From assembly GCA_016865035.1 (NCBI GenBank), contig CP018227.1, forward strand, positions 528,001-592,000: a stretch of 64,000 nucleotides of DNA. The letters run 5' to 3'. Position 1 is the first letter of the stretch. Each line of letters begins with the position of its first letter. This document shows, one piece after another, positions 1 through 64,000 of the stretch. A model generated the notes under the pieces. It had not been told where the DNA came from. It searched no databases and saw only the letters and a program-made list of their open reading frames with translations. The translations under genes and the position numbers were made by a program. Source of the DNA: Kordiimonadales bacterium IMCC3096. GTDB taxonomy: Bacteria; Pseudomonadota; Alphaproteobacteria; Minwuiales; Minwuiaceae.

Positions 1-191
1 AGGCCGGCGAAGCTGACATTGTCACCTTCCCCCGTCACCACCAGCACCAGCGCAACGGCAAGCGAAAGGATGCCCAGCCAGGACACCAGCCCCATGTCGG
101 AACCGGGTTTCTGGAACACGCCGATCATCAGCATCGCCATCGCGGCGACAGCCAGGAAGATCTCGGGAAGGGCTATGGCGAAATCATGCAT
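1..191 (-). CDS. nuoN: NADH-quinone oxidoreductase subunit N, N-terminal part only
   Basis: Proton-pumping, antiporter-like membrane subunit of respiratory complex I. Only the first 63 or so residues are in the window; the gene continues past the left edge. The start ATG at 191 opens a hydrophobic N-terminus (MHDFAIALPEIFLAVAAM) typical of NuoN. It begins 12 bp after the nuoM stop, as the last gene of the nuo operon. The identity rests on N-terminal character and operon position. Confidence 0.9.
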   Translation of the reverse strand, partial: MHDFAIALPEIFLAVAAMAMLMIGVFQKPGSDMGLVSWLGILSLAVALVLVVTGEGDNVSFAG

Positions 192-203
192 GGTGATCGG
201 ACC

Positions 204-1760
204 TCAATGCTTCGCCGCGCCGAGGGTCTCGGCGCCCGCGGGCTGCATCGCTGCGTCGAGCGCGATGGCCGCGTTGTGGTGTTCGACCAGATAGGTGATC
301 GACGGTTCCATGATGTCCAGGAACGAGGAGGGATAGACGCCAAGCCAGATCACCGCCACCGCAATGGGCGCGAAGATCAGGATCTCGCGCGGGCTGAGGT
401 CGGTCATGGCCTTCAGGTCTTCCTTCTCCAGCTTGCCGAAGACGACCCGGCGATAGAGCAGCAGCGCATAGGCCGCCCCCAGGATCACACCGGTGGTCAT
501 CAGCAGGGCAACCCAGGTATTGGCCTCGAACGCGCCGACGATGGACAGGAACTCGCCGACGAACCCGGCGGTGCCCGGCAGGCCGACAGAGGCCATGGTC
601 ATCAGCATGAAGACGAAGGCATAGCGCGGCATGCGCTCCACCAGTCCGCCATAGCGCGCGATTTCCCGCGTGTGCAGCCGGTCATAGACGACACCGACGC
701 AGAGGAACAGCGCGCCGGAGATCAGGCCATGCGCCAGCATGACGAACATCGCGCCCTCGATACCCTGCACATTGAAGGTGAACAGGCCGATGGTGACGAA
801 GCCCATGTGCGCCACGGAGGAATAGGCAATCAGCTTCTTCATGTCCTCCTGCACCAGCGCGACGAGCGAGGTGTAGATGACCGCGACCACCGACAGGCCG
901 AAGATCAGCGGCGCAAAGTCCATGGAGGCGACGGGGAACATCGGCAGGCTGAACCGGATGAAGCCGTAGCCGCCCATCTTCAGCAGCACACCGGCCAGGA
1001 TCACGGAACCGGCCGTCGGTGCCTCCACGTGCGCGTCCGGCAGCCAGGTATGGACCGGCCACATCGGCATCTTCACTGCGAAGGAGGCGAAGAAGGCCAG
1101 CCACAGCCAGGTCTGGATATTGGCCGGTATCGCCTTGTCCGGATCGACTGCCTGTGCCGTCAGTGCCGGAATGCTGGTGGTGCCGGCATCAAAGTAGATC
1201 CAAAGGATCGCCAGCAGCATCAGCACGGAGCCGAGCAGCGTGTAGAGGAAGAACTTGAAGGAGGTGTAGATCCTGCGCCCGCCGCCCCAGATGCCGATGA
1301 TCAGGAACATCGGGATCAGACCGGCCTCGAAGAACAGGTAGAACAGCAGCAGGTCCTGCGCGCAGAAGACGCCGATCATCAGCGTTTCCATCAGCAGGAA
1401 CGCGATCATGTACTCCTTCACCCGGACCTTGATCGCCTCCCAGCTCGCCAGGATGCAGAGCGGCATCAGGAACGTGGTCAGCAGCACCAGCGGCAGGGAG
1501 ATCCCGTCGATCCCCATGCGGTAGTCGATGCCGGTGCCGATCCAGTCGACTTCCTCCACCATCTGCAGGTCGGCGGTGCCATATTCGAAACGGCCCCAGA
1601 TGATCAGCGACAGCAGGAAGGTGCCGGTGGTGGCGAACAGCGCGCCCCAGCGGACGTTCTTCTGCGCATCGGCGTCGTCACCACGCACGAACAGCAGGAT
1701 GATCAGCGCACCAACCAGGGGCGCGAAGGTAACGATGCTCAGCAGCGGGAAAGCAAACAT
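204..1760 (-). CDS. nuoM: NADH-quinone oxidoreductase subunit M
   Basis: Antiporter-like (Mrp-type) membrane subunit of complex I, one of three that carry proton translocation. The 518-residue length is normal for NuoM. The essential transmembrane glutamate is present (FFEAGLIP, about Glu145), as is the lysine of [16 protein letters not shown] (about Lys230), followed by the EAPTAGS loop. It lies between nuoL and nuoN, with only 7 bp separating it from nuoL. Confidence 0.97.
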
Positions 1761-1767
1761 CTTATCC

Positions 1768-3717
1768 TCAGACCCCGATCGCGTAGAAATAGAAGCTGAC
1801 CAGCACGGCGACGCCGATCAGCATGGCGAAGGCGTAGTGGTAGACGTAGCCGCTCTGCAGCAGGCTCGCCCGGCGGGCCAGCTTCAGAACCGTCGACGAG
1901 ATGCCATCCGGGCCGAAGCCGTCGATGACCTGACCGTCACCACGCTTCCAGAAGATCCGTCCCAGCCCCTTTGCCGGGCGGACGAAGATCCAGTCATACA
2001 GCTCGTCGAAGTACCACTTGTTCAGCAGGAACTGGTAGATCGCCTGATGTGTCCGGGCGAACGAACCGGGCAGTTCCGTGTTGCGGATGTACATCTGCCA
2101 GGCCAGCGCGATACCGGCAACGGAGACCACCAGCGGCAGCCACTTCACCCAGGTGGGCACGTCGTGGGCATGCTCCAGCGCGGTGTGGACCGGCAGGATC
2201 AGGATCGCCTCACCCCAGAACTCCTCCCAGTGGTGTCCGGTCATCGGGCCGTAGAATGCGATACCGGCGAAGACTGCGCCAACGGCCAGGACATACAGCG
2301 GGATCATCATCACCGGCGGCGAGTCATGGATATGCGCCATGGTCTCGCGGGGAGCACGGGGCTTGCCGTTGAAGGTCATGAACAGCAGGCGCCAGGAATA
2401 GAAGGCGGTCATGAAGGCCGCGGCGATACCCATGATGAAGGCATATTCGCCAAAGCTGGTGTGTGCGGCGAACGCGCTCTCCAGGATCAGGTCCTTGGAA
2501 TAGAAGCCGGCGAAGCCGATCACCCCCGGAATGCCGATACCGGCAAGCGCCAGGGAGCCGATCCACATCATGAAGAAGGTCTTCCTGATGTGTGGGGCCA
2601 GACCGCCCATCTTCCGCATGTCCTGCTCATCCGCCACGGCATGGATCACCGAACCGGCGCCCAGGAACAGCAGCGCCTTGAAGAACGCATGGGTGAACAG
2701 GTGGAAGATCGCCACCGGATAGGCTGACAGGCCCGCCGCGAAGAACATGTAGCCGAGCTGCGAACAGGTCGAATAGGCGATGACCCGCTTAATGTCGGTC
2801 TGCACAAGACCGACGGTCGCGGCGAAGAAGGCTGTCGTGGCACCGATGACCGCGACCACGGCCAGCGCGTCCGGCGCATACTCGAACATCGGCGAACAGC
2901 GCGCGACCAGGAACACGCCTGCCGTCACCATCGTTGCCGCATGGATCAGCGCGGAGACCGGCGTCGGGCCCTCCATCGCGTCCGGCAGCCAGGTGTGCAG
3001 CGGCAACTGTGCCGACTTGCCCATCGCACCGAGGAACAGCAGCAGGCAGATCGTGGTCAGGGTATGCACCTCGTAGCCGAGGAACATGAAGGTGTGGTCC
3101 ACATAGTCCGGTGTCGCGCTGAACACCGCCTCGAACGTCACGCTGTCATAGACCAGGAAGATGCCGGCAATACCGAGGGCAAAGCCGAAGTCACCCACGC
3201 GGTTGACGATGAAGGCCTTCATTGCCGCCGCGTTGGCGGAGGGCTTGTGGTACCAGAAACCGATCAGCAGATAGGATGCCAGGCCCACACCTTCCCAGCC
3301 GAAATAGAGCTGCACGAAGTTGTCGCTGGTGACCAGCATCAGCATGGCGAAGGTGAACAGCGACAGGTAGGCGAAGAACCGCGCCTTCGCCTTGTCGTGG
3401 CTCATGTAGCCGATGGAATACCAGTGAACCAGGCAGGACACGGTGTTCACCACGACCAGCATCACGGCGGTCAGGCTGTCGATCTGCAGCGCCCAGCTGA
3501 CCGCGAAGTCCCCGGACTTGATCCAGCTCAGCAGCTCGACGTGCGCCGGGCTGTGGCCGAAGGCAACCTGATAGAGCGTGACCCAGGACAGGACAGCAGC
3601 CAGGGTCATCAGCAGGCTTGTGATCAGCATGGCGGCACGGTCGCCGAGCGAACGCCCGAAGAAACCGGCCAGCAGGGCACCGAGCAGCGGTGCGAAGGTG
3701 ATCAGGACATACATCAT
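1768..3717 (-). CDS. nuoL: NADH-quinone oxidoreductase subunit L
   Basis: Largest antiporter-like subunit of complex I, at the distal end of the membrane arm. At 649 residues it has the usual length, including the C-terminal extension that carries the long lateral helix. The key transmembrane glutamate ([14 protein letters not shown], about Glu142) and lysine ([19 protein letters not shown], about Lys234) are present, as is the [14 protein letters not shown] segment typical of the family. It follows nuoK after 11 bp. Confidence 0.97.
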
Positions 3718-3728
3718 GGCGGTCTCGA

Positions 3729-4037
3729 TCAGCCTTTCATCATGTTGATGTCTTCAACGGCGATGGAGCCGCGATTGCGGAAGTACACGACCAGGATGGC
3801 CAGGCCAATGGCCGCCTCCCCCGCCGCGACGGTCAGCACGAACATCGCGAAGACCTGACCCACGAGGTCGTTCAGGTGGGTAGAGAAGGCCACCAGGTTG
3901 ATGTTGACGGCGAGCAGCATCAGCTCGATCGACATCAGGATGATGATGACGTTCTTGCGGTTCATGAAGATGCCGAAGATCCCCAGCGTGAACAGGATCG
4001 CCGCAACCGTCAGATAATGTCCGAGACCAATTTCCAT
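3729..4037 (-). CDS. nuoK: NADH-quinone oxidoreductase subunit K
   Basis: Small three-helix membrane subunit of complex I (102 residues, normal length). It shows the conserved membrane glutamates: one in [14 protein letters not shown] in helix 2, and a second in the [13 protein letters not shown] segment of helix 3. These form part of the hydrophilic axis between the quinone site and the antiporter subunits. It lies between nuoJ and nuoL as in other nuo operons. Confidence 0.97.
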
Positions 4038-4058
4038 ATGACTTCCCCTCGGCCCCCC

Positions 4059-4673
4059 TCAGACGCCCTGGCCGGGCTGGACCTTCTTGATCTCAACCGA
4101 ACTGTCCCGCGTGCGGCTGACCTGATCGGCGATGCGCTGGCGACGCACACCCGGGCGCGAACGCAGGGTCAGCACGATGGCACCGATCATGGCGACGAGC
4201 AGGATCATCCCTGCCGCCTGGAACAGGTAGACGTAGCGGGTGTAGACCAGATCCCCCAGCGCGGCGACATTGCTGCGCAGGGCCGGATCCGGGGTTGGCG
4301 CAGCAGCGACGGCTGCCGTTTCCGGGGCGATCACCCAGGCACCCACCACCATCAGGATCTCCACCAGCAGGATGAAGGACACCAGCAGGCCGATGGGCAG
4401 GTACTGCAGGAAACCCTGCCGCAACTCGACGAAATTGATGTCCAGCATCATGACGACGAACATGAACAGCACCGCGACCGCGCCGACGTAGACGATGACC
4501 AGGATCATCGCCAGGAACTCCGCCCCCAGCAGCACGAACAGCCCCGCCGAATTGAAGAAGGCGAGGATCAGAAACAGCACGGAATGCACCGGGTTGCGCG
4601 ACGCGATCACCATCACGCCGCAGGCAACGGTGATCGTCGCGAACAGATAGAATGCCAAGGCTGGCAGGATCAC
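4059..4673 (-). CDS. nuoJ: NADH-quinone oxidoreductase subunit J
   Basis: Five-helix membrane subunit of complex I (204 residues). The conserved third-helix region (VYVGAVAVLFMFVVMML) is clear. The C-terminus is a short, basic hydrophilic tail (RSRPGVRRQRIADQVSRTR). A 109-bp spacer separates its start from nuoI, the largest gap in this otherwise tightly packed operon. Confidence 0.96.
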   Translation of the reverse strand: MILPALAFYLFATITVACGVMVIASRNPVHSVLFLILAFFNSAGLFVLLGAEFLAMILVIVYVGAVAVLFMFVVMMLDINFVELRQGFLQYLPIGLLVSFILLVEILMVVGAWVIAPETAAVAAAPTPDPALRSNVAALGDLVYTRYVYLFQAAGMILLVAMIGAIVLTLRSRPGVRRQRIADQVSRTRDSSVEIKKVQPGQGV

Positions 4674-4782
4674 GTGTCCATTCCCTTCATTCCAGTCGCC
4701 CCTTCAGGCCCTTGCCGGGCCACGCCGTCACCGCGATCCCCTGATCGCGCCGCCGACACCTCAAGTCCAGCGCCCACCGCGA

Positions 4783-5271
4783 TCAGCGGTAGGGCGCGTC
4801 CGCAGCCAGATTGGCCGCGATCTCCCGTTCCCACCGGTCGCCGTTGGCGAGCAGCTTGCTCTTGTCATAGAACAGCTCCTCCCGCGTTTCGGTGGCAAAT
4901 TCGTAGTTCGGCCCCTCGACAATCGCATCCACCGGGCAGGCTTCCTGACAGAAACCGCAGTAGATGCACTTGGTCATGTCGATGTCGTAGCGCGTGGTCC
5001 GGCGGCTGCCGTCCTCGCGCGGTTCGGCCTCGATGGTGATGGCCAGTGCCGGACAGATCGCCTCGCACAGCTTGCAGGCAATGCAGCGTTCCTCGCCGTT
5101 CGAATAGCGGCGCAGCGCGTGCTCGCCCCGGAAGCGCGGGCTGAGCGGCCCCTTCTCGTAGGGGTAGTTCAGCGTCACCTTCGGCTTGAACATGTACTTC
5201 AGCGTCAGCCACATGCCGGAGCGCATGTCGCCCAGCAGGACAGCCCGCGCGGTACGGTCCAGAAATCCCAT
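4783..5271 (-). CDS. nuoI: NADH-quinone oxidoreductase subunit I, 2x[4Fe-4S]
   Basis: Ferredoxin-like subunit that carries electrons through two [4Fe-4S] clusters (N6a and N6b) toward NuoB. Two complete CxxCxxCxxxCP motifs are visible: Cys63/66/69/73 and Cys102/105/108/112. The ATG at 5271 ([15 protein letters not shown]) is chosen because the frame upstream overlaps the 3' end of nuoH and reads as non-homologous sequence. The product is 162 residues, the usual length. Confidence 0.96.
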
Positions 5272-5296
5272 GATCGCAGCCTCCTCTTGTCCTGCC

Positions 5297-6346
5297 TCAG
5301 CCCTGCAACAGTCCGCCGTAGACCAGCACACCGGAATAGAACACCACGGCGCCCAGCGAAACCGGCAGGAAGACCTTCCAGCCAAGCCGCATGAGCTGGT
5401 CATAGCGGTAGCGCGGCAGGGTTGCGCGCACCCAGATGAAAACGAAGAGCAGGAAACTGATCTTCAGCGCGAACCAGATCACGCCGGGAATGAAGGTTTC
5501 CCCCGGTATCGGCGAATGCCAGCCGCCCAGGAACAGCAGGGCGGTCAGGCCGCTCATCAGGATCATGTTCATGTATTCGCCCAGGAAGAACAGGGCGAAG
5601 GTCATGGACGAATATTCAACCTGATAGCCCGCCACCAGTTCCGCCTCTGCCTCCGGCAGATCGAACGGATGACGGTTGGTCTCGGCCAGTGCCGAGATGA
5701 AGAAGATGATGAACATCGGGAACAGCGGCCAGACGTACCAGCCGAGGATACCGCCCTGCTCCAGCCCCAGCAGCGAAGCGATGCCGGCTGACGACTGCGC
5801 CTCCACGATCTCGGACAGGTTCAGCGTGCCCGCGAACAGCAGCACCGTGATGATGACGAAGCCGATGGAGACCTCGTAGGAGACCATCTGCGCCGCCGAG
5901 CGCATCGCACCCAGGAAGGCATAGCGTGAATTCGAGGCCCAGCCCGCCATGACGATGCCATAGACACCCAGCGAGGAGATGGCGAACAGGTACAGCACGC
6001 CGACATTGATGTCGGCCAGCACCCAGCCGGAATCGAACGGGATCACCGCCCAGCCGATCAGGGCCAGGATGAAGGTCAGCATGGGCGCGGCGACGAAGAC
6101 CGTCTTGTCCGCGCCGGTCGGGAACACGGTTTCCTTCAGCAGCAGCTTGGCACCGTCGGCCAGCGGCTGCAGCAGGCCGAAGGGGCCGACAACGTTGGGG
6201 CCACGGCGCATCTGCATCGCGCCGATGACCTTGCGCTCAGCCAGGGTCAGATAGGCCATGGCCAGCAGCATCGGCACCGCGATCAGCAGGATCTTGCCGA
6301 GAATGATCAGGAAAGGCAGCAGCCAGACGCTCCAGAACTCAACCAT
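5297..6346 (-). CDS. nuoH: NADH-quinone oxidoreductase subunit H
   Basis: Membrane subunit at the heel of complex I that helps form the quinone chamber (349 residues, eight helices in the family). Signature segments are present: the [19 protein letters not shown] motif near residue 48, and the [20 protein letters not shown] loop (about residues 215-235) that contributes acidic residues near the quinone path. Its start overlaps the nuoG stop by 8 bp, which suggests translational coupling. Confidence 0.97.
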
Positions 6347-8405
6347 TGGTCCCTGTCGCCTCCCCTGCAGCGGCCTTGCCGACGGAATAGAGCTCGGAAC
6401 ACTCAGCCATGGTCTGGCTGGCCCGCGCGATCGGGTTGGTCATGAAGTAGTCGGTGACCGGACAGGCAAACGGCGCATCCGACATCTCACCGGCATCATC
6501 GCGCAGCGGTCCCGGTGTTCCGGGCCGTGCAAGATCAACCATGTCCAGCCCTTCGATCAGTTCACCGATCCGGGCGCGCAGGGCGGCAATATCGTCATAG
6601 GGCAGCGTGTGCTCCAGCTGCGCCGACAGCGCCCGCAGGACCTTCCAGTCCTCCCGCGCCTCTCCCGGTGCCTGGTTGGCAGGTTCCGCCATCTGGATAC
6701 GGCCTTCGGTATTGATCCATATCCCGGCCTTCTCCGCATAGGCGGCGCCCGGCAGGATCACATCCGCCGCATGGGCCCCGGCATCGCCGTGGCTGCCCTG
6801 ATAGATCACGAAGGTACCATCCAGGCCGGAGGTATCGATCTCATCCGCGCCCAGCAGGAACAGGACCTCGACGCCACCGGACAGCATCGCGCCCGCATCC
6901 AGACCGCCCTCACCCGGCACCAGGCCAAGTTCCAGCCCGCCAACGCGGGAGGCAGCGGTGTGCAGGACCGAGAAACCGTTCCAGTCATCGGTGACAGCGC
7001 CGGTCTGATCGGCAAGCTTCCGCGCCGCAGCGTGAACCGCCGCACCATCCTCACGCGCCAGCGCACCGGCACCGACGATGATCAGCGGCCGTTCGGCCTC
7101 CTTCAGCACGTCGCAGAAGGAATGGCTGCCATTCAGCAGCTCGGTCAGCGTCTCCGGGCCTGCACCCAGATATGTCGTGGGATAGGTCAGGTCGGCATTC
7201 TCGCCGATCACGCCAACCTTCAGCGCACCGGCGGACTGCACCCAGGTCTTGCGGATACGCGCGTTCAGCACCGCCGCTTCCTTGCGCGGGTTGCTGCCGA
7301 CCAGCAGCACCGCATCGGCATCCTCGATCCCGGCAATCGTCGTGTTGAACAGGTAATCCCCGCGGTGCGCGCCATCCAGCTTCGCACCATCGGCACGGCA
7401 GTCGATGTTCGGGCTGCCCAGTGCCGCCATCAGATCCCTCAGCGCCGTCATTTCCTCCAGCGCCGCCATGTCACCGACGATGGCACCGATCTTCGACGGC
7501 TCCACGGAGGAGACCTTCTCGCCGATGACGCGGAACGCCTCCGCCCAGCTTGCCGGCTTCAGACGCCCATCCACCCGGACATAGGGACGATCAAGCCGCT
7601 GGCGACGCAGGCCGTCACAGGCAAAGCGGGTCTTGTCGGAAATCCATTCCTCGTTCACGTCCTCGTTCAGGCGCGGCATCACCCGCAGCACTTCACGACC
7701 ACGTGCGTCGATGCGGATGTTGCTGCCCAGCGCGTCCATGACGTCGATGCCTTCGGTCTTGCGCAGCTCCCAGGGGCGCGCGTTGAAGGCATAGGGTTTG
7801 GAGGTCAGGGCACCAACCGGGCAGAGGTCGATGACATTGCCCGAAAGCTCGCTGTCCACGACGCTTTCCAGCGCCGTGATCTCCATGTTCTCACCCCGGT
7901 TGATCGCGCCGATGTCCGGCACGCCAGCCACTTCCTCCACGAAGCGGACGCAGCGGGTGCAATGGATGCAGCGGGTCATGATCGTCTTGATCAGGGGCCC
8001 CATGTACTTCTCTTTGACCGCGCGCTTGTTCTCGTCGAAGCGCGACCCGCCACGGCCATAGGCCATGGTCTGGTCCTGCAGGTCACACTCGCCGCCCTGG
8101 TCGCAGATCGGGCAATCGAGCGGATGGTTGATCAGCAGGAACTCCATCACGCCTTCACGCGCCTTCTTCACCGTCGGTGAATCCGTGTGGATGACCATGT
8201 TGTCACCCGCCGGCATGGCACAGCTGGCGATAGGCTTCGGCGCCTTCTCCATCTCCACCAGGCACATGCGGCAGTTGCCCGCGATGGACAGACGCTCGTG
8301 ATAGCAGAACCGGGGAATTTCCCGGCCCGCAGCCTCACAGGCCTGCAGCACCGTGGCACCTGCTGGTACCTCAACCTCGATCCCGTCTACTGTCAGCTTC
8401 GGCAT
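6339..8405 (-). CDS. nuoG: NADH-quinone oxidoreductase subunit G
   Basis: Large iron-sulfur subunit of the NADH-oxidising arm (688 residues). An N-terminal [2Fe-2S] ferredoxin domain has Cys34, Cys45, Cys48 and Cys62. It is followed by the His-Cys cluster region ([19 protein letters not shown]) and a [10 protein letters not shown] motif for further [4Fe-4S] centres. A molybdopterin-oxidoreductase-like domain follows, which carries no molybdenum cofactor in complex I. It is somewhat short compared with the roughly 900-residue enterobacterial protein, as is usual in alphaproteobacteria. Confidence 0.97.
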
Positions 8406-8453
8406 GGCTTCCTGCCGTTCCCTCTATTCGTTCACGGTTCGCACGGACACCCC

Positions 8454-9731
8454 TCAGGCGGCCTGCTTGCGATATTCCAGTATCCGACGCTCCATCTCGG
8501 GCCGGAAATGCCTGATCAGACCCTGAATCGGCCAGGCGGCCGCATCCCCCAGGGCGCAGATCGTGTGGCCCTCGACCTGCTTCGTCACCTCGTGGAGCTG
8601 GTCGATTTCCCCAACCGTTGCCTGACCGCGCACCATCCGCGTCAGCACCCGATACATCCAGCCGGTGCCTTCCCGGCAAGGGGTACACTGCCCGCAGCTC
8701 TCATGCATGTAGAAATGCGCCAGATTGGCGATGGCCTCCACGATGTCGGTGGACTTGTCCATGACGATCACCGCCGCCGTCCCCAGACCCGACTGCACTT
8801 CCTTCAGGCTGTCGAAATCCATCAGCACCTCGTCGCAGATCGACTTCGGGATCATCGGCACCGAAGATCCGCCCGGAATGATGGCCAGCAGGTTGTCCCA
8901 GCCGCCACGCACTCCGCCGCAGTGCCTCTCGATCAGTTCCTTCAGCGGGATGCCCATTTCCTCCTCGACGTTGCAGGGCGTGTTCACATGCCCCGAAACG
9001 CAGAACAGCTTGGTCCCGGTGTTGTTCGGCCGGCCCAGACCGGCGAACCAGGCCGCGCCGCGCCGCAGGATCTCCGGCGCCACCGCAATGGATTCGACAT
9101 TGTTCACCGTGGAGGGGCAGCCATACAGGCCCACGGCCGCCGGGAACGGCGGCTTCAGCCGCGGCTGGCCCTTCTTGCCCTCCAGGCTCTCGATCAGCGC
9201 CGTCTCCTCGCCGCAGATATAGGCCCCGGCACCGCGATGCAGCACGATGTCGTAGTCATAGCCGGAACCACAGGCGTTCTTGCCGATCAGGCCAGCCTCG
9301 TAGGCTTCCTCGATCGCCGCCTGAAGCACCCGCGCCTCCATGACGAACTCGCCACGGATATAGATGAATGCGGCGCTCGCCTTCATGGAGAACCCTGCCA
9401 CCAGACAGCCTTCCAGCAGCCGGTGCGGATCGTTGCGCATGATCTCCCGGTCCTTGCAGGTGCCGGGTTCCGATTCGTCAGCGTTGACGACGAGATAGGA
9501 CGGACGCCCGTCCGATTCCTTCGGCATGAAGGACCACTTCAGCCCCGTCGGAAAACCGGCGCCGCCCCGGCCACGCAGACCGGATTCCTTGATCTGGCCG
9601 ATGATGTTGTCCGGCCCCATGTCCAGCAGCGCCTTGGTATTGTCCCAGATGCCACGCTTCCGCGCGTCAGCCAGGTTCCAGGGCTGGTCACCGTAGAGAT
9701 TGGTGAAGATACGATCCTTGTCCTGCAGCAT
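8454..9731 (-). CDS. nuoF: NADH-quinone oxidoreductase subunit F
   Basis: NADH- and FMN-binding subunit, where electrons enter complex I (425 residues). Seen in the sequence are the glycine-rich NADH site [13 protein letters not shown] (about residues 54-66), the FMN-binding [19 protein letters not shown] stretch, and the [4Fe-4S] ligands [12 protein letters not shown] near residue 345. Its ATG overlaps the nuoE stop (TGATG), so translation is probably coupled. Confidence 0.97.
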
Positions 9732-10345
9732 CAGGATGTCCCCTCGACACGATCCAGCAGCGTCTTGCGCCCCTCGGCCGGTTCGGAGAACCGGCGGCCA
9801 TTCACCGGACCGGGCGCGGGCACATCGTCCTTCGCCAGCCGATCCAGCAGAGTGGTGCAGCTTTCGTAATCCAGATCCTCGTAGAAATCGTCATTGATCT
9901 GGATCATGGGTGCGTTGCAGCAGGCGCCCAGGCACTCGACCTCCACCAGCGAGAACTGGCCGTCGTCGGATACACCGGCGTGACTGAGGCCGGTCCTGTC
10001 CTTGATGGCGCGGCGCAGTTCATCGGCCCCGCGCAGCCAGCACGGCGTCGTCCGGCAGAGCTGCAGGTGGTATTTGCCGACGGGGGCCAGGTTGTACATG
10101 GTGTAGAAGGTCGCGACCTCATAGGCGCGGATGTAGGGCATGCCCAGCTTTTCCGCGACGCAGCGGATCGCCGCCTGCGGCAGCCAGCCATGCTGGCGCT
10201 GCGCCAGATCCAGCAGGGGCATGACCGCACTCTGCTGGCGCCCTTCCGGATAGCGGGCGATGATCTTTTCCGCCTGCGCCCAGACTTCCGGCTCGAACTC
10301 GAAGCTGGCCGGCTGTTCCACGGCGGGTCCCGCAGCACCACTCAT
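9731..10345 (-). CDS. nuoE: NADH-quinone oxidoreductase subunit E, [2Fe-2S]
   Basis: Thioredoxin-like [2Fe-2S] subunit that pairs with NuoF. The four cluster cysteines are Cys97 and Cys102 (LCRTTPCW) and Cys138 and Cys142 ([11 protein letters not shown]). The start is placed at 10345 ([15 protein letters not shown]), where the ATG overlaps the nuoD stop as ATGA. The open frame extends 132 codons further upstream, but that part is antisense-like sequence inside nuoD. The product is 204 residues. Confidence 0.96.
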
Positions 10346-11520
10346 CGGTCGATCTCCCCGAAAACCACGTCCAGCGATCCGACGATCGCCACCGTATCGG
10401 CAAGCTGGTAGCCCTTCGACAGGAAGTCCGTCGCGTGAAGGTGACGATAGCCAGGTGCCGAGATCTTGCACTTGTAGGGTTTGTTGCTGCCATCGGAGAC
10501 AAGGTAGACGCCGAACTCGCCCTTGGGCGCCTCGACGGCGGCATAGACCTCGCCTTCCGGCACATGGAAGCCTTCGGTGTAGAGCTTGAAGTGATGGATC
10601 AGCGCTTCCATCGAATGCTTCATCTCGCCCCGCTTCGGCGGCGTCACCTTGCGGTCGACCGAACTCGCGGGGCCATCCGGCATGCGCTCCAGCACCTGTT
10701 CGATGATCCGCAGCGACTGGCGCATCTCCTCCAGCCGGCACAGATAACGCTCGAAGCAGTCACCGGTCTTGCCGACGGGAATATCGAAATCGAACGCCTC
10801 ATACCCGTCATAGGGCTGCGACTTGCGCAGGTCCCACGGCACGCCACAGGACCGCAGCATGACGCCGGAGAAACCCCAGTCCAGCGCGTCCTCGACGCTC
10901 AGGCCGCCGATATCGACATTGCGCTGGCGGAAGATCCGGTTCTCCGTCAGCAGCCCCTCGACGTCGTCCAGGAACTTCGGGAAGGTCCTGCACCAGGCCA
11001 GGATCTTCTCCGGCATGTCCGCCGGGATGTCCTGGTGCACGCCACCGGGCCGGTAGTAGGCCGCATGCAGCCGCGCGCCCGATGCGGCCTCGTAGAACTC
11101 CATCAGCTTCTCGCGCTCCTCGAAGCCCCAGAGCGTCGGCGTCATCGCGCCCACGTCCATGGCCTGCGTGGTGCAGTTCAGCAGATGGTTCAGCAGCCGC
11201 CCGATCTCCGCGAACAGCACGCGAATCGCCTGGCCACGGGCCGGAACCTCCAGCCCAAGCAGACGCTCCGTCGCCAGGCAGAAGGCATGCTCCTGATTCA
11301 TCGGCGCGACATAGTCCAGCCGGTCGAAATAGGGCATCGCCTGCAGGTAGGTCTTGTACTCGATCAGCTTCTCGGTGCCGCGATGCAGCAGGCCGATATG
11401 CGGATCGGCCCGCTCCACGATCTCGCCGTCCAGCTCCAGCACCAAGCGCAGGACACCGTGCGCGGCCGGATGCTGCGGACCGAAGTTCATCATGTAGTTC
11501 TTGATCTCGACCTCAGCCAT
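10342..11520 (-). CDS. nuoD: NADH-quinone oxidoreductase subunit D (49 kDa)
   Basis: Hydrogenase-related subunit that, with NuoB, forms the quinone-reduction site (392 residues). The N-terminal [22 protein letters not shown] motif holds the conserved histidines of the quinone site. The [14 protein letters not shown] and [16 protein letters not shown] segments are standard for the family. NuoC and NuoD are separate genes here, as in most alphaproteobacteria, unlike the fused enterobacterial NuoCD. Confidence 0.97.
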
Positions 11521-11522
11521 GA

Positions 11523-12131
11523 TCAGGACGCCTCACTGCTCTTCTCGTCGCCGGGAAGGATGTACTGCGCCCCTTCCCACGGGCTCATGAAGTCGAACCG
11601 GCGGAATTCCTGTGTCAGGCTCACCGGCTCGTAGATCACGCGCTTCTGCTCGTCGTCGTAGCGCACTTCGACATGGCCGGTCAGCGGGAAATCCTTGCGC
11701 AGCGGATGCCCCTCGAAGCCATAGTCGGTCAGGATGCGGCGCAGGTCGGGATGACCGGAGAACATGATGCCATACATGTCCCAGGTCTCGCGCTCGAACC
11801 AGTTCGCGACGCTGTAGACCTCCGACACGCTCGGCACCGGCGTTTCCTCGTCGGTCTTCACCGCCACCCGGACACGCTGGTTCAGCCGGATCGACAGCAG
11901 ATGGTAGACGACATCGAACCGCGGCGACCGGGCAGGCCAGTCCACCGCCGTGACATCCATCAGCGCCTTGAACTGGCACCCGGAATTGTCACGCAGATAC
12001 GTCATCACCTGAACAATGCGATCCGCGCGCGCATCTACCCGCAATTCACCGTTCGTGACGGTAACGCCGATGATCGCATCGCCCAGACCGGAGCTGATCT
12101 GCTCCGCCAGCTCGTTCAGATTTTCGTCCAT
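11523..12131 (-). CDS. nuoC: NADH-quinone oxidoreductase subunit C (30 kDa)
   Basis: Peripheral subunit of the connecting fragment of complex I (202 residues). The family signature [20 protein letters not shown] is followed by [20 protein letters not shown], both near residues 110-150. A two-base gap separates it from nuoD. Confidence 0.96.
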
Positions 12132-12161
12132 GATCCCGGACCCCTGAAAAAACGTTGCTCG

Positions 12162-12716
12162 TCAGCGCATGATGGTGCCGGTACGGCGGATCTTCTTCTG
12201 CAACTGCAGAATGCCGTACACCAGCGCCTCCGCCGTCGGCGGGCAGCCGGGCACATAGATATCGACCGGAACGATCCGGTCACAGCCCCGCACGACCGAG
12301 TAGGAGTAATGGTAGTAGCCGCCGCCGTTGGCGCACGACCCCATGGAGATGACGTAACGCGGCTCCGACATCTGGTCGTAGACCTTGCGCAGCGCCGGGG
12401 CCATCTTGTTGGTCAGCGTACCGGCGACGATCATCACGTCCGACTGACGCGGGCTGGCGCGCGGCACGACACCGAAGCGGTCCAGGTCATAGCGCGGCAT
12501 GTAGGCGTGGATCATCTCCACGGCGCAGCAGGCCAGACCGAACGTCATCGGCCAGAGCGACCCTGTCCGCGCCCAGTTCACCAGCTTGTCGACATTGCTG
12601 ATGATGTAACCCTTTTCCGACAGTTCCTCCCCCACGTCGCGGTAGAAGGCATCCTGATCGCCCGACGCGGCCTTGGCCGCCAGCGCGGTGACAGGAAGGT
12701 TCTCGTTCACTCCCAT
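12162..12716 (-). CDS. nuoB: NADH-quinone oxidoreductase subunit B, N2 cluster
   Basis: Carries the terminal [4Fe-4S] cluster N2, which reduces quinone. All four ligands are present: adjacent Cys63 and Cys64 (LACCAVEM), Cys128 ([15 protein letters not shown]) and Cys158 ([11 protein letters not shown]). The start is set at 12716 ([15 protein letters not shown]), which gives 184 residues. It overlaps the end of nuoA by 10 bp; the frame upstream of this point is the shadow of nuoA. Confidence 0.96.
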
Positions 12717-13099
12717 TCCAGCGCTCCCTTCTTCCACTCGTAGACAAAACCGATGGTGAGGATGCCGAGGAAGATCATCATCGACCAGAACCCGAAGGTA
12801 CCGATTTCGGCCAGCGATACCGCCCACGGGAACAGGAAGGCGACCTCCAGATCGAAGATGATGAACAGGATGGCCACCAGATAGAAGCGCACGTCGAACT
12901 GCGTCCGGGAATCCCCGAACGGCTCGAAGCCGCATTCGTATGGCGAAAGCTTCTCGCTGTCCGGCTTCTGGCGGGCAGCAATGAAGGACGCGATCACGAT
13001 CACACTGGCGAGCCCGATGGCCACGCCCAGAAAGATCAGGATCGGCAGATATTCACTCAACAGCGTATCGACACCTGTCACCGGTCTCGGCTCCCTCAT
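12707..13099 (-). CDS. nuoA: NADH-quinone oxidoreductase subunit A
   Basis: Three-helix membrane subunit, first gene of the operon. Visible are the first helix ([19 protein letters not shown]), the conserved cysteine loop [22 protein letters not shown] and the acidic helix 2 ([14 protein letters not shown]). With the ATG at 13099 the product is 130 residues. A GTG at 13081 (reading [11 protein letters not shown]) has a better-spaced GAGGGAG ribosome site and would give 124 residues, so the start is uncertain. Confidence 0.94.
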
Positions 13100-13122
13100 T
13101 TCCCCGACAATGAAGACGGGGG

Positions 13123-13128
13123 AGTATA
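13123..13128 (-). promoter_or_regulatory. Candidate -10 hexamer for the nuo operon
   Basis: On the minus strand the hexamer TATACT lies 24 bp before the nuoA ATG, in a region with few other TA-rich hexamers. No good -35 box lies 17 bp upstream (TTTCGC is the sequence there), and a TTGACG further up is too far away at 24 bp. The call is based on position and the -10 match alone. Confidence 0.35.
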
Positions 13129-13246
13129 GGCACCGTTTGGACCGGGCGAAAGCGTCAATCCGGCGCAGTTTGCTGCGGAGATCGATTATATTTCAAGGAG
13201 TTCCCCGAACGCAGGCACAGTGGTGGCGTTTTTGGCAGGGAGAAAG

Positions 13247-13323
13247 TGGCGGGAGTGACGGGACTCGAACCCGCGGCCTCTGGCGTGACAGGCCAGCGCT
13301 CTAACCAACTGAGCTACACCCCC
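13247..13323 (-). tRNA. tRNA-Asp (anticodon GTC)
   Basis: Cloverleaf read on the minus strand: acceptor GGGGGTG pairs with CACTCCC, the D arm begins TAGCTCAGTTGGTTAGAGC, the anticodon stem is CTGGC/GCCAG with loop CTGTCAC (anticodon GTC), and the T arm is GCGGG-TTCGAGT-CCCGT. The discriminator is G, as expected for tRNA-Asp, and CCA is encoded. It lies about 150 bp upstream of nuoA on the same strand. Confidence 0.97.
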
Positions 13324-13452
13324 GCAACGAAGTGCGAGCGGGGGGATACGCCCGCCACGCATCCCTGTCAAGCACCGCGAGCGTGAAACTTGTTGCACGG
13401 GCGCAATGAATTTCCGTCAATGCCGCTGCATCCGGCGCAGGGGAGACACTTC

Positions 13453-14160
13453 ATGACATTTCAGCCTCCCCTCATCCGGGGCACGCTTCTGCGCCGCTAC
13501 AAGCGCTTTCTGGCCGACGTGCGGCTGGAGGACGGCAGGGAGATCACGGCGCACTGTCCGAATCCCGGCTCCATGCTCAGCCTGATCGACGGCGCGCCCC
13601 AGGCGGTCTGGCTGACCCCGCACGATGATCCGAAACGAAAGCTGCAATGGACCCTGGAACTGCTGCAGGTGGATGCGGCGCTTGTCTGCGTCAACACTAT
13701 GCGGCCCAACCTGCTGGCCCGGCAGGCCATCGAGACCGGCCTGCAGCCGTCGCTCGACGGCTACGAAACCATCCGCCGGGAAGTGAAGTACGGGGAGAAG
13801 TCGCGGATCGATCTGCTGTTGCAGTCACAGGGACGCCCCGACTGCTACGTGGAGGTGAAGGGCGTGACCATGTCGCGCCTGCCCGGTGTGCTGGAATTTC
13901 CGGATTCGGTCACCAGTCGCGGGGCAAAGCATCTGGATGAGCTGGCAAGCATGGTCCGACAGGGCCATCGAGCGGTCATGTTCTATCTCGCCATGCGCGA
14001 TGACGGAAATTCGTTCCGCCTGGCGGAGGATATCGACCCTGCCTATGCGGAAGCCTTTCGCCGCGCCCGTGAGGCGGGTGTCGAGGCGGTTGCCCAAGCT
14101 TGCGTGATTTCCCCGGAAGCCATATATCCCAAGGCTGTCCTGCCCGTAGATATCGATTGA
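13453..14160 (+). CDS. sfsA: Sugar fermentation stimulation protein homolog
   Basis: SfsA family (235 residues), a DNA-binding or nuclease-like protein of unclear cellular role. Characteristic segments are LIRGTLLRRYKRFLADV near the N-terminus, AHCPNPGSMLSLI, YGEKSRIDLLLQ, CYVEVKGVTM and FPDSVTSRGAKHLDEL. The ATG at 13453 (MTFQPPLIRG) is preferred over an in-frame ATG 21 codons earlier because it follows a GGGGAGA ribosome site by about 8 bp and matches family N-termini. It precedes map with 38 bp between. Confidence 0.93.
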   Translation: MTFQPPLIRGTLLRRYKRFLADVRLEDGREITAHCPNPGSMLSLIDGAPQAVWLTPHDDPKRKLQWTLELLQVDAALVCVNTMRPNLLARQAIETGLQPSLDGYETIRREVKYGEKSRIDLLLQSQGRPDCYVEVKGVTMSRLPGVLEFPDSVTSRGAKHLDELASMVRQGHRAVMFYLAMRDDGNSFRLAEDIDPAYAEAFRRAREAGVEAVAQACVISPEAIYPKAVLPVDID

Positions 14161-14198
14161 GAGAGCCACGCTCCCGCGCCCAGAGGAGGCCGCAGCCC

Positions 14199-15017
14199 AT
14201 GGATTATGTCGCAGCCGAGAAGGCGCCGAGCCAGAATACCGGACAGATCAAGCTGCACGGACCGGAAGCGTTCGAGGGCATGCGCAAGGCAGGCCGGCTG
14301 GCCGCCGAGACGCTGGACCTGATCGCACCCCACGTGAAGCCCGGCGTGACGACCGGGGAACTGGACCGCATCTGCCACGAATACATCACCGACAATGGCG
14401 CGATCCCCGCGCCGCTGAATTACCGCGGCTTTCCGAAGTCGATCTGCACCTCCATCAACCACGTTGTCTGTCACGGCATTCCGGGGGACCGGGTGCTGAA
14501 GGATGGCGATATCGTCAATATCGATGTCACGGTCATCGTCGATGGCTGGCACGGCGATACCAGTCGCATGTTCTATTCCGGCAAGGTCAAGCTGAAGGCC
14601 AAGCGTCTGGTCGACATTACCTACGAATCGATGATGCGCGGCATCCGCATGGTGAAACCGGGGGCCTGCGTCGGCGACATCGGCGCCGCCATCCAGGAAT
14701 ATGCGGAGAGCGAGCGCTGCGCCGTGGTGCGTGATTTCTGCGGCCACGGTCTGGGGCAGGTGTTCCATGATGCCCCGAACATCCTGCACTATGGCGATTA
14801 CGGCTCCGGTCAGGAATTGCGCCCGGGCATGTTCTTCACCATCGAGCCCATGATCAATCTGGGTGACTGGCGGGTGAAGATCCTGGAGGACGGCTGGACC
14901 GCCGTGACCCGCGACCGTTCCCTGTCGGCACAGTTCGAGCATTCCATCGGCGTGACGGAAACCGGCGTCGAGATCTTCACGGAATCGCCGAAGGGCATGC
15001 ACAAGCCCCCGTATTGA
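14199..15017 (+). CDS. map: Type I methionine aminopeptidase
   Basis: Removes the initiator methionine from nascent proteins and is essential in most bacteria. The pita-bread fold motifs are visible: [11 protein letters not shown], the metal-binding [19 protein letters not shown], the [11 protein letters not shown] histidine segment and [11 protein letters not shown]. The product is 272 residues. The start at 14199 ([13 protein letters not shown]) follows a clear AGAGGAGG ribosome site about 10 bp upstream; the upstream frame belongs to the end of sfsA. Confidence 0.96.
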
Positions 15018-15031
15018 GGGGGTGCCGCGCC

Positions 15032-15757
15032 GTGTCCGAATCCAGCGATGACGGGAAAGCGAAGCGCCCCGCGGCAGATGCGAAACCGCACTACCACGGC
15101 CATCGCGCCCGCCTGCGCCAGCGGCTGACCAAGACCGGCGGCGAGAACCTGGAAGACTACGAACTGCTGGAGATGATTCTCTGGGCCGGCAATCCGCGCG
15201 GCGACACGAAGCCCCTGGCCAAGGCCCTGCTGGCGGCATTCGGCGACTTCGCCCATGTCATCAGCGCCGCCCCGGAGCGGCTGCTGGAGATCAAGGGGCT
15301 GGGCGAGACCGGTGTCGCAGCGTTGAAGTCCGTCGAGGCCGCAGCCATCCGCCTGACCCGCACGAAGGCGATGAGCAGCGCCACGGTGCTGTCGTCATGG
15401 GACACGCTGGTCGACTATTGCAAGGCCGACATGGCCTACCGCAAGACGGAGCAGTTCCGGGTGCTGTTTCTCGACCGCAAGAACAAGCTGATCGCCGACG
15501 AACTGCAGCAGAAGGGCACGGTGGACCATACCCCGGTCTATCCGCGCGAAGTGGTGAAGCGGGCGCTGCAACTGGAAGCGTCCGCCCTGATCATGGTGCA
15601 CAATCACCCCTCCGGCGACCCGATGCCGTCACACGCGGATATCGAGATGACGAAACTGGTACGCGATGCGGCCAAGGCCGTCGGCGTGACGCTGCATGAC
15701 CACCTGGTGATCGGCAAGGGTCAGGAAATCAGCTTCCGCTCAGCCGGGCTGCTGTAA
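15032..15757 (+). CDS. radC: RadC family protein (JAB/MPN domain)
   Basis: RadC-like protein (UPF0758), 241 residues with the GTG start chosen here. An N-terminal helix-hairpin-helix-like region ([17 protein letters not shown]) is followed by the JAB metalloprotease-type domain with the [18 protein letters not shown] zinc motif near the C-terminus. The biochemical role is unsettled; the family was historically linked to DNA repair. The GTG at 15032 lies about 10 bp after GAGGGGG. A TTG at 15014 overlapping the map stop is possible but less likely. Confidence 0.9.
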
Positions 15758-15811
15758 CGGCAACAGCCCGGCCGATCACTTCACACAACGGAACCGGGTC
15801 GCAGGCCGACC

Positions 15812-17617
15812 TCAGGCGACCAGCGCATCGTCGGGAATGGCATAGAGGGCGGCCGAGCCCTGACGTGCTGCCAGCCCGAGCGATCCGGCCTGCGGCATCA
15901 GCTGGGTGGCAAAGAAGTGCGCTGTCCCGACCTTGGCATTGAGGAAAGGCGTGTCCCCCTCCCCCGCCGCCACCTGGCGCGCCGCCGCGATGGCTGCACG
16001 GGCAAGCAGGTCACCACCGGCAAGCAGGCCCATCAGGCGCAGGAAAGGTGCGGCACCGGCTGCGGCATCATTGGCCGCACTGCCCATGCGCTCCACCAGC
16101 CACGTGGCGGATTCCTCCGCTGCGGACCGTGCGGCCTCCAGCGGCTCCGCGATCGCCTGCACCCGTTCGTCGTCGCTCTTGCCGCAGGCGGCGATGGTCT
16201 CACTCACCTCCGCCAGCAGGTCCTTGATCGGTTCCCCGCCATTCAGGGTCAGCTTGCGCATCACCAGGTCCATGGCCTGAATGCCGTTCGTGCCCTCGTA
16301 GATCGGCAGGATGCGGCTGTCGCGATAATGCTGCCCGGCGCCGGTTTCCTCCACGAAGCCCATGCCACCATGGATCTGGACGCCAACGGAGGACATCTCG
16401 ACCCCGATGTCGGTACCGAAGCCCTTGGAGATCGGCGTCAGCAGTTCCGCCATACCGCCACGGCGGCGGGCCGTGTCCGCGTCCGGATGACGGCGGCCAT
16501 AGTCCAGGCAGGCGGCGTTGTAGAGGCAGATGGCGCGCGATGCTTCCGTATAGGCCTTCATGGTCATCAGCATCCGCCGCACGTCGGCATGGTCGATGAT
16601 GCTGCCGGAGCCACCGGCCGCCGCATCGGGGATGGCCTTGCCCTGTACCCGGTCACGGGCGAAGGCGACAGCGCGCTGGTAGGCACGGTCCGCCACGGCA
16701 ACACCCTGGGTGCCGACGGACAGGCGCGCATTGTTCATCATCGTGAACATCGACCGCATGCCCTTCATTTCCTCGCCCAGCATCCAGCCGACACAATTGT
16801 CATTGTCACCATAGGACATGACGCAGGTGGGGCTGCCGTGGATGCCGATCTTTTCCTCGATGGAGGCGCAGCGCAGGTCGTTGCGCTCCCCCAGGCTGCC
16901 ATCGTCATTGACCAGGAACTTCGGCACCACGAACAGGCTGATGCCACGCGTGCCCGCAGGCGCGTCCGGTGTCCGGGCCAGCACCAGATGGATGATGTTG
17001 TCGGCCATGTCGTGCTCACCGAAGGTGATGAAGATCTTCTGGCCCTTGATCAGCCAGGTGCCGTCGCCGCGCGGCTCGGCCTTGGTGCGCAGGGCACCGA
17101 CATCCGATCCCGCCTGCGGTTCGGTCAGGTTCATGGTCGCTGTCCATTCGCCGGAGATCATGCGGTCGAGATACTTGTCCTTCAGCTCTTCCGAGCCGTG
17201 TGCCTCCAGCGCGTCGATGGCGCCCTGGGTCAGCAGCGGACAGAGGGAGAAGGCCAGATTGGCTGCGTTCCACATCTCCGTCAGGGCGATGGTCACCGCC
17301 CAGGGCAGGCCGCCGCCGCCACGCTCCATATCGAACGGCACACCGTTCCAGCCGCCCTCGCAGAACTGGCGATAGGCATCGGCAAATCCCTCCGGCGTGC
17401 GCACAACCCCGTTCTCGTACTGCGCGCCCTGCTGGTCACCGGTCCAGTTCAGCGGCCCCAGCACGCCATTGGCCAGCTTCGCCGCTTCTTCCAGAATCTG
17501 GTCCACCAGATCGGGCTCGGCATGCTCGTAGCCGGGCAGTCTGGCGATATCCTCCAGATCCAGCACGTGATTGAGGACAAAGCGCATGTCGCGCACAGGG
17601 GCGGCGTAATCGGACAT
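15812..17617 (-). CDS. Acyl-CoA dehydrogenase, 600-residue (DmdC-like) type
   Basis: FAD-dependent acyl-CoA dehydrogenase of 601 residues, longer than the usual 380. This matches the class that includes phenylacyl-CoA and 3-methylmercaptopropionyl-CoA (DmdC) dehydrogenases with an added C-terminal domain. Visible are the flavin/substrate region MNLTEPQAGSDVGALRT, the IKGQKIFIT strand, and IYEGTNGIQAMDLVMRKL near the catalytic end. The start at 17617 (MSDYAAPVRDM) has a GGGAG site upstream; the frame continues further 5' without homology. The exact substrate cannot be read from sequence. Confidence 0.9.
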   Translation of the reverse strand: MSDYAAPVRDMRFVLNHVLDLEDIARLPGYEHAEPDLVDQILEEAAKLANGVLGPLNWTGDQQGAQYENGVVRTPEGFADAYRQFCEGGWNGVPFDMERGGGGLPWAVTIALTEMWNAANLAFSLCPLLTQGAIDALEAHGSEELKDKYLDRMISGEWTATMNLTEPQAGSDVGALRTKAEPRGDGTWLIKGQKIFITFGEHDMADNIIHLVLARTPDAPAGTRGISLFVVPKFLVNDDGSLGERNDLRCASIEEKIGIHGSPTCVMSYGDNDNCVGWMLGEEMKGMRSMFTMMNNARLSVGTQGVAVADRAYQRAVAFARDRVQGKAIPDAAAGGSGSIIDHADVRRMLMTMKAYTEASRAICLYNAACLDYGRRHPDADTARRRGGMAELLTPISKGFGTDIGVEMSSVGVQIHGGMGFVEETGAGQHYRDSRILPIYEGTNGIQAMDLVMRKLTLNGGEPIKDLLAEVSETIAACGKSDDERVQAIAEPLEAARSAAEESATWLVERMGSAANDAAAGAAPFLRLMGLLAGGDLLARAAIAAARQVAAGEGDTPFLNAKVGTAHFFATQLMPQAGSLGLAARQGSAALYAIPDDALVA

Positions 17618-17777
17618 GGGGTCGACTCCCTTGTGGTATCCGTTCGGGATATCTCTTGTTTCGCATCTCTTGTGGCGGAGTGTACGGGGAATGCCGACAC
17701 CCCGGCAATTGCCGTAGCACTTGACCTGTAAGCCGCCCGCGTTCAAGGGAAGCCGACTGCGACAAAGGTAAGCATCC

Positions 17778-18737
17778 ATGCCCGACGGACACCCGGACCA
17801 GCCCGTGATCGACGCGGCGGAGATCACCCGCGCGGCGGCGCTGCTGCGCGCCGGTCGTCTGGTGGCCTTCCCGACGGAGACGGTCTATGGCCTGGGTGCG
17901 GACGCCACCAACGGCACCGCGGTCGCGGGGATCTTCGCCGCCAAGAACCGCCCCAGCTTCAACCCGCTGATCGCCCATGTGCCGGACCTGGCCGCGGCGC
18001 GGGAACTGGTGGTCTTCGACGATCTCGCGGAACGGCTGGCGACGCGCTTCTGGCCCGGCGCGCTGACCCTGGTCCTGCCCCGACGCGACAGGTGCCCGGT
18101 GGCGGAGATCTGCTCCGCCGGACTGGACACGCTGGCCGTGCGGGTGCCTGCGGGCGAGATCGCGCAGGCGCTGCTGCGGGCGGTCGGGCGCCCCGTCGCC
18201 GCGCCCTCCGCCAACCCTTCGGGCCGCCTCAGCCCCACCACCGCCGCGCATGTCATCAGCGGCCTCGGCGACCGGGTGGCCATGGTGCTGGACGGCGGCC
18301 CCTGCCCGGTCGGGGTGGAGTCCACCGTGGTTGGCGTCTTCGAGGGGCAGGCCGTGCTGCTGCGTCCCGGTGGGCTGGCGGTGGAGGAGATCGAGGCCAT
18401 CGTCGGCCCCCTCAGCCGCCCCTCCGGTGCCCCGGACGCGCCGGCAAGTCCCGGCATGCTGGCCAGCCACTACGCACCGCAAAGTGCACTGCGCCTCAAC
18501 GCAATGACGGCGGAGCCTGGTGAAACGCTTCTGGGTTTCGGCCCCGATGCCCCGCCAGGTCCGAATCTCAGCCGCACAGGCGACCTGGCGGAGGCGGCGG
18601 CGAACCTGTTTCAGGTGCTGCACAGCATCGACAGGGGCGAAACAGGGCGGATCGCCGTGATGCCGATCCCGAACCATGGACTCGGACTGGCCATCAACGA
18701 CCGGCTCACTCGGGCGGCGGCGCCGAGAGACGGCTGA
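17778..18737 (+). CDS. L-threonylcarbamoyladenylate synthase (Sua5 type)
   Basis: Makes threonylcarbamoyl-AMP from threonine, bicarbonate and ATP, for the t6A37 modification of ANN-decoding tRNAs. An N-terminal YrdC domain is clear: LVAFPTETVYGLGADA, KNRPSFNPLIAHV, FWPGALTLVL and APSANPSGRLSPTTA. The C-terminal extension, beginning near SPGMLASHYAP, makes this the long Sua5 form (319 residues) rather than short TsaC. The last 32 bp overlap the convergent MFS gene. Confidence 0.93.
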   Translation: MPDGHPDQPVIDAAEITRAAALLRAGRLVAFPTETVYGLGADATNGTAVAGIFAAKNRPSFNPLIAHVPDLAAARELVVFDDLAERLATRFWPGALTLVLPRRDRCPVAEICSAGLDTLAVRVPAGEIAQALLRAVGRPVAAPSANPSGRLSPTTAAHVISGLGDRVAMVLDGGPCPVGVESTVVGVFEGQAVLLRPGGLAVEEIEAIVGPLSRPSGAPDAPASPGMLASHYAPQSALRLNAMTAEPGETLLGFGPDAPPGPNLSRTGDLAEAAANLFQVLHSIDRGETGRIAVMPIPNHGLGLAINDRLTRAAAPRDG

Positions 18738-19926
18738 TCACGAAGATCGCGACGATCAGTATCCCCGACTGGGTCCAGAGCGCCGGTCCATAGGATCCGG
18801 CGGCATCGCGGATCACACCGCTCATCCCCGGCCCCATTGCCTGGAACAGGTAGAGAAACAGCGCCAGCAGCCCGTAGGTCTTGCCATAGCCGGCGGCCCC
18901 GAACCAGCGTCGCGCCAGCAGCGGCGGCAGGATGACCAGGCAGCCGACAACGAAACCCGACAGCGCACAGGCACCATAGAGCGCGAGGCCGGGCGGTGCC
19001 TCCGCGATCGCCACCAGCCCCAGCGCCTGGACGCCATAGGACACACCGGCGATCCAGCGCAGGTCGAAACGCGCCGCGAAGAACCCCAGGCCGAAACGCC
19101 CGATGATCCCCGCTGCCGCCGTGACCGCCACCGCGTCCGCCGCCGCTGTCCGGGTCAGACGCTCCTCCAGCACCGGGATCTGGTGCGACAGGAACCCCAC
19201 CTGCGCGGCGAGGCTGAGGCCGGTGGCCAGCACGATGACCCAGAATGCGGGAATGCGTGCCGTCGTGCCGAGGTGACGCAGCGCAGGCGTGGCGCTTGCC
19301 GCGGTCTCTGCCGCGCCCGGGGGCCGGGCGATGACCAGCGCCGCCACGGGCAGGGTGACGATGATGATGGAGAGCCCCGCCGCCGTGGCGGCGAAGGTGA
19401 AACCTTCCGCCACGGCGATCCGGGTCACGACCGGCACCATCACCATGGCCCCGACGCTCGCTCCGGTCAGGGCAAAGCTCATGGCCATGCCGAGGTTGCG
19501 GTCGAACCACGGCCCCAGCGTGGCGCTGATCCCCACTGCGCCCACCGCCGGATAGCCCAGCGCCATGACCACGAAGGCCGCATAGATGTGCCAGAGTTCG
19601 CTCGCCTGCCCCAGCAGCAGCACACTGATGCCCACCAGCGTCCCCCCGGCGGCCATCACCGCGCGCGGACCAAAGCGGTCGATCATGCCACCGGTGATCA
19701 CCGTCATCGGAATGCCCACCACCCAGAACAGGGTCACCGCGCCGGAGACCGCGCTGGTGGACCAGCCATGCAGCCGCGTCAGCGAGGAGATGTAGAAGCC
19801 GTGACCGTAGAAGACCGTGCCCCAGGCAAAGATCGCGATCAGGAAACACCCTGCGGTGACCGCCCAGCCCCGGTGAAACCGGGGGGCGTGGACGCGCTCG
19901 GGCAAGGGTTCGGCGACAGGCTCCAT
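18706..19926 (-). CDS. Major facilitator superfamily transporter
   Basis: Twelve-helix MFS permease (406 residues). It resembles the monocarboxylate / oxalate-formate antiporter branch: HRGWAVTAGCFLIAIFAWGTVF in helix 1, the loop GGMIDRFGPRAVM between helices 2 and 3, and a matching FGLGFFAARFDLRW loop in the second half. The substrate is unknown. It converges on and overlaps the threonylcarbamoyladenylate synthase gene by 32 bp. Confidence 0.85.
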   Translation of the reverse strand: MEPVAEPLPERVHAPRFHRGWAVTAGCFLIAIFAWGTVFYGHGFYISSLTRLHGWSTSAVSGAVTLFWVVGIPMTVITGGMIDRFGPRAVMAAGGTLVGISVLLLGQASELWHIYAAFVVMALGYPAVGAVGISATLGPWFDRNLGMAMSFALTGASVGAMVMVPVVTRIAVAEGFTFAATAAGLSIIIVTLPVAALVIARPPGAAETAASATPALRHLGTTARIPAFWVIVLATGLSLAAQVGFLSHQIPVLEERLTRTAAADAVAVTAAAGIIGRFGLGFFAARFDLRWIAGVSYGVQALGLVAIAEAPPGLALYGACALSGFVVGCLVILPPLLARRWFGAAGYGKTYGLLALFLYLFQAMGPGMSGVIRDAAGSYGPALWTQSGILIVAIFVISRLSAPPPE

Positions 19927-20032
19927 CCGCGCAACCTATCCCGCCCGCCGCGCCCCTGTCTCCCGGACATTCGGCATGCCGGGTATTTCGGGAAGTGCAC
20001 GGTCTCCAAAGCCCGCGCGGCACTCCTGGGTA

Positions 20033-20128
20033 CCCGGGTCAAGCCCGGGCAAGGCGTCTGTTGGGTGTTGGCGGTGAGTTCCACTGATCCGCCTTCCTGC
20101 CACGCCGCTCGCGGACTTGATCCGCGAG
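20033..20128. repeat. REP-like pair of palindromic units
   Basis: Two GC-rich palindromes lie in the 236-bp gap between the MFS and CFA-synthase genes: CCCGGG-TCAAG-CCCGGG at 20033-20049, and CTCGCGGA-CTTGA-TCCGCGAG at 20108-20128. Their loops, TCAAG and CTTGA, are reverse complements, so the two units are arranged head to head as in REP/BIME-like elements. Similar palindromes around TCAAG are familiar from alphaproteobacterial intergenic regions. I see no gene in this gap. Confidence 0.55.
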
Positions 20129-20162
20129 CCCCATCGCCCACGCCTGCGCGGCACAGCCGGAA

Positions 20163-21461
20163 TCAGGCGCGTTTCAGGTGGAACAGGGCGACGTTGATCA
20201 GGCCGTCGCGGAAGCCTTCGGCACAGAACAGCAGGTAGAAGCGCCACATGCGGCGGAAGCGCTCGTCGAAGCCGTCGAGGCGGCCGATCTCCGGCCAGGC
20301 GCGTTCGAATGACTGCTGCCAGATGCGCAGCGTGCGCTCGTAGCTGCGGCCGAAGAACTGTTCTCCGGCCAGTTCCAGTCCCGCATCCTGGGCAGCACTG
20401 CGGAAGGCGGAGGGCGACGGCAGCATGCCGCCGGGAAAGATGTAGCGCTGGATGAAGTCCGCGCGCTTGCGGTAGGCGGGAAAGGCGTCGTCGTCGATGG
20501 TGATGACCTGGATCACCGCTTCCCCGCCCGGCCGCAGACGGTCATGCACGGTGCGGAAATAGGCAGGCCAGTTCTCCTCCCCCACCGCCTCGAACATCTC
20601 GATGGAGACGATGCGGTCATAAGTACCGGAGGTGTCGCGGTAGTCGGTCAGGCTGAAGCGGGCGCTGTCCGCCAGCCCTTCCGCCGCGATGCGGTCACGG
20701 GCATGGCGAAGCTGCTCGGTCGACAGGGTGATGCCGGTGACATCCGCCCCGCGCTCACGCGCCGCGACCTCCGCCAGGCCGCCCCAGCCGCAGCCGATCT
20801 CCAGCACCCGGTCACCTGTGCCGACATTGGCCATGTCGAGAATCGTGCGGTATTTCCGCGCCTGCGCCTCGGCGAGGCTCGTTTCATCGTCATCCGCCGT
20901 GAACAGGGCTGACGAATAGGTCATGCTCTCGTCCAGCCAGGGCGCATAGAAGGCGTTTCCGAGATCGTAGTGGTAGGCGATGTTGCGGCGGCTGCCCCTG
21001 CGGGAGTTGGCGTGGCGGCGATGGAACAGCAGGTCCAGCCAGCGCCGGGTGGCCAGTCCCTGCGACTGGCGCACAAGCGCCTGGCGGTTCATCTGCACGA
21101 CCTGGAGAAAGGCCGCGAGATCAGGCGTCGACCAGTCGCCATCCAGATAGGCCTCGGCAAAGCCAAGCTCTCCGCCGGTGACCAGCCTGCGCAGGGCGCG
21201 CCAGCGATGCAGCACGACCTCCGCCGCCGGTTCCGCGTCCGATGCGCGCCGCCCCGCCGTGAGCGTGCGGCCATCAGGCCGGTGAAAGATGATCTGGCCG
21301 GTGCCGATGCATCCGGCAACGCGGTGCAGCACGCGCGACCAGAGCAGGGCGCCCCCCCGCCGGTGCAGCCAGCCACTCCGGCGTCGGGCGCCGATTTCCT
21401 CCAGCATCGCTTCAACCGTGTCCTGGCGCTTGCGATCCCCAACGGTGTCGATCGTGCTCAT
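20163..21461 (-). CDS. Cyclopropane-fatty-acid synthase family methyltransferase
   Basis: SAM-dependent methyltransferase of the CFA synthase family (432 residues), acting on unsaturated acyl chains of membrane phospholipids. Seen are the N-terminal lipid-binding domain, RNIAYHYDLGNAFYAPWLDESMTYSS, the SAM motif VLEIGCGWGGLAEVAA, and QRYIFPGGMLPS. The ATG at 21461 (MSTIDTVGD) is preferred, since GGGAG lies 5 bp upstream; a GTG two codons earlier is possible. It is the third gene of the operon divergent from rpoE-chrR. It could be a true CFA synthase or the UfaM-type methylase of furan-fatty-acid synthesis. Confidence 0.88.
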   Translation of the reverse strand: MSTIDTVGDRKRQDTVEAMLEEIGARRRSGWLHRRGGALLWSRVLHRVAGCIGTGQIIFHRPDGRTLTAGRRASDAEPAAEVVLHRWRALRRLVTGGELGFAEAYLDGDWSTPDLAAFLQVVQMNRQALVRQSQGLATRRWLDLLFHRRHANSRRGSRRNIAYHYDLGNAFYAPWLDESMTYSSALFTADDDETSLAEAQARKYRTILDMANVGTGDRVLEIGCGWGGLAEVAARERGADVTGITLSTEQLRHARDRIAAEGLADSARFSLTDYRDTSGTYDRIVSIEMFEAVGEENWPAYFRTVHDRLRPGGEAVIQVITIDDDAFPAYRKRADFIQRYIFPGGMLPSPSAFRSAAQDAGLELAGEQFFGRSYERTLRIWQQSFERAWPEIGRLDGFDERFRRMWRFYLLFCAEGFRDGLINVALFHLKRA

Positions 21462-21516
21462 GGGCACTCCCTGAACGTCATGCTGTCCGGTCGATGTCCT
21501 GATGTCTCGTCACGTC

Positions 21517-22302
21517 TCAGGCGCGCCATGAACTGGCGGGCCGCCCAAGGAACGGAATGCCTTTCAGCCACAGCCGCGCCGCCTCCCAGTGTATCCCGGC
21601 AACAACCTTGTGGGTCATCAGCGGGTGACGCAAGACCGTCGAGACGATCTGGCGGTCGGTCAGAGGCTTGCGCTGACCGCTGAAACTGGCATCCAGCAGC
21701 GGGCCATCGTCGTCGGCATGACGGATCACCACCGCCACATCCTGACCCGGCGGGCGCACCCGAAAGCGGTAGTTGCCGGTATTGGCGATGAAGGGAGAGA
21801 CGAAGAAACGCTTCTCCGCCTGCTGCATCACCAGCCCGGTATCCTCCCCCTCCACGGGGATGGCATAGGCGTGGCGGTCGCCGAAGGTATTGTGGACCTC
21901 ATAGACAATGGCGCGCAGCGTGCCGGTGTCGTCGCGACAGAACCAGACGGTCAGCGGGTTGAACACGTACCCGAGCAATCGGGGATAGGTCAGCATCTCT
22001 ATCCGGGCCGGCGCCGGCTGACCGATGTCGTGCAGCAGCCCCTCGATCCAGGGGCGCAGGCCCAGACCCGCCTCCCCTTGCCCGTGATCCGTTGGCCCAT
22101 GATCTTCTGGCCGGAACGAAAGCAGGGCCCGGCGTCCGTGGCCGAACAGCCTGAGCGTCCCGTCCAGTTCGTCCAGCCGGTCCACGTCGAGCCCCAGCGA
22201 GAAGACACGGTAGCTCAACCGGTGCCGCTTCGGACGGTGCCGGACGTGAACCACGCGGCCCTCGTAGATGCTGCCTGCCGGTATCGGGTGAATGCCGGTC
22301 AC
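21517..22302 (-). CDS. DUF1365 family protein
   Basis: Conserved protein of 261 residues in the DUF1365 family, whose members regularly sit between an FAD-dependent amine-oxidase-like protein and a CFA-synthase-like protein, as here. Family segments are SIYEGRVVHVRHRPKRHRLSYR at the N-terminus, LTYPRLLGYVFNPLTVWFC, and VHNTFGDRHAY. No enzyme motif can be assigned. It starts 2 bp after the upstream oxidoreductase stop, so co-translation is likely. A role in modifying membrane acyl chains is inferred from context only. Confidence 0.85.
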   Translation of the reverse strand: MTGIHPIPAGSIYEGRVVHVRHRPKRHRLSYRVFSLGLDVDRLDELDGTLRLFGHGRRALLSFRPEDHGPTDHGQGEAGLGLRPWIEGLLHDIGQPAPARIEMLTYPRLLGYVFNPLTVWFCRDDTGTLRAIVYEVHNTFGDRHAYAIPVEGEDTGLVMQQAEKRFFVSPFIANTGNYRFRVRPPGQDVAVVIRHADDDGPLLDASFSGQRKPLTDRQIVSTVLRHPLMTHKVVAGIHWEAARLWLKGIPFLGRPASSWRA

Positions 22303-22304
22303 GG

Positions 22305-23672
22305 TCAGGCGGCCTGCCGGGTGCTGGTCATCAGTTCCGGCCAGCCGGGCGGCAGGCTGAGACGGCCGGATTCATTCTCCACGTCCCACGGCCTGCGGAC
22401 ACCGCCCAGCGCCTCCGCCACCGCCAGCCCGGCCTGAATGCCATCCTCATGAAACCCGTCCCCCAGATAGCTGCCGCAGAACCAGGTGTTGCGATGGCCC
22501 TGAATGTTCCAGATCAGGCTGCGCATCCGCACCGTCGCCGCATCAAAGACCGGATGATCATAAGGCACGGTACGCAGGATCGTCCCCTCCGCCGGTTGCT
22601 CCACCGGATTCAGCGTGACGAACAGGTCGTGCCGGGTCGGCAACGGCTGCAGCCGGTTCATCCAGTAACTGACGCAGAGCTGCTGCGCCTCGCCATTGGC
22701 GGAGGCCTGACGGGTGAGGTAGTTCCAGCTTGCCCAGACCCGGCGGCGCTTCGGCATCAGCGCCCTGTCGGTATGCAGCATCGCCACGTTCCGCTGGTAG
22801 CGGAAGGCGCGCAGCATGCGCTGCTCCGCGCCGTCAGGATCCTTGATCAGCGCCAGCGCCTCGTCGGCGTGGCAGGCAAGGACGACCTCGTCGAACTCCT
22901 CGACACCGCCCTGCCGGTCCTCGATCCGGACACCGTCCGGCAGCCGGGTCACCGCTTCCACCGCCGTGTTGAGGCGGATCCGGTCCCGAAAGCCTGCCGT
23001 CAGCCGCTTCACGTATTCACGGCTGCCGCCCTGAACTGTCGACCATTGCGGTCGGCCGGAAAGGCCCAGCAGCCCGTGATTGTCCAGAAACCGCAGCAGG
23101 CTCTGCGCCGGATAGTCCAGCATGTGCTCCGCCGGGGTGGACCAGATCGCCGCGGTCATGGGCAGCAGGTGATCACGCACGAAGGCATGGCCCAGCCGGT
23201 GCTGGCCCAGGTACTCGCGCAGGGTCATGGTCTCCGGCGTCTCCGCGAAACTCTCCTTCGCCTCCGCATAGAAGCGGCGAATGTCGATCAGCATGCGCCA
23301 GAAGTCCGGCCGGATCAGGTTGCGGCGCTGCCCGAACAGCATGGAAGGCGCGGCCCCGCCATATTCGAAACGGCCATTGTCGCTGGACACGGCAAAGGAC
23401 ATGTCCGACTTCGCCACCGGTACATCCAGATGGTCGAACAGGGCATTCAGGTTGGGATAGTTCCGGTCGTTGAAGACGATGAAGCCGGTGTCCACGGCAA
23501 TGGTCCCGTCACCGGCATCCACTTCGACCGTGTTCGCATGTCCGCCGACATGCTCCGCGCGGTCATAGACCGTGACCCTGTGGCTCCGGGACAGCAACCA
23601 GGCAGCGGACATACCGGAAATGCCGGACCCGATGATGGCGATGTTGCGACCGGTACTGGTGGCTGAATGCAT
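22305..23672 (-). CDS. FAD-dependent amine-oxidase-like oxidoreductase
   Basis: Flavoprotein of 455 residues with an N-terminal FAD-binding GSGISGMSAAWLLSRSHRVTVYD motif, a GGHANTV stretch and a C-terminal CGSYLGDGFHEDGIQAGLAVAEAL segment where FAD binding closes. It resembles the NAD/FAD-binding proteins next to CFA synthases. The start at 23672 (MHSATSTGRNIAIIG) follows TAGGA by about 7 bp. It is the first gene of the operon read leftward from the TGATCC promoter at 23748-23777, so control by the neighbouring ECF sigma factor is likely. Confidence 0.86.
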   Translation of the reverse strand: MHSATSTGRNIAIIGSGISGMSAAWLLSRSHRVTVYDRAEHVGGHANTVEVDAGDGTIAVDTGFIVFNDRNYPNLNALFDHLDVPVAKSDMSFAVSSDNGRFEYGGAAPSMLFGQRRNLIRPDFWRMLIDIRRFYAEAKESFAETPETMTLREYLGQHRLGHAFVRDHLLPMTAAIWSTPAEHMLDYPAQSLLRFLDNHGLLGLSGRPQWSTVQGGSREYVKRLTAGFRDRIRLNTAVEAVTRLPDGVRIEDRQGGVEEFDEVVLACHADEALALIKDPDGAEQRMLRAFRYQRNVAMLHTDRALMPKRRRVWASWNYLTRQASANGEAQQLCVSYWMNRLQPLPTRHDLFVTLNPVEQPAEGTILRTVPYDHPVFDAATVRMRSLIWNIQGHRNTWFCGSYLGDGFHEDGIQAGLAVAEALGGVRRPWDVENESGRLSLPPGWPELMTSTRQAA

Positions 23673-23747
23673 GTGTTTCCTACCCAAGGGCGTGAGCCGG
23701 TTTACCGCGTCCCGCTGTCCGATTGCCGGACCCCGGTTCGTCACCCT

Positions 23748-23777
23748 AGGCTACGAGGCGTTTGTTTCGGTGGATCA
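23748..23777 (-). promoter_or_regulatory. ECF11-type promoter for the lipid operon
   Basis: Minus-strand TGATCC (23777-23772), an 18-bp spacer, then TAGCCT. This fits the RpoE/ChrR-class promoter of Rhodobacter (TGATCC, 18-19 bp, TAnnn). It lies about 75 bp upstream of the FAD oxidoreductase start. The same architecture recurs on the opposite strand 38 bp away for the sigma gene itself. Confidence 0.65.
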
Positions 23778-23814
23778 CCGGGGGACAATGTCGGAAATTT
23801 TTCTGCATTGTGCC

Positions 23815-23844
23815 TGATCCGCTCCGGCAGCGCGCACGTACACG
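23815..23844 (+). promoter_or_regulatory. ECF11-type promoter for rpoE-chrR (autoregulation)
   Basis: TGATCC at 23815-23820, an 18-bp spacer, then TACACG. It matches the consensus of the ECF11 family to which the downstream sigma gene belongs, which implies autoregulation. The predicted transcription start falls within a few bases of the chosen ATG at 23850. Confidence 0.65.
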
Positions 23845-23849
23845 GCTTC

Positions 23850-24452
23850 ATGAGGGCAGCATTGAAACAGGTACCGGGTTCGGGGTCGTTCGAGACCACC
23901 GGGCCGTCCATACCGGAACTGAACCGGCTTCTCGTCGATATTGCCGAGAAGCGCAGCCGTGCCGCCTTTGCGGAACTCTTCAGTCACTTCGCCCCCCGCA
24001 TCAAGGGCTTCATCATGCGCTCGGGCACCAGTGAGGAGCTGGCGGAAGAGATCGTGCAGGAGACCATGGTGACCGTCTGGACCAAGGCAACGCAGTTCGA
24101 TGCCGCCCGGGCCGGCGCATCCACCTGGATCTTCACCATCGCGCGCAACAAGCGGATCGACATCCTGCGCCGGGTCAGTCGGCCCGAGCCTGATCCGGAA
24201 GATCCGATGTTCCAGCCCGACCCGCCCCAGTCGGGGGAGGAATTCACCCAGTCCAGACAGGACCAGGTCCGGGTCAGGGCGGCACTGGAGCACCTGCCGC
24301 CCGAACAGGTCGAGATCGTGCGGCTGTCGTTCTTCGACAGCCTGACACATTCGGAGATTGCGGAACGTCTCTCCCTGCCCCTGGGCACGGTGAAATCCCG
24401 CCTGAGACTTTCGTTCCGCAAGATACGTTCTGCATTGGGAGATGAGAGATGA
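23850..24452 (+). CDS. rpoE: ECF11-family RNA polymerase sigma factor
   Basis: Group IV sigma factor of 200 residues. Region 2 (AAFAELFSHFAPRIKGFIMR ... AEEIVQETMVTVW ... TWIFTIARNKRIDILRR) and region 4 (LEHLPPEQVEIVRLSFF ... HSEIAERLSLPLGTVKSRLRL) are complete. It overlaps the ChrR-type anti-sigma gene by 4 bp, which places it in the ECF11 class known from Rhodobacter for the singlet-oxygen response. The ATG at 23850 nearly coincides with the predicted transcription start. A downstream TTG at 23862 would also leave the sigma domains intact, so the true start is uncertain. Confidence 0.92.
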   Translation: MRAALKQVPGSGSFETTGPSIPELNRLLVDIAEKRSRAAFAELFSHFAPRIKGFIMRSGTSEELAEEIVQETMVTVWTKATQFDAARAGASTWIFTIARNKRIDILRRVSRPEPDPEDPMFQPDPPQSGEEFTQSRQDQVRVRAALEHLPPEQVEIVRLSFFDSLTHSEIAERLSLPLGTVKSRLRLSFRKIRSALGDER

Positions 24453-25099
24453 TGATACGTCATCACCCGAACGAGGCGACCCTGCTGAGCTATGCCTCCG
24501 GCGGCTTGCCCACCGCGCTGTCGGCCATCGTCGCAACCCATCTGGCGGTCTGCCCGACCTGCCGTGCCCGCACCGCGGAGGCGGAGGCCATTGGCGGCGC
24601 GCTGCTGGGCGCGGTCGAGCCTGTCGAGGTCGGTGCCGGGGCGCTGGATCGCGCGCTGGCCGCAATCGACGCGGATTTTGCTGGCGACGTGAACCAGGTT
24701 GCGGATACGGGCATGCGCAATCGCGATCTGCCGTCCCCCCTTGGCGCCATGCTGCCTGCCGATCTGGACAGCCTGCGCTGGTGGCCGGTCGGGCGCGGCA
24801 TTCGTCAGGCCCGTGTCGGTACCGGCGAGGCCATGATCCGCCTGTTGCGGATCGCGCCCGGTCGGGCCGTGCCGCAGCACAGTCACGGCGGTCACGAGAT
24901 GACCATGATCGTCTCCGGCTCCTATACCGACGAGATCGGGCGTTTCATGCCCGGCGATGTGGTCGATCTGGACCCGGAAGTTACGCATCAGCCGGTCTCC
25001 GACGCCGATACCGACTGCATCTGCATAATCGCCACCGATGCGCCGCTGGAGTTCACCGGCTGGGTGCCGCGCCTGATGCAGTCGCTGGTCCGTGTCTGA
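24449..25099 (+). CDS. chrR: ChrR-type zinc anti-sigma factor with cupin domain
   Basis: Anti-sigma factor of 216 residues that holds the adjacent sigma factor inactive until released by singlet oxygen or similar stress. The N-terminal zinc anti-sigma domain has His6, His31, Cys35 and Cys38, the same positions as the ligands reported for Rhodobacter sphaeroides ChrR. The C-terminal cupin keeps the second zinc site: His144, His146, Glu150 and His180. The start ATG overlaps the sigma gene stop as ATGA. All metal ligands being intact suggests a working sensor. Confidence 0.93.
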   Translation: MMIRHHPNEATLLSYASGGLPTALSAIVATHLAVCPTCRARTAEAEAIGGALLGAVEPVEVGAGALDRALAAIDADFAGDVNQVADTGMRNRDLPSPLGAMLPADLDSLRWWPVGRGIRQARVGTGEAMIRLLRIAPGRAVPQHSHGGHEMTMIVSGSYTDEIGRFMPGDVVDLDPEVTHQPVSDADTDCICIIATDAPLEFTGWVPRLMQSLVRV

Positions 25100-25160
25100 C
25101 CGACCGGCCTTCCCGAAAGCCTGAAGCCCTTTCGCCTGGACGTGAAAACCACTAACGATC

Positions 25161-25182
25161 GGAGGATCAGTTCTGATCCTCC
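25161..25182. repeat. Perfect 10-bp inverted repeat before the S9 peptidase
   Basis: GGAGGATCAG and CTGATCCTCC flank a TT, giving a strong hairpin 61 bp after the chrR stop and just ahead of the GGTGGAGA ribosome site of the peptidase gene. It lacks a T tract, so it is not a canonical intrinsic terminator. It could stabilise or separate transcripts, or mask the ribosome site. The arms contain GATCC on both strands, but no -10 box lies 18 bp away. Confidence 0.6.
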
Positions 25183-25197
25183 GGTGGAGATTTCCGC

Positions 25198-27276
25198 GTG
25201 TCCGATGCCCAGCCTCCCGTTGCCGAACAGCGCCCGCACAGCTTGACCGCCCACGGCGTGACCCGCCAGGACCCCTGGTACTGGCTGCGTGACGAGAACT
25301 GGCGGGAGGTCATGCGCGATCCCGCCGTGCTGGATGCCGACATCCGCGCCTATCTGGAGGCGGAGAATGCCTATGCCGAAGCCCGGCTGGCAGATGTCTC
25401 GGACCTGCGGAAGCACCTGTTCGAGGAACTGAAGGGACGGCTGAAGCAGGACGATTCCACACCCCCGGCTCCGGACGGCCCCTTCGCCTATTTCACCCGC
25501 TTCCTGCCCGGGGCCGAGCACCCGCAGTTCTGCCGCATCCCGCGCGAAGGTGGCGACACCGAACTGCTGCTGGACGGGGACGCGATGGCGGCGGGGCATG
25601 ATTTCTTCCGGTTGGGCGCGCTGCGGCATTCACCGGATCACAGGCTGCTCGCCGTTTCCTGCGACACGCGGGGGTCCGAACTCTTCGGCATCGAAGTCCG
25701 TGATCTTGCAACCGGCGAAACCATCGAGACCGGGCCGACCGGCACCAGCGGGGAAGTCATCTGGGCCGCCGACAACACACACTATTTCTACACCCTGCTG
25801 AACGACGACCTGCGGCCTGACCGGGCCTTCTGCCATCGCATCGGCGACGACCCGGCCAATGACCGGCTGGTCTATCACGAGCCGGACAGCGGCTATTTCC
25901 TGGGCCTCGACAACGGGGAGAGCGAGCGCTTTCTCTACCTGGTCTCGCATGCATCCGAGACCACGGAAGTGCGCTTCATCCCCACCGACAGTCCGGACGC
26001 CGAACCACGGCTGATCGCCCCGCGCCGCGACGGTCATGACTATGACGTGACCGATCAGGGCGACCGCTTCGTCATCCGGACCAACAAGGACGGTGCCATC
26101 GACTACAAGCTGATGACCGCACCGCTGGACCGGCCGGAGGAAGACAACTGGACGGACCTGGAGCCCGCGCGCGACGGCCGGCTGCTCCGCGCGGTATGCG
26201 CATTCGATAGCTGGCTGGTACATCTGGAAACGGTCAATGCCCTGCCCCGTATCGTCGTGACCGACACGGAAAGTGGCGAGCAGCACAGCATCGCCTTCGA
26301 TGAGGAGGCCTACAGCCTCGGCATCGCGGGCGGGGAATATGTCTCCGACACCGTCCGCTTCTCCTATTCCTCTCCCACCACGCCGGAGCAGACCTACGAC
26401 TACAACATGCGGACGCGGGAACGGGTCCTGGTCAAGGCGCAGGAAATCCCGTCCGGTCACGACCCGGCCAGCTATACCGTCCGCCGTCTGCAGGCCGTTT
26501 CCCACGACGGGGAGCAGATCCCGCTGACCCTGCTGCACCGCAATGACACGCCGCCTGCGCCGGACCGTCCGTTGCTGCTCTACGGCTACGGCTCCTACGG
26601 CATGTCGATGCCGGCCAGTTTCAGCCCGCACCGGCTCAGCCTGGTGGATCGCGGCTTCACCTATGTGATCGCCCATATCCGGGGCGGCATGGAGAAGGGC
26701 TATCGCTGGTACACCGAAGGCAAGCTGCTGAAGAAGACCAATACCTTCCGGGACTTCGTCTCCGCCGGGGAGCATCTGGTCGGCCAGGGCCTGGCGGGAC
26801 ACGGCAACATCGCCATTCATGGCGGCAGTGCCGGTGGCATGCTGGTGGGTGCGGCGGCCAACATGGCGCCGACGCTGTGGCGCGCGGTCGTCGCGGAAGT
26901 GCCCTTCGTCGATTGCCTGACGACGATCCTGGACGCCAGCCTGCCGCTCACCCCGCCGGAATGGACCGAATGGGGCAACCCGGTGGAATCGCGGGCCGTC
27001 CACGACCTGATGCAGTCCTACAGCCCCTACGACAATGTGGCGGCCATGGACTATCCGGCCATGCTGATCACGGGCGGCCTGACCGACCCGCGCGTCACCT
27101 ACTGGGAACCGGCCAAATGGGCGGCGAAGCTGCGGGCGACGCGCACCAACGACAGCCTGCTGCTGTTGCAGATCAACATGGACTCAGGCCATGGCGGATC
27201 GGCAGGACGCTTCGACAAGTTGCACGAGGTCGCGCGCAATCACGCCTTCCTGCTGAAGGTCTTTGGCAGGACCTGA
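25198..27276 (+). CDS. S9A prolyl oligopeptidase family (oligopeptidase B-like)
   Basis: Serine peptidase of 692 residues with an N-terminal beta-propeller and a C-terminal alpha/beta-hydrolase domain. The catalytic triad is readable: Ser544 in HGGSAGGML, Asp630 in GLTDPRVTYWEP, and His665 in MDSGHGGSAGR. The sequences HIRGGMEKGYRWYTEGKLLKK and EVPFVDCLTTILD are typical of oligopeptidase B, which cuts after basic residues; substrate choice is inferred. No signal peptide is seen, so it is probably cytoplasmic. The start is GTG at 25198, 8 bp after GTGGAGA. Confidence 0.92.
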   Translation: MSDAQPPVAEQRPHSLTAHGVTRQDPWYWLRDENWREVMRDPAVLDADIRAYLEAENAYAEARLADVSDLRKHLFEELKGRLKQDDSTPPAPDGPFAYFTRFLPGAEHPQFCRIPREGGDTELLLDGDAMAAGHDFFRLGALRHSPDHRLLAVSCDTRGSELFGIEVRDLATGETIETGPTGTSGEVIWAADNTHYFYTLLNDDLRPDRAFCHRIGDDPANDRLVYHEPDSGYFLGLDNGESERFLYLVSHASETTEVRFIPTDSPDAEPRLIAPRRDGHDYDVTDQGDRFVIRTNKDGAIDYKLMTAPLDRPEEDNWTDLEPARDGRLLRAVCAFDSWLVHLETVNALPRIVVTDTESGEQHSIAFDEEAYSLGIAGGEYVSDTVRFSYSSPTTPEQTYDYNMRTRERVLVKAQEIPSGHDPASYTVRRLQAVSHDGEQIPLTLLHRNDTPPAPDRPLLLYGYGSYGMSMPASFSPHRLSLVDRGFTYVIAHIRGGMEKGYRWYTEGKLLKKTNTFRDFVSAGEHLVGQGLAGHGNIAIHGGSAGGMLVGAAANMAPTLWRAVVAEVPFVDCLTTILDASLPLTPPEWTEWGNPVESRAVHDLMQSYSPYDNVAAMDYPAMLITGGLTDPRVTYWEPAKWAAKLRATRTNDSLLLLQINMDSGHGGSAGRFDKLHEVARNHAFLLKVFGRT

Positions 27277-27306
27277 CCGGAGGAGACCTACAGGGGCCGG
27301 GCCGGG

Positions 27307-28089
27307 TCAGTTGTTCTGGGTGCGGGGGAAACGGACGGAGACGTCCTTCTGCAGTTCCAGATCGCGATAGAGATCATCCAGCGGCGCGGGTGCGCCATTG
27401 CGGATCTGGAATTCCCGGTTCTGGAAATGCAGCGTACGGACGGAGGCGTAGAGGTCCAGCGACGTGGCCTCCAGCGATTCCGAGGCCTCGATCGTCTCGG
27501 ACCGATTGTCCACGATTGCCGTGCCGGTGCGCACGACGGCGGGCACGAAACCGAAGACCAGACTGAAGGGGTCGGTGAAGATATCCACTACCTTGCCCGC
27601 CGTGTCACGGGCATTGGACGGGCCGAACAACGGCAGCATCAGGTAAGGGCCGGAATCACTGCCCCACACGGCCAGCGTCTGACCGAAATCTTCCTTGCGC
27701 CGTTCGAAATTGCCCGCCGTGGTGATGTCGAACAGGCCACCCAGACCAACCGTGGTGTTGATCATGAACCGCATGAAGGTGTTCCAGCCCGCCTCGGCAT
27801 CGCCCTGCAGGATGTTGTTCAGCAGGGTCTGCGGCTCGGTCAGATTTTCCAGCGCATTCGACAGGCCACTGCGCACAGGCGCGGGCGTGATCGTGCGATA
27901 ACCGCGTGCGACCGGGCGGATCACACCCCGGTCCAGACCCAGGTTGAACTGGAAGATGTCGCGGTTGGTTTCCTCGTAGGGGTCACGCAGGGTGTCGGCG
28001 AATGCCGGTGCGGTTGCCACCAGCGTCGCGAGGCCCAGCGCACCCGCCACGAACATTGATCGAATACCGGTCCCAGTCTTCATCCGCAT
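27307..28089 (-). CDS. mlaA: MlaA/VacJ family outer-membrane lipid asymmetry protein
   Basis: Removes misplaced phospholipid from the outer leaflet of the outer membrane, working with the Mla ABC system. From the ATG at 28089 the product is 260 residues: a signal peptide (hydrophobic FVAGALGLATLVATAPAFA), then DPYEETNRDIFQFNLGLD, VGLGGLFDITTAGN, GPYLMLPLFGPSNARDT and DPFSLVF, all family marks. The expected lipobox cysteine is missing: the signal ends AFADT, not LxxC, so it may be a soluble periplasmic form. No other mla genes are in the window. Confidence 0.9.
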   Translation of the reverse strand: MRMKTGTGIRSMFVAGALGLATLVATAPAFADTLRDPYEETNRDIFQFNLGLDRGVIRPVARGYRTITPAPVRSGLSNALENLTEPQTLLNNILQGDAEAGWNTFMRFMINTTVGLGGLFDITTAGNFERRKEDFGQTLAVWGSDSGPYLMLPLFGPSNARDTAGKVVDIFTDPFSLVFGFVPAVVRTGTAIVDNRSETIEASESLEATSLDLYASVRTLHFQNREFQIRNGAPAPLDDLYRDLELQKDVSVRFPRTQNN

Positions 28090-28433
28090 GCCTGCTCCGC
28101 CCCGTCCGCCATCGGCCCGCGCAACAAAATTGCGAATCAAAGCCGGTCAAATCATTGAAGCCCTGACCTATTTGGCCATTTTTGCGAGATCTTACAAGCA
28201 GACTGTTAGGGAAGTGTGACCGTCGGCATTAACCTTTTGCCGGGTCGGATCACCCTGAAGCAGGACCCCGCCGGGGCTGTCCCGGAGCATTTTCGACGCT
28301 GTCGCTACCGACAGAACGCAGCATTCCGCCCGCGCTGGCCGCATGACCCGGCAGCGGCCGACACCATGGACAAAGCGGACCCCAATCGCCGAAGCTGGCC
28401 GCAACATGCACAGCGGAATGGGGAGGAAGCGTC
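28090..28433. other. Divergent intergenic region, no gene seen
   Basis: 344 bp between the divergent mlaA and SDR genes. The part from about 28130 to 28240 is relatively AT-rich and probably holds both promoters. I see no convincing -35/-10 pair, ORF or RNA. The SDR ribosome site GGGGAGGAAG lies at its right end. Confidence 0.5.
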
Positions 28434-29309
28434 ATGGGTTACCGGTCGATCTACAGGTCAGGGCTTTTCGCGGGACAGACCATCATCGTCACCGGCGGCG
28501 GTTCGGGCATCGGGCGCTGCACGGCGCACGAGCTGGCATCCCTCGGGGCCACGGTGGCGCTGATCGGGCGGCGGATCGAGAAGCTGGAGGCCGTGGCGGC
28601 AGAGATCACGGAGGATGGCGGCACCGCCATCACGCATGCCTGCGACCTGCGTGACGAGGAGGCGGTGACGGCGATGGTGGCCGACGTGATCGCCCGCACG
28701 GGTCGCGTGGACGGTCTGGTCAACAATGCGGGCGGGCAGTTCACCAGCCCCGCGGCAGACATGAACCAGAAGGGTTTCGAGACCGTCGTCCGCAACAACC
28801 TGGTTTCCGGCTTCACGACCGCGCGCCAGTGTTTCGTGCAGTGGATGCGCGAGCATGGCGGCGCCATCGTCAACATCGTCGCCGACCCGACCAGCGGCAC
28901 CCCGGCGATGGTCCATACCGGCGCCTCACGCTCCGGCATGATGAGCGTGACGGAGACCCTGGCCGTCGAATGGGCACCGTCCGGTGTGCGCATCAATGCG
29001 GTGGTACCGGGCTACATTGCCTCATCCGGCATGGATACCTACAGCCCGGAGATGCAGGAGAAATTCCGCGAGAACATGAAGAAGATGCCGTTCAAGCGCA
29101 TGGGAACGGAATCCGAAATCTCCTCCGTCATCTGCTTCCTGCTGTCGGAGGGGGCATCCTACGTCACCGGCGCCAGCTATTACGTGCATGGTGCCAGCCT
29201 CTCGATCCGCCAGGACTGGACCGTCCCGGATCACGACCGCGCCAAGCCCTACCAGGGCTTCCACCGCTACACTGCACCGCGCATGCTGACCGGAGCGTCA
29301 GAGGACTAG
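28434..29309 (+). CDS. SDR oxidoreductase, peroxisomal trans-2-enoyl-CoA reductase-like
   Basis: Short-chain dehydrogenase/reductase of 291 residues. The Rossmann motif is TGGGSGIGRCTAHEL (about residues 20-34), with VNNAGGQF after it. The usual YxxxK catalytic pair is absent: the aligned stretch reads HTGASRSG. This is also the state in eukaryotic peroxisomal trans-2-enoyl-CoA reductase (PECR), whose GGQFxSPA, EHGGxIVNI and C-terminal VPDHD segments are all matched here. It is therefore probably NADPH-dependent and acts on enoyl-CoA or similar thioesters; the substrate is inferred. Confidence 0.85.
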   Translation: MGYRSIYRSGLFAGQTIIVTGGGSGIGRCTAHELASLGATVALIGRRIEKLEAVAAEITEDGGTAITHACDLRDEEAVTAMVADVIARTGRVDGLVNNAGGQFTSPAADMNQKGFETVVRNNLVSGFTTARQCFVQWMREHGGAIVNIVADPTSGTPAMVHTGASRSGMMSVTETLAVEWAPSGVRINAVVPGYIASSGMDTYSPEMQEKFRENMKKMPFKRMGTESEISSVICFLLSEGASYVTGASYYVHGASLSIRQDWTVPDHDRAKPYQGFHRYTAPRMLTGASED

Positions 29310-29317
29310 AGACAGAC

Positions 29318-29677
29318 TCATCCCTGCAGGGCGTCGTCCACCTTCAGGATGATCTCGTCGACCGTGAAGGGCTTCACGACGATGTCGTGGATCAGCAGGT
29401 CGAGATTGTGGGCGCGATCGCGTTCGTTGGCATAGCCGGTCATCATCAGGATGCACATGTCCGGCCAGGACTTGCCCGCCTTCAGCGCCAGCGCCACACC
29501 ATCCATGATCGGCATGACGATGTCGGTCAGCAGCAGGTCGTAGCTGTCCTGCTCCAGACGTTCCAGTGCCGCCGCGCCGTCGGATGCAACATCGACGTCA
29601 TGCCCCGCATGACGCAGGGCGCGCGAGACAATATCCCTGATGTCCGGTTCGTCATCGACGACGAGAACCCTTGCCAT
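29318..29677 (-). CDS. Single-domain response regulator (CpdR-like)
   Basis: Receiver domain with no output domain, 119 residues from the ATG at 29677 (MARVLVVDDEPDIRD). The acidic pocket (DDE), the phospho-acceptor Asp in LLLTDIVMPIMDG, the Thr in MMTGYA and the Lys in VVKPFT are all present. In alphaproteobacteria this layout fits CpdR, the phosphorelay-controlled adaptor that directs ClpXP proteolysis through the cell cycle. It is the mirror of the SDR gene, stop to stop with 8 bp between. A generic CheY-like role cannot be excluded. Confidence 0.8.
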   Translation of the reverse strand: MARVLVVDDEPDIRDIVSRALRHAGHDVDVASDGAAALERLEQDSYDLLLTDIVMPIMDGVALALKAGKSWPDMCILMMTGYANERDRAHNLDLLIHDIVVKPFTVDEIILKVDDALQG

Positions 29678-29750
29678 AGCTATCGCACCCTGAATTCCGA
29701 GCCTCGTCTCATGATAGCCCCCGCCCGACAGGCTGGAAAGCGGGCCATTC

Positions 29751-30653
29751 TCAATGGTCCGATCCGGCTTCGCTTTCGGCACGGACGCTGGTGACGTCGG
29801 CGGGAACCTCACTCAGCCGCAGGGCCATGACACGGCTTTCCTTCGGGGCCAGAGGCTCGTCGGACGGCAGCCTGATCCGTTCCGTCTTCTCGGTCTCCCC
29901 GTCGGCGCGCAGCAGATGCACGACGGCGATGGGCAGTGACTGCCGCGATCCGGTGTTGTTGGTCAGGCGGATCAGCAGGTTCAACTGCCGCGCGCCGTGA
30001 TCATCCACCAGTTCGGAGCTTTCGACCGCCAGTTCGACGCCCGCCGCCTCATGCGCGTTCTCCACGATACCCGGAGCCATGGTGCCGACCGTGTCGTAGA
30101 GCCGCTGCAGCGGCGGCCATGCCTCCACCAGGGGGCCGCGCATCAGCACCAGCGCCGCCGCCAGACCGCCGATGCAGCCCAGCAGGAATACCCAGCCGAT
30201 CCAGACCCATACCGGCGTGCGCCTGCGCCCTGCCCGTGGCTTCCTGTCGGCTTCTGCCTTCTTCGGCTTCCTGGCCTTCTCCATGCTTTCGGGCTTCGGT
30301 TCAGCCGCCAGCACCGGCATGGCGGGTGCCGCGTCATCCGCCGGTTCTGGCGGGGCGTCGTCCGGTGCCGCGTCCTCCGGGTCTTCCTCCGGCTCCGCAG
30401 TATCCATTCCCGGCATGTCATTGAGGCCGAAGCCAACCTGTTCGGACGCTGCCGGAGGCGCAGGCGGTTCCGCCCTGGGCTTCGGGGCCTCGTTCTGCAT
30501 GTCCATGCGCGCATCGACCTCTTCGACCGCATCACTGCCGTCGGTGGTCCAGCGGTGGCTGCACCGTGCACAGCGCACTTCGCGCTTGCCTGCCTGAAAC
30601 ACATCGTCGCCAATCACATAGCGCGTTGCGCAGGCTGGACAGGTCAATATCAT
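29751..30653 (-). CDS. MJ0042 zinc-ribbon / DUF3426 membrane protein
   Basis: Protein of 300 residues. It begins with an MJ0042-type zinc ribbon (MILTCPACATRYVIGDD with a second pair in VRCARCSHRW). A long low-complexity acidic, proline- and alanine-rich linker follows (about residues 50-150), then one membrane helix (VWVWIGWVFLLGCIGGLAAALV) and a DUF3426-like extracytoplasmic domain. It is found in many proteobacteria; the function is unknown. Start ATG at 30653. It is divergent from ftsE, a common alphaproteobacterial arrangement. Confidence 0.85.
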   Translation of the reverse strand: MILTCPACATRYVIGDDVFQAGKREVRCARCSHRWTTDGSDAVEEVDARMDMQNEAPKPRAEPPAPPAASEQVGFGLNDMPGMDTAEPEEDPEDAAPDDAPPEPADDAAPAMPVLAAEPKPESMEKARKPKKAEADRKPRAGRRRTPVWVWIGWVFLLGCIGGLAAALVLMRGPLVEAWPPLQRLYDTVGTMAPGIVENAHEAAGVELAVESSELVDDHGARQLNLLIRLTNNTGSRQSLPIAVVHLLRADGETEKTERIRLPSDEPLAPKESRVMALRLSEVPADVTSVRAESEAGSDH

Positions 30654-30804
30654 TCGCGGGCTCGTCTGCCAGTCGTCCAACCCGGTCGACAGCCGGGCGA
30701 TCAGGCCATATAGGCACTGAATGATCCGCCGTTCAAGGCGGCGACCCCCGCGCGGGTCTCACAGCAGGCCCGAATGAGTTCAACGCAGGCAAGGCGAGAC
30801 AGAC

Positions 30805-31515
30805 GTGCAACAGCAGGGGACAGACGGAACCGGCGAACCGCTGGTGGCCATGCGCAATGTCGGACTGCGCTATGGCACCGGACCGGAAGTCCTGCGCGAC
30901 CTCGATCTGGAACTCGCCGAAGGGTCGTTTCATTTCCTGACCGGACGCTCCGGTGCAGGCAAGTCGTCGCTGTTGAGCCTGCTGCATCTCAGCCGCCGCC
31001 CCAGCCGGGGTCTGATGCGGGTGTTCGGCCACGACATGCAGGACATGCCGGCACGGGATGTGCCCGTGCTGCGACGCCGGATCGGCGTGGTCTTTCAGGA
31101 TTTCCGCCTGCTGGACCATCTCTCGGCACAGGAGAACGTGGCGCTGCCGCTGAAGGTCGCCAACACCATGGATGCCGAACGGATCGACGAGATCGTTCGG
31201 GAACTGATTGACTGGGTCGGCCTCGGACAGCAGGCCCAGGCGCGCCCGCCGACCCTCTCCGGCGGGGAGAAGCAGCGCGTCGCCATTGCCCGCGCCGTCA
31301 TCTCCAGCCCGCGCCTGCTGCTGGCGGACGAGCCGACCGGCAACGTCGATCAGGAAATGGGGGAGCGGCTGATGCGCCTGTTCGTGAAGCTCAACTCCCT
31401 CGGCACGACCATCGTGATTGCGACCCATGATCTCTCCCTGCCCGGACAGTATGGCTATCCGCTGCTGCATCTGGAGGATGGACGGCTGACCCACGAATCG
31501 GGGGGAACGGCCTGA
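30805..31515 (+). CDS. ftsE: Cell division ATP-binding protein FtsE
   Basis: ATPase of the FtsEX complex, which couples cytokinesis to peptidoglycan hydrolase activation. Walker A is GRSGAGKSS (about residues 48-56), the signature is LSGGEKQRVAIARA, and Walker B is LLLADEPTGNVD. The Q-loop FQDFRLLDHLS matches FtsE. The start is taken as GTG at 30805; an ATG at 30850 (MRNVGLRYG) is an alternative. It abuts ftsX directly: the ftsX ATG immediately follows the stop. Confidence 0.93.
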   Translation: MQQQGTDGTGEPLVAMRNVGLRYGTGPEVLRDLDLELAEGSFHFLTGRSGAGKSSLLSLLHLSRRPSRGLMRVFGHDMQDMPARDVPVLRRRIGVVFQDFRLLDHLSAQENVALPLKVANTMDAERIDEIVRELIDWVGLGQQAQARPPTLSGGEKQRVAIARAVISSPRLLLADEPTGNVDQEMGERLMRLFVKLNSLGTTIVIATHDLSLPGQYGYPLLHLEDGRLTHESGGTA

Positions 31516-32370
31516 ATGTCCGTCTCCGAATTGTCACTGGATAGAGACCCCTCCAGCCGCTTCGTCCCCTGGATCGTCGCGGCGCTGTCGCTGATGTGCG
31601 CGATCGCGCTGGGCACGGCCTTCGCCCTCGCCTCCATGACTGCGGACTGGGGCCGGGCGGCCAGCGACCAGGTCACCCTGCGGGTGGCAACCGGGGACAC
31701 CGACATCCCGGCACTGGTCGATCAGGTCGCGCAGCTGGACGCCGTGAGCCGGATCGAACACCTGCCACGGGAACAGGTGGCCCGCATGCTGCAGCCCTGG
31801 CTGGGGGATGTGGCACAGGTCGACACCGCCCTGCTGCCCCTGCCCGCCCTGATCGACGTCAGACTGAAGCCCGGCGCGAATACCACCGAACTGCGTGCAC
31901 TGATCGCCGACCGGTCGGAGATCACGCTGGATTCCGCCGACGCCTGGCTTGCCCCGCTGCAGGACCTTGCCGGGCTGGCGCGGCTGGTGGCCTGGGTGCT
32001 GGCGGCGGTGGCGGTCGGGGCCATCATGCTGGTGACCGTGTTCGCCACCCGCTCCGCCCTGGTGAACCAGCGCCAGACCGTTGATCTGCTGAGACTGATC
32101 GGGGCTGCTGACGGCTACATCGCGAAACGGTTCCAGCGGCATGGCCTGCGGCTGGCGCTGGTCGGCGGGATTGCCGGGACGGTACCCGGCCTGATCGTCA
32201 TCTTCTTCGCGACGGCAGCCGCACGTCTGCAGGGCGCGGCGCTGCTGAACGGACTGACACCTTCACTGGCAGGCTGGCTGGCCATCGCCGCACTGCCTCT
32301 GATCGTTGCGCTTGTCGCGACATTCACGGCCCGTGTCACCGTGCTGAAGCTGCTCCGCGCGAGTTGGTGA
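31516..32370 (+). CDS. ftsX: Cell division protein FtsX
   Basis: Permease-like partner of FtsE (284 residues) with four membrane helices: one after the N-terminal tail (PWIVAALSLMCAIALGTAFALAS), then three in the C-terminal half. The second half has the FtsX pattern ATRSALVNQRQTVDLLRLIGA, followed by YIAKRFQRHGL. A periplasmic domain of about 120 residues lies between helices 1 and 2. This is the part that normally recruits hydrolase activators. Confidence 0.92.
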   Translation: MSVSELSLDRDPSSRFVPWIVAALSLMCAIALGTAFALASMTADWGRAASDQVTLRVATGDTDIPALVDQVAQLDAVSRIEHLPREQVARMLQPWLGDVAQVDTALLPLPALIDVRLKPGANTTELRALIADRSEITLDSADAWLAPLQDLAGLARLVAWVLAAVAVGAIMLVTVFATRSALVNQRQTVDLLRLIGAADGYIAKRFQRHGLRLALVGGIAGTVPGLIVIFFATAAARLQGAALLNGLTPSLAGWLAIAALPLIVALVATFTARVTVLKLLRASW

Positions 32371-32375
32371 GCCGC

Positions 32376-32969
32376 ATGAAGACCCTGTTCCGCATCATCC
32401 TTGTTCTGGTGGCCCTCTGGTTCGGCGGCCTGGTTCACTTCGTCGGCGACATTCAGACCATGCGGCAGACCGATGTCGCGGCAGATGCGATTGTCGTGCT
32501 GACCGGCTCTCAGGGACGTGTGACGGAGGGGCTGGAACTGCTGGCCCGCAACCCGAGCCGCCGGATGCTGATCTCCGGCGTCGACACCCGCACCGACAAG
32601 GCGGCGCTGGCCCGGGCCTATCCGGACTCGGCGGCGCTGATCGCCTGCTGCGTCACCCTGGGGCCCGATGCCCTGGACACCGTTGGCAACGCCGAGGAAA
32701 TTGCCCGCTGGGCCATTCGGGAAGGCGTCGAGTCACTGATCGTCGTTACCGCCGCCTATCACATGCCGCGCAGTCTGGTGGAACTGAAACGGACGACGGC
32801 CAGTTTCCGGCTGGAGCCATGGCCGACACGCGCCGGCACCGATGACCCGGATCGCTGGTCGGAGGACCGCCGGACATTCCTGCGGCTGGTGGTCGAATAT
32901 CACAAGTATGTCTTCAGCCTGCTGCGTGCCCGCCTGACCGCCGACATCGGCGACGTGAGGCTCAGATGA
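32376..32969 (+). CDS. YdcF family (DUF218) membrane-anchored protein
   Basis: 197 residues from the ATG at 32376 (MKTLFRIILVLVALWFGG). An N-terminal membrane anchor is followed by a DUF218 domain: DAIVVLTGSQGRVTEGLELL, RRMLISGV, then TVGNAEEIARWAIREGVESLIVVTAAYHMPRS. The family includes ElyC/SanA-type envelope proteins; the activity is unknown. Upstream TTG (32364) and GTG (32367) codons overlap the ftsX stop and could also start translation. Its place between ftsX and plsC suggests an envelope role. Confidence 0.82.
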   Translation: MKTLFRIILVLVALWFGGLVHFVGDIQTMRQTDVAADAIVVLTGSQGRVTEGLELLARNPSRRMLISGVDTRTDKAALARAYPDSAALIACCVTLGPDALDTVGNAEEIARWAIREGVESLIVVTAAYHMPRSLVELKRTTASFRLEPWPTRAGTDDPDRWSEDRRTFLRLVVEYHKYVFSLLRARLTADIGDVRLR

Positions 32970-33697
32970 TCGGACTGGTTCGGGCCACCCTGTTCAATAT
33001 CTGGTTCTTCGGCTGGACCATCGTGGCCCTGCTGTTCTTCATTCCGGCGCTGACCCTGCCAAGGCAGGCCGTGATGTTCGGCCAGCGGGTCTGGGCACGG
33101 GGGGTGAACTTCGGCATGCGCTGGCTGGTCGGCCTGCGCTACGAAGTTCGCGGCAAGCACAATCTGCCCCCCGGTCCCGCGATCATCGCGTCAAAGCATC
33201 AGTCCGCATGGGACACGATCATCTGGCATCTGGAGGTGCCGGACCCTGCCGTGGTCATGAAACGCGAACTGCTCAGCATCCCGGTCTACGGCTGGTACTG
33301 CCGCCACACCCGCCAGATTCCGATCGACCGGGGCGCGGGTGCGAGCGCGCTGAAGAACATGCTGCACAGCGCCGCCGCCGCCCGCGACCTGAACCGTCAC
33401 ATCATCATCTTCCCGGAGGGGACACGTGTCGCGCCGGGGGAAAGCGGTAACTTCCATCCGGGTGCCGCCGCGCTGTACCGGCACCTCGACATCCCCGTGA
33501 TACCCGTCGCGGTGAACTCCGGGCTCTTCTGGGGCCGCAACGCCTTTCGCAAGCGCCCGGGAACCATCGTGCTGGAGTATCTGGAACCGATTCCCCCGGG
33601 TCTGGACCGCAAGGCATTCCATGCCCGCCTGCAGGCCGACATCGAGACGGCAACGCGCCGCCTGGAAGACGAAAGCCGAGCAACACAAACAGACTGA
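32966..33697 (+). CDS. plsC: 1-acyl-sn-glycerol-3-phosphate acyltransferase
   Basis: Adds the second acyl chain in phosphatidic acid synthesis. The 243-residue membrane protein has the acyltransferase motifs in order: HQSAWD (HX4D, about residue 74), RGAGASAL-type motif II, and FPEGTRVAPGE (motif III), followed by the IPVIPVAVNSG block. The start overlaps the YdcF-family stop by 4 bp (ATGA), so this is the last gene of an ftsE-ftsX-ydcF-plsC operon. Confidence 0.93.
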   Translation: MIGLVRATLFNIWFFGWTIVALLFFIPALTLPRQAVMFGQRVWARGVNFGMRWLVGLRYEVRGKHNLPPGPAIIASKHQSAWDTIIWHLEVPDPAVVMKRELLSIPVYGWYCRHTRQIPIDRGAGASALKNMLHSAAAARDLNRHIIIFPEGTRVAPGESGNFHPGAAALYRHLDIPVIPVAVNSGLFWGRNAFRKRPGTIVLEYLEPIPPGLDRKAFHARLQADIETATRRLEDESRATQTD

Positions 33698-33708
33698 TCG
33701 CGTTCGGA

Positions 33709-34545
33709 TCAGGGTTTCGTGGCCGTGACACACCAGATGGCCGCGCCAAGTCGCACACCTTCCGGGGTGGCGAACGACGAGAGCTTTTCCGCCATCGCCT
33801 GGTTCAGCGCCTGCTGGGTCTGCGCATCAGCCTCGCTGGCCACGGACCCGACCGGTCCCACCTCCATGGCGGTCTGGATCGCCTCCTCCACCGTTTCTCC
33901 CATGACCATCTCGTGATCGTAGGGTTCGATCCGGATGTCGGTGAAGCCACCGCTGCTGAGTATCCGGCTGACCCGCTCCGGGTTGGAAAAGGAGAACGGG
34001 CCGGGTTCTTCCGGCCCGGGCCGGGCGGGAAGCTGGACGAATTCCTTCGCCACCAGCACCGGCACCAGCATCCAGGGATTTTCGGAAAGCGGACGCCAGC
34101 AGGCGAAGGCCACGCGTCCGCCGGAACGGACGGATCCACCGATATGGGCGAAGGCCGCGTCCGGATCCGCGAAGAACATCACGCCAAAGCGGGAGAACAG
34201 GAGGTCGAAGGCGTCACGGTCGAGATCATGACTCGACGCATCAGCCTCGACGAATTCCACCGGCATATCGGTCGCCACCGACTTCGCGACCTCCAGCATC
34301 GGGCGCGAGACATCGACCCCGACCACCCGTCCCGACGCGCCGACCCGGGCGCCCAGTTCCAGGCTGGTCGAGCCACAGCCGCAGCCAATGTCCAGGACAC
34401 TCTCCCCCGGACTGACGTCGGCCACCTCGATCACGTGACGACTGAACGCCCCCAGTGTGCGGTCCATGCGCTGCTGGTTCTGCACCCACTTCTGACTGCT
34501 GGGTCCGTTCCAGTATTCAATCTGATCGGCGTTGCCGTCTGCCAT
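33709..34545 (-). CDS. Class I SAM-dependent methyltransferase
   Basis: Methyltransferase of 278 residues. The SAM-binding motif VLDIGCGCGSTSLELGARVG lies at about residues 50-69, followed by VVGVDVSRPMLEVAK and an FDLLFSRFGVMFFADPDAAF segment typical of the Methyltransf_11/25 type. The N-terminus IEYWNGPSSQKWVQNQQRMD is shared with a group of uncharacterised bacterial methyltransferases. The substrate is not predictable. It converges with plsC, 11 bp apart. Confidence 0.85.
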   Translation of the reverse strand: MADGNADQIEYWNGPSSQKWVQNQQRMDRTLGAFSRHVIEVADVSPGESVLDIGCGCGSTSLELGARVGASGRVVGVDVSRPMLEVAKSVATDMPVEFVEADASSHDLDRDAFDLLFSRFGVMFFADPDAAFAHIGGSVRSGGRVAFACWRPLSENPWMLVPVLVAKEFVQLPARPGPEEPGPFSFSNPERVSRILSSGGFTDIRIEPYDHEMVMGETVEEAIQTAMEVGPVGSVASEADAQTQQALNQAMAEKLSSFATPEGVRLGAAIWCVTATKP

Positions 34546-34608
34546 TCCTGATCCCCCCCGACCGGATCCCCGAATCCAGCCATCTGCGCGCGCCGGGCGC
34601 GACGGTCG

Positions 34609-35934
34609 CTACCAACCGTCACGGCCCGCCAGCACCTCGGCCATCTGTTGTTCCTTCAGTCGCCTGCGGTGTTCCGCAAGCCTGCGGCTTCGTTCTGCCT
34701 GACGCATCATGGCCCAGACCGCGATGGAAACCGCAATGAAAAACATCATGAAGGGCATGGGCCGCAGCGACAGACCGTTGCCGATCATGCCGGTGACGAA
34801 GACGGGGGCGAACAGGCAGATTCCCGTGCGGCCCAGCCCCAGCATCATCATCACCAGTGCCCCCCAATAGGCGAAGAAGCCTATGATCCCGTTCTCGATG
34901 ATCATCGTCAGATAGGTATTGTGGGACGTTGTCTCCTTCAGGCGCCAGATGATCGACGACATGTTGTCGGAGCCGATCCCGGTGCCCAGCCATATCTCGC
35001 CCGCCGGGCGTGCACTTATGATCTCCAGACGCTCCATCCATGTGCCGAGACGACCGGAGCCCAGTTCCTCGATCTTCACGTTGGTATCGACACGGACCTC
35101 CGCCTTCCGCTGTTCGTTCTCCACCACGATGAACAGCATGCCACCAATGCCCGCGGCCACGACAATCGCCTTCATGGGGCGAGAGAACCGGGTCGAGAAC
35201 ATGCCATAGGCACCGAAGTAGACCACGGCCCCGACCAGCACTTGGGTCGAGAAGCAGCCGATGATGTAGACCATCGCCAGGCCGACGAAGGCCACCATCA
35301 CCTGCCAGCGCAGCAGGCCGGCCAGCCAGGCCTGATGCACGACCAGCATGAGGGCGAGTGACATGTAACCGCTGGAATGCGGGTTATCGATGCCGCCGTG
35401 ATAGGGGGCCAGCCGTCCATTGCCGAAGACGCTTGCCCACCATCCGGGTACCGGTTCCGCCACGCCGGTCTCACCGGAATGGAGATACAGCGGCTGCGTG
35501 AACGACCACACCATTACCCAGACAATGGCACCACAGGCCAGCCAGGCAATCAGACGCACCGGAAACCGGTCCGCATGGCCAAGCACCAGAACACCAAGAT
35601 AGAAGCCGCCCAGATACCGCAGCATCTGCGGGAAATCGATCTCCTGCCGCAGGATCAGATGCGCGGTCAGCCAGACGAAGGGCAGCGCCGTGATGACGAA
35701 GAACAGTCGCCAGCGCCACCAGTTCGGCCGCGCCAGGATACTGACACCGGCAAGCACGGTCTGGCCACCGAACAGCGCCGCCGCGATGGGCGTCAGGAGC
35801 CCGTCCGGCAGGGCGTTGTAGAAAGCGCCGTAGAAGAAATCGAGCACGATGAAAAAGGGCATGGCGAGTTCGACGAGGTCGATACGTGCCGCCCCCGCCC
35901 TGCCAGTCCCTGTATCGCCGTAGCCCGCAACCAT
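34609..35934 (-). CDS. O-antigen ligase/polymerase-like membrane protein
   Basis: Polytopic membrane protein of 441 residues with roughly ten hydrophobic segments. It has the Wzy_C / O-antigen ligase hallmark of a large extracytoplasmic loop (about residues 260-330) followed by TTSHNTYLTMIIENGIIGFFAYW, where the conserved HN(x)YL motif lies. The tail from about residue 415 is charged and cytoplasmic (RQAERSRRLAEHRRRLKEQQ). The role is ligation or polymerisation of a surface glycan; which one cannot be told. A second such gene lies at 39566. Confidence 0.8.
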   Translation of the reverse strand: MVAGYGDTGTGRAGAARIDLVELAMPFFIVLDFFYGAFYNALPDGLLTPIAAALFGGQTVLAGVSILARPNWWRWRLFFVITALPFVWLTAHLILRQEIDFPQMLRYLGGFYLGVLVLGHADRFPVRLIAWLACGAIVWVMVWSFTQPLYLHSGETGVAEPVPGWWASVFGNGRLAPYHGGIDNPHSSGYMSLALMLVVHQAWLAGLLRWQVMVAFVGLAMVYIIGCFSTQVLVGAVVYFGAYGMFSTRFSRPMKAIVVAAGIGGMLFIVVENEQRKAEVRVDTNVKIEELGSGRLGTWMERLEIISARPAGEIWLGTGIGSDNMSSIIWRLKETTSHNTYLTMIIENGIIGFFAYWGALVMMMLGLGRTGICLFAPVFVTGMIGNGLSLRPMPFMMFFIAVSIAVWAMMRQAERSRRLAEHRRRLKEQQMAEVLAGRDGW

Positions 35935-36022
35935 CCGAATGCGCCTCTGGTCCAGAATGAAGCAACCCTTGCCCGTGGCGACCCACCAAGCAAGTCCCGC
36001 ACCACGCAGCAGCAGTCCCGTT

Positions 36023-36799
36023 TCAGGTGCTGAGAAACCGCCGCGTTCCGCCTTCCAGCACCAGTGCGGTCAGGTGGCCGCTGAAGAAGGCCCCGGTATC
36101 GATGCTGATGCGGTTGGGGCGCACCTCCGGCGCAAGCATCGGCGTGTGACCGTGCACGATGACCTTGCCGAAGTCCTCGCGGGACTTGAGGAACCTGTTG
36201 CGGATCCAGATCATGTCGTTGCCGTCCTGTCGGTCCAGCGGCACACCGGGCCGGACGCCTGCATGGACGAACATGTAGTCGCCGATCCAGTAGTTCAGGC
36301 GCAGACCGCGCAGGAAAGCCAGATGCTCGGGCGGCATGTTGTGCTGCAGGCTCGCCTTCGCCTCCAGCAGACTGTCGATCGTGGCCCCTGAACGCGGCAG
36401 GTGCACGCCGTATGACGCGAGCGTCGTCTCGCCACCGAACTTGAGCCAGTCGCGGGCAATCTCGGCATCCTGAAGGAACTGCAGCAGGACCGCTTCGTGA
36501 TTGCCGATCAGATGGATCGAGCGAAAGCCGTCGGGCGCGTGATGTACCAGGGTATCCAGGACTTCCCGATTGTGCATGCCGCGATCAATGTAGTCGCCCA
36601 GATAGACGATGATCCGGTCGCCTTCCCATTCCGCGGCATCGTTGCGGATCATGCGATGCAACTCGTCCAGCAGATCCGCCCGGCCATGAATGTCGCCGAT
36701 GGCGTAGACCCGCAAACCGTCCGGCACCATGGCCACCCGGTTCCTGTTCTCGGACACGGTTTCGACCGGACTCTCGGTCCGTTTCATCCAGGGTAGCAT
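36023..36799 (-). CDS. Calcineurin-like metallophosphoesterase (PrpA/ApaH-like)
   Basis: Phosphoesterase of the serine/threonine protein phosphatase type. It shows the dimetal motifs GDIHGRADLLDEL, YLGDYIDRGMHN, LIGNHEAVLLQFL, VHAGVRPG and VHGHTPM in the normal order. From the ATG at 36799 (MLPWMKRTESP) the product is 258 residues. The ATG at 36787 is equally possible, and neither has a strong ribosome site. The genes around it concern surface polysaccharide, but the substrate is unknown. Confidence 0.85.
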   Translation of the reverse strand: MLPWMKRTESPVETVSENRNRVAMVPDGLRVYAIGDIHGRADLLDELHRMIRNDAAEWEGDRIIVYLGDYIDRGMHNREVLDTLVHHAPDGFRSIHLIGNHEAVLLQFLQDAEIARDWLKFGGETTLASYGVHLPRSGATIDSLLEAKASLQHNMPPEHLAFLRGLRLNYWIGDYMFVHAGVRPGVPLDRQDGNDMIWIRNRFLKSREDFGKVIVHGHTPMLAPEVRPNRISIDTGAFFSGHLTALVLEGGTRRFLST

Positions 36800-36988
36800 G
36801 AGGTTTGCATTCGATCCGGCATGACTGGCAGTTCTGATCCTCTTGCAGGATTTTGACCGGCAACCTGCATTTCCTATCGCATCTTGCGATTTGCGGGAAT
36901 GGAAAAATGGTCGTCCGGCAAAGGATCGGAATCCACGCTGAAGCCATTGAACTGGCACTGAACTGAACGCGGAAGTTCAAGGAGCATC

Positions 36989-37999
36989 ATGATGGACCGA
37001 TGGAAAATCCCTGCAACAGCAATCCTTCTGTTCTGTGGCTTGCTGATGTCGTACGGCCCGACCGTCGCACAGACGGTCGAGGAGGAGATCGTCAAGTTCG
37101 AAACGCTGAAACCGCTTGGCGAGGCCGGTGACGCAGATGCCCAGTACGGCCTGGGGGTCATCTATCAGGAAGGCATCGCGGTAAAGAAGAGCTCCCTGCG
37201 CGCCACCCAATGGCTGCAGAAGGCCGCCGACCAGGGTCACAAGCAGGCGACCAACAGGCTCGCCTGGCATTACCGCAACGGCATCGGGGTCGTCCACAGC
37301 CCGGCCAAGGCTGAGGAACTGTATCTGAAGGCCTTTGATCTGGGCGTGGTTGGTGCCTCGATCCCGCTGGGTGCCATCTATCGCTCCGGTGAGCCAGGCG
37401 TGAAGGAGAACCACGCCAAGGCCGTGAAATGGGCGCGCATCGGGGCGGAGGCGGGGATTGATCGCGGCGAGAACCTGCTCGGCGAACTCTATCGCGACGG
37501 CAAGGGCGTGAAGCAGAGCTTCGCCACCGCGCTGGAGTGGTTCGAGAAGAGCGCGGCTCAGGGCTTCCATCTCGCCTATTTCAATGCCTCCGTCATCCTG
37601 CGCGAGGGTGTTGGTGTCGAAAAGGACATGGAACTCGGCATGAAATACCTGCGCACGGCTGCCGACCTTGGTCACGCGGGCGCGATGATCGACCTGGCAA
37701 TGTCATATGCGAATGGTGTCGGCGTCCCCCAGAGTTATCAGGAAGCCCTGAACTGGTTCACCAAGGCCGCCCGGCGCAACGATTCCAGTGCCATTCGCCT
37801 TGCGAAAGCCTACGAGCGCGGACAGTTGGGCGACAAGGACTTCGGAAGCGCGTTCATGTGGTACTACATCGCTGCCCAGAAGGGCCTGATCGAGGGAAAT
37901 GTCGGCATGGCCTCCATGAGCGCCAGGATCAGCGAACAGCAGAAGGCCAGGGCCATTGCGGAAGGCGACGCCTGGCTGAACGCCGCGACCACTTCCTGA
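36989..37999 (+). CDS. Secreted Sel1-repeat protein
   Basis: Protein of 336 residues with a signal peptide (ATAILLFCGLLMSYGPTVAQ) and about seven Sel1-like repeats of 36-37 residues. Examples are DADAQYGLGVIYQEGIAVKK and AGAMIDLAMSYANGVGVPQS, each followed by an A-x-x-W-x-x-K-A-A type helix. Sel1 repeats form solenoids for protein-protein contact; in bacterial envelopes they often assist polysaccharide export, as AlgK does in alginate secretion. That role is inferred from the adjacent exopolysaccharide genes. Confidence 0.85.
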   Translation: MMDRWKIPATAILLFCGLLMSYGPTVAQTVEEEIVKFETLKPLGEAGDADAQYGLGVIYQEGIAVKKSSLRATQWLQKAADQGHKQATNRLAWHYRNGIGVVHSPAKAEELYLKAFDLGVVGASIPLGAIYRSGEPGVKENHAKAVKWARIGAEAGIDRGENLLGELYRDGKGVKQSFATALEWFEKSAAQGFHLAYFNASVILREGVGVEKDMELGMKYLRTAADLGHAGAMIDLAMSYANGVGVPQSYQEALNWFTKAARRNDSSAIRLAKAYERGQLGDKDFGSAFMWYYIAAQKGLIEGNVGMASMSARISEQQKARAIAEGDAWLNAATTS

Positions 38000-38101
38000 A
38001 GGCAGGTGCGCGGCGACCGTCAAAACACTGACACCGCAGCCATTTTGGCGATATAAGATGCGACCGAGACCGAAATTGACCGATGCGGGCAGCATGAAGC
38101 A

Positions 38102-39538
38102 ATGACAGCGGCGACCAGCAGACAGAGCAGACGGTTGCGCATGGTGGTTTCCTCACCGTCGGTCGTGCTTGGCTCCACCCGCGTGATGGACCTGCTGATC
38201 ATCCTGCTGGTCGGCTGGGCCGCCTACTGGATCCGGCATGACTCCGCCAATCCGCCCGTGATCTATTTCTCGGCCATCGGGCTGTCGATGTTCTTTGCCG
38301 CCAATGCGTTTCATTTCGCCGGGCTGTACCGGCTGGACACGATCCGCAACATCGGCGGGCATCTGACGCGGCTGCTGGGAGCCTGGATAGCGGTTGCGGT
38401 CCTGCTGCTGGTGATCGGCTTCTTCTCCAAGACCTCCGCCGAATATTCCCGTATCTGGCTGGCGACCTGGCTGGTGCTCGCATCCGTCGGGCTGACACTG
38501 TTCCGCACGTGGCTGACCTGGCAGGTGCTGGCCTGGCAGCGGTCGGGGCTGCTGCAGCGCAATCTGGTCGTGGTCGGTGTCGGCAATTCCGCCCGCCGCC
38601 TGATCGGCCATGTGCAGTCCAGCGGCAAGGAGAGCGGTGTCCAGCTTGTGGGCGCCTTTGCCGTCGATGAGGACGAAACGGCCACCGAGGTTGCGGGCCT
38701 TTCCGTTCTCGGTGATCTTGACGATCTGCTGCTCTATGTCCGCGCAAATCCGGTCGATGAGATCGTCGTCGCCATCTCCTGGGCGCGGGAGGAGCGGATT
38801 TCCAAGGTGCTGGACCGGCTGCGCGAAGCGCCCGTCGATGTCTCGCTGGCACCGGAGCCCCTGGCCTATCGCCTGGCCGATCGCCGGGTGGACAATGTCG
38901 GGGGCCTGCCCCTGACCGTGGTGCAGGAACGACCTCTGACCGGGTGGAGCTACATCGTCAAGGCCATCGAGGACCGGATACTGGCCCTGCTGATCCTGAT
39001 CCTGATCTCGCCGATCCTGCTGCTGATCGCGCTGCTGATCCGGCTCGACAGCCCCGGACCGGCGCTGTTCCGCCAGCAACGCTATGGCTTCAACAACAAT
39101 GTCTTCACGGTCTACAAGTTCCGCAGCATGCGCAACGACGTCGGCGACACGCGCGGCGGCAAGCAGGCGACGAAGGGGGATGCGCGCATCACCCGCATCG
39201 GGGCCTTCCTGCGCAAGAGCAGCCTCGACGAGCTGCCCCAGCTGTTCAACGTGCTGCAGGGCGACATGTCGCTGGTCGGCCCCCGCCCCCATGCCGTCGC
39301 CCACAACGAGGAATATGCCGGCATCATCGATCAGTACCTGGGACGCCACAAGGTGAAGCCGGGCATCACCGGCTGGGCCCAGATCCACGGCCTGCGGGGC
39401 GAGACCGATACCCCCGACAAGATGGAAATGCGCGTCCAGTACGATCTCTACTACATCGACAACTGGTCCCTGTGGCTGGATCTGAAGATCCTGGTACGCA
39501 CCCTGTTCGTGGGCTTCGTGAACCAGAATGCCTACTGA
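38102..39538 (+). CDS. Undecaprenyl-phosphate sugar phosphotransferase (WcaJ-like)
   Basis: Starts exopolysaccharide repeat-unit synthesis by moving a sugar-1-phosphate, usually glucose, onto undecaprenyl phosphate. This 478-residue polyprenyl transferase has N-terminal membrane helices, a Rossmann-like middle domain (LVVVGVGNSARRLIGHVQSS) and a C-terminal bacterial sugar transferase domain: KFRSMRND, RITRIGAFLRKSSLDELPQL, GDMSLVGPRPHA, KPGITGWAQIHGLRGET. The C-terminal NQNAY end is characteristic. It precedes the ligase/polymerase gene by 27 bp. Confidence 0.92.
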   Translation: MTAATSRQSRRLRMVVSSPSVVLGSTRVMDLLIILLVGWAAYWIRHDSANPPVIYFSAIGLSMFFAANAFHFAGLYRLDTIRNIGGHLTRLLGAWIAVAVLLLVIGFFSKTSAEYSRIWLATWLVLASVGLTLFRTWLTWQVLAWQRSGLLQRNLVVVGVGNSARRLIGHVQSSGKESGVQLVGAFAVDEDETATEVAGLSVLGDLDDLLLYVRANPVDEIVVAISWAREERISKVLDRLREAPVDVSLAPEPLAYRLADRRVDNVGGLPLTVVQERPLTGWSYIVKAIEDRILALLILILISPILLLIALLIRLDSPGPALFRQQRYGFNNNVFTVYKFRSMRNDVGDTRGGKQATKGDARITRIGAFLRKSSLDELPQLFNVLQGDMSLVGPRPHAVAHNEEYAGIIDQYLGRHKVKPGITGWAQIHGLRGETDTPDKMEMRVQYDLYYIDNWSLWLDLKILVRTLFVGFVNQNAY

Positions 39539-39565
39539 CCGACAGGCCCCGGAGTACCGGGCAGG

Positions 39566-40942
39566 ATGATGACGATCCTGATCGACAGGTTCATGCTGTT
39601 CAGCCTGTTGCTCGTCATGGCGCTGGCGCCCCTGCCGCTGGGCAGCAACCGCCCGGCTAGCTGGAGCCTCATGGCGCTGGTTGTTGGCGGTCTGATCATC
39701 GCCTGGGGATTGCTGGCCTCCGTCCGCCCGACCCTGTTCCGTCTGCAGGGGCGCGACGCGGTCTGGCCGGCACTGCTCTGGGGGCTGGTGATTGCCTGGC
39801 TGCTGTTCCAGGCATCGGGACCCCAGTTCCTCTGGCATCCGTTCTGGGACCTTGCCGCCGGGCTGGGGGAACCGACCCGCGGGGCAATCTCCGTCGCCCC
39901 CTTCGACACCGGCTCCACGGCCATGCGGATGATGGCCTATGGCGGCATCTTCTGGCTGGCGGTGCAGACCGGCCGGGACAGCGACAATGCGCAGGCCCTC
40001 AGTCTCGGCGTGCTGCTGGTGGGCCTGTTCTATGCGCTCTACGGCCTGGCCAACGAGATGCTCGGCACCGACAGCATTCTCTGGTTCGAGAAGTGGGCCT
40101 ATCTCGATGCCCTGACCTCCACCTTCGTCAATCGCAACAGCTTTGCCACCTTCGCGGGCCTGTCGATGGTGACAGGACTGGGCATGGCCCTGCGCATGCT
40201 GCGCCGGGACGAGGCGGAGCCAGTCATCCGCACGCGCCGCACCGACCTGTCGCGCGTCGGCGCCGGCCTGATCCTGGTGGCCGTGGCCATCATCGGCGTC
40301 GCCCTGATCCTGACCCATTCGCGGGCAGGACTGGTCGCCACCGGCGTCGGCATGGCAACCCTGGTGGTGGCGCACCTGTGGCGCTGGCGGCGCATTCCGG
40401 GCTGGGGCATGGTCGCCGGTGGCGTTGTACTCGCCGCCTCGGTCCTGCTGTTCGCGGCGGGGACCGGCACCTTCGAACGCAAGGTCGACAAGGCGGAGGC
40501 CGGCGAGCTGGGCGGTCGCACCTGGCTGTTCCAGCGCACCATCAGCGCCATCGCCGACGAACCCCTGACCGGGCATGGTGCGGGTGCCTTCGAGAGCTAT
40601 TTCCAGCGCTACAAGAATGCTGACTTCGGCGGTGTCTATTCCATCTCCAAGGCCCACAACAGCTATCTCGAATTCGCCGCCGATGCGGGCATTCCGGCCC
40701 TGATCGTGGTGGTCGTCGTCATTGGCGGGATCGCCCTGACGAGCCTGGCAGGCATGCGAAGACGCAAGCAGGACGCGTCCTACCCGGCGATAGGATTCGC
40801 TGCCACAGCGCTCGTCGCGCTGCACTCCCTCGTTGATTTCAGCCTGCAGATTCCGGCGGTCGCCATCATGTACGCCACCATCCTCGGCATCGGCTACGCC
40901 CAGGCCTTCCCCACCGGCGGCGGACGGCACAACAGGCTGTAG
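39566..40942 (+). CDS. O-antigen ligase family exopolysaccharide protein
   Basis: Membrane protein of 458 residues with about eleven hydrophobic segments and the Wzy_C type signature: a large loop, then GHGAGAFESYFQRYKNADFG and KAHNSYLEFAADAGIPALIVV. It is likely to polymerise or ligate the glycan started by the upstream phosphotransferase. Two ATGs in tandem form the start (39566, 39569). A decayed copy of the GHGAGAFES region lies 2 kb downstream at 42527-42587. Confidence 0.85.
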   Translation: MMTILIDRFMLFSLLLVMALAPLPLGSNRPASWSLMALVVGGLIIAWGLLASVRPTLFRLQGRDAVWPALLWGLVIAWLLFQASGPQFLWHPFWDLAAGLGEPTRGAISVAPFDTGSTAMRMMAYGGIFWLAVQTGRDSDNAQALSLGVLLVGLFYALYGLANEMLGTDSILWFEKWAYLDALTSTFVNRNSFATFAGLSMVTGLGMALRMLRRDEAEPVIRTRRTDLSRVGAGLILVAVAIIGVALILTHSRAGLVATGVGMATLVVAHLWRWRRIPGWGMVAGGVVLAASVLLFAAGTGTFERKVDKAEAGELGGRTWLFQRTISAIADEPLTGHGAGAFESYFQRYKNADFGGVYSISKAHNSYLEFAADAGIPALIVVVVVIGGIALTSLAGMRRRKQDASYPAIGFAATALVALHSLVDFSLQIPAVAIMYATILGIGYAQAFPTGGGRHNRL

Positions 40943-41051
40943 GCCTTTCCTGACAGCGATCCCGCCGACCTGGCCCGCAAATCTTCACGTCGTCGGCCAG
41001 GCATTGACGGAGGGGCCTTCACCTGGCTGTTGTCCGGGGATCGGACAGGAG

Positions 41052-41708
41052 TCAGCCGAGACGCATGGACAGCTCGACTTCCGCGTTGAACGGCAATGAC
41101 ATGTAGCCACTGTCGGCGGAACGCACGCGCGCCAGATATTCCGGGCAGAAGTCGGCGTTGTCCGCAACGACGAGCGCGCCGGGCCGAAGCCGTGTCTCCA
41201 CCAGATGCAGTATCTCGGGATAAAGCGCCTTGGCACCGTCCAGCAGCAGCAGGTCGATGGTCTCCGGCAGATCGACCGCAAGCGTCCTGAGCGCATCGCC
41301 TTCCCGGATCTCCACCATGTCGGCGAGACCACCCGCAGACAGATGTTCCCATGCCCGTGCCACCTTGGACGGTTCGAACTCGCTGGTGATCAGGCGGCCG
41401 CCGCCATTGTCCCTGAGCGCGGCAGCCAGATGCAGGGTCGAGATGCCGAACGACGTTCCGAACTCGACGATGGTCCGGGCGCGGGTGCTTCGCGCCAAAA
41501 TGTAGAGCAGCGTTGCGGTCTTGCGAGAGACGGGCAGCCAGAGATCCTTCAGGCGTCCGTAGAGGTCGAGATAGTCCGTCTTGCTGTGCATGAGGCGTTC
41601 CCGCTCGTCACGGGAGATTTCGGCCAATGCCGGGCTCGTCGTCGCGGCGGCCTCCCTGAACAGGCGTTCCAGCAGGGGCGCGAGCGGTGCGGTTGTCAGG
41701 GTGGTCAT
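41052..41708 (-). CDS. O-methyltransferase family 3-like protein
   Basis: SAM-dependent methyltransferase of 218 residues resembling the caffeoyl-CoA/catechol O-methyltransferase fold: RTIVEFGTSFGISTLHLAAAL (SAM motif I, about residues 78-98), LITSEFEPSKVARA, and IDLLLLDGAKALYPEIL with the metal-binding Asp. The substrate is unknown. It is divergent from a TetR regulator, 94 bp apart, which suggests control by that regulator. Confidence 0.82.
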   Translation of the reverse strand: MTTLTTAPLAPLLERLFREAAATTSPALAEISRDERERLMHSKTDYLDLYGRLKDLWLPVSRKTATLLYILARSTRARTIVEFGTSFGISTLHLAAALRDNGGGRLITSEFEPSKVARAWEHLSAGGLADMVEIREGDALRTLAVDLPETIDLLLLDGAKALYPEILHLVETRLRPGALVVADNADFCPEYLARVRSADSGYMSLPFNAEVELSMRLG

Positions 41709-41802
41709 TGGGGGTCTCCGGTCGGAAGTGGGTGCATTCTTGTGTTGATCTGAAAATACGATTAATCATTCGCGTTTCCTATTCGCGTTCCCGGAGCGCC
41801 GC

Positions 41803-42435
41803 GTGACAGACCGCTCAACACCCCGGATTTCCTCACGGAAAGAGCCTAGACAGGCGCGCTCGGCCGAACTCGTATCGTCGATTCTCGAGGCGGCTGTTCA
41901 GGTTCTGGCAAAGGAAGGCGCGCAGCGCTTCACCACGGCTCGGGTGGCCGAGAAGGCCGGCGTCAGTGTCGGTTCGCTCTATCAGTACTTCCCGAACAAG
42001 GCCGCAATCCTCTTCCGGCTCCAGAGCGACGAGTGGCGGCAGACGACCGACATGCTCAGTGCGATCCTCGATGACGGCACGCGGCCGCCATTCGAGCGTC
42101 TGCGAACCCTGGTCCACGCCTTCATCCGCTCGGAATGTGATGAAGCCGCCGTGCGCGTGGCGCTCAACGACGCAGCTCCGCTCTATCGCGATGGACCCGA
42201 GGCGCAGGAGGTCCGCGCGGCAGGAGACCGCATCTTCGACACCTTCATGCGCGAGGTCCTGCCCGGGACCACAAACGCGATGCGCGACCTGGCCGGCGAC
42301 CTGATCACCACAACGTTGAGCACGGTCGGCAAGAGCTTCTCGGAGAGGTCACGAACGCCGACGGAGATCAAGGCTCACGCGGACGCCATGGCCGACATGT
42401 TCTGCGCCTATCTCCAGAGTCTTCAGCGCACCTGA
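41803..42435 (+). CDS. TetR/AcrR family transcriptional regulator
   Basis: Repressor-type regulator of 210 residues. The N-terminal helix-turn-helix is plain: ILEAAVQVLAKEGAQRFTTARVAEKAGVSVGSLYQYFPNKAAIL. The C-terminal ligand domain is less conserved. The start is GTG at 41803. The AT-rich segment 41745-41775 in the gap to the divergent methyltransferase is the likely operator and promoter region, but I cannot define a palindrome there. Confidence 0.9.
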   Translation: MTDRSTPRISSRKEPRQARSAELVSSILEAAVQVLAKEGAQRFTTARVAEKAGVSVGSLYQYFPNKAAILFRLQSDEWRQTTDMLSAILDDGTRPPFERLRTLVHAFIRSECDEAAVRVALNDAAPLYRDGPEAQEVRAAGDRIFDTFMREVLPGTTNAMRDLAGDLITTTLSTVGKSFSERSRTPTEIKAHADAMADMFCAYLQSLQRT

Positions 42436-42865
42436 CGTCCATAGTTGCAGCCCGGGCAATCTCGCTGAACCAAGCGCCTCGCCGCGATCGCCACGCTCCG
42501 CAACCACGCACCTGACCGGCCGAGTACCTGACCAGGCATGGTGCCGGTGCCTTCGAAAGCTGATTCCAGCGCTGCAAGCACGCGGACTTCGCTCCGGTGC
42601 AGGATTCGGGCACTCCGCTGTCTGCGAATCGCCGACCTGATCACCCGAGACAGGACGCTCCGGTTGCCTTGATGGGCATCGAAAGCTTCCGGAAGTTGCA
42701 TTTGCTTCCGGCATCACTGACTTTGTGGGGTGATCATACCTCAAGGGGCCGGCGATTGACGTGCGCTGTGGCGGCAGTCCGGTCGCCGCGATACTCTCGG
42801 GCACGTTTCCGGAACGTGTAGCGTCTGAGTCCAACCACGAGTCTGGTTCCTGGGAGGGACGCAAT
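42436..42865. other. Intergenic region with a gene remnant
   Basis: 430 bp between the TetR and cyclase genes. It contains the decayed ligase fragment at 42527-42587. The minus-strand open frame here is not protein-like. A purine-rich GGGAGGG ribosome site for the cyclase gene lies at its right end. Confidence 0.5.
42527..42587 (+). pseudogene. Fragment of an O-antigen ligase gene
   Basis: This 61-bp stretch aligns without gaps to 40564-40624 of the intact ligase gene, with only about eight mismatches. It would encode the GHGAGAFES region but carries an in-frame TGA where the intact gene has a Tyr codon. Weaker similarity may continue to the left. It looks like the remains of a second copy, or of a recombination event. 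Confidence 0.65.
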
Positions 42866-45007
42866 ATGGAGGCGGTACACGCCAAGGTTCGGGGCAAACG
42901 GGTCCGCATCAGTCTCAGCATCCTGATGCTCGGGATGTTTCTGGTCTTCACGATCCTGCCGATGCTGGGCGTCCTGATCTACGGCTACAGCCGCAACGAG
43001 GCCTCAGCACTTGCGAACCTGGAGCGCCAGGTGACCCGCAACATGAGCCAGACGGTCCTGGCCTCCGCGGAGATGATCGAGACGGTCGGTCATGTCATCG
43101 CCGTCGTGGCGGACTCGGCAGCCATGAGCCCGGTCTATTTCAAGTCCAGCCGCGGCGGTCAGGTGCTCTGGCGCAGCTTGAGGGCGGCCAACCAGATCGA
43201 TGCCATCTATGTCAGTCTGGAGAACGGCTTTCACCGGGTGGTGTCGCGCATCGACGCGGACCGCCGAAAGTCCGATTCACGGATACCGGAGACAGCCAAC
43301 TGGCACTCCAGCTACATTGATGAATTCTCGGCAGGTGAAGACAGGGCGCGCCACCGGGAGTTCTTCGAGACCTGGGGCGGCGAGAGCCTCGCGGCCTATT
43401 CCGTCCCGACCGATCTCGATATCCGGAAACTGCCCCACTACATCGAAGCCCGGGACACGGGAAGGCTGGCGATCGGCGAACCCAGCATCAATCCCGACAC
43501 GGGTTTCAGGGTGATCTCGCTCGGTTTCCCGATCGTTCGCAGCGGCAAGTTCATCGGCTTTGTCGGCGCCAACATGACCCTGTCGAACATCTCCGACTAT
43601 CTGGACAACAACCGGATCAGCGAGAACAGCACCACGATCATCTATGACGGTCAGGGCAATCTGATCGCGAGTTCCGATCTGGGGCTCCTCAACACTGGCC
43701 AGAAGGGTGCCGTCACATCAGGTGTCGCCAGCATCGACGACATCTCCATCCGCGAGTCATACGATCTGCGGCATCTGGCGAAGACCTCATCCTATGTCTT
43801 CGAGGATTCCCAGGGCCGCCAGCTCAGCATCAGGGAAATGCCGTTCCCCGACCGGTTCCGGAAGGACTGGCGTGTCCTTTCAGTCGCGTCCACCGACGAC
43901 TTCGTGGGCGAACTGATCCGCACCAATCAGGAGATGGCGGCGATCACGGGCATTCTGGTGGTGATTCTGAGTGCAATCATCCTGCTTCTGGCCAACCGGA
44001 TCCGGCGAGCGGTCAATCACCTGGTCGTGGAGTTCAACAACATCGGTCAGTTCAGCCTGACCGACACGCAGATGCTCGACACGATCGTCCAGGAGCTTGA
44101 TATTCTCGATCACTCGAAGGAGAGAATGAAGCTCAGCCTTCGGTCGTTCGGGCGGTATGTGCCCACGGATCTGGTCCGCAAGCTGATCATCTCCGGCGAG
44201 GAGGCGAAACTTGGCGGAGAGCGCCGACGGATGACAATCTACTTCTCAGATATCGCCAATTTCACGGCCATTTCGGAGAAGCTGACGCCGGAAGAGATCG
44301 TTGACGAGATGGGCGACTATTTCTCCCTGATGCGCGACTCCCTGTCCGAAAACCAGGGCACGGTCGACAAGTATATCGGCGACGGCATCCTGGCGCTTTT
44401 CAACGCCCCGATAGAAACACCGGATCACGAGGTCGCAGCCTGCCTGGCTGCCATCGAGGGACAGAAACTGCTGGTGCAGGACCGCATCAAGCGGGAGGCC
44501 GCAGGCAGGCCGCTGTTCCATGCCAGGATCGGACTGGATGTCGGCGAGGTCCTGGTCGGCAACATCGGCACCGCTGACCGGTTCTCCTACACGGTGATCG
44601 GCGACACCGTTAATCTCGCCAGCCGGCTGGAAGGTCTCTGCAAATTCTACGGCATCAGCATCATGGGCAGCGAGGCGCTGCGTGACGCGACCGGCGACCG
44701 TTTCGAATGGCGCTTCCTGGACCGGGCTTCGGTGGTCGGCCGCACCAGCAGCACCCGCATCTTCGAACTGATGGGGGAGAAGGGACAGGTCGCCCCGGAA
44801 CGGCTGTCAGACCGGGACGCCTACGAGGAGGCGATCGGATATTACATGAACGGCGCGTTCGACGAGGCGTCCCGCCGGTTCATGGATCTGTCGCAGAGGA
44901 ATCCGACCAACCTCGCCGCCGGCATCATGGCGCGTCGCGCCCGCAAGCTGCATCGCTCCCCGCCTGAAGAGGAATGGACCGGCGTCTACGTGCACACCAA
45001 GAAATAG
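42866..45007 (+). CDS. Membrane adenylate/guanylate cyclase (class III) with periplasmic sensor
   Basis: Protein of 713 residues that makes cyclic nucleotide in response to an external signal. Membrane helices at about 16-38 and 360-380 bracket a periplasmic domain of about 320 residues, probably of dCache type. A linker leads into a C-terminal class III cyclase domain with both metal aspartates: Asp462 (IYFSDIANF) and Asp506 (KYIGDGILALF), then TVIGDTVNLASRLEGLC. The ATG at 42866 has a TGGGAGGG site 8 bp upstream. The tail (residues about 640-713) carries a TPR-like segment. Confidence 0.9.
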   Translation: MEAVHAKVRGKRVRISLSILMLGMFLVFTILPMLGVLIYGYSRNEASALANLERQVTRNMSQTVLASAEMIETVGHVIAVVADSAAMSPVYFKSSRGGQVLWRSLRAANQIDAIYVSLENGFHRVVSRIDADRRKSDSRIPETANWHSSYIDEFSAGEDRARHREFFETWGGESLAAYSVPTDLDIRKLPHYIEARDTGRLAIGEPSINPDTGFRVISLGFPIVRSGKFIGFVGANMTLSNISDYLDNNRISENSTTIIYDGQGNLIASSDLGLLNTGQKGAVTSGVASIDDISIRESYDLRHLAKTSSYVFEDSQGRQLSIREMPFPDRFRKDWRVLSVASTDDFVGELIRTNQEMAAITGILVVILSAIILLLANRIRRAVNHLVVEFNNIGQFSLTDTQMLDTIVQELDILDHSKERMKLSLRSFGRYVPTDLVRKLIISGEEAKLGGERRRMTIYFSDIANFTAISEKLTPEEIVDEMGDYFSLMRDSLSENQGTVDKYIGDGILALFNAPIETPDHEVAACLAAIEGQKLLVQDRIKREAAGRPLFHARIGLDVGEVLVGNIGTADRFSYTVIGDTVNLASRLEGLCKFYGISIMGSEALRDATGDRFEWRFLDRASVVGRTSSTRIFELMGEKGQVAPERLSDRDAYEEAIGYYMNGAFDEASRRFMDLSQRNPTNLAAGIMARRARKLHRSPPEEEWTGVYVHTKK

Positions 45008-45071
45008 GCTGAATCGCGCTCGACGGTTCGGGCGATGAGACACCATGCCTGTCTGAAAATTTCCGGAGAGA

Positions 45072-45087
45072 AATGGCGGACCCGACA
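45072..45087 (+). repeat. Left att site (copy of tRNA-Arg 3' end)
   Basis: Identical over 16 bp to 51697-51712. The matched bases are the last 14 of the tRNA-Arg gene plus two outside it. The bases just before the match differ (A versus T), which marks its edge. It lies 65 bp after the cyclase stop. Confidence 0.8.
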
Positions 45088-45119
45088 TCACCCGCAAGGG
45101 CAAGCCGAACGCCCGGACC

Positions 45120-45596
45120 ATGCGCATCGAGCGGGAGCACGTTGTCCCGGCGGACTGGATTGCAACGGGCTTCGGCTGCCAGGAAGCCAGTCGCGACGAG
45201 TGCCGTCAGATACCGGGCTATGAGGAAGCCGAGGGCGACCTGTTCAACCTTGTGCCTGCGATCGGTGAACTGAACGGCGACCGCAGCGCCAGGCCCTTCG
45301 GCATCATCCCGGACGAACCGCGCGAATATGGTGCATGTGACTTCGAGGTGGTGACGGACGGCGATGGACCTGCTCAGCGGCGGGGCATGGCCGAACCGAT
45401 GGAAAGCATCAGGGGCGACGTTGCCCGCGTCTGGTTCTACATGCGCGACCGTTACGGCGTGGTTGTCCCTGCCGACATGACAACGATGCTTGAAGGCTGG
45501 TCAGCCGCAGATCCCGTTGACGACGCCGAGCGGAACCGCCACGCGGTGATTTCGCAGGAGATGGGGTGGAGCAATCCCCATGTCGCGGGCGAGTAG
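45120..45596 (+). pseudogene. Endonuclease I family gene, 5'-truncated
   Basis: 158 readable residues match the C-terminal two-thirds of the EndA/NucM nuclease family: IEREHVVPADWI, EGDLFNLVPAIGELNGDRSARPFG, the REYGACDFEV segment, RGDVARVWFYMRDRYGV, and a final GWSNPHV. Family members carry a signal peptide and about 80 more residues at the N-terminus. Here the frame opens only at 45057, right at the att repeat. The HVVP catalytic histidine is kept but the N-terminus is lost, so the product is probably not secreted or functional. Confidence 0.75.
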
Positions 45597-45601
45597 ATTG
45601 C

Positions 45602-45841
45602 CTACTTGGCGTCGGGTTCTGGGGTGTCGTGCAGCTTTGGCGTTGAATGTGCCTGCTTCGGCGGATGACGGCTGACAATCATCCCGCAGGTCCGTAGGTG
45701 GGCCGTGACGTGCTGCGCCCATGCCCGCGCCTCGTCCAGGCTCCGCCGTTTCATCCGCAGCGTGTACGAGCGCCACAGGGCATAGGCGATGGTCTCTGTC
45801 AGGTGCTTGTCGTCAATCTCGTCCATGCCCGACGATGGCAT
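45602..45841 (-). CDS. Small hypothetical protein
   Basis: 79 residues from the ATG at 45841 (MPSSGMDEIDDKHLTETIAYALW). A second ATG five codons later (MDEIDDKHL) is also possible. The first part looks helical and amphipathic, with a basic RMKRRSLDEARAWAQHV stretch; the tail is polar. I do not recognise a family. It converges with the truncated endonuclease gene. Confidence 0.45.
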   Translation of the reverse strand: MPSSGMDEIDDKHLTETIAYALWRSYTLRMKRRSLDEARAWAQHVTAHLRTCGMIVSRHPPKQAHSTPKLHDTPEPDAK

Positions 45842-46300
45842 GAGAACATTTAGTGAACAAGCGGCATTTGAAAGGGGGCAGGAGCGCCGGTGAATCGAAA
45901 AGGCCCTGTCACCGCGCTTTGATGCCACCGGCCCTGTGAGGTGCCTTCGGAGTCGCGTGAGCGGATATTTGTCGTGGTGCCGGGAGAAGGTGATGCCTTG
46001 GCGGGTATGCCTTCAGACGGAACCAGGTCGCGCTTCAGGAGGGGCCGATAGATTTTCCTGATGCGACGTGCTCAGACGTGCTGGAGCTGGCGGGAGAACG
46101 CGCCGGGAACCGCGCGGGCAGAATACGGTAAAGCCGTTACAAAGCTGCATCTGGCGAGCGACCATTTTTGGCCGTCATTCCCTACCGGTTCCCGCTCGGC
46201 AACGGCGTGGTGCAGGACGTGGTGGCTTCACCCGTGCGCATATATTCCGGAAGGCTCCATAGCGGCAGAAACGCAAAGTTCAGGCGCAACGATCAGAATT
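45842..46300. other. Island segment with no supported gene
   Basis: 459 bp between two minus-strand small genes. Several short open frames cross it, but none has a good start or family resemblance. One 20-codon run reads like a fragment (SDVLELAGERAG) and then stops. I see no RNA gene or repeat. Confidence 0.4.
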
Positions 46301-46723
46301 CTACTGCCTCGTACAAGACACGACAGAGCCGGTTCGGACACACGTTGTCGTGGAAGGTCGTTGAATGGCAGCCGGTGCCGGTGCTGGTGTTGGAGGCGGC
46401 ATAGCCGGTTCGGTACCGCGCAGCGGAAACTGAGGCATGGCGCCGTCAGATTCTCCACAAACCACGCTCATCGTGTACCAAGTGACCGGACCAGGGAGTA
46501 TGTCGGCGAAAAGTCCCCCGGCGTTGCGATAGCTACTAACGACCTTGTAACGGCCTCCCGCACACACCTCGGAAGCCGATTCGAAACAGCTTGTCGGGTC
46601 CGTCGTGCAACGAACCGTATTGATCGTTTCTCCTGTCGGCCCGGTGAACGATTTCGGCGCGGTTTGGCAGCCAGACAAAAGCATTGTCGAAAGAACCAGA
46701 ATCGCCGTCAGACCAAGTTTCAT
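46301..46723 (-). CDS. Small lipoprotein, hypothetical
   Basis: 140 residues from the ATG at 46723. A type II signal peptide is clear (MKLGLTAILVLSTMLLSGCQ, lipobox LSGC with Cys at about 20). The mature part has several cysteines (VRCTTDPTSCFESASEVCAGG) that may form disulfides, then a proline-rich spacer and a short CVRTGSVVSCTRQ end. Related small lipoproteins occur in proteobacteria without a known function. It lies within the island, on the minus strand. Confidence 0.65.
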   Translation of the reverse strand: MKLGLTAILVLSTMLLSGCQTAPKSFTGPTGETINTVRCTTDPTSCFESASEVCAGGRYKVVSSYRNAGGLFADILPGPVTWYTMSVVCGESDGAMPQFPLRGTEPAMPPPTPAPAPAAIQRPSTTTCVRTGSVVSCTRQ

Positions 46724-46832
46724 CAGCTTTTGTGCCCCATCAGCCTTGTCTCGCAACTCAACTGGAGAATATACGGAAAAGGCGGCTGGTAGTGTATTTC
46801 CTTGATGATTTCGGGAAAATCTGGAGGGCGTT

Positions 46833-47615
46833 ATGGGCGGATCTGGGTCAGGTCACTGGTACAGGTGGGATACCCGCCCGGTGGTCGAGGACAGTCTGAC
46901 TTTGGACTTGGGCCTTCTGCTGCGGCAAGAGAGCATCAGGCCCCTGCGCCATGTTCGGGGCGTGCTGAGTTGGAGCAGTCAGCGTGATGGAGAGGTTCTT
47001 GCTACCATCGGGTATGAGTCCAGCTTGCCGGAGCAGGGCTGCGGCTGGCTGCGATTGAAATACAGGCACAATGACCTGCCGAAGGAATACGCGATCCAGA
47101 TAACGACCACGGTGCCTAACTATGGTGGCCTGCGCCGGTGGTTTGTGTGCCCGCTGTCGAACGACCGGGCTGCAAAACTGTATCTCCCGCCTGGTGGAAC
47201 CGTCTTCGGCAGTCGCAATGCCTACGGGTTGGCCTATCGCAGTCAGAGCCAAAGCTTGCCGGACCGGATAGCCGAGAAGGCGCACAGCTTGCGGCAGAAG
47301 ATCGGTGGCGAGCCAGGCTTCCACCAGCCGATGTCCCGCAAGCCGAAGGGGATGTATTGGAGAACCTATATGCGGATGCGCGACGAAATTTCGCGTCTTG
47401 AAGACGCCAGCATGATGGCGATGGCTCAGAGCCTCGGAATCTGCGTAGACTTGCGACGGCCATCCCGATGCCCCTTCAGTCTGGTTGGAAGCTTGAAAGG
47501 AACACGGTGGCGGGAGGAACAGGAAGCGGACGAAAGCGAGGAAGCCTTTGAACGCACGCTACAGAAGATTGTGAAGCCGCCGCTCAAGAAGGATGGCGTG
47601 AAGGATGATCGCTAG
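46833..47615 (+). CDS. Hypothetical protein, degenerate zinc-ribbon family
   Basis: 260 residues beginning MGGSGSGHWYRWDTRPVVED, the start of a widespread uncharacterised bacterial family I recall as MGGxGSGR.... Members usually carry a zinc ribbon of the kind CPxCxRR...LY...CRHCYxLxYxSQ. Here the same segment reads WFVCPLSNDRAAKLYL ... FGSRNAYGLAYRSQSQS, so one Cys remains and the others are replaced. The KPKGMYWRTYMRM stretch is also a family mark. A role in DNA or mobile-element biology is possible but unknown. Confidence 0.7.
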   Translation: MGGSGSGHWYRWDTRPVVEDSLTLDLGLLLRQESIRPLRHVRGVLSWSSQRDGEVLATIGYESSLPEQGCGWLRLKYRHNDLPKEYAIQITTTVPNYGGLRRWFVCPLSNDRAAKLYLPPGGTVFGSRNAYGLAYRSQSQSLPDRIAEKAHSLRQKIGGEPGFHQPMSRKPKGMYWRTYMRMRDEISRLEDASMMAMAQSLGICVDLRRPSRCPFSLVGSLKGTRWREEQEADESEEAFERTLQKIVKPPLKKDGVKDDR

Positions 47616-47662
47616 GCTCGGTAATGTCCTCTACTGGCTTGGCTGCGCCGGAGCGGTTGTCG

Positions 47663-47709
47663 GGAGAGGTGGCCCGACAAATCTGGACAGTTGAGTTAGG
47701 TGGATTTTC
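47663..47709 (+). repeat. IS3 left terminal inverted repeat
   Basis: Matches the reverse complement of 48897-48952 in three blocks (GGAGAGGTGG, then ACAGTT, then TTAGGTGGATTTTC), with a mismatched stretch between the first two and a 9-bp gap before the last. Confidence 0.75.
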
Positions 47710-47750
47710 TGCTCCCAATCCGGCAGCGTTGCCGGGACGAAGGAGCGAAG

Positions 47751-48062
47751 ATGACAAGACGACCCAGGCGGAACCACAGCCCTGCCTTCAAAGCGAAAGT
47801 CGCATTGGCGGCGCTGAAGGGCGACAGGACGATGAGCGAGCTGGCGACGCAGTTCGACCTGCATCCCAATCAGATCAAGCAGTGGAAGGATCAGCTGCTT
47901 GAGGGCGTAACGGGTGTCTTCGATGACACGCCAAAGGCCGCGAAAGAGCCGCAGATCGACGTAAAGTCCCTGCACGCGAAGATTGGCCAGCTGGCGCTGG
48001 AAAACGATTTTTTAGAGGGCGCGCTCGACAAGGCCGGTCTGTTGCCGAGCGCAAGGAAATGA
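47751..48062 (+). CDS. IS3-family transposase OrfA
   Basis: 103 residues from the ATG at 47751 (MTRRPRRNHSPAFKAKVALAAL), after an AGGAGCGAAG ribosome site. It has the helix-turn-helix of IS3 OrfA (SELATQFDLHPNQIKQWKDQLL) and a leucine-zipper-like region near the C-terminus (LHAKIGQLALENDFLEGALDK). A slippery T TTT TTA lies at codons 86-88, so most of it is also the N-terminal part of an OrfAB fusion made by -1 frameshift. Confidence 0.9.
   Translation: MTRRPRRNHSPAFKAKVALAALKGDRTMSELATQFDLHPNQIKQWKDQLLEGVTGVFDDTPKAAKEPQIDVKSLHAKIGQLALENDFLEGALDKAGLLPSARK
48008..48014 (+). promoter_or_regulatory. Programmed -1 frameshift signal (T TTT TTA)
   Basis: The heptamer is in the right phase for -1 slippage: zero-frame codons are TTT TTA of OrfA. 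After the slip the -1 frame reads through without a stop into OrfB (…RSVAERKEMTGPDH…), giving one fused transposase. Confidence 0.75.
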
Positions 48063-48889
48063 CGGGCCCGGACCACAGGCTGAGCCTGACACGGCAAGCC
48101 CGGCTTCTCGGGATCAGCCGGGGCAGCCTGTATTACGCGCCGCGCCCGACCAGTGCGGCGGACCTCAAGCTTATGCGCAGAATTGACGAGTTGCACATGG
48201 ACTACCCGTTCGCGGGCAGCCGTATGATGAAAGGGTTGCTGCGGCAGGAAGGCTTCACGGCCGGGCGGCTGCACGTGGCAACCTGCATGAAAACGATGGG
48301 CATTGAGGCGCTCTATCGCAGACCGAACACCAGCAAGCCTGCGCCCGGTCACAGGATCTATCCCTACCTGCTGCGCAAGCTGGCCGTGACGCAGCCCAAT
48401 CAGGTCTGGGCCATGGATATTACCTACATTCCCATGGCCCGAGGGTTCGTCTATCTGGTCGCCGTTCTGGACTGGTTCAGCCGCAAGGTTCTGGCCTGGC
48501 GGCTGTCGGTGACGCTGGAAACAGCGCCGTGTCTGGAGGCCTTGAATGATGCCCTGCGCAGATATGGCAAGCCGGAGATCATGAACTCGGACCAAGGATC
48601 ACAGTTCACGTCCATTGACTTCATCAAGGCGCTGAAGGACGCCGACATCCAGATCAGCATGGATGGCAAGGGCGCTTGGCGCGATAACGTGTTTGTCGAA
48701 CGGCTCTGGCGCAGCGTCAAATACGAGGAGGTCTATCTGCACGCCTATGAAAGCGTGTCAGCCGCCCGACAGGGCATCGACCGATACCTGGCCTTCTACA
48801 ACACAAGGAGACCGCATTCATCGCTGGAAGGGCAAACGCCCGATCAGGCATATCACATCAAGTTGCAACCAATCCCGGTGGCGGCATAA
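48059..48889 (+). CDS. IS3-family transposase OrfB (DDE integrase core)
   Basis: 276 residues with the IS3 DDE triad: Asp120 (WAMDITYIP), Asp178 (NSDQGSQFTS) and Glu214 (NVFVERLWRSVKYEEVY). The N-terminal LLGISRGSLYY helix-turn-helix region and the C-terminal YNTRRPHSSLEGQTPDQAY are standard. Its ATG overlaps the OrfA stop as ATGA, and OrfB lies in the -1 frame relative to OrfA. Separate OrfB and fused OrfAB are both expected. Confidence 0.93.
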   Translation: MTGPDHRLSLTRQARLLGISRGSLYYAPRPTSAADLKLMRRIDELHMDYPFAGSRMMKGLLRQEGFTAGRLHVATCMKTMGIEALYRRPNTSKPAPGHRIYPYLLRKLAVTQPNQVWAMDITYIPMARGFVYLVAVLDWFSRKVLAWRLSVTLETAPCLEALNDALRRYGKPEIMNSDQGSQFTSIDFIKALKDADIQISMDGKGAWRDNVFVERLWRSVKYEEVYLHAYESVSAARQGIDRYLAFYNTRRPHSSLEGQTPDQAYHIKLQPIPVAA

Positions 48890-48896
48890 CCAAGCG

Positions 48897-48952
48897 GAAA
48901 ATCCACCTAAGAAACGGCTCGAAACTGTTCAAACGAACCGAACCACCTCTCC
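48897..48952 (-). repeat. IS3 right terminal inverted repeat
   Basis: Starts 8 bp after the OrfB stop with GAAAATCCACCTAA and ends with CCACCTCTCC, the complements of the left repeat blocks. It has 9 more bases than the left repeat, between the inner block and AACTGTTCA. Confidence 0.75.
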
Positions 48953-49211
48953 ATAATGTTGGCCGTTACAACGATGATGACATCATGACGGTTTCGATTT
49001 TCCACCGCTTTTCTGAGCCGACAATTACAAAGATCATACTTCCGTTACTTGGTAAAGCAGAAAGGAGATAGCGGGAACTATCGACCTGACGTACCACGTC
49101 TTCATTGCCGCATTGAATTCATAACAGGATTATACTCAGACAATATCAATCTGCGAGAGCAGTTTCTTGAGCCAAAATGCCATCGGCATGGGTGAAAATA
49201 CCATTTACTAC

Positions 49212-49580
49212 TCAACAATTATTGCCCTCCCATCTCCAAGATGTTACACGGCCAGTAGATTTAGATACAGTCATGGTTATCTTGCACCGAAAATTAACTG
49301 TGGTGGGTGCGGTGCCGCCAATCGGATTTGTATAAATCGTATTGCCGATTACTGTGGTTGTATAACTTGGAGGCGTGCCTGGTATCGTTACCTGACCTGA
49401 GTCCGACCAAGTCAGATAGCGACTATTGTCAGTTTCATGGGAATGATTTGGCGGCCCCCACGCAGCAATAAGACTGTCTTCAGTGGATCCCACCCACGAG
49501 CCTAGACGTTTGTTTATTCCCTCCACGTTTACGCATGACAATAAAAGGCACGTACTAGCAAACAAAAATACCCGGAACAT
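49212..49580 (-). CDS. Small AT-rich lipoprotein, hypothetical
   Basis: 122 residues from the ATG at 49580 (MFRVFLFASTCLLLSCVNVEG), with a type II signal peptide and lipobox LLSC (Cys16). The mature part contains LGSWVGSTEDSLIAAWGPPNH, which resembles the outer-membrane assembly/SmpA-type small lipoprotein pattern found in many short bacterial lipoproteins. It ends in FRCKITMTVSKSTGRVTSWRWEGNNC. Base composition is far more AT-rich than the chromosome around the island, which points to recent transfer. Confidence 0.65.
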   Translation of the reverse strand: MFRVFLFASTCLLLSCVNVEGINKRLGSWVGSTEDSLIAAWGPPNHSHETDNSRYLTWSDSGQVTIPGTPPSYTTTVIGNTIYTNPIGGTAPTTVNFRCKITMTVSKSTGRVTSWRWEGNNC

Positions 49581-50044
49581 TGCATTAATCCCCCCCTTCA
49601 GATGGGTAGCGTCCGTCTCAGATTGATAATATTCCAAGAACCACTGGAAATATCTCAGACATAGACGTCAATAGCAATCAGTCGAACCTTGCTCGCAATT
49701 ATTGGGGAGTAAGCTATCTCAGGCATCAGCACATGCTTAGGCAGACGACATGAATCTCCATGGTTGTGCTGACAGCCCGAACGGAGTGATCGCATACATG
49801 GTCGCCTCATTCTTCGACAATCTCGGCACCCAAGACTCTGAAACCACTGGCCGGTGACGCTTGATCTCGGATACCCGACCAGAGCGGTCATGTCGGCAAC
49901 ATGAACGCCGGGGCCTCATCGGCAGTGTCTTCGGTTGTTGCGCGGGACATTTCAGGAGCGCACGGGCGCTCTCGGTCTGCAGGTCAGGTGCTTCCGCTGC
50001 AGTGAGCGGTTGGCCGAATACTGGACAATGACGGGAGAGACGAC
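49581..50044. other. Island segment with no supported gene
   Basis: 464 bp. The left 100 bp is AT-rich like the lipoprotein gene, the rest returns to high GC, so a junction of different DNA probably lies near 49700-49740. Minus-strand frames here (49737-50147) lack a plausible start and family. The ribosome site of the next gene (GGGAGAGACG) is at the right end. Confidence 0.4.
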
Positions 50045-50320
50045 ATGCCGACAGAACCAAAGCACATCCTCGCCCTGGTCCTTGTCCTAGCGCTGGCATT
50101 GCCGACGGTCGCGTCCGCTTTCTGTACGGCACCACTCGCGCCGACACCGCCCGTCACGTGGAACAAGCCGACGAAACCGTCTGTCCCTTATTGCATCAAC
50201 GAGTATGCCCGCACGCACACCTGCAGCGACTGGGAGATCTCAGCTACTGTAGCCCCTCACACGCAACGCCGTCGCGGTCGCGGTCCAGCCGATGCGGGTC
50301 GCCAAGCCCAGCCGCCTTGA
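50045..50320 (+). CDS. Small secreted protein, probably truncated
   Basis: 91 residues with a good GGGAG ribosome site. A signal peptide (ILALVLVLALALPTVASA) precedes FCTAPLAPTPPVTWNKPTKPSVPYCINEYARTHTCSDWEI, which has the regular cysteines of a secreted domain. From about residue 68 the frame runs antisense through the end of the nuclease gene and becomes arginine/glycine-rich and unnatural. I infer that the original 3' part was lost near 50245 by a rearrangement. The function is unknown. Confidence 0.55.
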   Translation: MPTEPKHILALVLVLALALPTVASAFCTAPLAPTPPVTWNKPTKPSVPYCINEYARTHTCSDWEISATVAPHTQRRRGRGPADAGRQAQPP

Positions 50321-50891
50321 AGAACTCCTGTGCTTCCTGCCACGTCTGAAAATCACCGCAGTTGCGGTCTGCTCCAGAAGGCAACATGGTATCCGGTCTC
50401 GCCGGAGAAGTCACCGCGAGCCGCTTTCCGCGACGCCAGTTCCATGGCGGAACGAAGCGGCCTTGCCATATCCCCAGGCCGGCATTCTTGGCTTCGTTCT
50501 CCGCCGCTACGTAGTCGGTCGAATATCGACGGTAGGCAAGCGCCCAGCCGTTGCGGACCATCCACCTGTTCAGGTCGGTCTGCCCCTGTCGACAGATGGC
50601 GATTGCACGCCCATAGCGGTCACGCTGGAAGGTCTCGCAGCGAACCGGCAAGCGACCGATCTTGTCCGCTAGTGCCAGACTGGCCTGTTGACCGCAGCGC
50701 CAAACCTTGCCCCCTGCCTCGCATGTCTGGGCGCTCTCCGGTGCGTCGATACCATGCAGCCGGATTCGCTCGCTCCGGATGACGACGGTATCACCATCCG
50801 TCACGGATGCCCGGCCGACAATCTCTTCGGCGACCGCAGCTTGCCAAAGCAGGATGGGCAGCAGGACGGCCACTCTTGTATGCATGATCAT
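50244..50891 (-). CDS. Thermonuclease (SNase) with C-terminal excalibur domain
   Basis: Secreted Ca2+-dependent nuclease, 215 residues. A signal peptide (VAVLLPILLWQAAVA) precedes the SNase fold: ASVTDGDTVVI, RIRLHGIDAPESAQTC with the catalytic Arg and Glu, DRYGRAIAIC with the second Arg, and LNRWMVRNGWALAYRRYS. The tail NCGDFQTWQEAQEFF ... DRDRDGVACEGLQ is an excalibur Ca2+-binding domain. It may act outside the cell on DNA or RNA. Start at 50891; a second ATG two codons on is possible. Confidence 0.88.
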   Translation of the reverse strand: MIMHTRVAVLLPILLWQAAVAEEIVGRASVTDGDTVVIRSERIRLHGIDAPESAQTCEAGGKVWRCGQQASLALADKIGRLPVRCETFQRDRYGRAIAICRQGQTDLNRWMVRNGWALAYRRYSTDYVAAENEAKNAGLGIWQGRFVPPWNWRRGKRLAVTSPARPDTMLPSGADRNCGDFQTWQEAQEFFKAAGLGDPHRLDRDRDGVACEGLQ

Positions 50892-51038
50892 TGCGTGCCT
50901 TCTGCGACTGCAAAGCTCCCGTTTCGACGGGGGAAGAGTGTCAGGTTGTCCAAGGCAATTGACGATCCCTCGAAATCTTGGCGGGGACTAGAGAGGCTGG
51001 GACCCCTAAACCCGGCCAGATCTTGCCGATTGGGGCCC

Positions 51039-51500
51039 CTAGGGTGTCCTCCCCCTGGGGGGTGTCTGCCCCGCCTGGCGGTCGAGGCCATCAAGCATCC
51101 CCAGAAGGTCCGCCAAGGCTTTTTCGTTTGCCTCACGCCTCTGCGCTTCACCCCCACCGAGCAATCCGCATAGCTTCGCCTTCAGCGTCGTCGCCTTGAT
51201 GGCCGCTGAGGCGTTCCGGCAGGCGCGGGCGACAGCGTGATCGAGGTCCGCCTGGCGGATCATGTCCTGCAGCGCCACTCCGGCCTGGGCTGCGGCTTCG
51301 GCGGAAATCACCGCAACCCTTGGCGCAACCTTGGCGGCCTTGCGCGACGCAGCGGTGTGTACGCTCTCGGGCTTCCATTCGCGAGCATGCGGCCAGACAT
51401 CACGGAAAGCGGCGCTCTGCGTCCACCCGGCGGCGATGAGCTGTGCAAATCGTTCGTTGCGGGACCGGCGGCCCGGCTGCGTCTGCGTTGCTTCTATCAC
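51039..51500 (-). CDS. Phage terminase small-subunit-like protein
   Basis: 153 residues from a GTG at 51500, preceded by GGAG at a 6-bp spacing. The N-terminal helical region NERFAQLIAAGWTQSAAFRDVW ... ESVHTAASRKAAKVAPRVAVI matches the pattern of small terminase subunits (Terminase_2 type: A-x-x-x-A-Y-x-x-A then A-S-R-L-L-x-x-P-x-V). The middle DHAVARACRNASAAIKATTLKAKL is also of that kind. No large terminase or other phage gene is near, so it is a likely prophage remnant inside the island. Confidence 0.55.
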   Translation of the reverse strand: MIEATQTQPGRRSRNERFAQLIAAGWTQSAAFRDVWPHAREWKPESVHTAASRKAAKVAPRVAVISAEAAAQAGVALQDMIRQADLDHAVARACRNASAAIKATTLKAKLCGLLGGGEAQRREANEKALADLLGMLDGLDRQAGQTPPRGRTP

Positions 51501-51698
51501 GATCCGCTCCGTCGTAACTCGGATTCGGCTGGCGGTGCTCTCTAGGGGCAGCGGGAGCGGTCCGCCAACAGGGCATCCAGCATCATATCACAAATTGCGA
51601 AATCGGACTCGGCGCTGACATCGTGCTGACACGAAAGGCTTGATCGTCAATCCTCATTGGTTCTGTGACAAGAATTTTAAGTCTATTCAGAAGGTTAA

Positions 51699-51775
<77 letters not shown>

Positions 51776-51983
51776 CGCGTGGCCTGCATGTGCGGGCCAG
51801 AGGCGCTCTGATAGACGAAAAGCGAGGCTGGTGCAATCGGTCTCGCGGCCACTCGCCGATCATGGGGCCCGGCGCATGGCCTGCCGTTTCACGCGGGGTT
51901 GAACAGGTTCAGCCCGTCCCGCCCCCTGCTGCGACCGGATGCCACGAAGGCGATGGGGACGGGGGCGCCTAAATCCTTCTCCC

Positions 51984-52604
51984 ATGAAACGCACACGCAT
52001 CTTCGGGATCTCGGTCCTTGTGCTCGCGGCGCTGATCGGCGGCGCGGCAGTCATCGTTGATGGTCTTCGCGCACCGTCGCAGCAGGCGGGTGGAGTGACG
52101 ACCAGCGGCACGGTTTCCATCGGCGGCCCCTTCACCCTGACCAACGACGACGGGGAACGGGTGACCGAGGCGATGCTGAACGACACCTGGTCACTGGTCT
52201 ACTTCGGTTACACTTTCTGCCCCGATGTCTGCCCGACCGAGCTGCAGGACATGGCGGCGGTGATGGATGAACTGGGCGCGGATGCGGCCAAGGTGACGCC
52301 GGTCTTCATCACGGTTGATCCGTCGCGGGACGATGTCGCCCAGATGCATGCCTACGTCGAGGCGTTTCATCCGCGCATGGTCGGCCTGACAGGATCGGAG
52401 GCGGAGGTGACCCGTGCCGCAAAGGCCTATCGGGTCTATTACGCCAAGGCTCCGAGCGACACGCCGGACGACCCCTACTACCTGATGGATCACTCCAACT
52501 TCATCTATTTCATGGGGCCGGACGGGCAGAACATCGACATCTTCAACGGTCAGATGGCGATCGAGGAAATGGCAGGCCGGATCCAGGCCGCGATCAAGGG
52601 ATAG
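51984..52604 (+). CDS. SCO1/SenC family copper protein
   Basis: Thioredoxin-fold copper chaperone that helps assemble the CuA centre of cytochrome c oxidase, or acts in redox signalling. 206 residues: an N-terminal membrane anchor (FGISVLVLAALIGGAAVIV), the copper motif FCPDVCP (Cys79, Cys83), ITVDPSRD, and the third ligand His170 in MDHSNFIYF. The start at 51984 (MKRTRIFGIS) is chosen because the upstream frame lacks homology. No oxidase genes are in the window. Confidence 0.93.
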   Translation: MKRTRIFGISVLVLAALIGGAAVIVDGLRAPSQQAGGVTTSGTVSIGGPFTLTNDDGERVTEAMLNDTWSLVYFGYTFCPDVCPTELQDMAAVMDELGADAAKVTPVFITVDPSRDDVAQMHAYVEAFHPRMVGLTGSEAEVTRAAKAYRVYYAKAPSDTPDDPYYLMDHSNFIYFMGPDGQNIDIFNGQMAIEEMAGRIQAAIKG

Positions 52605-52649
52605 GACGGAGCGGTTCGGCGTCTCTGACTGTTCCAGATCTGGGCCCAT

Positions 52650-53459
52650 TCAGGCCAGCATGCGGACCGCCGTCGCGAACAGGAACAGGGCAAAGGCAAG
52701 CTTCAGCGCACGCGGTTTCATCCCATGGGCGAGACGCGCGCCCAGTGGCGCGGTCAGGCTGGCGAAGGGGGCAATCAGCACCAGGCCGAGCAGGTTGACA
52801 TGACCTGCGCTCGCCTGCGGCAGGGCGGCGACACCCCAGCCGGAAACGATGAAACCGATGGCACCCGGCAAGGCAATGATCAGGCCGATGGCGGCTGCCG
52901 TACCCACCGCCCGATGCACCGGATAGCCGAAGATGTTGAAATAGGGCACGCAGAGGGTGCCGCCACCGATGCCCATCATGGCTGATGTGCCACCGATGGC
53001 GAAGCCGGACGCCGCCCCCGCGGCCCCGCCGGGCAGCCGGTCCCGCAGGCGGAAGTCGGCCGGGGTGAAGGCCATGTAGGCCGCGACGATCAGCGCGACG
53101 ATGGCAAAGACCATTGTGAGCGTCGCGCCGCTGACAAGACTGGCGATCAGCACACCCGAGACGGATCCGGCGAAGATGAACGGCCCCCAGCGCCGCAGCA
53201 GGTCCGTATCCACCGCGCCCCTGCGATGATGCGCCCGCGCCGAGCCGATGGAGGTCAGCACGATGCTGGCCAGCGAGGTCCCGACCGCCACATGCATGCG
53301 CACCGACGGATCGATCTCCAGCTGCCCCAGCATGGTGTAGAGCACCGGCACCACGACGATACCGCCGCCGACACCAAGCAGGCCGGCCAGCACACCGGCA
53401 ACACATCCGGTGCCCACCAGAATGGCAGCCAGCGGCAGCAGGTCCATTGTCAGTTCCAT
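52650..53459 (-). CDS. TauE/SafE family sulfite/organic acid permease
   Basis: Membrane protein of 269 residues with about eight hydrophobic segments and the two-fold repeat of the TauE/SafE family: VLAGLLGVGGGIVVVPVLY in the first half and ASGFAIGGTSAMMGIGGGTLCVPYFN in the second. Members export sulfite, sulfoacetate or related anions. The specific substrate is not readable here. It converges with the sco gene. Confidence 0.88.
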   Translation of the reverse strand: MELTMDLLPLAAILVGTGCVAGVLAGLLGVGGGIVVVPVLYTMLGQLEIDPSVRMHVAVGTSLASIVLTSIGSARAHHRRGAVDTDLLRRWGPFIFAGSVSGVLIASLVSGATLTMVFAIVALIVAAYMAFTPADFRLRDRLPGGAAGAASGFAIGGTSAMMGIGGGTLCVPYFNIFGYPVHRAVGTAAAIGLIIALPGAIGFIVSGWGVAALPQASAGHVNLLGLVLIAPFASLTAPLGARLAHGMKPRALKLAFALFLFATAVRMLA

Positions 53460-53500
53460 CGTTTCTCCCGATGAGTCAGTCGTGGTTTCAGCATTCAGGA

Positions 53501-54355
53501 TCAGCGAAACAGCATCACCGGGACAAGGCAGGACCGGATCATCTCGCTGGTGGTGCTGCCGATGATCAGGCTGCGGATGCGGGAATGGCCGTAGGCACCC
53601 ATGACCAGCAGTTCGATCCTGTCGATCTCCACCTTGGCGGCGATGACGCTGTCGGCCTGGCCGGGGCGGATGCCGGTTTCCACCTCGTAGCCCGCCTTGC
53701 GCAGCATGGTAGCGGCATCCTCCAGATTGCGTTCGGCCTGGTCGGTGCGGTTGCCGACCGTCAGCAGGTGACAGACAGTGCCGGGAAACAGCACACCGTG
53801 GGCGATGTGGCGCACCGCCTTCATTGCGCTCTCGCCGCCGTCAAAGGCGATCAGCAGGCTGTTGATCGGCCGGAAGGCGCGGGACGTGACCAGGACCGGC
53901 TTGTGACAGGCCCGCACCACCCGTTCCAGGTTCGATCCCAGGTGCAGTCTGGCGAAGTCCGCACCCTCCCCGCGCTTGCCGATGATGACCAGATCGGCAT
54001 CGGACTCGGCCTCCTGCAGGTTCTCGATCAGATCGCCATGGCGCAGCCGTGCGGTGACATCGGCAACACCTGCCTGCTCCAGCCGCTGCTTCGCCTCCTC
54101 CAGCACCAGCCGCGCCCGCTTCTGCGTCAGCCGCGCCTGCTCCTGATCCAGATTTGCGAGTTCGGTCAGCAGATGCTCCTTCGCATCCACATTGATGCTG
54201 CCGCTCAGGTCCGTCGGCGCGCTGGACGTATTGCGCCGCCCCAATACCTGCAGCAGTTCCACCGATGCGCCGGTCTGCGCCGCCGCCCATGCAGCGTGGT
54301 CACAGACACTGCGCGAATAGACCGATCCATCGATCAGGGCCAGCAGCCTGGTCAT
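53501..54355 (-). CDS. Tandem universal stress protein (UspA)
   Basis: 284 residues from the ATG at 54355 (MTRLLALIDGSVYSRSVCDHA), made of two Usp domains: residues about 1-150 ending in ADLVIIGKRGEG, and residues about 155-284 ending in ELLVMGAYGHSRIRSLIIGSTTSEMI. The second half keeps the ATP-binding G-x2-G-x9-G-S/T pattern; the first has GKRGEGADFARLHLGSNLE. These help survival under stress, but no specific role is visible. Confidence 0.9.
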   Translation of the reverse strand: MTRLLALIDGSVYSRSVCDHAAWAAAQTGASVELLQVLGRRNTSSAPTDLSGSINVDAKEHLLTELANLDQEQARLTQKRARLVLEEAKQRLEQAGVADVTARLRHGDLIENLQEAESDADLVIIGKRGEGADFARLHLGSNLERVVRACHKPVLVTSRAFRPINSLLIAFDGGESAMKAVRHIAHGVLFPGTVCHLLTVGNRTDQAERNLEDAATMLRKAGYEVETGIRPGQADSVIAAKVEIDRIELLVMGAYGHSRIRSLIIGSTTSEMIRSCLVPVMLFR

Positions 54356-54479
54356 CTCTGTATCTCTCCCCCCAAACACGACCGCCCTGCGTCAGCCTCA
54401 ACGCCGACCATACACGGGAACGGCGGGGCGGGGAGAAAGTGTGGTGCGGACGAAGGATGAACCGGATCGGAGGAAGCAA

Positions 54480-54523
54480 GCGCGCCGCATGGGCTCCGGC
54501 CGGACCGGGACCCTGCGGCGCGC
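54480..54523. repeat. Perfect 10-bp inverted repeat after the malyl-CoA lyase gene
   Basis: GCGCGCCGCA (54480-54489) and TGCGGCGCGC (54514-54523) are exact complements around a 24-bp loop. It lies 19 bp past the stop of the minus-strand lyase gene, the right place for a terminator or mRNA-stabilising hairpin. No clear T tract follows. Confidence 0.5.
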
Positions 54524-54541
54524 AGTGCAGTTCCGGGCCGG

Positions 54542-55522
54542 TCAGCGGCCGCTGATCAGTTCCGACTGCTTGACCAGTGCCTCGGCCTGCTTGATGGAGG
54601 CAATGTCGATCAGGCGACCGTCGAGGGCGACCGCGCCGCGGCCTTCCTTCTGTGCCTGCTCCATGGCTTCCAGGATGCGCCTGGCCTTGGCGACTTCCTT
54701 CTCGGACGGGGTAAAGACCTCGTTGGCCGTTGCGATCTGGCTCGGGTGAATGGCCCACTTGCCTTCACAGCCGAGGATCGCGGAACGGTTGGCCTGGGCC
54801 TTGTAGCCATCGGGATCGGAGAAATCACCGAACGGGCCGTCGATCGGACGCAGGCCGTTGGCGCGGGCGGCGACCACCATGCGGGCAACCGCATAGTGCC
54901 ACATGTCACCCCAGTGATAGTCACGCGCGCCGCCATCCTCGGCCGGGTCAGTCAGGACACCATAGAGCGGGTTCGGACCACCGATCACCGTGGTGCGGGC
55001 CTTGGTGGAGGCGGCATAGTCGGCAACGCCGAAGTGCAGCGACTCGTTGCGCGGGCTCGCGGCGGCGATCTCGTCGACGTTGGCCATGCCGAGCGCGGTC
55101 TCGATGATCATCTCGAAGCCGATCCGCTTCTTGCGACCGATCGCGGCCTCGATCTGGGTCACCAGCATGTCGACGGCATAGATGTCGGAGGCCGTGCCGG
55201 CCTTCGGGATCATGATCAGGTCCAGACGCTCGCCGCCCTGTTCCAGCACGTCCACCACGTCGCGGTACATGTAGTGGGTATCCAGGCCATTGATGCGCAG
55301 CGACATGGTCTTGTCGCCCCAGTCGATGTCATTCAGCGCCTCGATGATGTTCTTGCGCGCGGAGGCCTTGTCGTCCGGTGCGACGGCATCCTCCAGATCG
55401 AGGAAGATCACGTCGGCGTCGGACTTGGCGGCCTTTTCGAACATCTTCGGGGACGACCCCGGCACGGCAAGCTCGCAACGGTTCAGGCGCGGCGTGGTCT
55501 GTTCGACAATCTTGAAGGACAT
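54542..55522 (-). CDS. mcl1: L-malyl-CoA / beta-methylmalyl-CoA lyase
   Basis: CitE-like CoA ester lyase of 326 residues. It closely resembles the Rhodobacter Mcl1 protein that splits malyl-CoA to acetyl-CoA and glyoxylate and beta-methylmalyl-CoA to propionyl-CoA and glyoxylate, in the ethylmalonyl-CoA pathway: PRLNRCELAVPGSSPKMFEKA, IFLDLEDAVAPDDK, SLRINGLDT, IMIPKAG, FEMIIETALGMANVDEI, DGPFGDFSDPDGYK and GKWAIHPSQIATANEVF. The Glu of LDLEDAV and the second acidic ligand are kept. It stands alone here. An MclA-type role in the serine cycle cannot be excluded. Confidence 0.88.
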   Translation of the reverse strand: MSFKIVEQTTPRLNRCELAVPGSSPKMFEKAAKSDADVIFLDLEDAVAPDDKASARKNIIEALNDIDWGDKTMSLRINGLDTHYMYRDVVDVLEQGGERLDLIMIPKAGTASDIYAVDMLVTQIEAAIGRKKRIGFEMIIETALGMANVDEIAAASPRNESLHFGVADYAASTKARTTVIGGPNPLYGVLTDPAEDGGARDYHWGDMWHYAVARMVVAARANGLRPIDGPFGDFSDPDGYKAQANRSAILGCEGKWAIHPSQIATANEVFTPSEKEVAKARRILEAMEQAQKEGRGAVALDGRLIDIASIKQAEALVKQSELISGR

Positions 55523-55626
55523 TTTCGGGATTCCCCCCTGGTTTGTGGAATATTTTCCTCTGTCGCTCTCTTACAGACCACCGCGCATGCAGACAAGCGA
55601 ACTCGCTGCCGTGCGCCCGGCGGCGG

Positions 55627-56541
55627 TCAGCCGGTCCGGCCCCGTCGCGCCAGCGGATGGGTCTCCTCCACCAGGGCCGTCAGCCGCGCCTCCTGCACGT
55701 GGGTATAGATCTGGGTGGTGGAAATGTCCGCATGGCCCAGCATCTTCTGCAGGCTGCGCAGGTCCGCGCCACCGGCCAGCAGATGACTGGCGAAGGCATG
55801 GCGCAGCACGTGCGGCGACACCTTCGCGGCATCGATCCCGGCATCCCGCGCAAGCTGCTTCAGCGCGATCCCGAACGCCTGCCGTGTCAGGTGGCCACTC
55901 GCCCCGCGGGACGGGAACAGCCAGGGTGACGGCTGGCCCTTCTGCAGGAACATCTCCCGGACCTCGAGATAGCGCGCCAGCGCCTCCAGCGCCTCGGGAC
56001 TCATCGGCGCCAGCCGCTCCCGCCCGCCCTTGCCCCGCACCTGCAGGAAGCGGGGATCGGGTCCTAGCGGGGGATGCGGCAGGGTCAGCAACTCGCTGAC
56101 CCTGAGGCCGGAGGCATAGATCACCTCCAGCAGACAGGTCATGCGCAGACCCTTGTGATCTGTCTTCGATGCCGCGCAGTGCAGCAGATCGGAAACATCC
56201 TCCACCGTCAGCACCCTGGGCAGCGGGCGTGACAGGCGCGGCGCGTCGAGGGCCTGCGCCGGATCATCCGAACGCAGTCCGTCCTGCACCAGAAACCGGT
56301 AGAGGCCGCGAATGGCAGAGAGCTTCCGTGCCTGGGTGGATGCGGCCAGCCCGGCCTTTACCATCCCGTGCAGGCAGCGCCTCAGGTCCTCGGCCCGGGC
56401 ATCAAGCAGACTGCGCCCGCGTGGCAGACCCTCGGAAATGCCGTTCAGATCCCGCCGATAGGCCGCGAGCGTGTTGGCGGCAGCACCACGCTCCGCCGCC
56501 AGCATGTCGAGATAGAGGTCGATCAGCCGACCGTCATTCAC
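55627..56541 (-). CDS. xerD: Tyrosine recombinase XerD
   Basis: Site-specific recombinase that resolves chromosome dimers at dif with XerC. From the GTG at 56541 the product is 304 residues. The catalytic set is complete: Arg147 (ASGLRVSELL), Lys171 (VRGKGGRER), His244/Arg247 (PHVLRHAFASH), His270 (LGHADIS) and Tyr279 (QIYTHV). The GTG overlaps the end of the upstream gene by 8 bp. A TTG 8 codons earlier is possible. The context (aroK, aroB) is the usual one for chromosomal XerD, so this is not the island integrase. Confidence 0.92.
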   Translation of the reverse strand: MNDGRLIDLYLDMLAAERGAAANTLAAYRRDLNGISEGLPRGRSLLDARAEDLRRCLHGMVKAGLAASTQARKLSAIRGLYRFLVQDGLRSDDPAQALDAPRLSRPLPRVLTVEDVSDLLHCAASKTDHKGLRMTCLLEVIYASGLRVSELLTLPHPPLGPDPRFLQVRGKGGRERLAPMSPEALEALARYLEVREMFLQKGQPSPWLFPSRGASGHLTRQAFGIALKQLARDAGIDAAKVSPHVLRHAFASHLLAGGADLRSLQKMLGHADISTTQIYTHVQEARLTALVEETHPLARRGRTG

Positions 56542-58264
56542 CGGACCGCCCGGCCTCGGTGGCAATCAGCGCCTCCACCGCCAGCCGCTCCGCCACCGGC
56601 GCGAGACCAAGCCGACGCAGCGATCCGACGACACTGGCAAGTGCGACCGGATCAAGTACGCCCGGCCCGGCGGAACCCATCAGCGCCAGGGCAGCCTGAA
56701 CCGCCTCCCCCGTCCGGCCCGCGCCGGTCGCCAGCACAAGCTGACGCCAGAGCGCAGCGTCTGTCGCGTAACCCGGTACACCATCTGTCGCGGGTGACTG
56801 CAGCGCATCGGTCCAGAGTCCCTCCGCCACTGGCCGCCCCACAGCGTCCATCAGCAACAGGATGCGATGCCACTGCCGATCTGCCCCCTCACCCGCCGGG
56901 TTGGCATCACGCCAGTTGCCCAACCGCCTGTTGTTCGCCGGATCGATGCCGGAAACCTGCGCAAGCGGCAGCATGGCGGTCTGGGCCAGGACGGCATCAC
57001 GCTCCCCGGCCGCAGCACGGCGCCGCAGCAGTTCCAGCCAGCCCCGCGCCCTGTCCCTGTCACCATTCAGCAGGTGCATGCGGAACGCGGCTGGTGCGAG
57101 AAAGGCCAGGTCGATGGAGGGCAGCAGGCGTTCCAGCGCCGGCGCGGCCAGGGCCGCTGCCATCGGCGCCTCGCCCTGCGACAGGGCAACCGTCCACATC
57201 GCGAGCATCGCCTCCGCTCGGGCCAGCTTGCCCTCCGCCCGTGCGAACGCGACTGCCGCCAGACGGAAATCGTCGGCATTCAGGTCCGCGTCGGGTGCGC
57301 CCAGGATCAGGGTAACGGCGGCAGGCTGCAGGGTTCCGGTGCGTATCGCGGAAATACCTGCATCGAGCCGCTGGGGTGTCGTCAGCCGGGGCAGGGTTGC
57401 CAGCCGCGCTGCGACGGCAGGTGCCAGCCCGGCAAGGGACTTCAGGGTGACCTTCTGTCCAAGACGGAACATGGCGAGGTGCAGCGGCGAAAGCTGCGCG
57501 GCATCCTCCAGCTCGACAGTCGCATCGTCGGCCACCGCGTCGGCGAGGTCATCGAAGACGGGATTGCTCCGCCCGGTCTCGTTCAGGATCGTGCGGGTCA
57601 GATCCGCGTCCGGGCGCCGACCCGCCTGAAGGTCGCAGAAGACCGACGCACGCTGCCAGAAATCACGGCTGCCGCCCCGCACCTGGGCACCGACGATGTC
57701 ACAGGCACGCTCGACGTCGCCGCTCAGCAGCAGGGCATCGGCCAGGGGACGGCTGTAGGCAGGATTGTTCAGGTCACCGCCTGATGCGGCCTCCGCCAGC
57801 GCCACCGCCGAATCCGCCTCCCCCATCGTGACCAGCAGGGTCATGCGCTGCCCCAGCAGGGCGGCGCTGTCGCTGCCCGACGGCGGCGTCCCGATGGACA
57901 GCAGCAGGCGGCGCGCCAGATCACGGGCCGCAGGCGATTCATAGTGGCTCGGCATCCGCCCGTAGAGCGCATGCACGATCCCCGCGGCGGACCCTTCCCA
58001 GAGACCGAGCCCCAGGCCACCGGAAGAAGGGCCGAGCAGGCCAGCCGCCGCTTCCCCCGGAGCATCCAGCCGACCAATGACGATTCCACCGGAGGTGACA
58101 CTCTGGTCCGACGGTGCCTGGGAGGTGCCCCCGGAGTTCACCGTTGCGGGCAGAAGCGATTTCGGGCCGCTATTCTGTCCGCCATCGGCGCTGGTCTGCG
58201 CCAGGGCCAGAACGGGCAGGAAAAGGCAGAGCCCGAGCAGGCTGCTAACGCGGAAAACGCTCAT
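56534..58264 (-). CDS. Secreted alpha-helical repeat protein, unknown function
   Basis: 576 residues from the ATG at 58264, beginning MSVFRVSSLLGLCLFLPVLALAQ (signal peptide, cleavage near AQ). The mature part, after a Ser/Gly-rich linker, is almost entirely amphipathic helices rich in Ala and Leu (for example ALAEAASGGDLNNPAYSRPL and LARAEAMLAMWTVALSQG), consistent with TPR-like solenoid repeats. I know homologs only as hypothetical proteins from alphaproteobacteria. It is translationally coupled to xerD downstream and overlaps the 46-residue ORF upstream. Confidence 0.75.
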   Translation of the reverse strand: MSVFRVSSLLGLCLFLPVLALAQTSADGGQNSGPKSLLPATVNSGGTSQAPSDQSVTSGGIVIGRLDAPGEAAAGLLGPSSGGLGLGLWEGSAAGIVHALYGRMPSHYESPAARDLARRLLLSIGTPPSGSDSAALLGQRMTLLVTMGEADSAVALAEAASGGDLNNPAYSRPLADALLLSGDVERACDIVGAQVRGGSRDFWQRASVFCDLQAGRRPDADLTRTILNETGRSNPVFDDLADAVADDATVELEDAAQLSPLHLAMFRLGQKVTLKSLAGLAPAVAARLATLPRLTTPQRLDAGISAIRTGTLQPAAVTLILGAPDADLNADDFRLAAVAFARAEGKLARAEAMLAMWTVALSQGEAPMAAALAAPALERLLPSIDLAFLAPAAFRMHLLNGDRDRARGWLELLRRRAAAGERDAVLAQTAMLPLAQVSGIDPANNRRLGNWRDANPAGEGADRQWHRILLLMDAVGRPVAEGLWTDALQSPATDGVPGYATDAALWRQLVLATGAGRTGEAVQAALALMGSAGPGVLDPVALASVVGSLRRLGLAPVAERLAVEALIATEAGRSGE

Positions 58265-58385
58265 CGGGGACCACCTTGCGGGTTTCCTTCGTGGGGGGCG
58301 GGATGTCCCAAGTGGCGACAAACACGGCGCCGGCGGCACCGAGCACAATGACCAGCAGGAACAGGAAGAGGAACAGACGTCGCAT
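58245..58385 (-). CDS. 46-residue membrane peptide
   Basis: A short gene not normally called: ATG at 58385, stop TAG at 58245-58247. The product has one membrane helix (LFLFLFLLVIVLGAAGAVFV) and then ATWDIPPPTKETRKVVP and a PDERFPR end. The ATWDIP...DERFPR pattern resembles small proteins I recall in this position in related genomes. It overlaps the start of the secreted repeat protein by 20 bp in another frame, which suggests coupled translation. Confidence 0.7.
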   Translation of the reverse strand: MRRLFLFLFLLVIVLGAAGAVFVATWDIPPPTKETRKVVPDERFPR

Positions 58386-58454
58386 GGGGCCGTGGGATAC
58401 TCCGGTCGGTGTGCGATGACGGTGTCGGACAGGCTGTCCATCACCCTATAGAGC

Positions 58455-58482
58455 TTGACGGACGGTGTCGGCAGTGTATCGA
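58455..58482 (+). promoter_or_regulatory. Candidate sigma-70 promoter for aroK-aroB
   Basis: TTGACG at 58455-58460, a 16-bp spacer, then TATCGA at 58477-58482. It lies about 75 bp upstream of the aroK ATG in the divergent region. The -35 matches well, the -10 only partly. Confidence 0.35.
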
Positions 58483-58556
58483 CGGGGTAACAGGCTTTCA
58501 ATTGCAGTCACCAGCGCTGCATCGCAACTGAAAACGACGAAGGACACTGCAGTTTC

Positions 58557-59156
58557 ATGGTTCGGGAGGCGGCTCAAGGCGTGATGTTCCAGGGCACGGG
58601 AGAGGCCCGGGAAGACGACCGGCGCTCCCTGGTGCTTGTCGGTCTGATGGGCGCGGGCAAGAGTACCGTGGGTCGCCGCCTCGCGCAGCGCCTGAACCTG
58701 CGCTTCGTCGATGCCGATGACGAGATCGAGGCTGCGGCCGGAATGACCATCCCGGAAATCTTCGATCGCTATGGCGAGGCGCATTTCAGGGACGGGGAAC
58801 GCCGGGTCATCAGACGCCTGCTGAGCGAACCCCGCCAGGTCATCGCCACGGGGGGCGGCGCCTTCATGAATGATGAAACACGGGCTCTCATTGCCGCCGA
58901 AGCAACCTCCATATGGCTCAAGGCAGATCTGGACACCCTCGTCCGGCGCTGTGCCAAGCGGACGGACCGCCCCCTGCTGCGCGGGCGGAACCAGCGTGAG
59001 ACACTGGCTGCGCTGATGCAGCAACGCTACCCGGTCTACGAGACATCGGACCTGATGGTGGAAAGCGGCGGGGATACCCATGACGTGGTGGTCAACCGGA
59101 TCATCAGCGCATTGGGAAAGCCTGTCGGTTCCGATGACGGTACGGTGCAGCCATGA
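58557..59156 (+). CDS. aroK: Shikimate kinase
   Basis: Phosphorylates shikimate to shikimate 3-phosphate in aromatic amino acid synthesis. 199 residues: Walker A GLMGAGKST (about residues 29-37), FVDADDEIEAAAGMTIPEIF, the shikimate-binding GEAHFRDGERRVI, ATGGGAF, and the lid region KRTDRPLLRGRN. A further N-terminal stretch of about 24 residues precedes the first strand, normal in alphaproteobacteria. Its stop overlaps the aroB start by 4 bp (ATGA). Confidence 0.95.
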   Translation: MVREAAQGVMFQGTGEAREDDRRSLVLVGLMGAGKSTVGRRLAQRLNLRFVDADDEIEAAAGMTIPEIFDRYGEAHFRDGERRVIRRLLSEPRQVIATGGGAFMNDETRALIAAEATSIWLKADLDTLVRRCAKRTDRPLLRGRNQRETLAALMQQRYPVYETSDLMVESGGDTHDVVVNRIISALGKPVGSDDGTVQP

Positions 59157-60259
59157 CGGCCATGGTGCATGTCGCACTGGGTGCGCGGTCCTACGACATC
59201 CACATCGGCACGGATGTGCTGGCGCAGGCCGGACAGTTCATCGCCCCGCTTCTGCGTCGTCCCCGCATCGCCATTGTCACGGACGAGAATGTGGCGAAGG
59301 CCCAGTTGCCTGCCCTGAACGATGCCTGCGCCGCAGCGCGGATCGAGACGGTCTGCCTGACGCTGCCCGCTGGCGAAGCCACCAAGGACTTTGCCCAACT
59401 GGAGCGGCTGACACGCTGGCTGATATCGGAACGCGTCGGACGCGACGACATGGTCGTGGCCCTGGGCGGCGGTGTCATCGGTGATCTGACCGGCTTTGCG
59501 GCGGCGATCCTGCGACGCGGGACCGGCTTCATCCAGATTCCGACCACCCTGCTGGCGCAGGTCGACAGTTCCGTCGGCGGCAAGACCGCGATCAACACGC
59601 CAGAGGGCAAGAACCTGGTCGGTGCCTTTCATCAGCCGAGCCTGGTGCTGGCGGATACCTCCACCCTGGACAGCCTGCCCGAGCGCGAGGTGCTGGCTGG
59701 CTATGCGGAGGTGGTGAAATACGGCCTGCTGGGTGACAGGGCGTTCTTCGAATGGCTCGAAGTCCACGGCAGGGAGGTCATCGCAGGTGATCCCGCCGCA
59801 CGGGAGGAGGCCGTCGCCAGAAGCTGTCAGGCCAAGGCCGATATCGTGGCGGCGGATGAGCGCGAGAACGATCAGCGCGCCCTGCTGAACCTCGGCCATA
59901 CCTTCGGCCACGCGCTGGAGGCGGAAGGCGGCTATGATGGACGCCTGCTGCATGGCGAGGCCGTGGCCATCGGCATGGTGCAGGCCCTGGAGTTCTCCGT
60001 CAGCCAGGGTCTCTGCCCCGGACAGGACGCGGAGCGCGCGCGCCGCCACCTGCAGGCCGTCGGCCTGCCGACCCGCCCGTCAGACCGGGGTCTGGGCGAT
60101 ATTCCGGTCACGCGATTGCTCGACCATATGGCACAGGACAAGAAGGTACGCGACGGACGCCTCACCTTCGTTCTGGCGCGTGGCATCGGCGAAGCCTTCG
60201 TCACGCGCGATGTAGATGCAGCAAGGCTGCAGTCCTTTCTCGAAACGGAACCGAACTGA
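59153..60259 (+). CDS. aroB: 3-dehydroquinate synthase
   Basis: Converts DAHP to 3-dehydroquinate, the first ring-forming step of the shikimate pathway, using NAD and a metal ion. 368 residues: LPAGEATKDF, DMVVALGGGVIGDLTGFAAAILRRG, PTTLLAQVDSSVGGKTAIN, the metal-ligand region NLGHTFGHALEAEGGY, and LLHGEAVAIGM. It is coupled to aroK upstream and its stop shares TGATG with the CorC gene, so the three form one operon. Confidence 0.96.
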   Translation: MTAMVHVALGARSYDIHIGTDVLAQAGQFIAPLLRRPRIAIVTDENVAKAQLPALNDACAAARIETVCLTLPAGEATKDFAQLERLTRWLISERVGRDDMVVALGGGVIGDLTGFAAAILRRGTGFIQIPTTLLAQVDSSVGGKTAINTPEGKNLVGAFHQPSLVLADTSTLDSLPEREVLAGYAEVVKYGLLGDRAFFEWLEVHGREVIAGDPAAREEAVARSCQAKADIVAADERENDQRALLNLGHTFGHALEAEGGYDGRLLHGEAVAIGMVQALEFSVSQGLCPGQDAERARRHLQAVGLPTRPSDRGLGDIPVTRLLDHMAQDKKVRDGRLTFVLARGIGEAFVTRDVDAARLQSFLETEPN

Positions 60260-61551
60260 TGGAAAGCGCCGGCACTGAAATGTCCTCGATCGACTGGAGT
60301 CTGGTTCTCTCCATTGCCGCCATTGTCCTGCTGCTGGTGATGTCGGCGTTCTTTTCCGGCTCCGAAACCGCGCTGACCGCATCCTCGCGGGCGCGGATGC
60401 ATCACATGGAACGGCTGGGCAACAAGAAGGCGCATCTGGTCAACAGACTGACAGAGGACAAGGAGCGGCTGATCGGGTCCATCCTGCTCGGCAACAACCT
60501 GGTCAATATCCTCGCCTCTGCGCTGGCGACCAGTGTGCTCATCGCGCTGGTGGGCGACGCCGCGGTCGCCATTGCAACGGTGGCGATGACGCTGCTGGTG
60601 CTGATCTTCGCAGAGGTGCTGCCCAAGACATATGCGATCCGCAACCCGGACCGTTTCGCCCTCGCCGTCTCCCCCGTCGTGGCCTTTCTGGTCCGCGCCC
60701 TCTCCCCGGCCGTGATCGCGGTCGAGGCCATTGTCCGTGTGGCCCTGCGCGTGATTGGCGCCAGGCAGGACGGCGACGACACCTACGACGTGGCCGATGA
60801 GCTGCGCGGGCAGATCGAACTGCATCACCGTGAAGGCGGCGTGCGCAAGACGGCCAAGGACATGCTCGGTTCCATCCTGGAGCTGGATGACGTGTTCGTC
60901 TCCGAGATCATGATGCATCGCAGGCGCATCAAGACCCTGAACATCGACGACCCGCCGGAGGCAATCGTCGGTGCCGCGCTGGACAGCAACTTCACCCGCA
61001 TTCCGCTCTGGCAGAACGATCAGGAGAACATCGTCGGCGTTCTGCACGCCAAGGATCTGGCCCGCGCCCTGTCGAAGAACAATGGTGATGCCGCGACACT
61101 CGACATTACCGCTGTGGCGCGGGAGCCCTGGTTCGTGCCGGAGACGGCTTCCCTGCGCGAACAGTTGAATGCGTTCCGTCGCAGGCGCGCGCATTTCGCG
61201 CTGGTGGTGGACGAATATGGTGCGCTGAAGGGCATCGTCACGCTGGAAGACATCCTGGAGGAGATCGTCGGTGACATCTCCGACGAACATGACGCGGTGA
61301 CGGCCGGTGTCCGTCCGCTGCCGGACGGCGCCTACGAGGTCGAGGGCTCCGTGACCATCCGCGACCTGAACCGCAGGTTCGACTGGAACCTGCCGGATGA
61401 AGAGGCATCGACGATTGCCGGGCTGGTGATCTATGAGGCGCAGGTCCTGCCGGAGATCGGCCAGGTCTTCCGGTTCCATGATTTCACGTTCGAGATTCTG
61501 GAGCGTCGGCGACACCGCATCAATCGCCTGAAGGTCACGCCGCCCGAGTGA
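60259..61551 (+). CDS. HlyC/CorC (CNNM/DUF21) family membrane protein
   Basis: 430 residues: an N-terminal DUF21 membrane domain (FFSGSETALTASSRARMHHME, EVLPKTYAIRNPDR), two CBS domains (about residues 205-340: VFVSEIMMHRR ... FALVVDEYGALKGIVTLEDILEEIVGDI) and a C-terminal CorC_HlyC domain (GSVTIRDLNRRF). The family is involved in magnesium or cobalt efflux/homeostasis. Its ATG overlaps the aroB stop by one base, a typical aroK-aroB-corC alphaproteobacterial operon. Confidence 0.92.
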   Translation: MESAGTEMSSIDWSLVLSIAAIVLLLVMSAFFSGSETALTASSRARMHHMERLGNKKAHLVNRLTEDKERLIGSILLGNNLVNILASALATSVLIALVGDAAVAIATVAMTLLVLIFAEVLPKTYAIRNPDRFALAVSPVVAFLVRALSPAVIAVEAIVRVALRVIGARQDGDDTYDVADELRGQIELHHREGGVRKTAKDMLGSILELDDVFVSEIMMHRRRIKTLNIDDPPEAIVGAALDSNFTRIPLWQNDQENIVGVLHAKDLARALSKNNGDAATLDITAVAREPWFVPETASLREQLNAFRRRRAHFALVVDEYGALKGIVTLEDILEEIVGDISDEHDAVTAGVRPLPDGAYEVEGSVTIRDLNRRFDWNLPDEEASTIAGLVIYEAQVLPEIGQVFRFHDFTFEILERRRHRINRLKVTPPE

Positions 61552-61605
61552 GGTTACGCCGAAGAACCGACAGCTGACGCGGGCCGACAGTGAGAACGGA
61601 ACCGT

Positions 61606-62118
61606 TCAGGCGATGCGCATGCTGTCGGGACCCAGACTGACGCGGGTGGTCCGTCCCATAAGGTCGAGCAGGACCCAGACGCGCTGATCGGGATCAATAC
61701 GCTCGACCCTGCCAACGAAATCGGTGAAAGCGCCAGCGGTGACCCTGACCGCATCACCGGTCCGCACGGTGACCTCCGCCAGCAGCTTGCCGTCGGCATC
61801 ACAGCGCCCCAGAAGGGATGTCATCAGTTCATCCGGGACCGGTGCGGGTTTCGCGCCAAAGCTGACCAGCCGGGTGATGCCATAGGTGCTGTTGATGGCA
61901 CTCCATCCCCCGGCATCCATGTCGAAGGCGACGAAGAGATAACCGGGAAACAGCGGCCGGGAGCGGGTGACGAAACTGCCGCCCTGCCGGGTCGTCAGGT
62001 CATGCAGGGGCAGGAATGTGCGAAAGCCCTGCCGATCCAGATTGCGCAACGCGATGCGCTGACAGTTGGGTTTCAACTGCGCCAGATACCACCGCTCAGC
62101 AGTTTCGGTCGCCGCCAT
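61606..62118 (-). CDS. RfaH/NusG-family transcription antiterminator
   Basis: 170 residues in the NusG/RfaH family: RWYLAQLKPNCQRIALRNLDRQGFRTFLPLHD at the N-terminus (the NGN domain; the LKP sequence is more RfaH-like than NusG-like), RSRPLFPGYLFVAFDMD, then a KOW-type C-terminal domain (VRTGDAVRVTAGAFTDFVGRVERID). Such specialised paralogs bind paused polymerase at ops elements and suppress termination in long polysaccharide operons. It is divergent from an EPS regulator whose leader carries an ops-like sequence, so that operon is the likely target. Confidence 0.85.
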   Translation of the reverse strand: MAATETAERWYLAQLKPNCQRIALRNLDRQGFRTFLPLHDLTTRQGGSFVTRSRPLFPGYLFVAFDMDAGGWSAINSTYGITRLVSFGAKPAPVPDELMTSLLGRCDADGKLLAEVTVRTGDAVRVTAGAFTDFVGRVERIDPDQRVWVLLDLMGRTTRVSLGPDSMRIA

Positions 62119-62143
62119 CGGCCTCTCGTTCGGTCAAGTGATT

Positions 62144-62157
62144 GCTCAATAATGAAC
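62144..62157. repeat. GCTCAATWATGAAC site 1
   Basis: GCTCAATAATGAAC lies 26-39 bp before the rfaH-like ATG, in the core-promoter range for a short leader. One of two near-identical 14-bp sites in this divergent region (second copy at 62268-62281, 13/14 identical, same strand). A plausible operator, perhaps for the EPS-associated MarR protein. Confidence 0.55.
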
Positions 62158-62251
62158 ATTGCATCTGCGGTTGTGGATTTGAAGTGCGAAGCGTCACGTC
62201 AGGTGCGTCATCATGGCCCGTGAACCGCGGCTCCATAAGCTGTCACAAGGC

Positions 62252-62280
62252 TTGCCTGCCACATATCGCTCAATTATGAA
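62252..62280 (+). promoter_or_regulatory. Sigma-70 promoter of the EPS operon
   Basis: TTGCCT (62252-62257), a 17-bp spacer, TATGAA (62275-62280). The second GCTCAATWATGAAC site covers the spacer end and the -10 box, so a bound repressor would block it. Expected transcription start is near 62287, about 130 bp before the EPS regulator ATG. Confidence 0.55.
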
Positions 62281-62281
62281 C
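62268..62281. repeat. GCTCAATWATGAAC site 2
   Basis: GCTCAATTATGAAC overlaps the -10 region of the predicted plus-strand promoter. It matches site 1 at 13 of 14 positions, the only difference being the W. Confidence 0.55.
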
Positions 62282-62363
62282 GCGGCATGATCTGCACCGA
62301 TTCGCAGGCTCACCGCCCCTATCCGCCCCCGCAACGTCACCGGCGCACCGCAGTGCAGACCGG

Positions 62364-62376
62364 TGCGGTAGCCGTG
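62364..62376 (+). promoter_or_regulatory. ops-like element in the EPS leader
   Basis: TGCGGTAGCCGTG contains GCGGTAGC, eight of the nine bases of the enterobacterial ops core GGCGGTAGC. It is on the coding strand of the EPS operon, about 45 bp before the first ATG and about 80 bp into the predicted transcript, next to a gene for an RfaH-like protein. The match could be chance, but the position is the expected one. Confidence 0.5.
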
Positions 62377-62420
62377 GTGAACCAGATTCCGCAGCAGACT
62401 ACAAGGCCCGTCGCCCGCTG

Positions 62421-62801
62421 ATGGCCGGCAGTCGCAAGACATCGCAGGAAGATGTGCATTTCCGCGTACTTCGCCTGCTGGAGGAAAATCCGGAGATGAG
62501 CCAGCGCGATCTGGCACAGGCCGTCGGGATCAGTGTCGGCGGCGCGCACTATTGCCTCAATGCGCTGATCGAGAAGGGGTGGGTCAAGATCGGCAATTTC
62601 TCCGCCGCGCGGGACAAGCGCCGCTATGCCTACATCCTGACACCAAAGGGCATTTCGGAGAAATCAGCCCTCACCGGGCGCTTCCTGAAACGGAAGATGG
62701 CCGAATATGAGGCGCTGAAGGCCGAGATCGATGCCCTGAAGGTCGAACTGGAACCGGACATCGACCAGTCCGTGCCCCAGAAGCAGGCGCAGCAGAAATG
62801 A
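62421..62801 (+). CDS. EPS-associated MarR-family transcriptional regulator
   Basis: 126 residues: winged helix with EDVHFRVLRLLEENPEMSQRDLAQAVGISVGGAHYCLNALIEKGWVKIGNFS, then YAYILTPKGISEKSALTGRFLKRKMAEYEALKAEIDALK, a pattern matching the EPS-associated MarR subfamily (TIGR04176) found at the head of exopolysaccharide loci. The C-terminus is a short helix and a polar tail. It likely controls the divergent rfaH-like gene and its own operon. The ribosome site is weak. Confidence 0.85.
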   Translation: MAGSRKTSQEDVHFRVLRLLEENPEMSQRDLAQAVGISVGGAHYCLNALIEKGWVKIGNFSAARDKRRYAYILTPKGISEKSALTGRFLKRKMAEYEALKAEIDALKVELEPDIDQSVPQKQAQQK

Positions 62802-63802
62802 CCCGCGTACTCGTCACAGGCGGCGCCGGCTACATCGGTGCCCATACCTGCAAGGTGCTGGCAGCGGCGGGGCACGAGCCGATCGTGTATGACAATCTTG
62901 TCCATGGTCACCGTCACGCCGTCCAGTGGGGACCGTTCGCGCAGGGCGACATCCTGGACCGCGCCAGACTGGATGAAGTCATCGCCGAACATGCGCCGGA
63001 GGCCGTGATCCATTTCGCCGCCTTCGCCTATGTCGGCGAGTCGGTGACCGATCCCGGCAAGTACTATCGCAACAATGTGGCAGGCAGCCTGAACCTGATC
63101 GAGGCGATCCGCGATCACGGCATTGCGCACATGGTGTTCTCCAGCACCTGCGCGACCTATGGCGTGCCGGAGAGCGTTCCGATCACGGAAGATGCACCGC
63201 AGCATCCGATCAATCCCTACGGCCAGTCGAAGCTGACGGTGGAGCGGATGATGGCTGATTTCGAGCAGGCGCACGGTCTGGGCTGGATCGCCCTGCGCTA
63301 CTTCAATGCCTCGGGCGCGGACCCCGATGGCGAGACCGGTGAGGATCACACGCCGGAAACACATCTGATCCCGCTGATCCTGGATGCCGCGGCCGGGCGA
63401 CGGGCCGCCATTACCGTCTTCGGCGATGACTACGACACGCCGGACGGCAGCTGCATCCGTGACTACATCCATGTCACCGACCTGGCCGATGCGCATCTGC
63501 GTGCGCTGGAGGGGCTGCAGCGCGGCCTGCCCTCCGGAGCCTTCAATCTGGGCAACGGCACTGGCTATTCCGTCTTCGAGGTCATTCAGGCGGTGGAACG
63601 CGTCACCGGCCTGACCGTGCCCGTGGAGATCGGCCCGCGCCGCCCGGGCGACCCCGGCCGCCTTGTCGGCAGCGCCGAAAAGGCCCGTCGTGAACTGGGC
63701 TGGCAACCACGCTTTGCTGCACTGGACGAGATCATCCGCACCGCCTGGAACTGGCACGGGAAGCTCCACGGTCGCACCGAAGCAACAGGCTTGCGCGCCT
63801 GA
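62798..63802 (+). CDS. galE: UDP-glucose 4-epimerase
   Basis: Interconverts UDP-glucose and UDP-galactose for polysaccharide synthesis. 334 residues: the NAD-binding GGAGYIGAHTCKVL at the N-terminus, the Ser and Tyr of the catalytic region (FSSTCATYG ... NPYGQSKLTVERM), and GSCIRDYIHVTDLADAHL. Its start overlaps the regulator stop by 4 bp (ATGA), which places it in the EPS operon. Confidence 0.94.
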   Translation: MTRVLVTGGAGYIGAHTCKVLAAAGHEPIVYDNLVHGHRHAVQWGPFAQGDILDRARLDEVIAEHAPEAVIHFAAFAYVGESVTDPGKYYRNNVAGSLNLIEAIRDHGIAHMVFSSTCATYGVPESVPITEDAPQHPINPYGQSKLTVERMMADFEQAHGLGWIALRYFNASGADPDGETGEDHTPETHLIPLILDAAAGRRAAITVFGDDYDTPDGSCIRDYIHVTDLADAHLRALEGLQRGLPSGAFNLGNGTGYSVFEVIQAVERVTGLTVPVEIGPRRPGDPGRLVGSAEKARRELGWQPRFAALDEIIRTAWNWHGKLHGRTEATGLRA

Positions 63803-64000
63803 TGCGCATCTATGCCCTGATCACGGATGCCTATGGGGGGCACGGCGGCGTCGCGGTCTACAATCGCGACCTGCTTTCCGCCTTCCTGCAACACCCAAGG
63901 GTGACCGAGGTGATCGCGGTTCCCCGGGTGATCAGTCACACCATGGAGGCCCTGCCGGAAGGGCTGACCTATCGCACCGGTGCGGCCGGTGGCGTTGTCC
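63802..64000 (+). CDS. Glycosyltransferase family 4-like, N-terminal part
   Basis: The ATG at 63802 overlaps the galE stop by one base. The 66 visible residues (MRIYALITDAYGGHGGVAVYNRDLL...) match the N-terminal GGxGGV nucleotide-sugar region of GT4-type glycosyltransferases. The gene continues past the window. It supports an exopolysaccharide assembly locus to the right. Confidence 0.75.
   Translation, partial: MRIYALITDAYGGHGGVAVYNRDLLSAFLQHPRVTEVIAVPRVISHTMEALPEGLTYRTGAAGGVV

Follow-up and report, generated by a model that had tools for sequence, protein, structure and literature searches.

Gene organization of the locus

The window, by which we mean the whole 64-kb stretch of DNA analysed, belongs to a genome that consists of a single contig of 4.29 Mb. 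The nearest named relatives found are Minwuia genomes (Alphaproteobacteria, Minwuiales), with 95 and 93% identity in the sigma factor that is central to the locus. This sigma factor (200 aa; 23850..24452, plus strand) is of the ECF11 (RpoE) type, with Pfam regions 2 and 4, and among solved structures it is nearest to R. sphaeroides RpoE (2q1z, E 7.4e-46, the best of 22 solved sequences matched). The gene for the anti-sigma factor ChrR follows on the same strand (24449..25099), its start overlapping the sigma stop codon in ATGA. In a profile search ChrR scored 196.5 bits against TIGR02451 (cut-off 124.5) and 169.3 against the narrower equivalog NF051881, below the cut-off of 300, and it matched the structure of R. 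sphaeroides ChrR (2z2s, chain B, E 3.1e-46). A Cupin_7 domain was found, and N-terminal His and Cys positions, presumably zinc ligands, are kept in the alignment with 2z2s. An RpoE-ChrR system has such an ECF11 sigma factor with an adjoining ChrR that carries zinc-binding anti-sigma and cupin domains, and by these features the two genes constitute one. An oligopeptidase B-like gene (25198-27276, plus strand) lies beyond chrR.

Divergently from the sigma gene, the minus strand encodes a FAD-dependent oxidoreductase (22305..23672; Amino_oxidase and NAD_binding_8 domains), a DUF1365 protein (21517..22302; PF07103, 272.7 bits) and a CMAS/CFA-synthase-like methyltransferase (20163..21467; PF02353, 284.5 bits), followed by an MFS transporter (18706-19926, minus strand). 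Furan fatty acids are synthesized by UfaM, UfaD and the DUF1365 protein UfaO, and in R. palustris the FAD protein, the DUF1365 protein and the methyltransferase are encoded in the order RPA2571-2570-2569 (PMC7380195). The window operon fits this ufaD-ufaO-ufaM arrangement in protein families and gene order. The oxidoreductase is thus UfaD-like by position and order and the DUF1365 protein UfaO-like; the methyltransferase, which scored below the cut-off of the NCBIfam CFA equivalogs, may be UfaM or a CFA synthase. From this likeness in families and order the operon is predicted to make furan fatty acids. As in R. palustris, and unlike in R. sphaeroides, where ufaM is RSP2144 and lies outside RSP1087-1091 (PMC7380195), the methyltransferase-like gene sits in the divergent operon. 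In R. sphaeroides, furan fatty acid genes are needed for the turnover of ChrR (PMC6852236).

Two back-to-back promoter motifs in the intergenic region

The region between the sigma gene and the lipid operon holds an exact pair of ECF-type promoter motifs, one on each strand, as the initial annotation had noticed. The plus-strand motif, read from the sequence and the Minwuia loci, points into sigma-chrR (-35 TGATCC at 23815..23820, -10 CGTA at 23837..23840) and the minus-strand motif into the FAD/DUF1365/CMAS operon (-35 TGATCC at 23772..23777, -10 CGTA at 23752..23755), each with a 16-nt spacer. Between the two -35 hexamers lie 37 nt (23778-23814), where the initial annotation gave 38 bp.

The motif had been given as TGATCC-N18-TA. 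Both sites do have this form, but it is not selective: a search with TGATCC-N17-20-TA gave 10 matches in the window where 2.73 were expected, and eight of the 10 fall outside the promoter pair. The loose motif alone was therefore rejected as evidence. In the stricter form that relatives show, TGATCY-N16-CGTA, the motif has exactly two matches in the 64-kb window, both of them the promoter pair, against 0.10 expected, and none of 100 shuffles reached two. The pair is convincing because of its place, its duplication and its conservation, rather than the number of motif matches in the genome.

The proposed match to the ECF11 (RpoE/ChrR) consensus holds well. The motif is the same as the consensus reported for promoters of P. 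syringae PSPTO_1043, TGATCC-N16-CGTA (PMC5507510), and for those of R. sphaeroides, TGATCC(N15)GCGTA (PMC5036791), and the RpoE2 promoters of Shewanella take the same form (PMC4336711). The PSPTO_1043-ChrR and Shewanella oneidensis RpoE2-ChrR systems thus resemble the window in their promoters, and in Shewanella the rpoE2 and chrR reading frames also overlap (PMC4336711); unlike the window, both systems belong to Gammaproteobacteria and have other target sets. In Stenotrophomonas maltophilia, putative sigma boxes for rpoEc (of rpoEc-chrR-chrA) and smlt2375 likewise lie in an intergenic region (PMC11832516), although the operon content is different.

Conservation of the promoter pair

We surveyed 138 loci (L004-L052 and L118-L206), which were reduced to 124 distinct sigma loci by dropping repeats of the same sigma factor and hits with E above 1e-20. 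One relative search gave 43 loci, of which 24 (L053-L076) were left out. A search of 387 genomes gave matches in 172; among the matches listed, 30 loci were used, one being the window's own. A further 60 loci were hand-picked, mostly one per family group.

A chrR gene adjoins the sigma gene in 112 of the 124 distinct loci. The strict motif was present within 400 nt upstream in 84 of these 112, versus none of the 12 loci where no chrR was found, and the TGATCY-to-CGTA spacer was 16 nt in 81 of the 84 motif loci and 15 nt in the other three. It was missing from 28 chrR loci, one of which (L163) has only 161 nt of upstream sequence, and a relaxed search of the 40 loci without the strict motif gave five weak candidates. 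The promoters might in principle belong to some other regulator, with the ECF11 consensus match a coincidence. Nothing was found that speaks for this. The association with chrR (84/112 versus 0/12) and the two tight matches in the window where 0.10 were expected both argue against this reading, and we regard it as very improbable.

The 12 close sigma relatives in which neither an adjacent chrR nor the strict motif was found are L126, L133, L134, L136, L142, L149, L164, L165 (cut by a contig end), L167, L178, L196 and L202. Some of them may represent a separate sigma subgroup.

Both motifs of the pair are kept in all seven Minwuia loci, the minus-strand motif at the same place in each; on the sigma side the spacer is 15 nt in two of the seven. 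More broadly, 43 chrR loci have a divergent FAD gene in view, and both motifs were found in 35 of them, only the sigma-side motif in six, only the FAD-side motif in two, and there was no locus with neither. The six loci with a sigma-side motif alone would suit a reading in which the sigma factor uses only the plus promoter, the lipid operon is transcribed from a different one, and the minus motif is no more than a random match or a degenerate copy. We consider this improbable, since the minus motif occurs in 37 of the 43 divergent loci and is retained in 7/7 Minwuia loci while the sequence between its hexamers drifts. The co-occurrence in 35 of 43 loci supports the prediction that the sigma gene and the FAD, DUF1365 and CFA-synthase-like genes form one regulon, and the initial interpretation of the region is supported as far as sequence can tell. 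In the 35 loci with both motifs, anything from 12 to 111 nt lies between the -35 elements (16 to 111 nt within Minwuia). We therefore rejected the idea of a constant spacing: the promoters are paired but not phased.

The sigma start codon lies close to the predicted transcription start

In the window the ATG of the sigma gene (23850..23852, plus strand) begins 9 nt after CGTA, a proximity that the initial annotation did not mention, and an ATG stands at this offset in all seven Minwuia loci. The TA of CGTA usually occupies positions -10/-9 or -11/-10, which would put +1 either on the A of the ATG or on the preceding base. We accordingly predict a sigma transcription start at 23849/23850 (plus strand) and a leaderless start codon.

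This geometry recurs well outside Minwuia. An in-frame ATG is found 8-9 nt after CGTA in 44 of the 84 motif loci (40 lack it) and 7-11 nt after CGTA in 52; several of the remaining 32 have a Shine-Dalgarno sequence before an ATG at 18-40 nt. At 8-9 nt there is not one out-of-frame ATG to set against the 44 in-frame ones, and a mere preference of the transcription start can therefore not account for the pattern. Offsets of 20-59 nt together yield 34 in-frame ATGs, fewer than one per offset. At the divergent promoters, an ATG in any frame occurs at 8-9 nt in only 3 of 39 loci (37 of these have the FAD gene in view and 37 have the sigma motif). Counted by group, 33 of 56 show the 7-11 nt geometry, which extends to one betaproteobacterial (L050) and one gammaproteobacterial (L052) locus, although the groups mix family codes and organism names that could not be matched, and some families may count twice. 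At least 18 changes are needed to explain its distribution over a quick tree of the 84 sigma factors. The geometry is therefore common, but neither universal nor fixed.

A Shine-Dalgarno-like 4-mer precedes the ATG in 2 of the 44 loci with an ATG at 8-9 nt and is absent from 42. The contrast is weak evidence, because just 13 of the other 40 loci show such a sequence ahead of any of their first three downstream starts. The stop codon of the sigma gene lies within ATGA, GTGA or TTGA in 82 of the 112 chrR loci, such that the chrR start can overlap it, and we infer that ChrR translation is coupled to that of the sigma factor through this overlap.

An alternative is that both promoters are real but that the sigma factor is translated from a downstream TTG (23862), behind a short leader with a Shine-Dalgarno-like GAGG. 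Under this reading ATGAGGGC would be conserved as a ribosome-binding site and not as a start codon. The GAGG is suitably spaced before the TTG, 12 nt after the ATG, in five of the seven Minwuia loci (the window and four others), and some later in-frame start with a Shine-Dalgarno sequence within 90 nt exists in 12 of the 44 loci. There is also a precedent from another ECF group: for B. japonicum ecfF a mapped start overlapped the annotated ATG, and the authors chose a downstream start (PMC3420878). The other 32 of the 44 loci have no such later start, however, the TTG is missing from two of the seven Minwuia loci in which ATGAGGGC is nevertheless kept, and the 44-to-0 frame bias at 8-9 nt also speaks against this reading. 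We therefore treat a downstream start as doubtful, though deserving of some weight.

Leaderless translation from the ATG is the reading that we favour, with reasonable but incomplete confidence, as a recurrent design of the autoregulated ECF11 sigma gene in Alphaproteobacteria and beyond. The distance from the promoter would place +1 on the ATG, the sigma factor and, via the ATGA overlap, ChrR would be made with no Shine-Dalgarno site at the sigma start, and the divergent promoter would keep an ordinary leader. If the geometry is real, it offers a simple testable rule, that the start codon is +1 in many ECF11 sigma genes; cells under stress would then need no Shine-Dalgarno site to make this master sigma factor, whose synthesis could be tied to an initiation mode favoured in such conditions.

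Among the papers listed in literature searches, no title or abstract opening described a leaderless ECF11 sigma gene. Genome-wide start maps of S. meliloti (PMC3616915) and Magnetospirillum (PMC9549626) contain leaderless mRNAs, and in that of Methylosinus these belong primarily to stress-response regulators and toxin-antitoxin systems (PMC12403871); the passages of these three papers on leaderless mRNAs name no ECF11 sigma factor among them. Regulon kinetics are treated in passages of PMC3688512.

On the lipid side, we prefer ATG 23672 as the start of the FAD gene over an in-frame GTG at 23744 (minus strand), which follows the CGTA on that strand by 7 nt. A GTG or TTG occupies the same 7-nt offset at L005-L008, the four closest of the other Minwuia loci. 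At L009 and L010 (Minwuia genomes G006 and G003), a 12-codon frame begins with an ATG 8 nt downstream of the CGTA on the minus strand, and its TGA overlaps an ATG at the FAD gene start; this frame possibly encodes a leaderless leader peptide.

A model for regulation at the locus

Taken as a whole, the intergenic region is best explained by two back-to-back ECF11 promoters, with ChrR-controlled autoregulation, activation of the lipid operon and, probably, a leaderless sigma mRNA; we put the probability of this explanation at about 0.9. Without stress, ChrR would keep the sigma factor inactive. A signal of the singlet-oxygen or organic-peroxide type would remove ChrR, and the freed sigma factor with RNA polymerase would then fire the plus promoter, giving sigma-chrR autoregulation, and the minus promoter, giving expression of the FAD oxidoreductase, the DUF1365 protein and the CMAS-like methyltransferase. 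Furan fatty acids produced by the lipid operon would promote rapid ChrR turnover as in R. sphaeroides, closing a positive loop. The 5' end of the sigma transcript would probably fall on the A of the ATG or on the base just upstream, with leaderless translation as a consequence and chrR translation coupled to it through ATGA. The same promoter probably drives the photolyase gene, rpoH and a few other genes.

The arrangement is a known regulatory design, here in a little-studied order, and the sigma start codon at about +1 is an additional regularity. Our results extend the RpoE/ChrR design to Minwuiales, including the back-to-back promoter pair and an RpoH gene that has the motif as well.

Candidate regulon members in Minwuia

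The window's own genome has 16 exact matches to the motif. The initial annotation had proposed a scan near DNA repair and phrA-like genes. Run in silico, it placed a motif upstream of the single photolyase gene found in the genome (PF00875, one match), although most single matches across the genome must be chance. Photolyase is a core member of ECF11 regulons. The motif also lies upstream of an RpoH-type sigma gene (TIGR02392, above cut-off) and of genes for an aldo/keto reductase, an ETF-ubiquinone oxidoreductase (ETF-QO), GTP cyclohydrolase I (folE), a DUF6134 protein, a VTT-domain protein and a histidine phosphatase.

The genome-wide enrichment is mild. Across seven Minwuia genomes the exact motif at N16 has 94 matches, versus 373 over the five spacer-shifted controls N18-N22, or about 75 per spacer, and many of the single matches must therefore be chance. 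A reversed-pattern control gave one hit in the seven genomes. It was set aside as misleading because the reversed pattern contains CTAG, a rare word in bacteria; the spacer-shifted patterns were used instead, which weakened the enrichment.

It is recurrence before the same gene that carries weight, not single matches. Sites sharing an identical 60-base sequence were collapsed into one entry, which left 85 distinct sites, and for the sites of G003 and G006 that were dropped in this way the genes were checked separately for phrA, rpoH and the DUF6134 gene. The motif precedes these three genes in 7/7 Minwuia genomes, ETF-QO, folE and an EncFtn-like gene in five, the aldo/keto reductase in three, and the phosphatase, the VTT protein and an ExbB-like gene (430 nt away) in two. 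At rpoH the sequence between the hexamers differs strongly among species while both hexamers are kept. The phrA and rpoH motifs fall within the 3'-terminal part of the upstream reading frame, and their conservation can thus be partly due to coding constraint and shared descent; shared descent can likewise lie behind part of the motif recurrence in general.

Judged by motif position alone, rpoE-chrR, the furan lipid genes, photolyase and RpoH would make up the core regulon, and photolyase, rpoH and a few other genes are probably driven by the same promoter type. The closest parallel is the R. sphaeroides RpoE (sigmaE)-ChrR system, also ECF11, whose direct sigmaE targets include rpoE-chrR, furan fatty acid genes, repair enzymes and RpoHII (PMC6852236). 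The window shares with it homologous sigma and ChrR proteins, the promoter consensus, predicted autoregulation and furan-fatty-acid type genes, and its genome shares photolyase and RpoH genes with the motif. The EncFtn-like, ETF-QO and DUF6134 genes are further Minwuia candidates that set it apart from R. sphaeroides.

The EncFtn-like site (L085; G000:C1 near 2768721, minus strand) precedes a 95-aa protein that scored 132.7 bits against PF22277 and 109.8 bits against TIGR04535, under the cut-off of 125. Its solved relatives include encapsulated ferritins, and an MFS-type gene follows. A search for an encapsulin shell gene (PF04454) in the window's own genome found none; a shell-less ferritin-like enzyme of the EncFtn family under an ECF11-type promoter would be unusual. 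In G003, contigs C4, C15 and C37 carry an identical motif site (60 bases) upstream of the DUF6134 gene, possibly a duplication or an assembly artefact.
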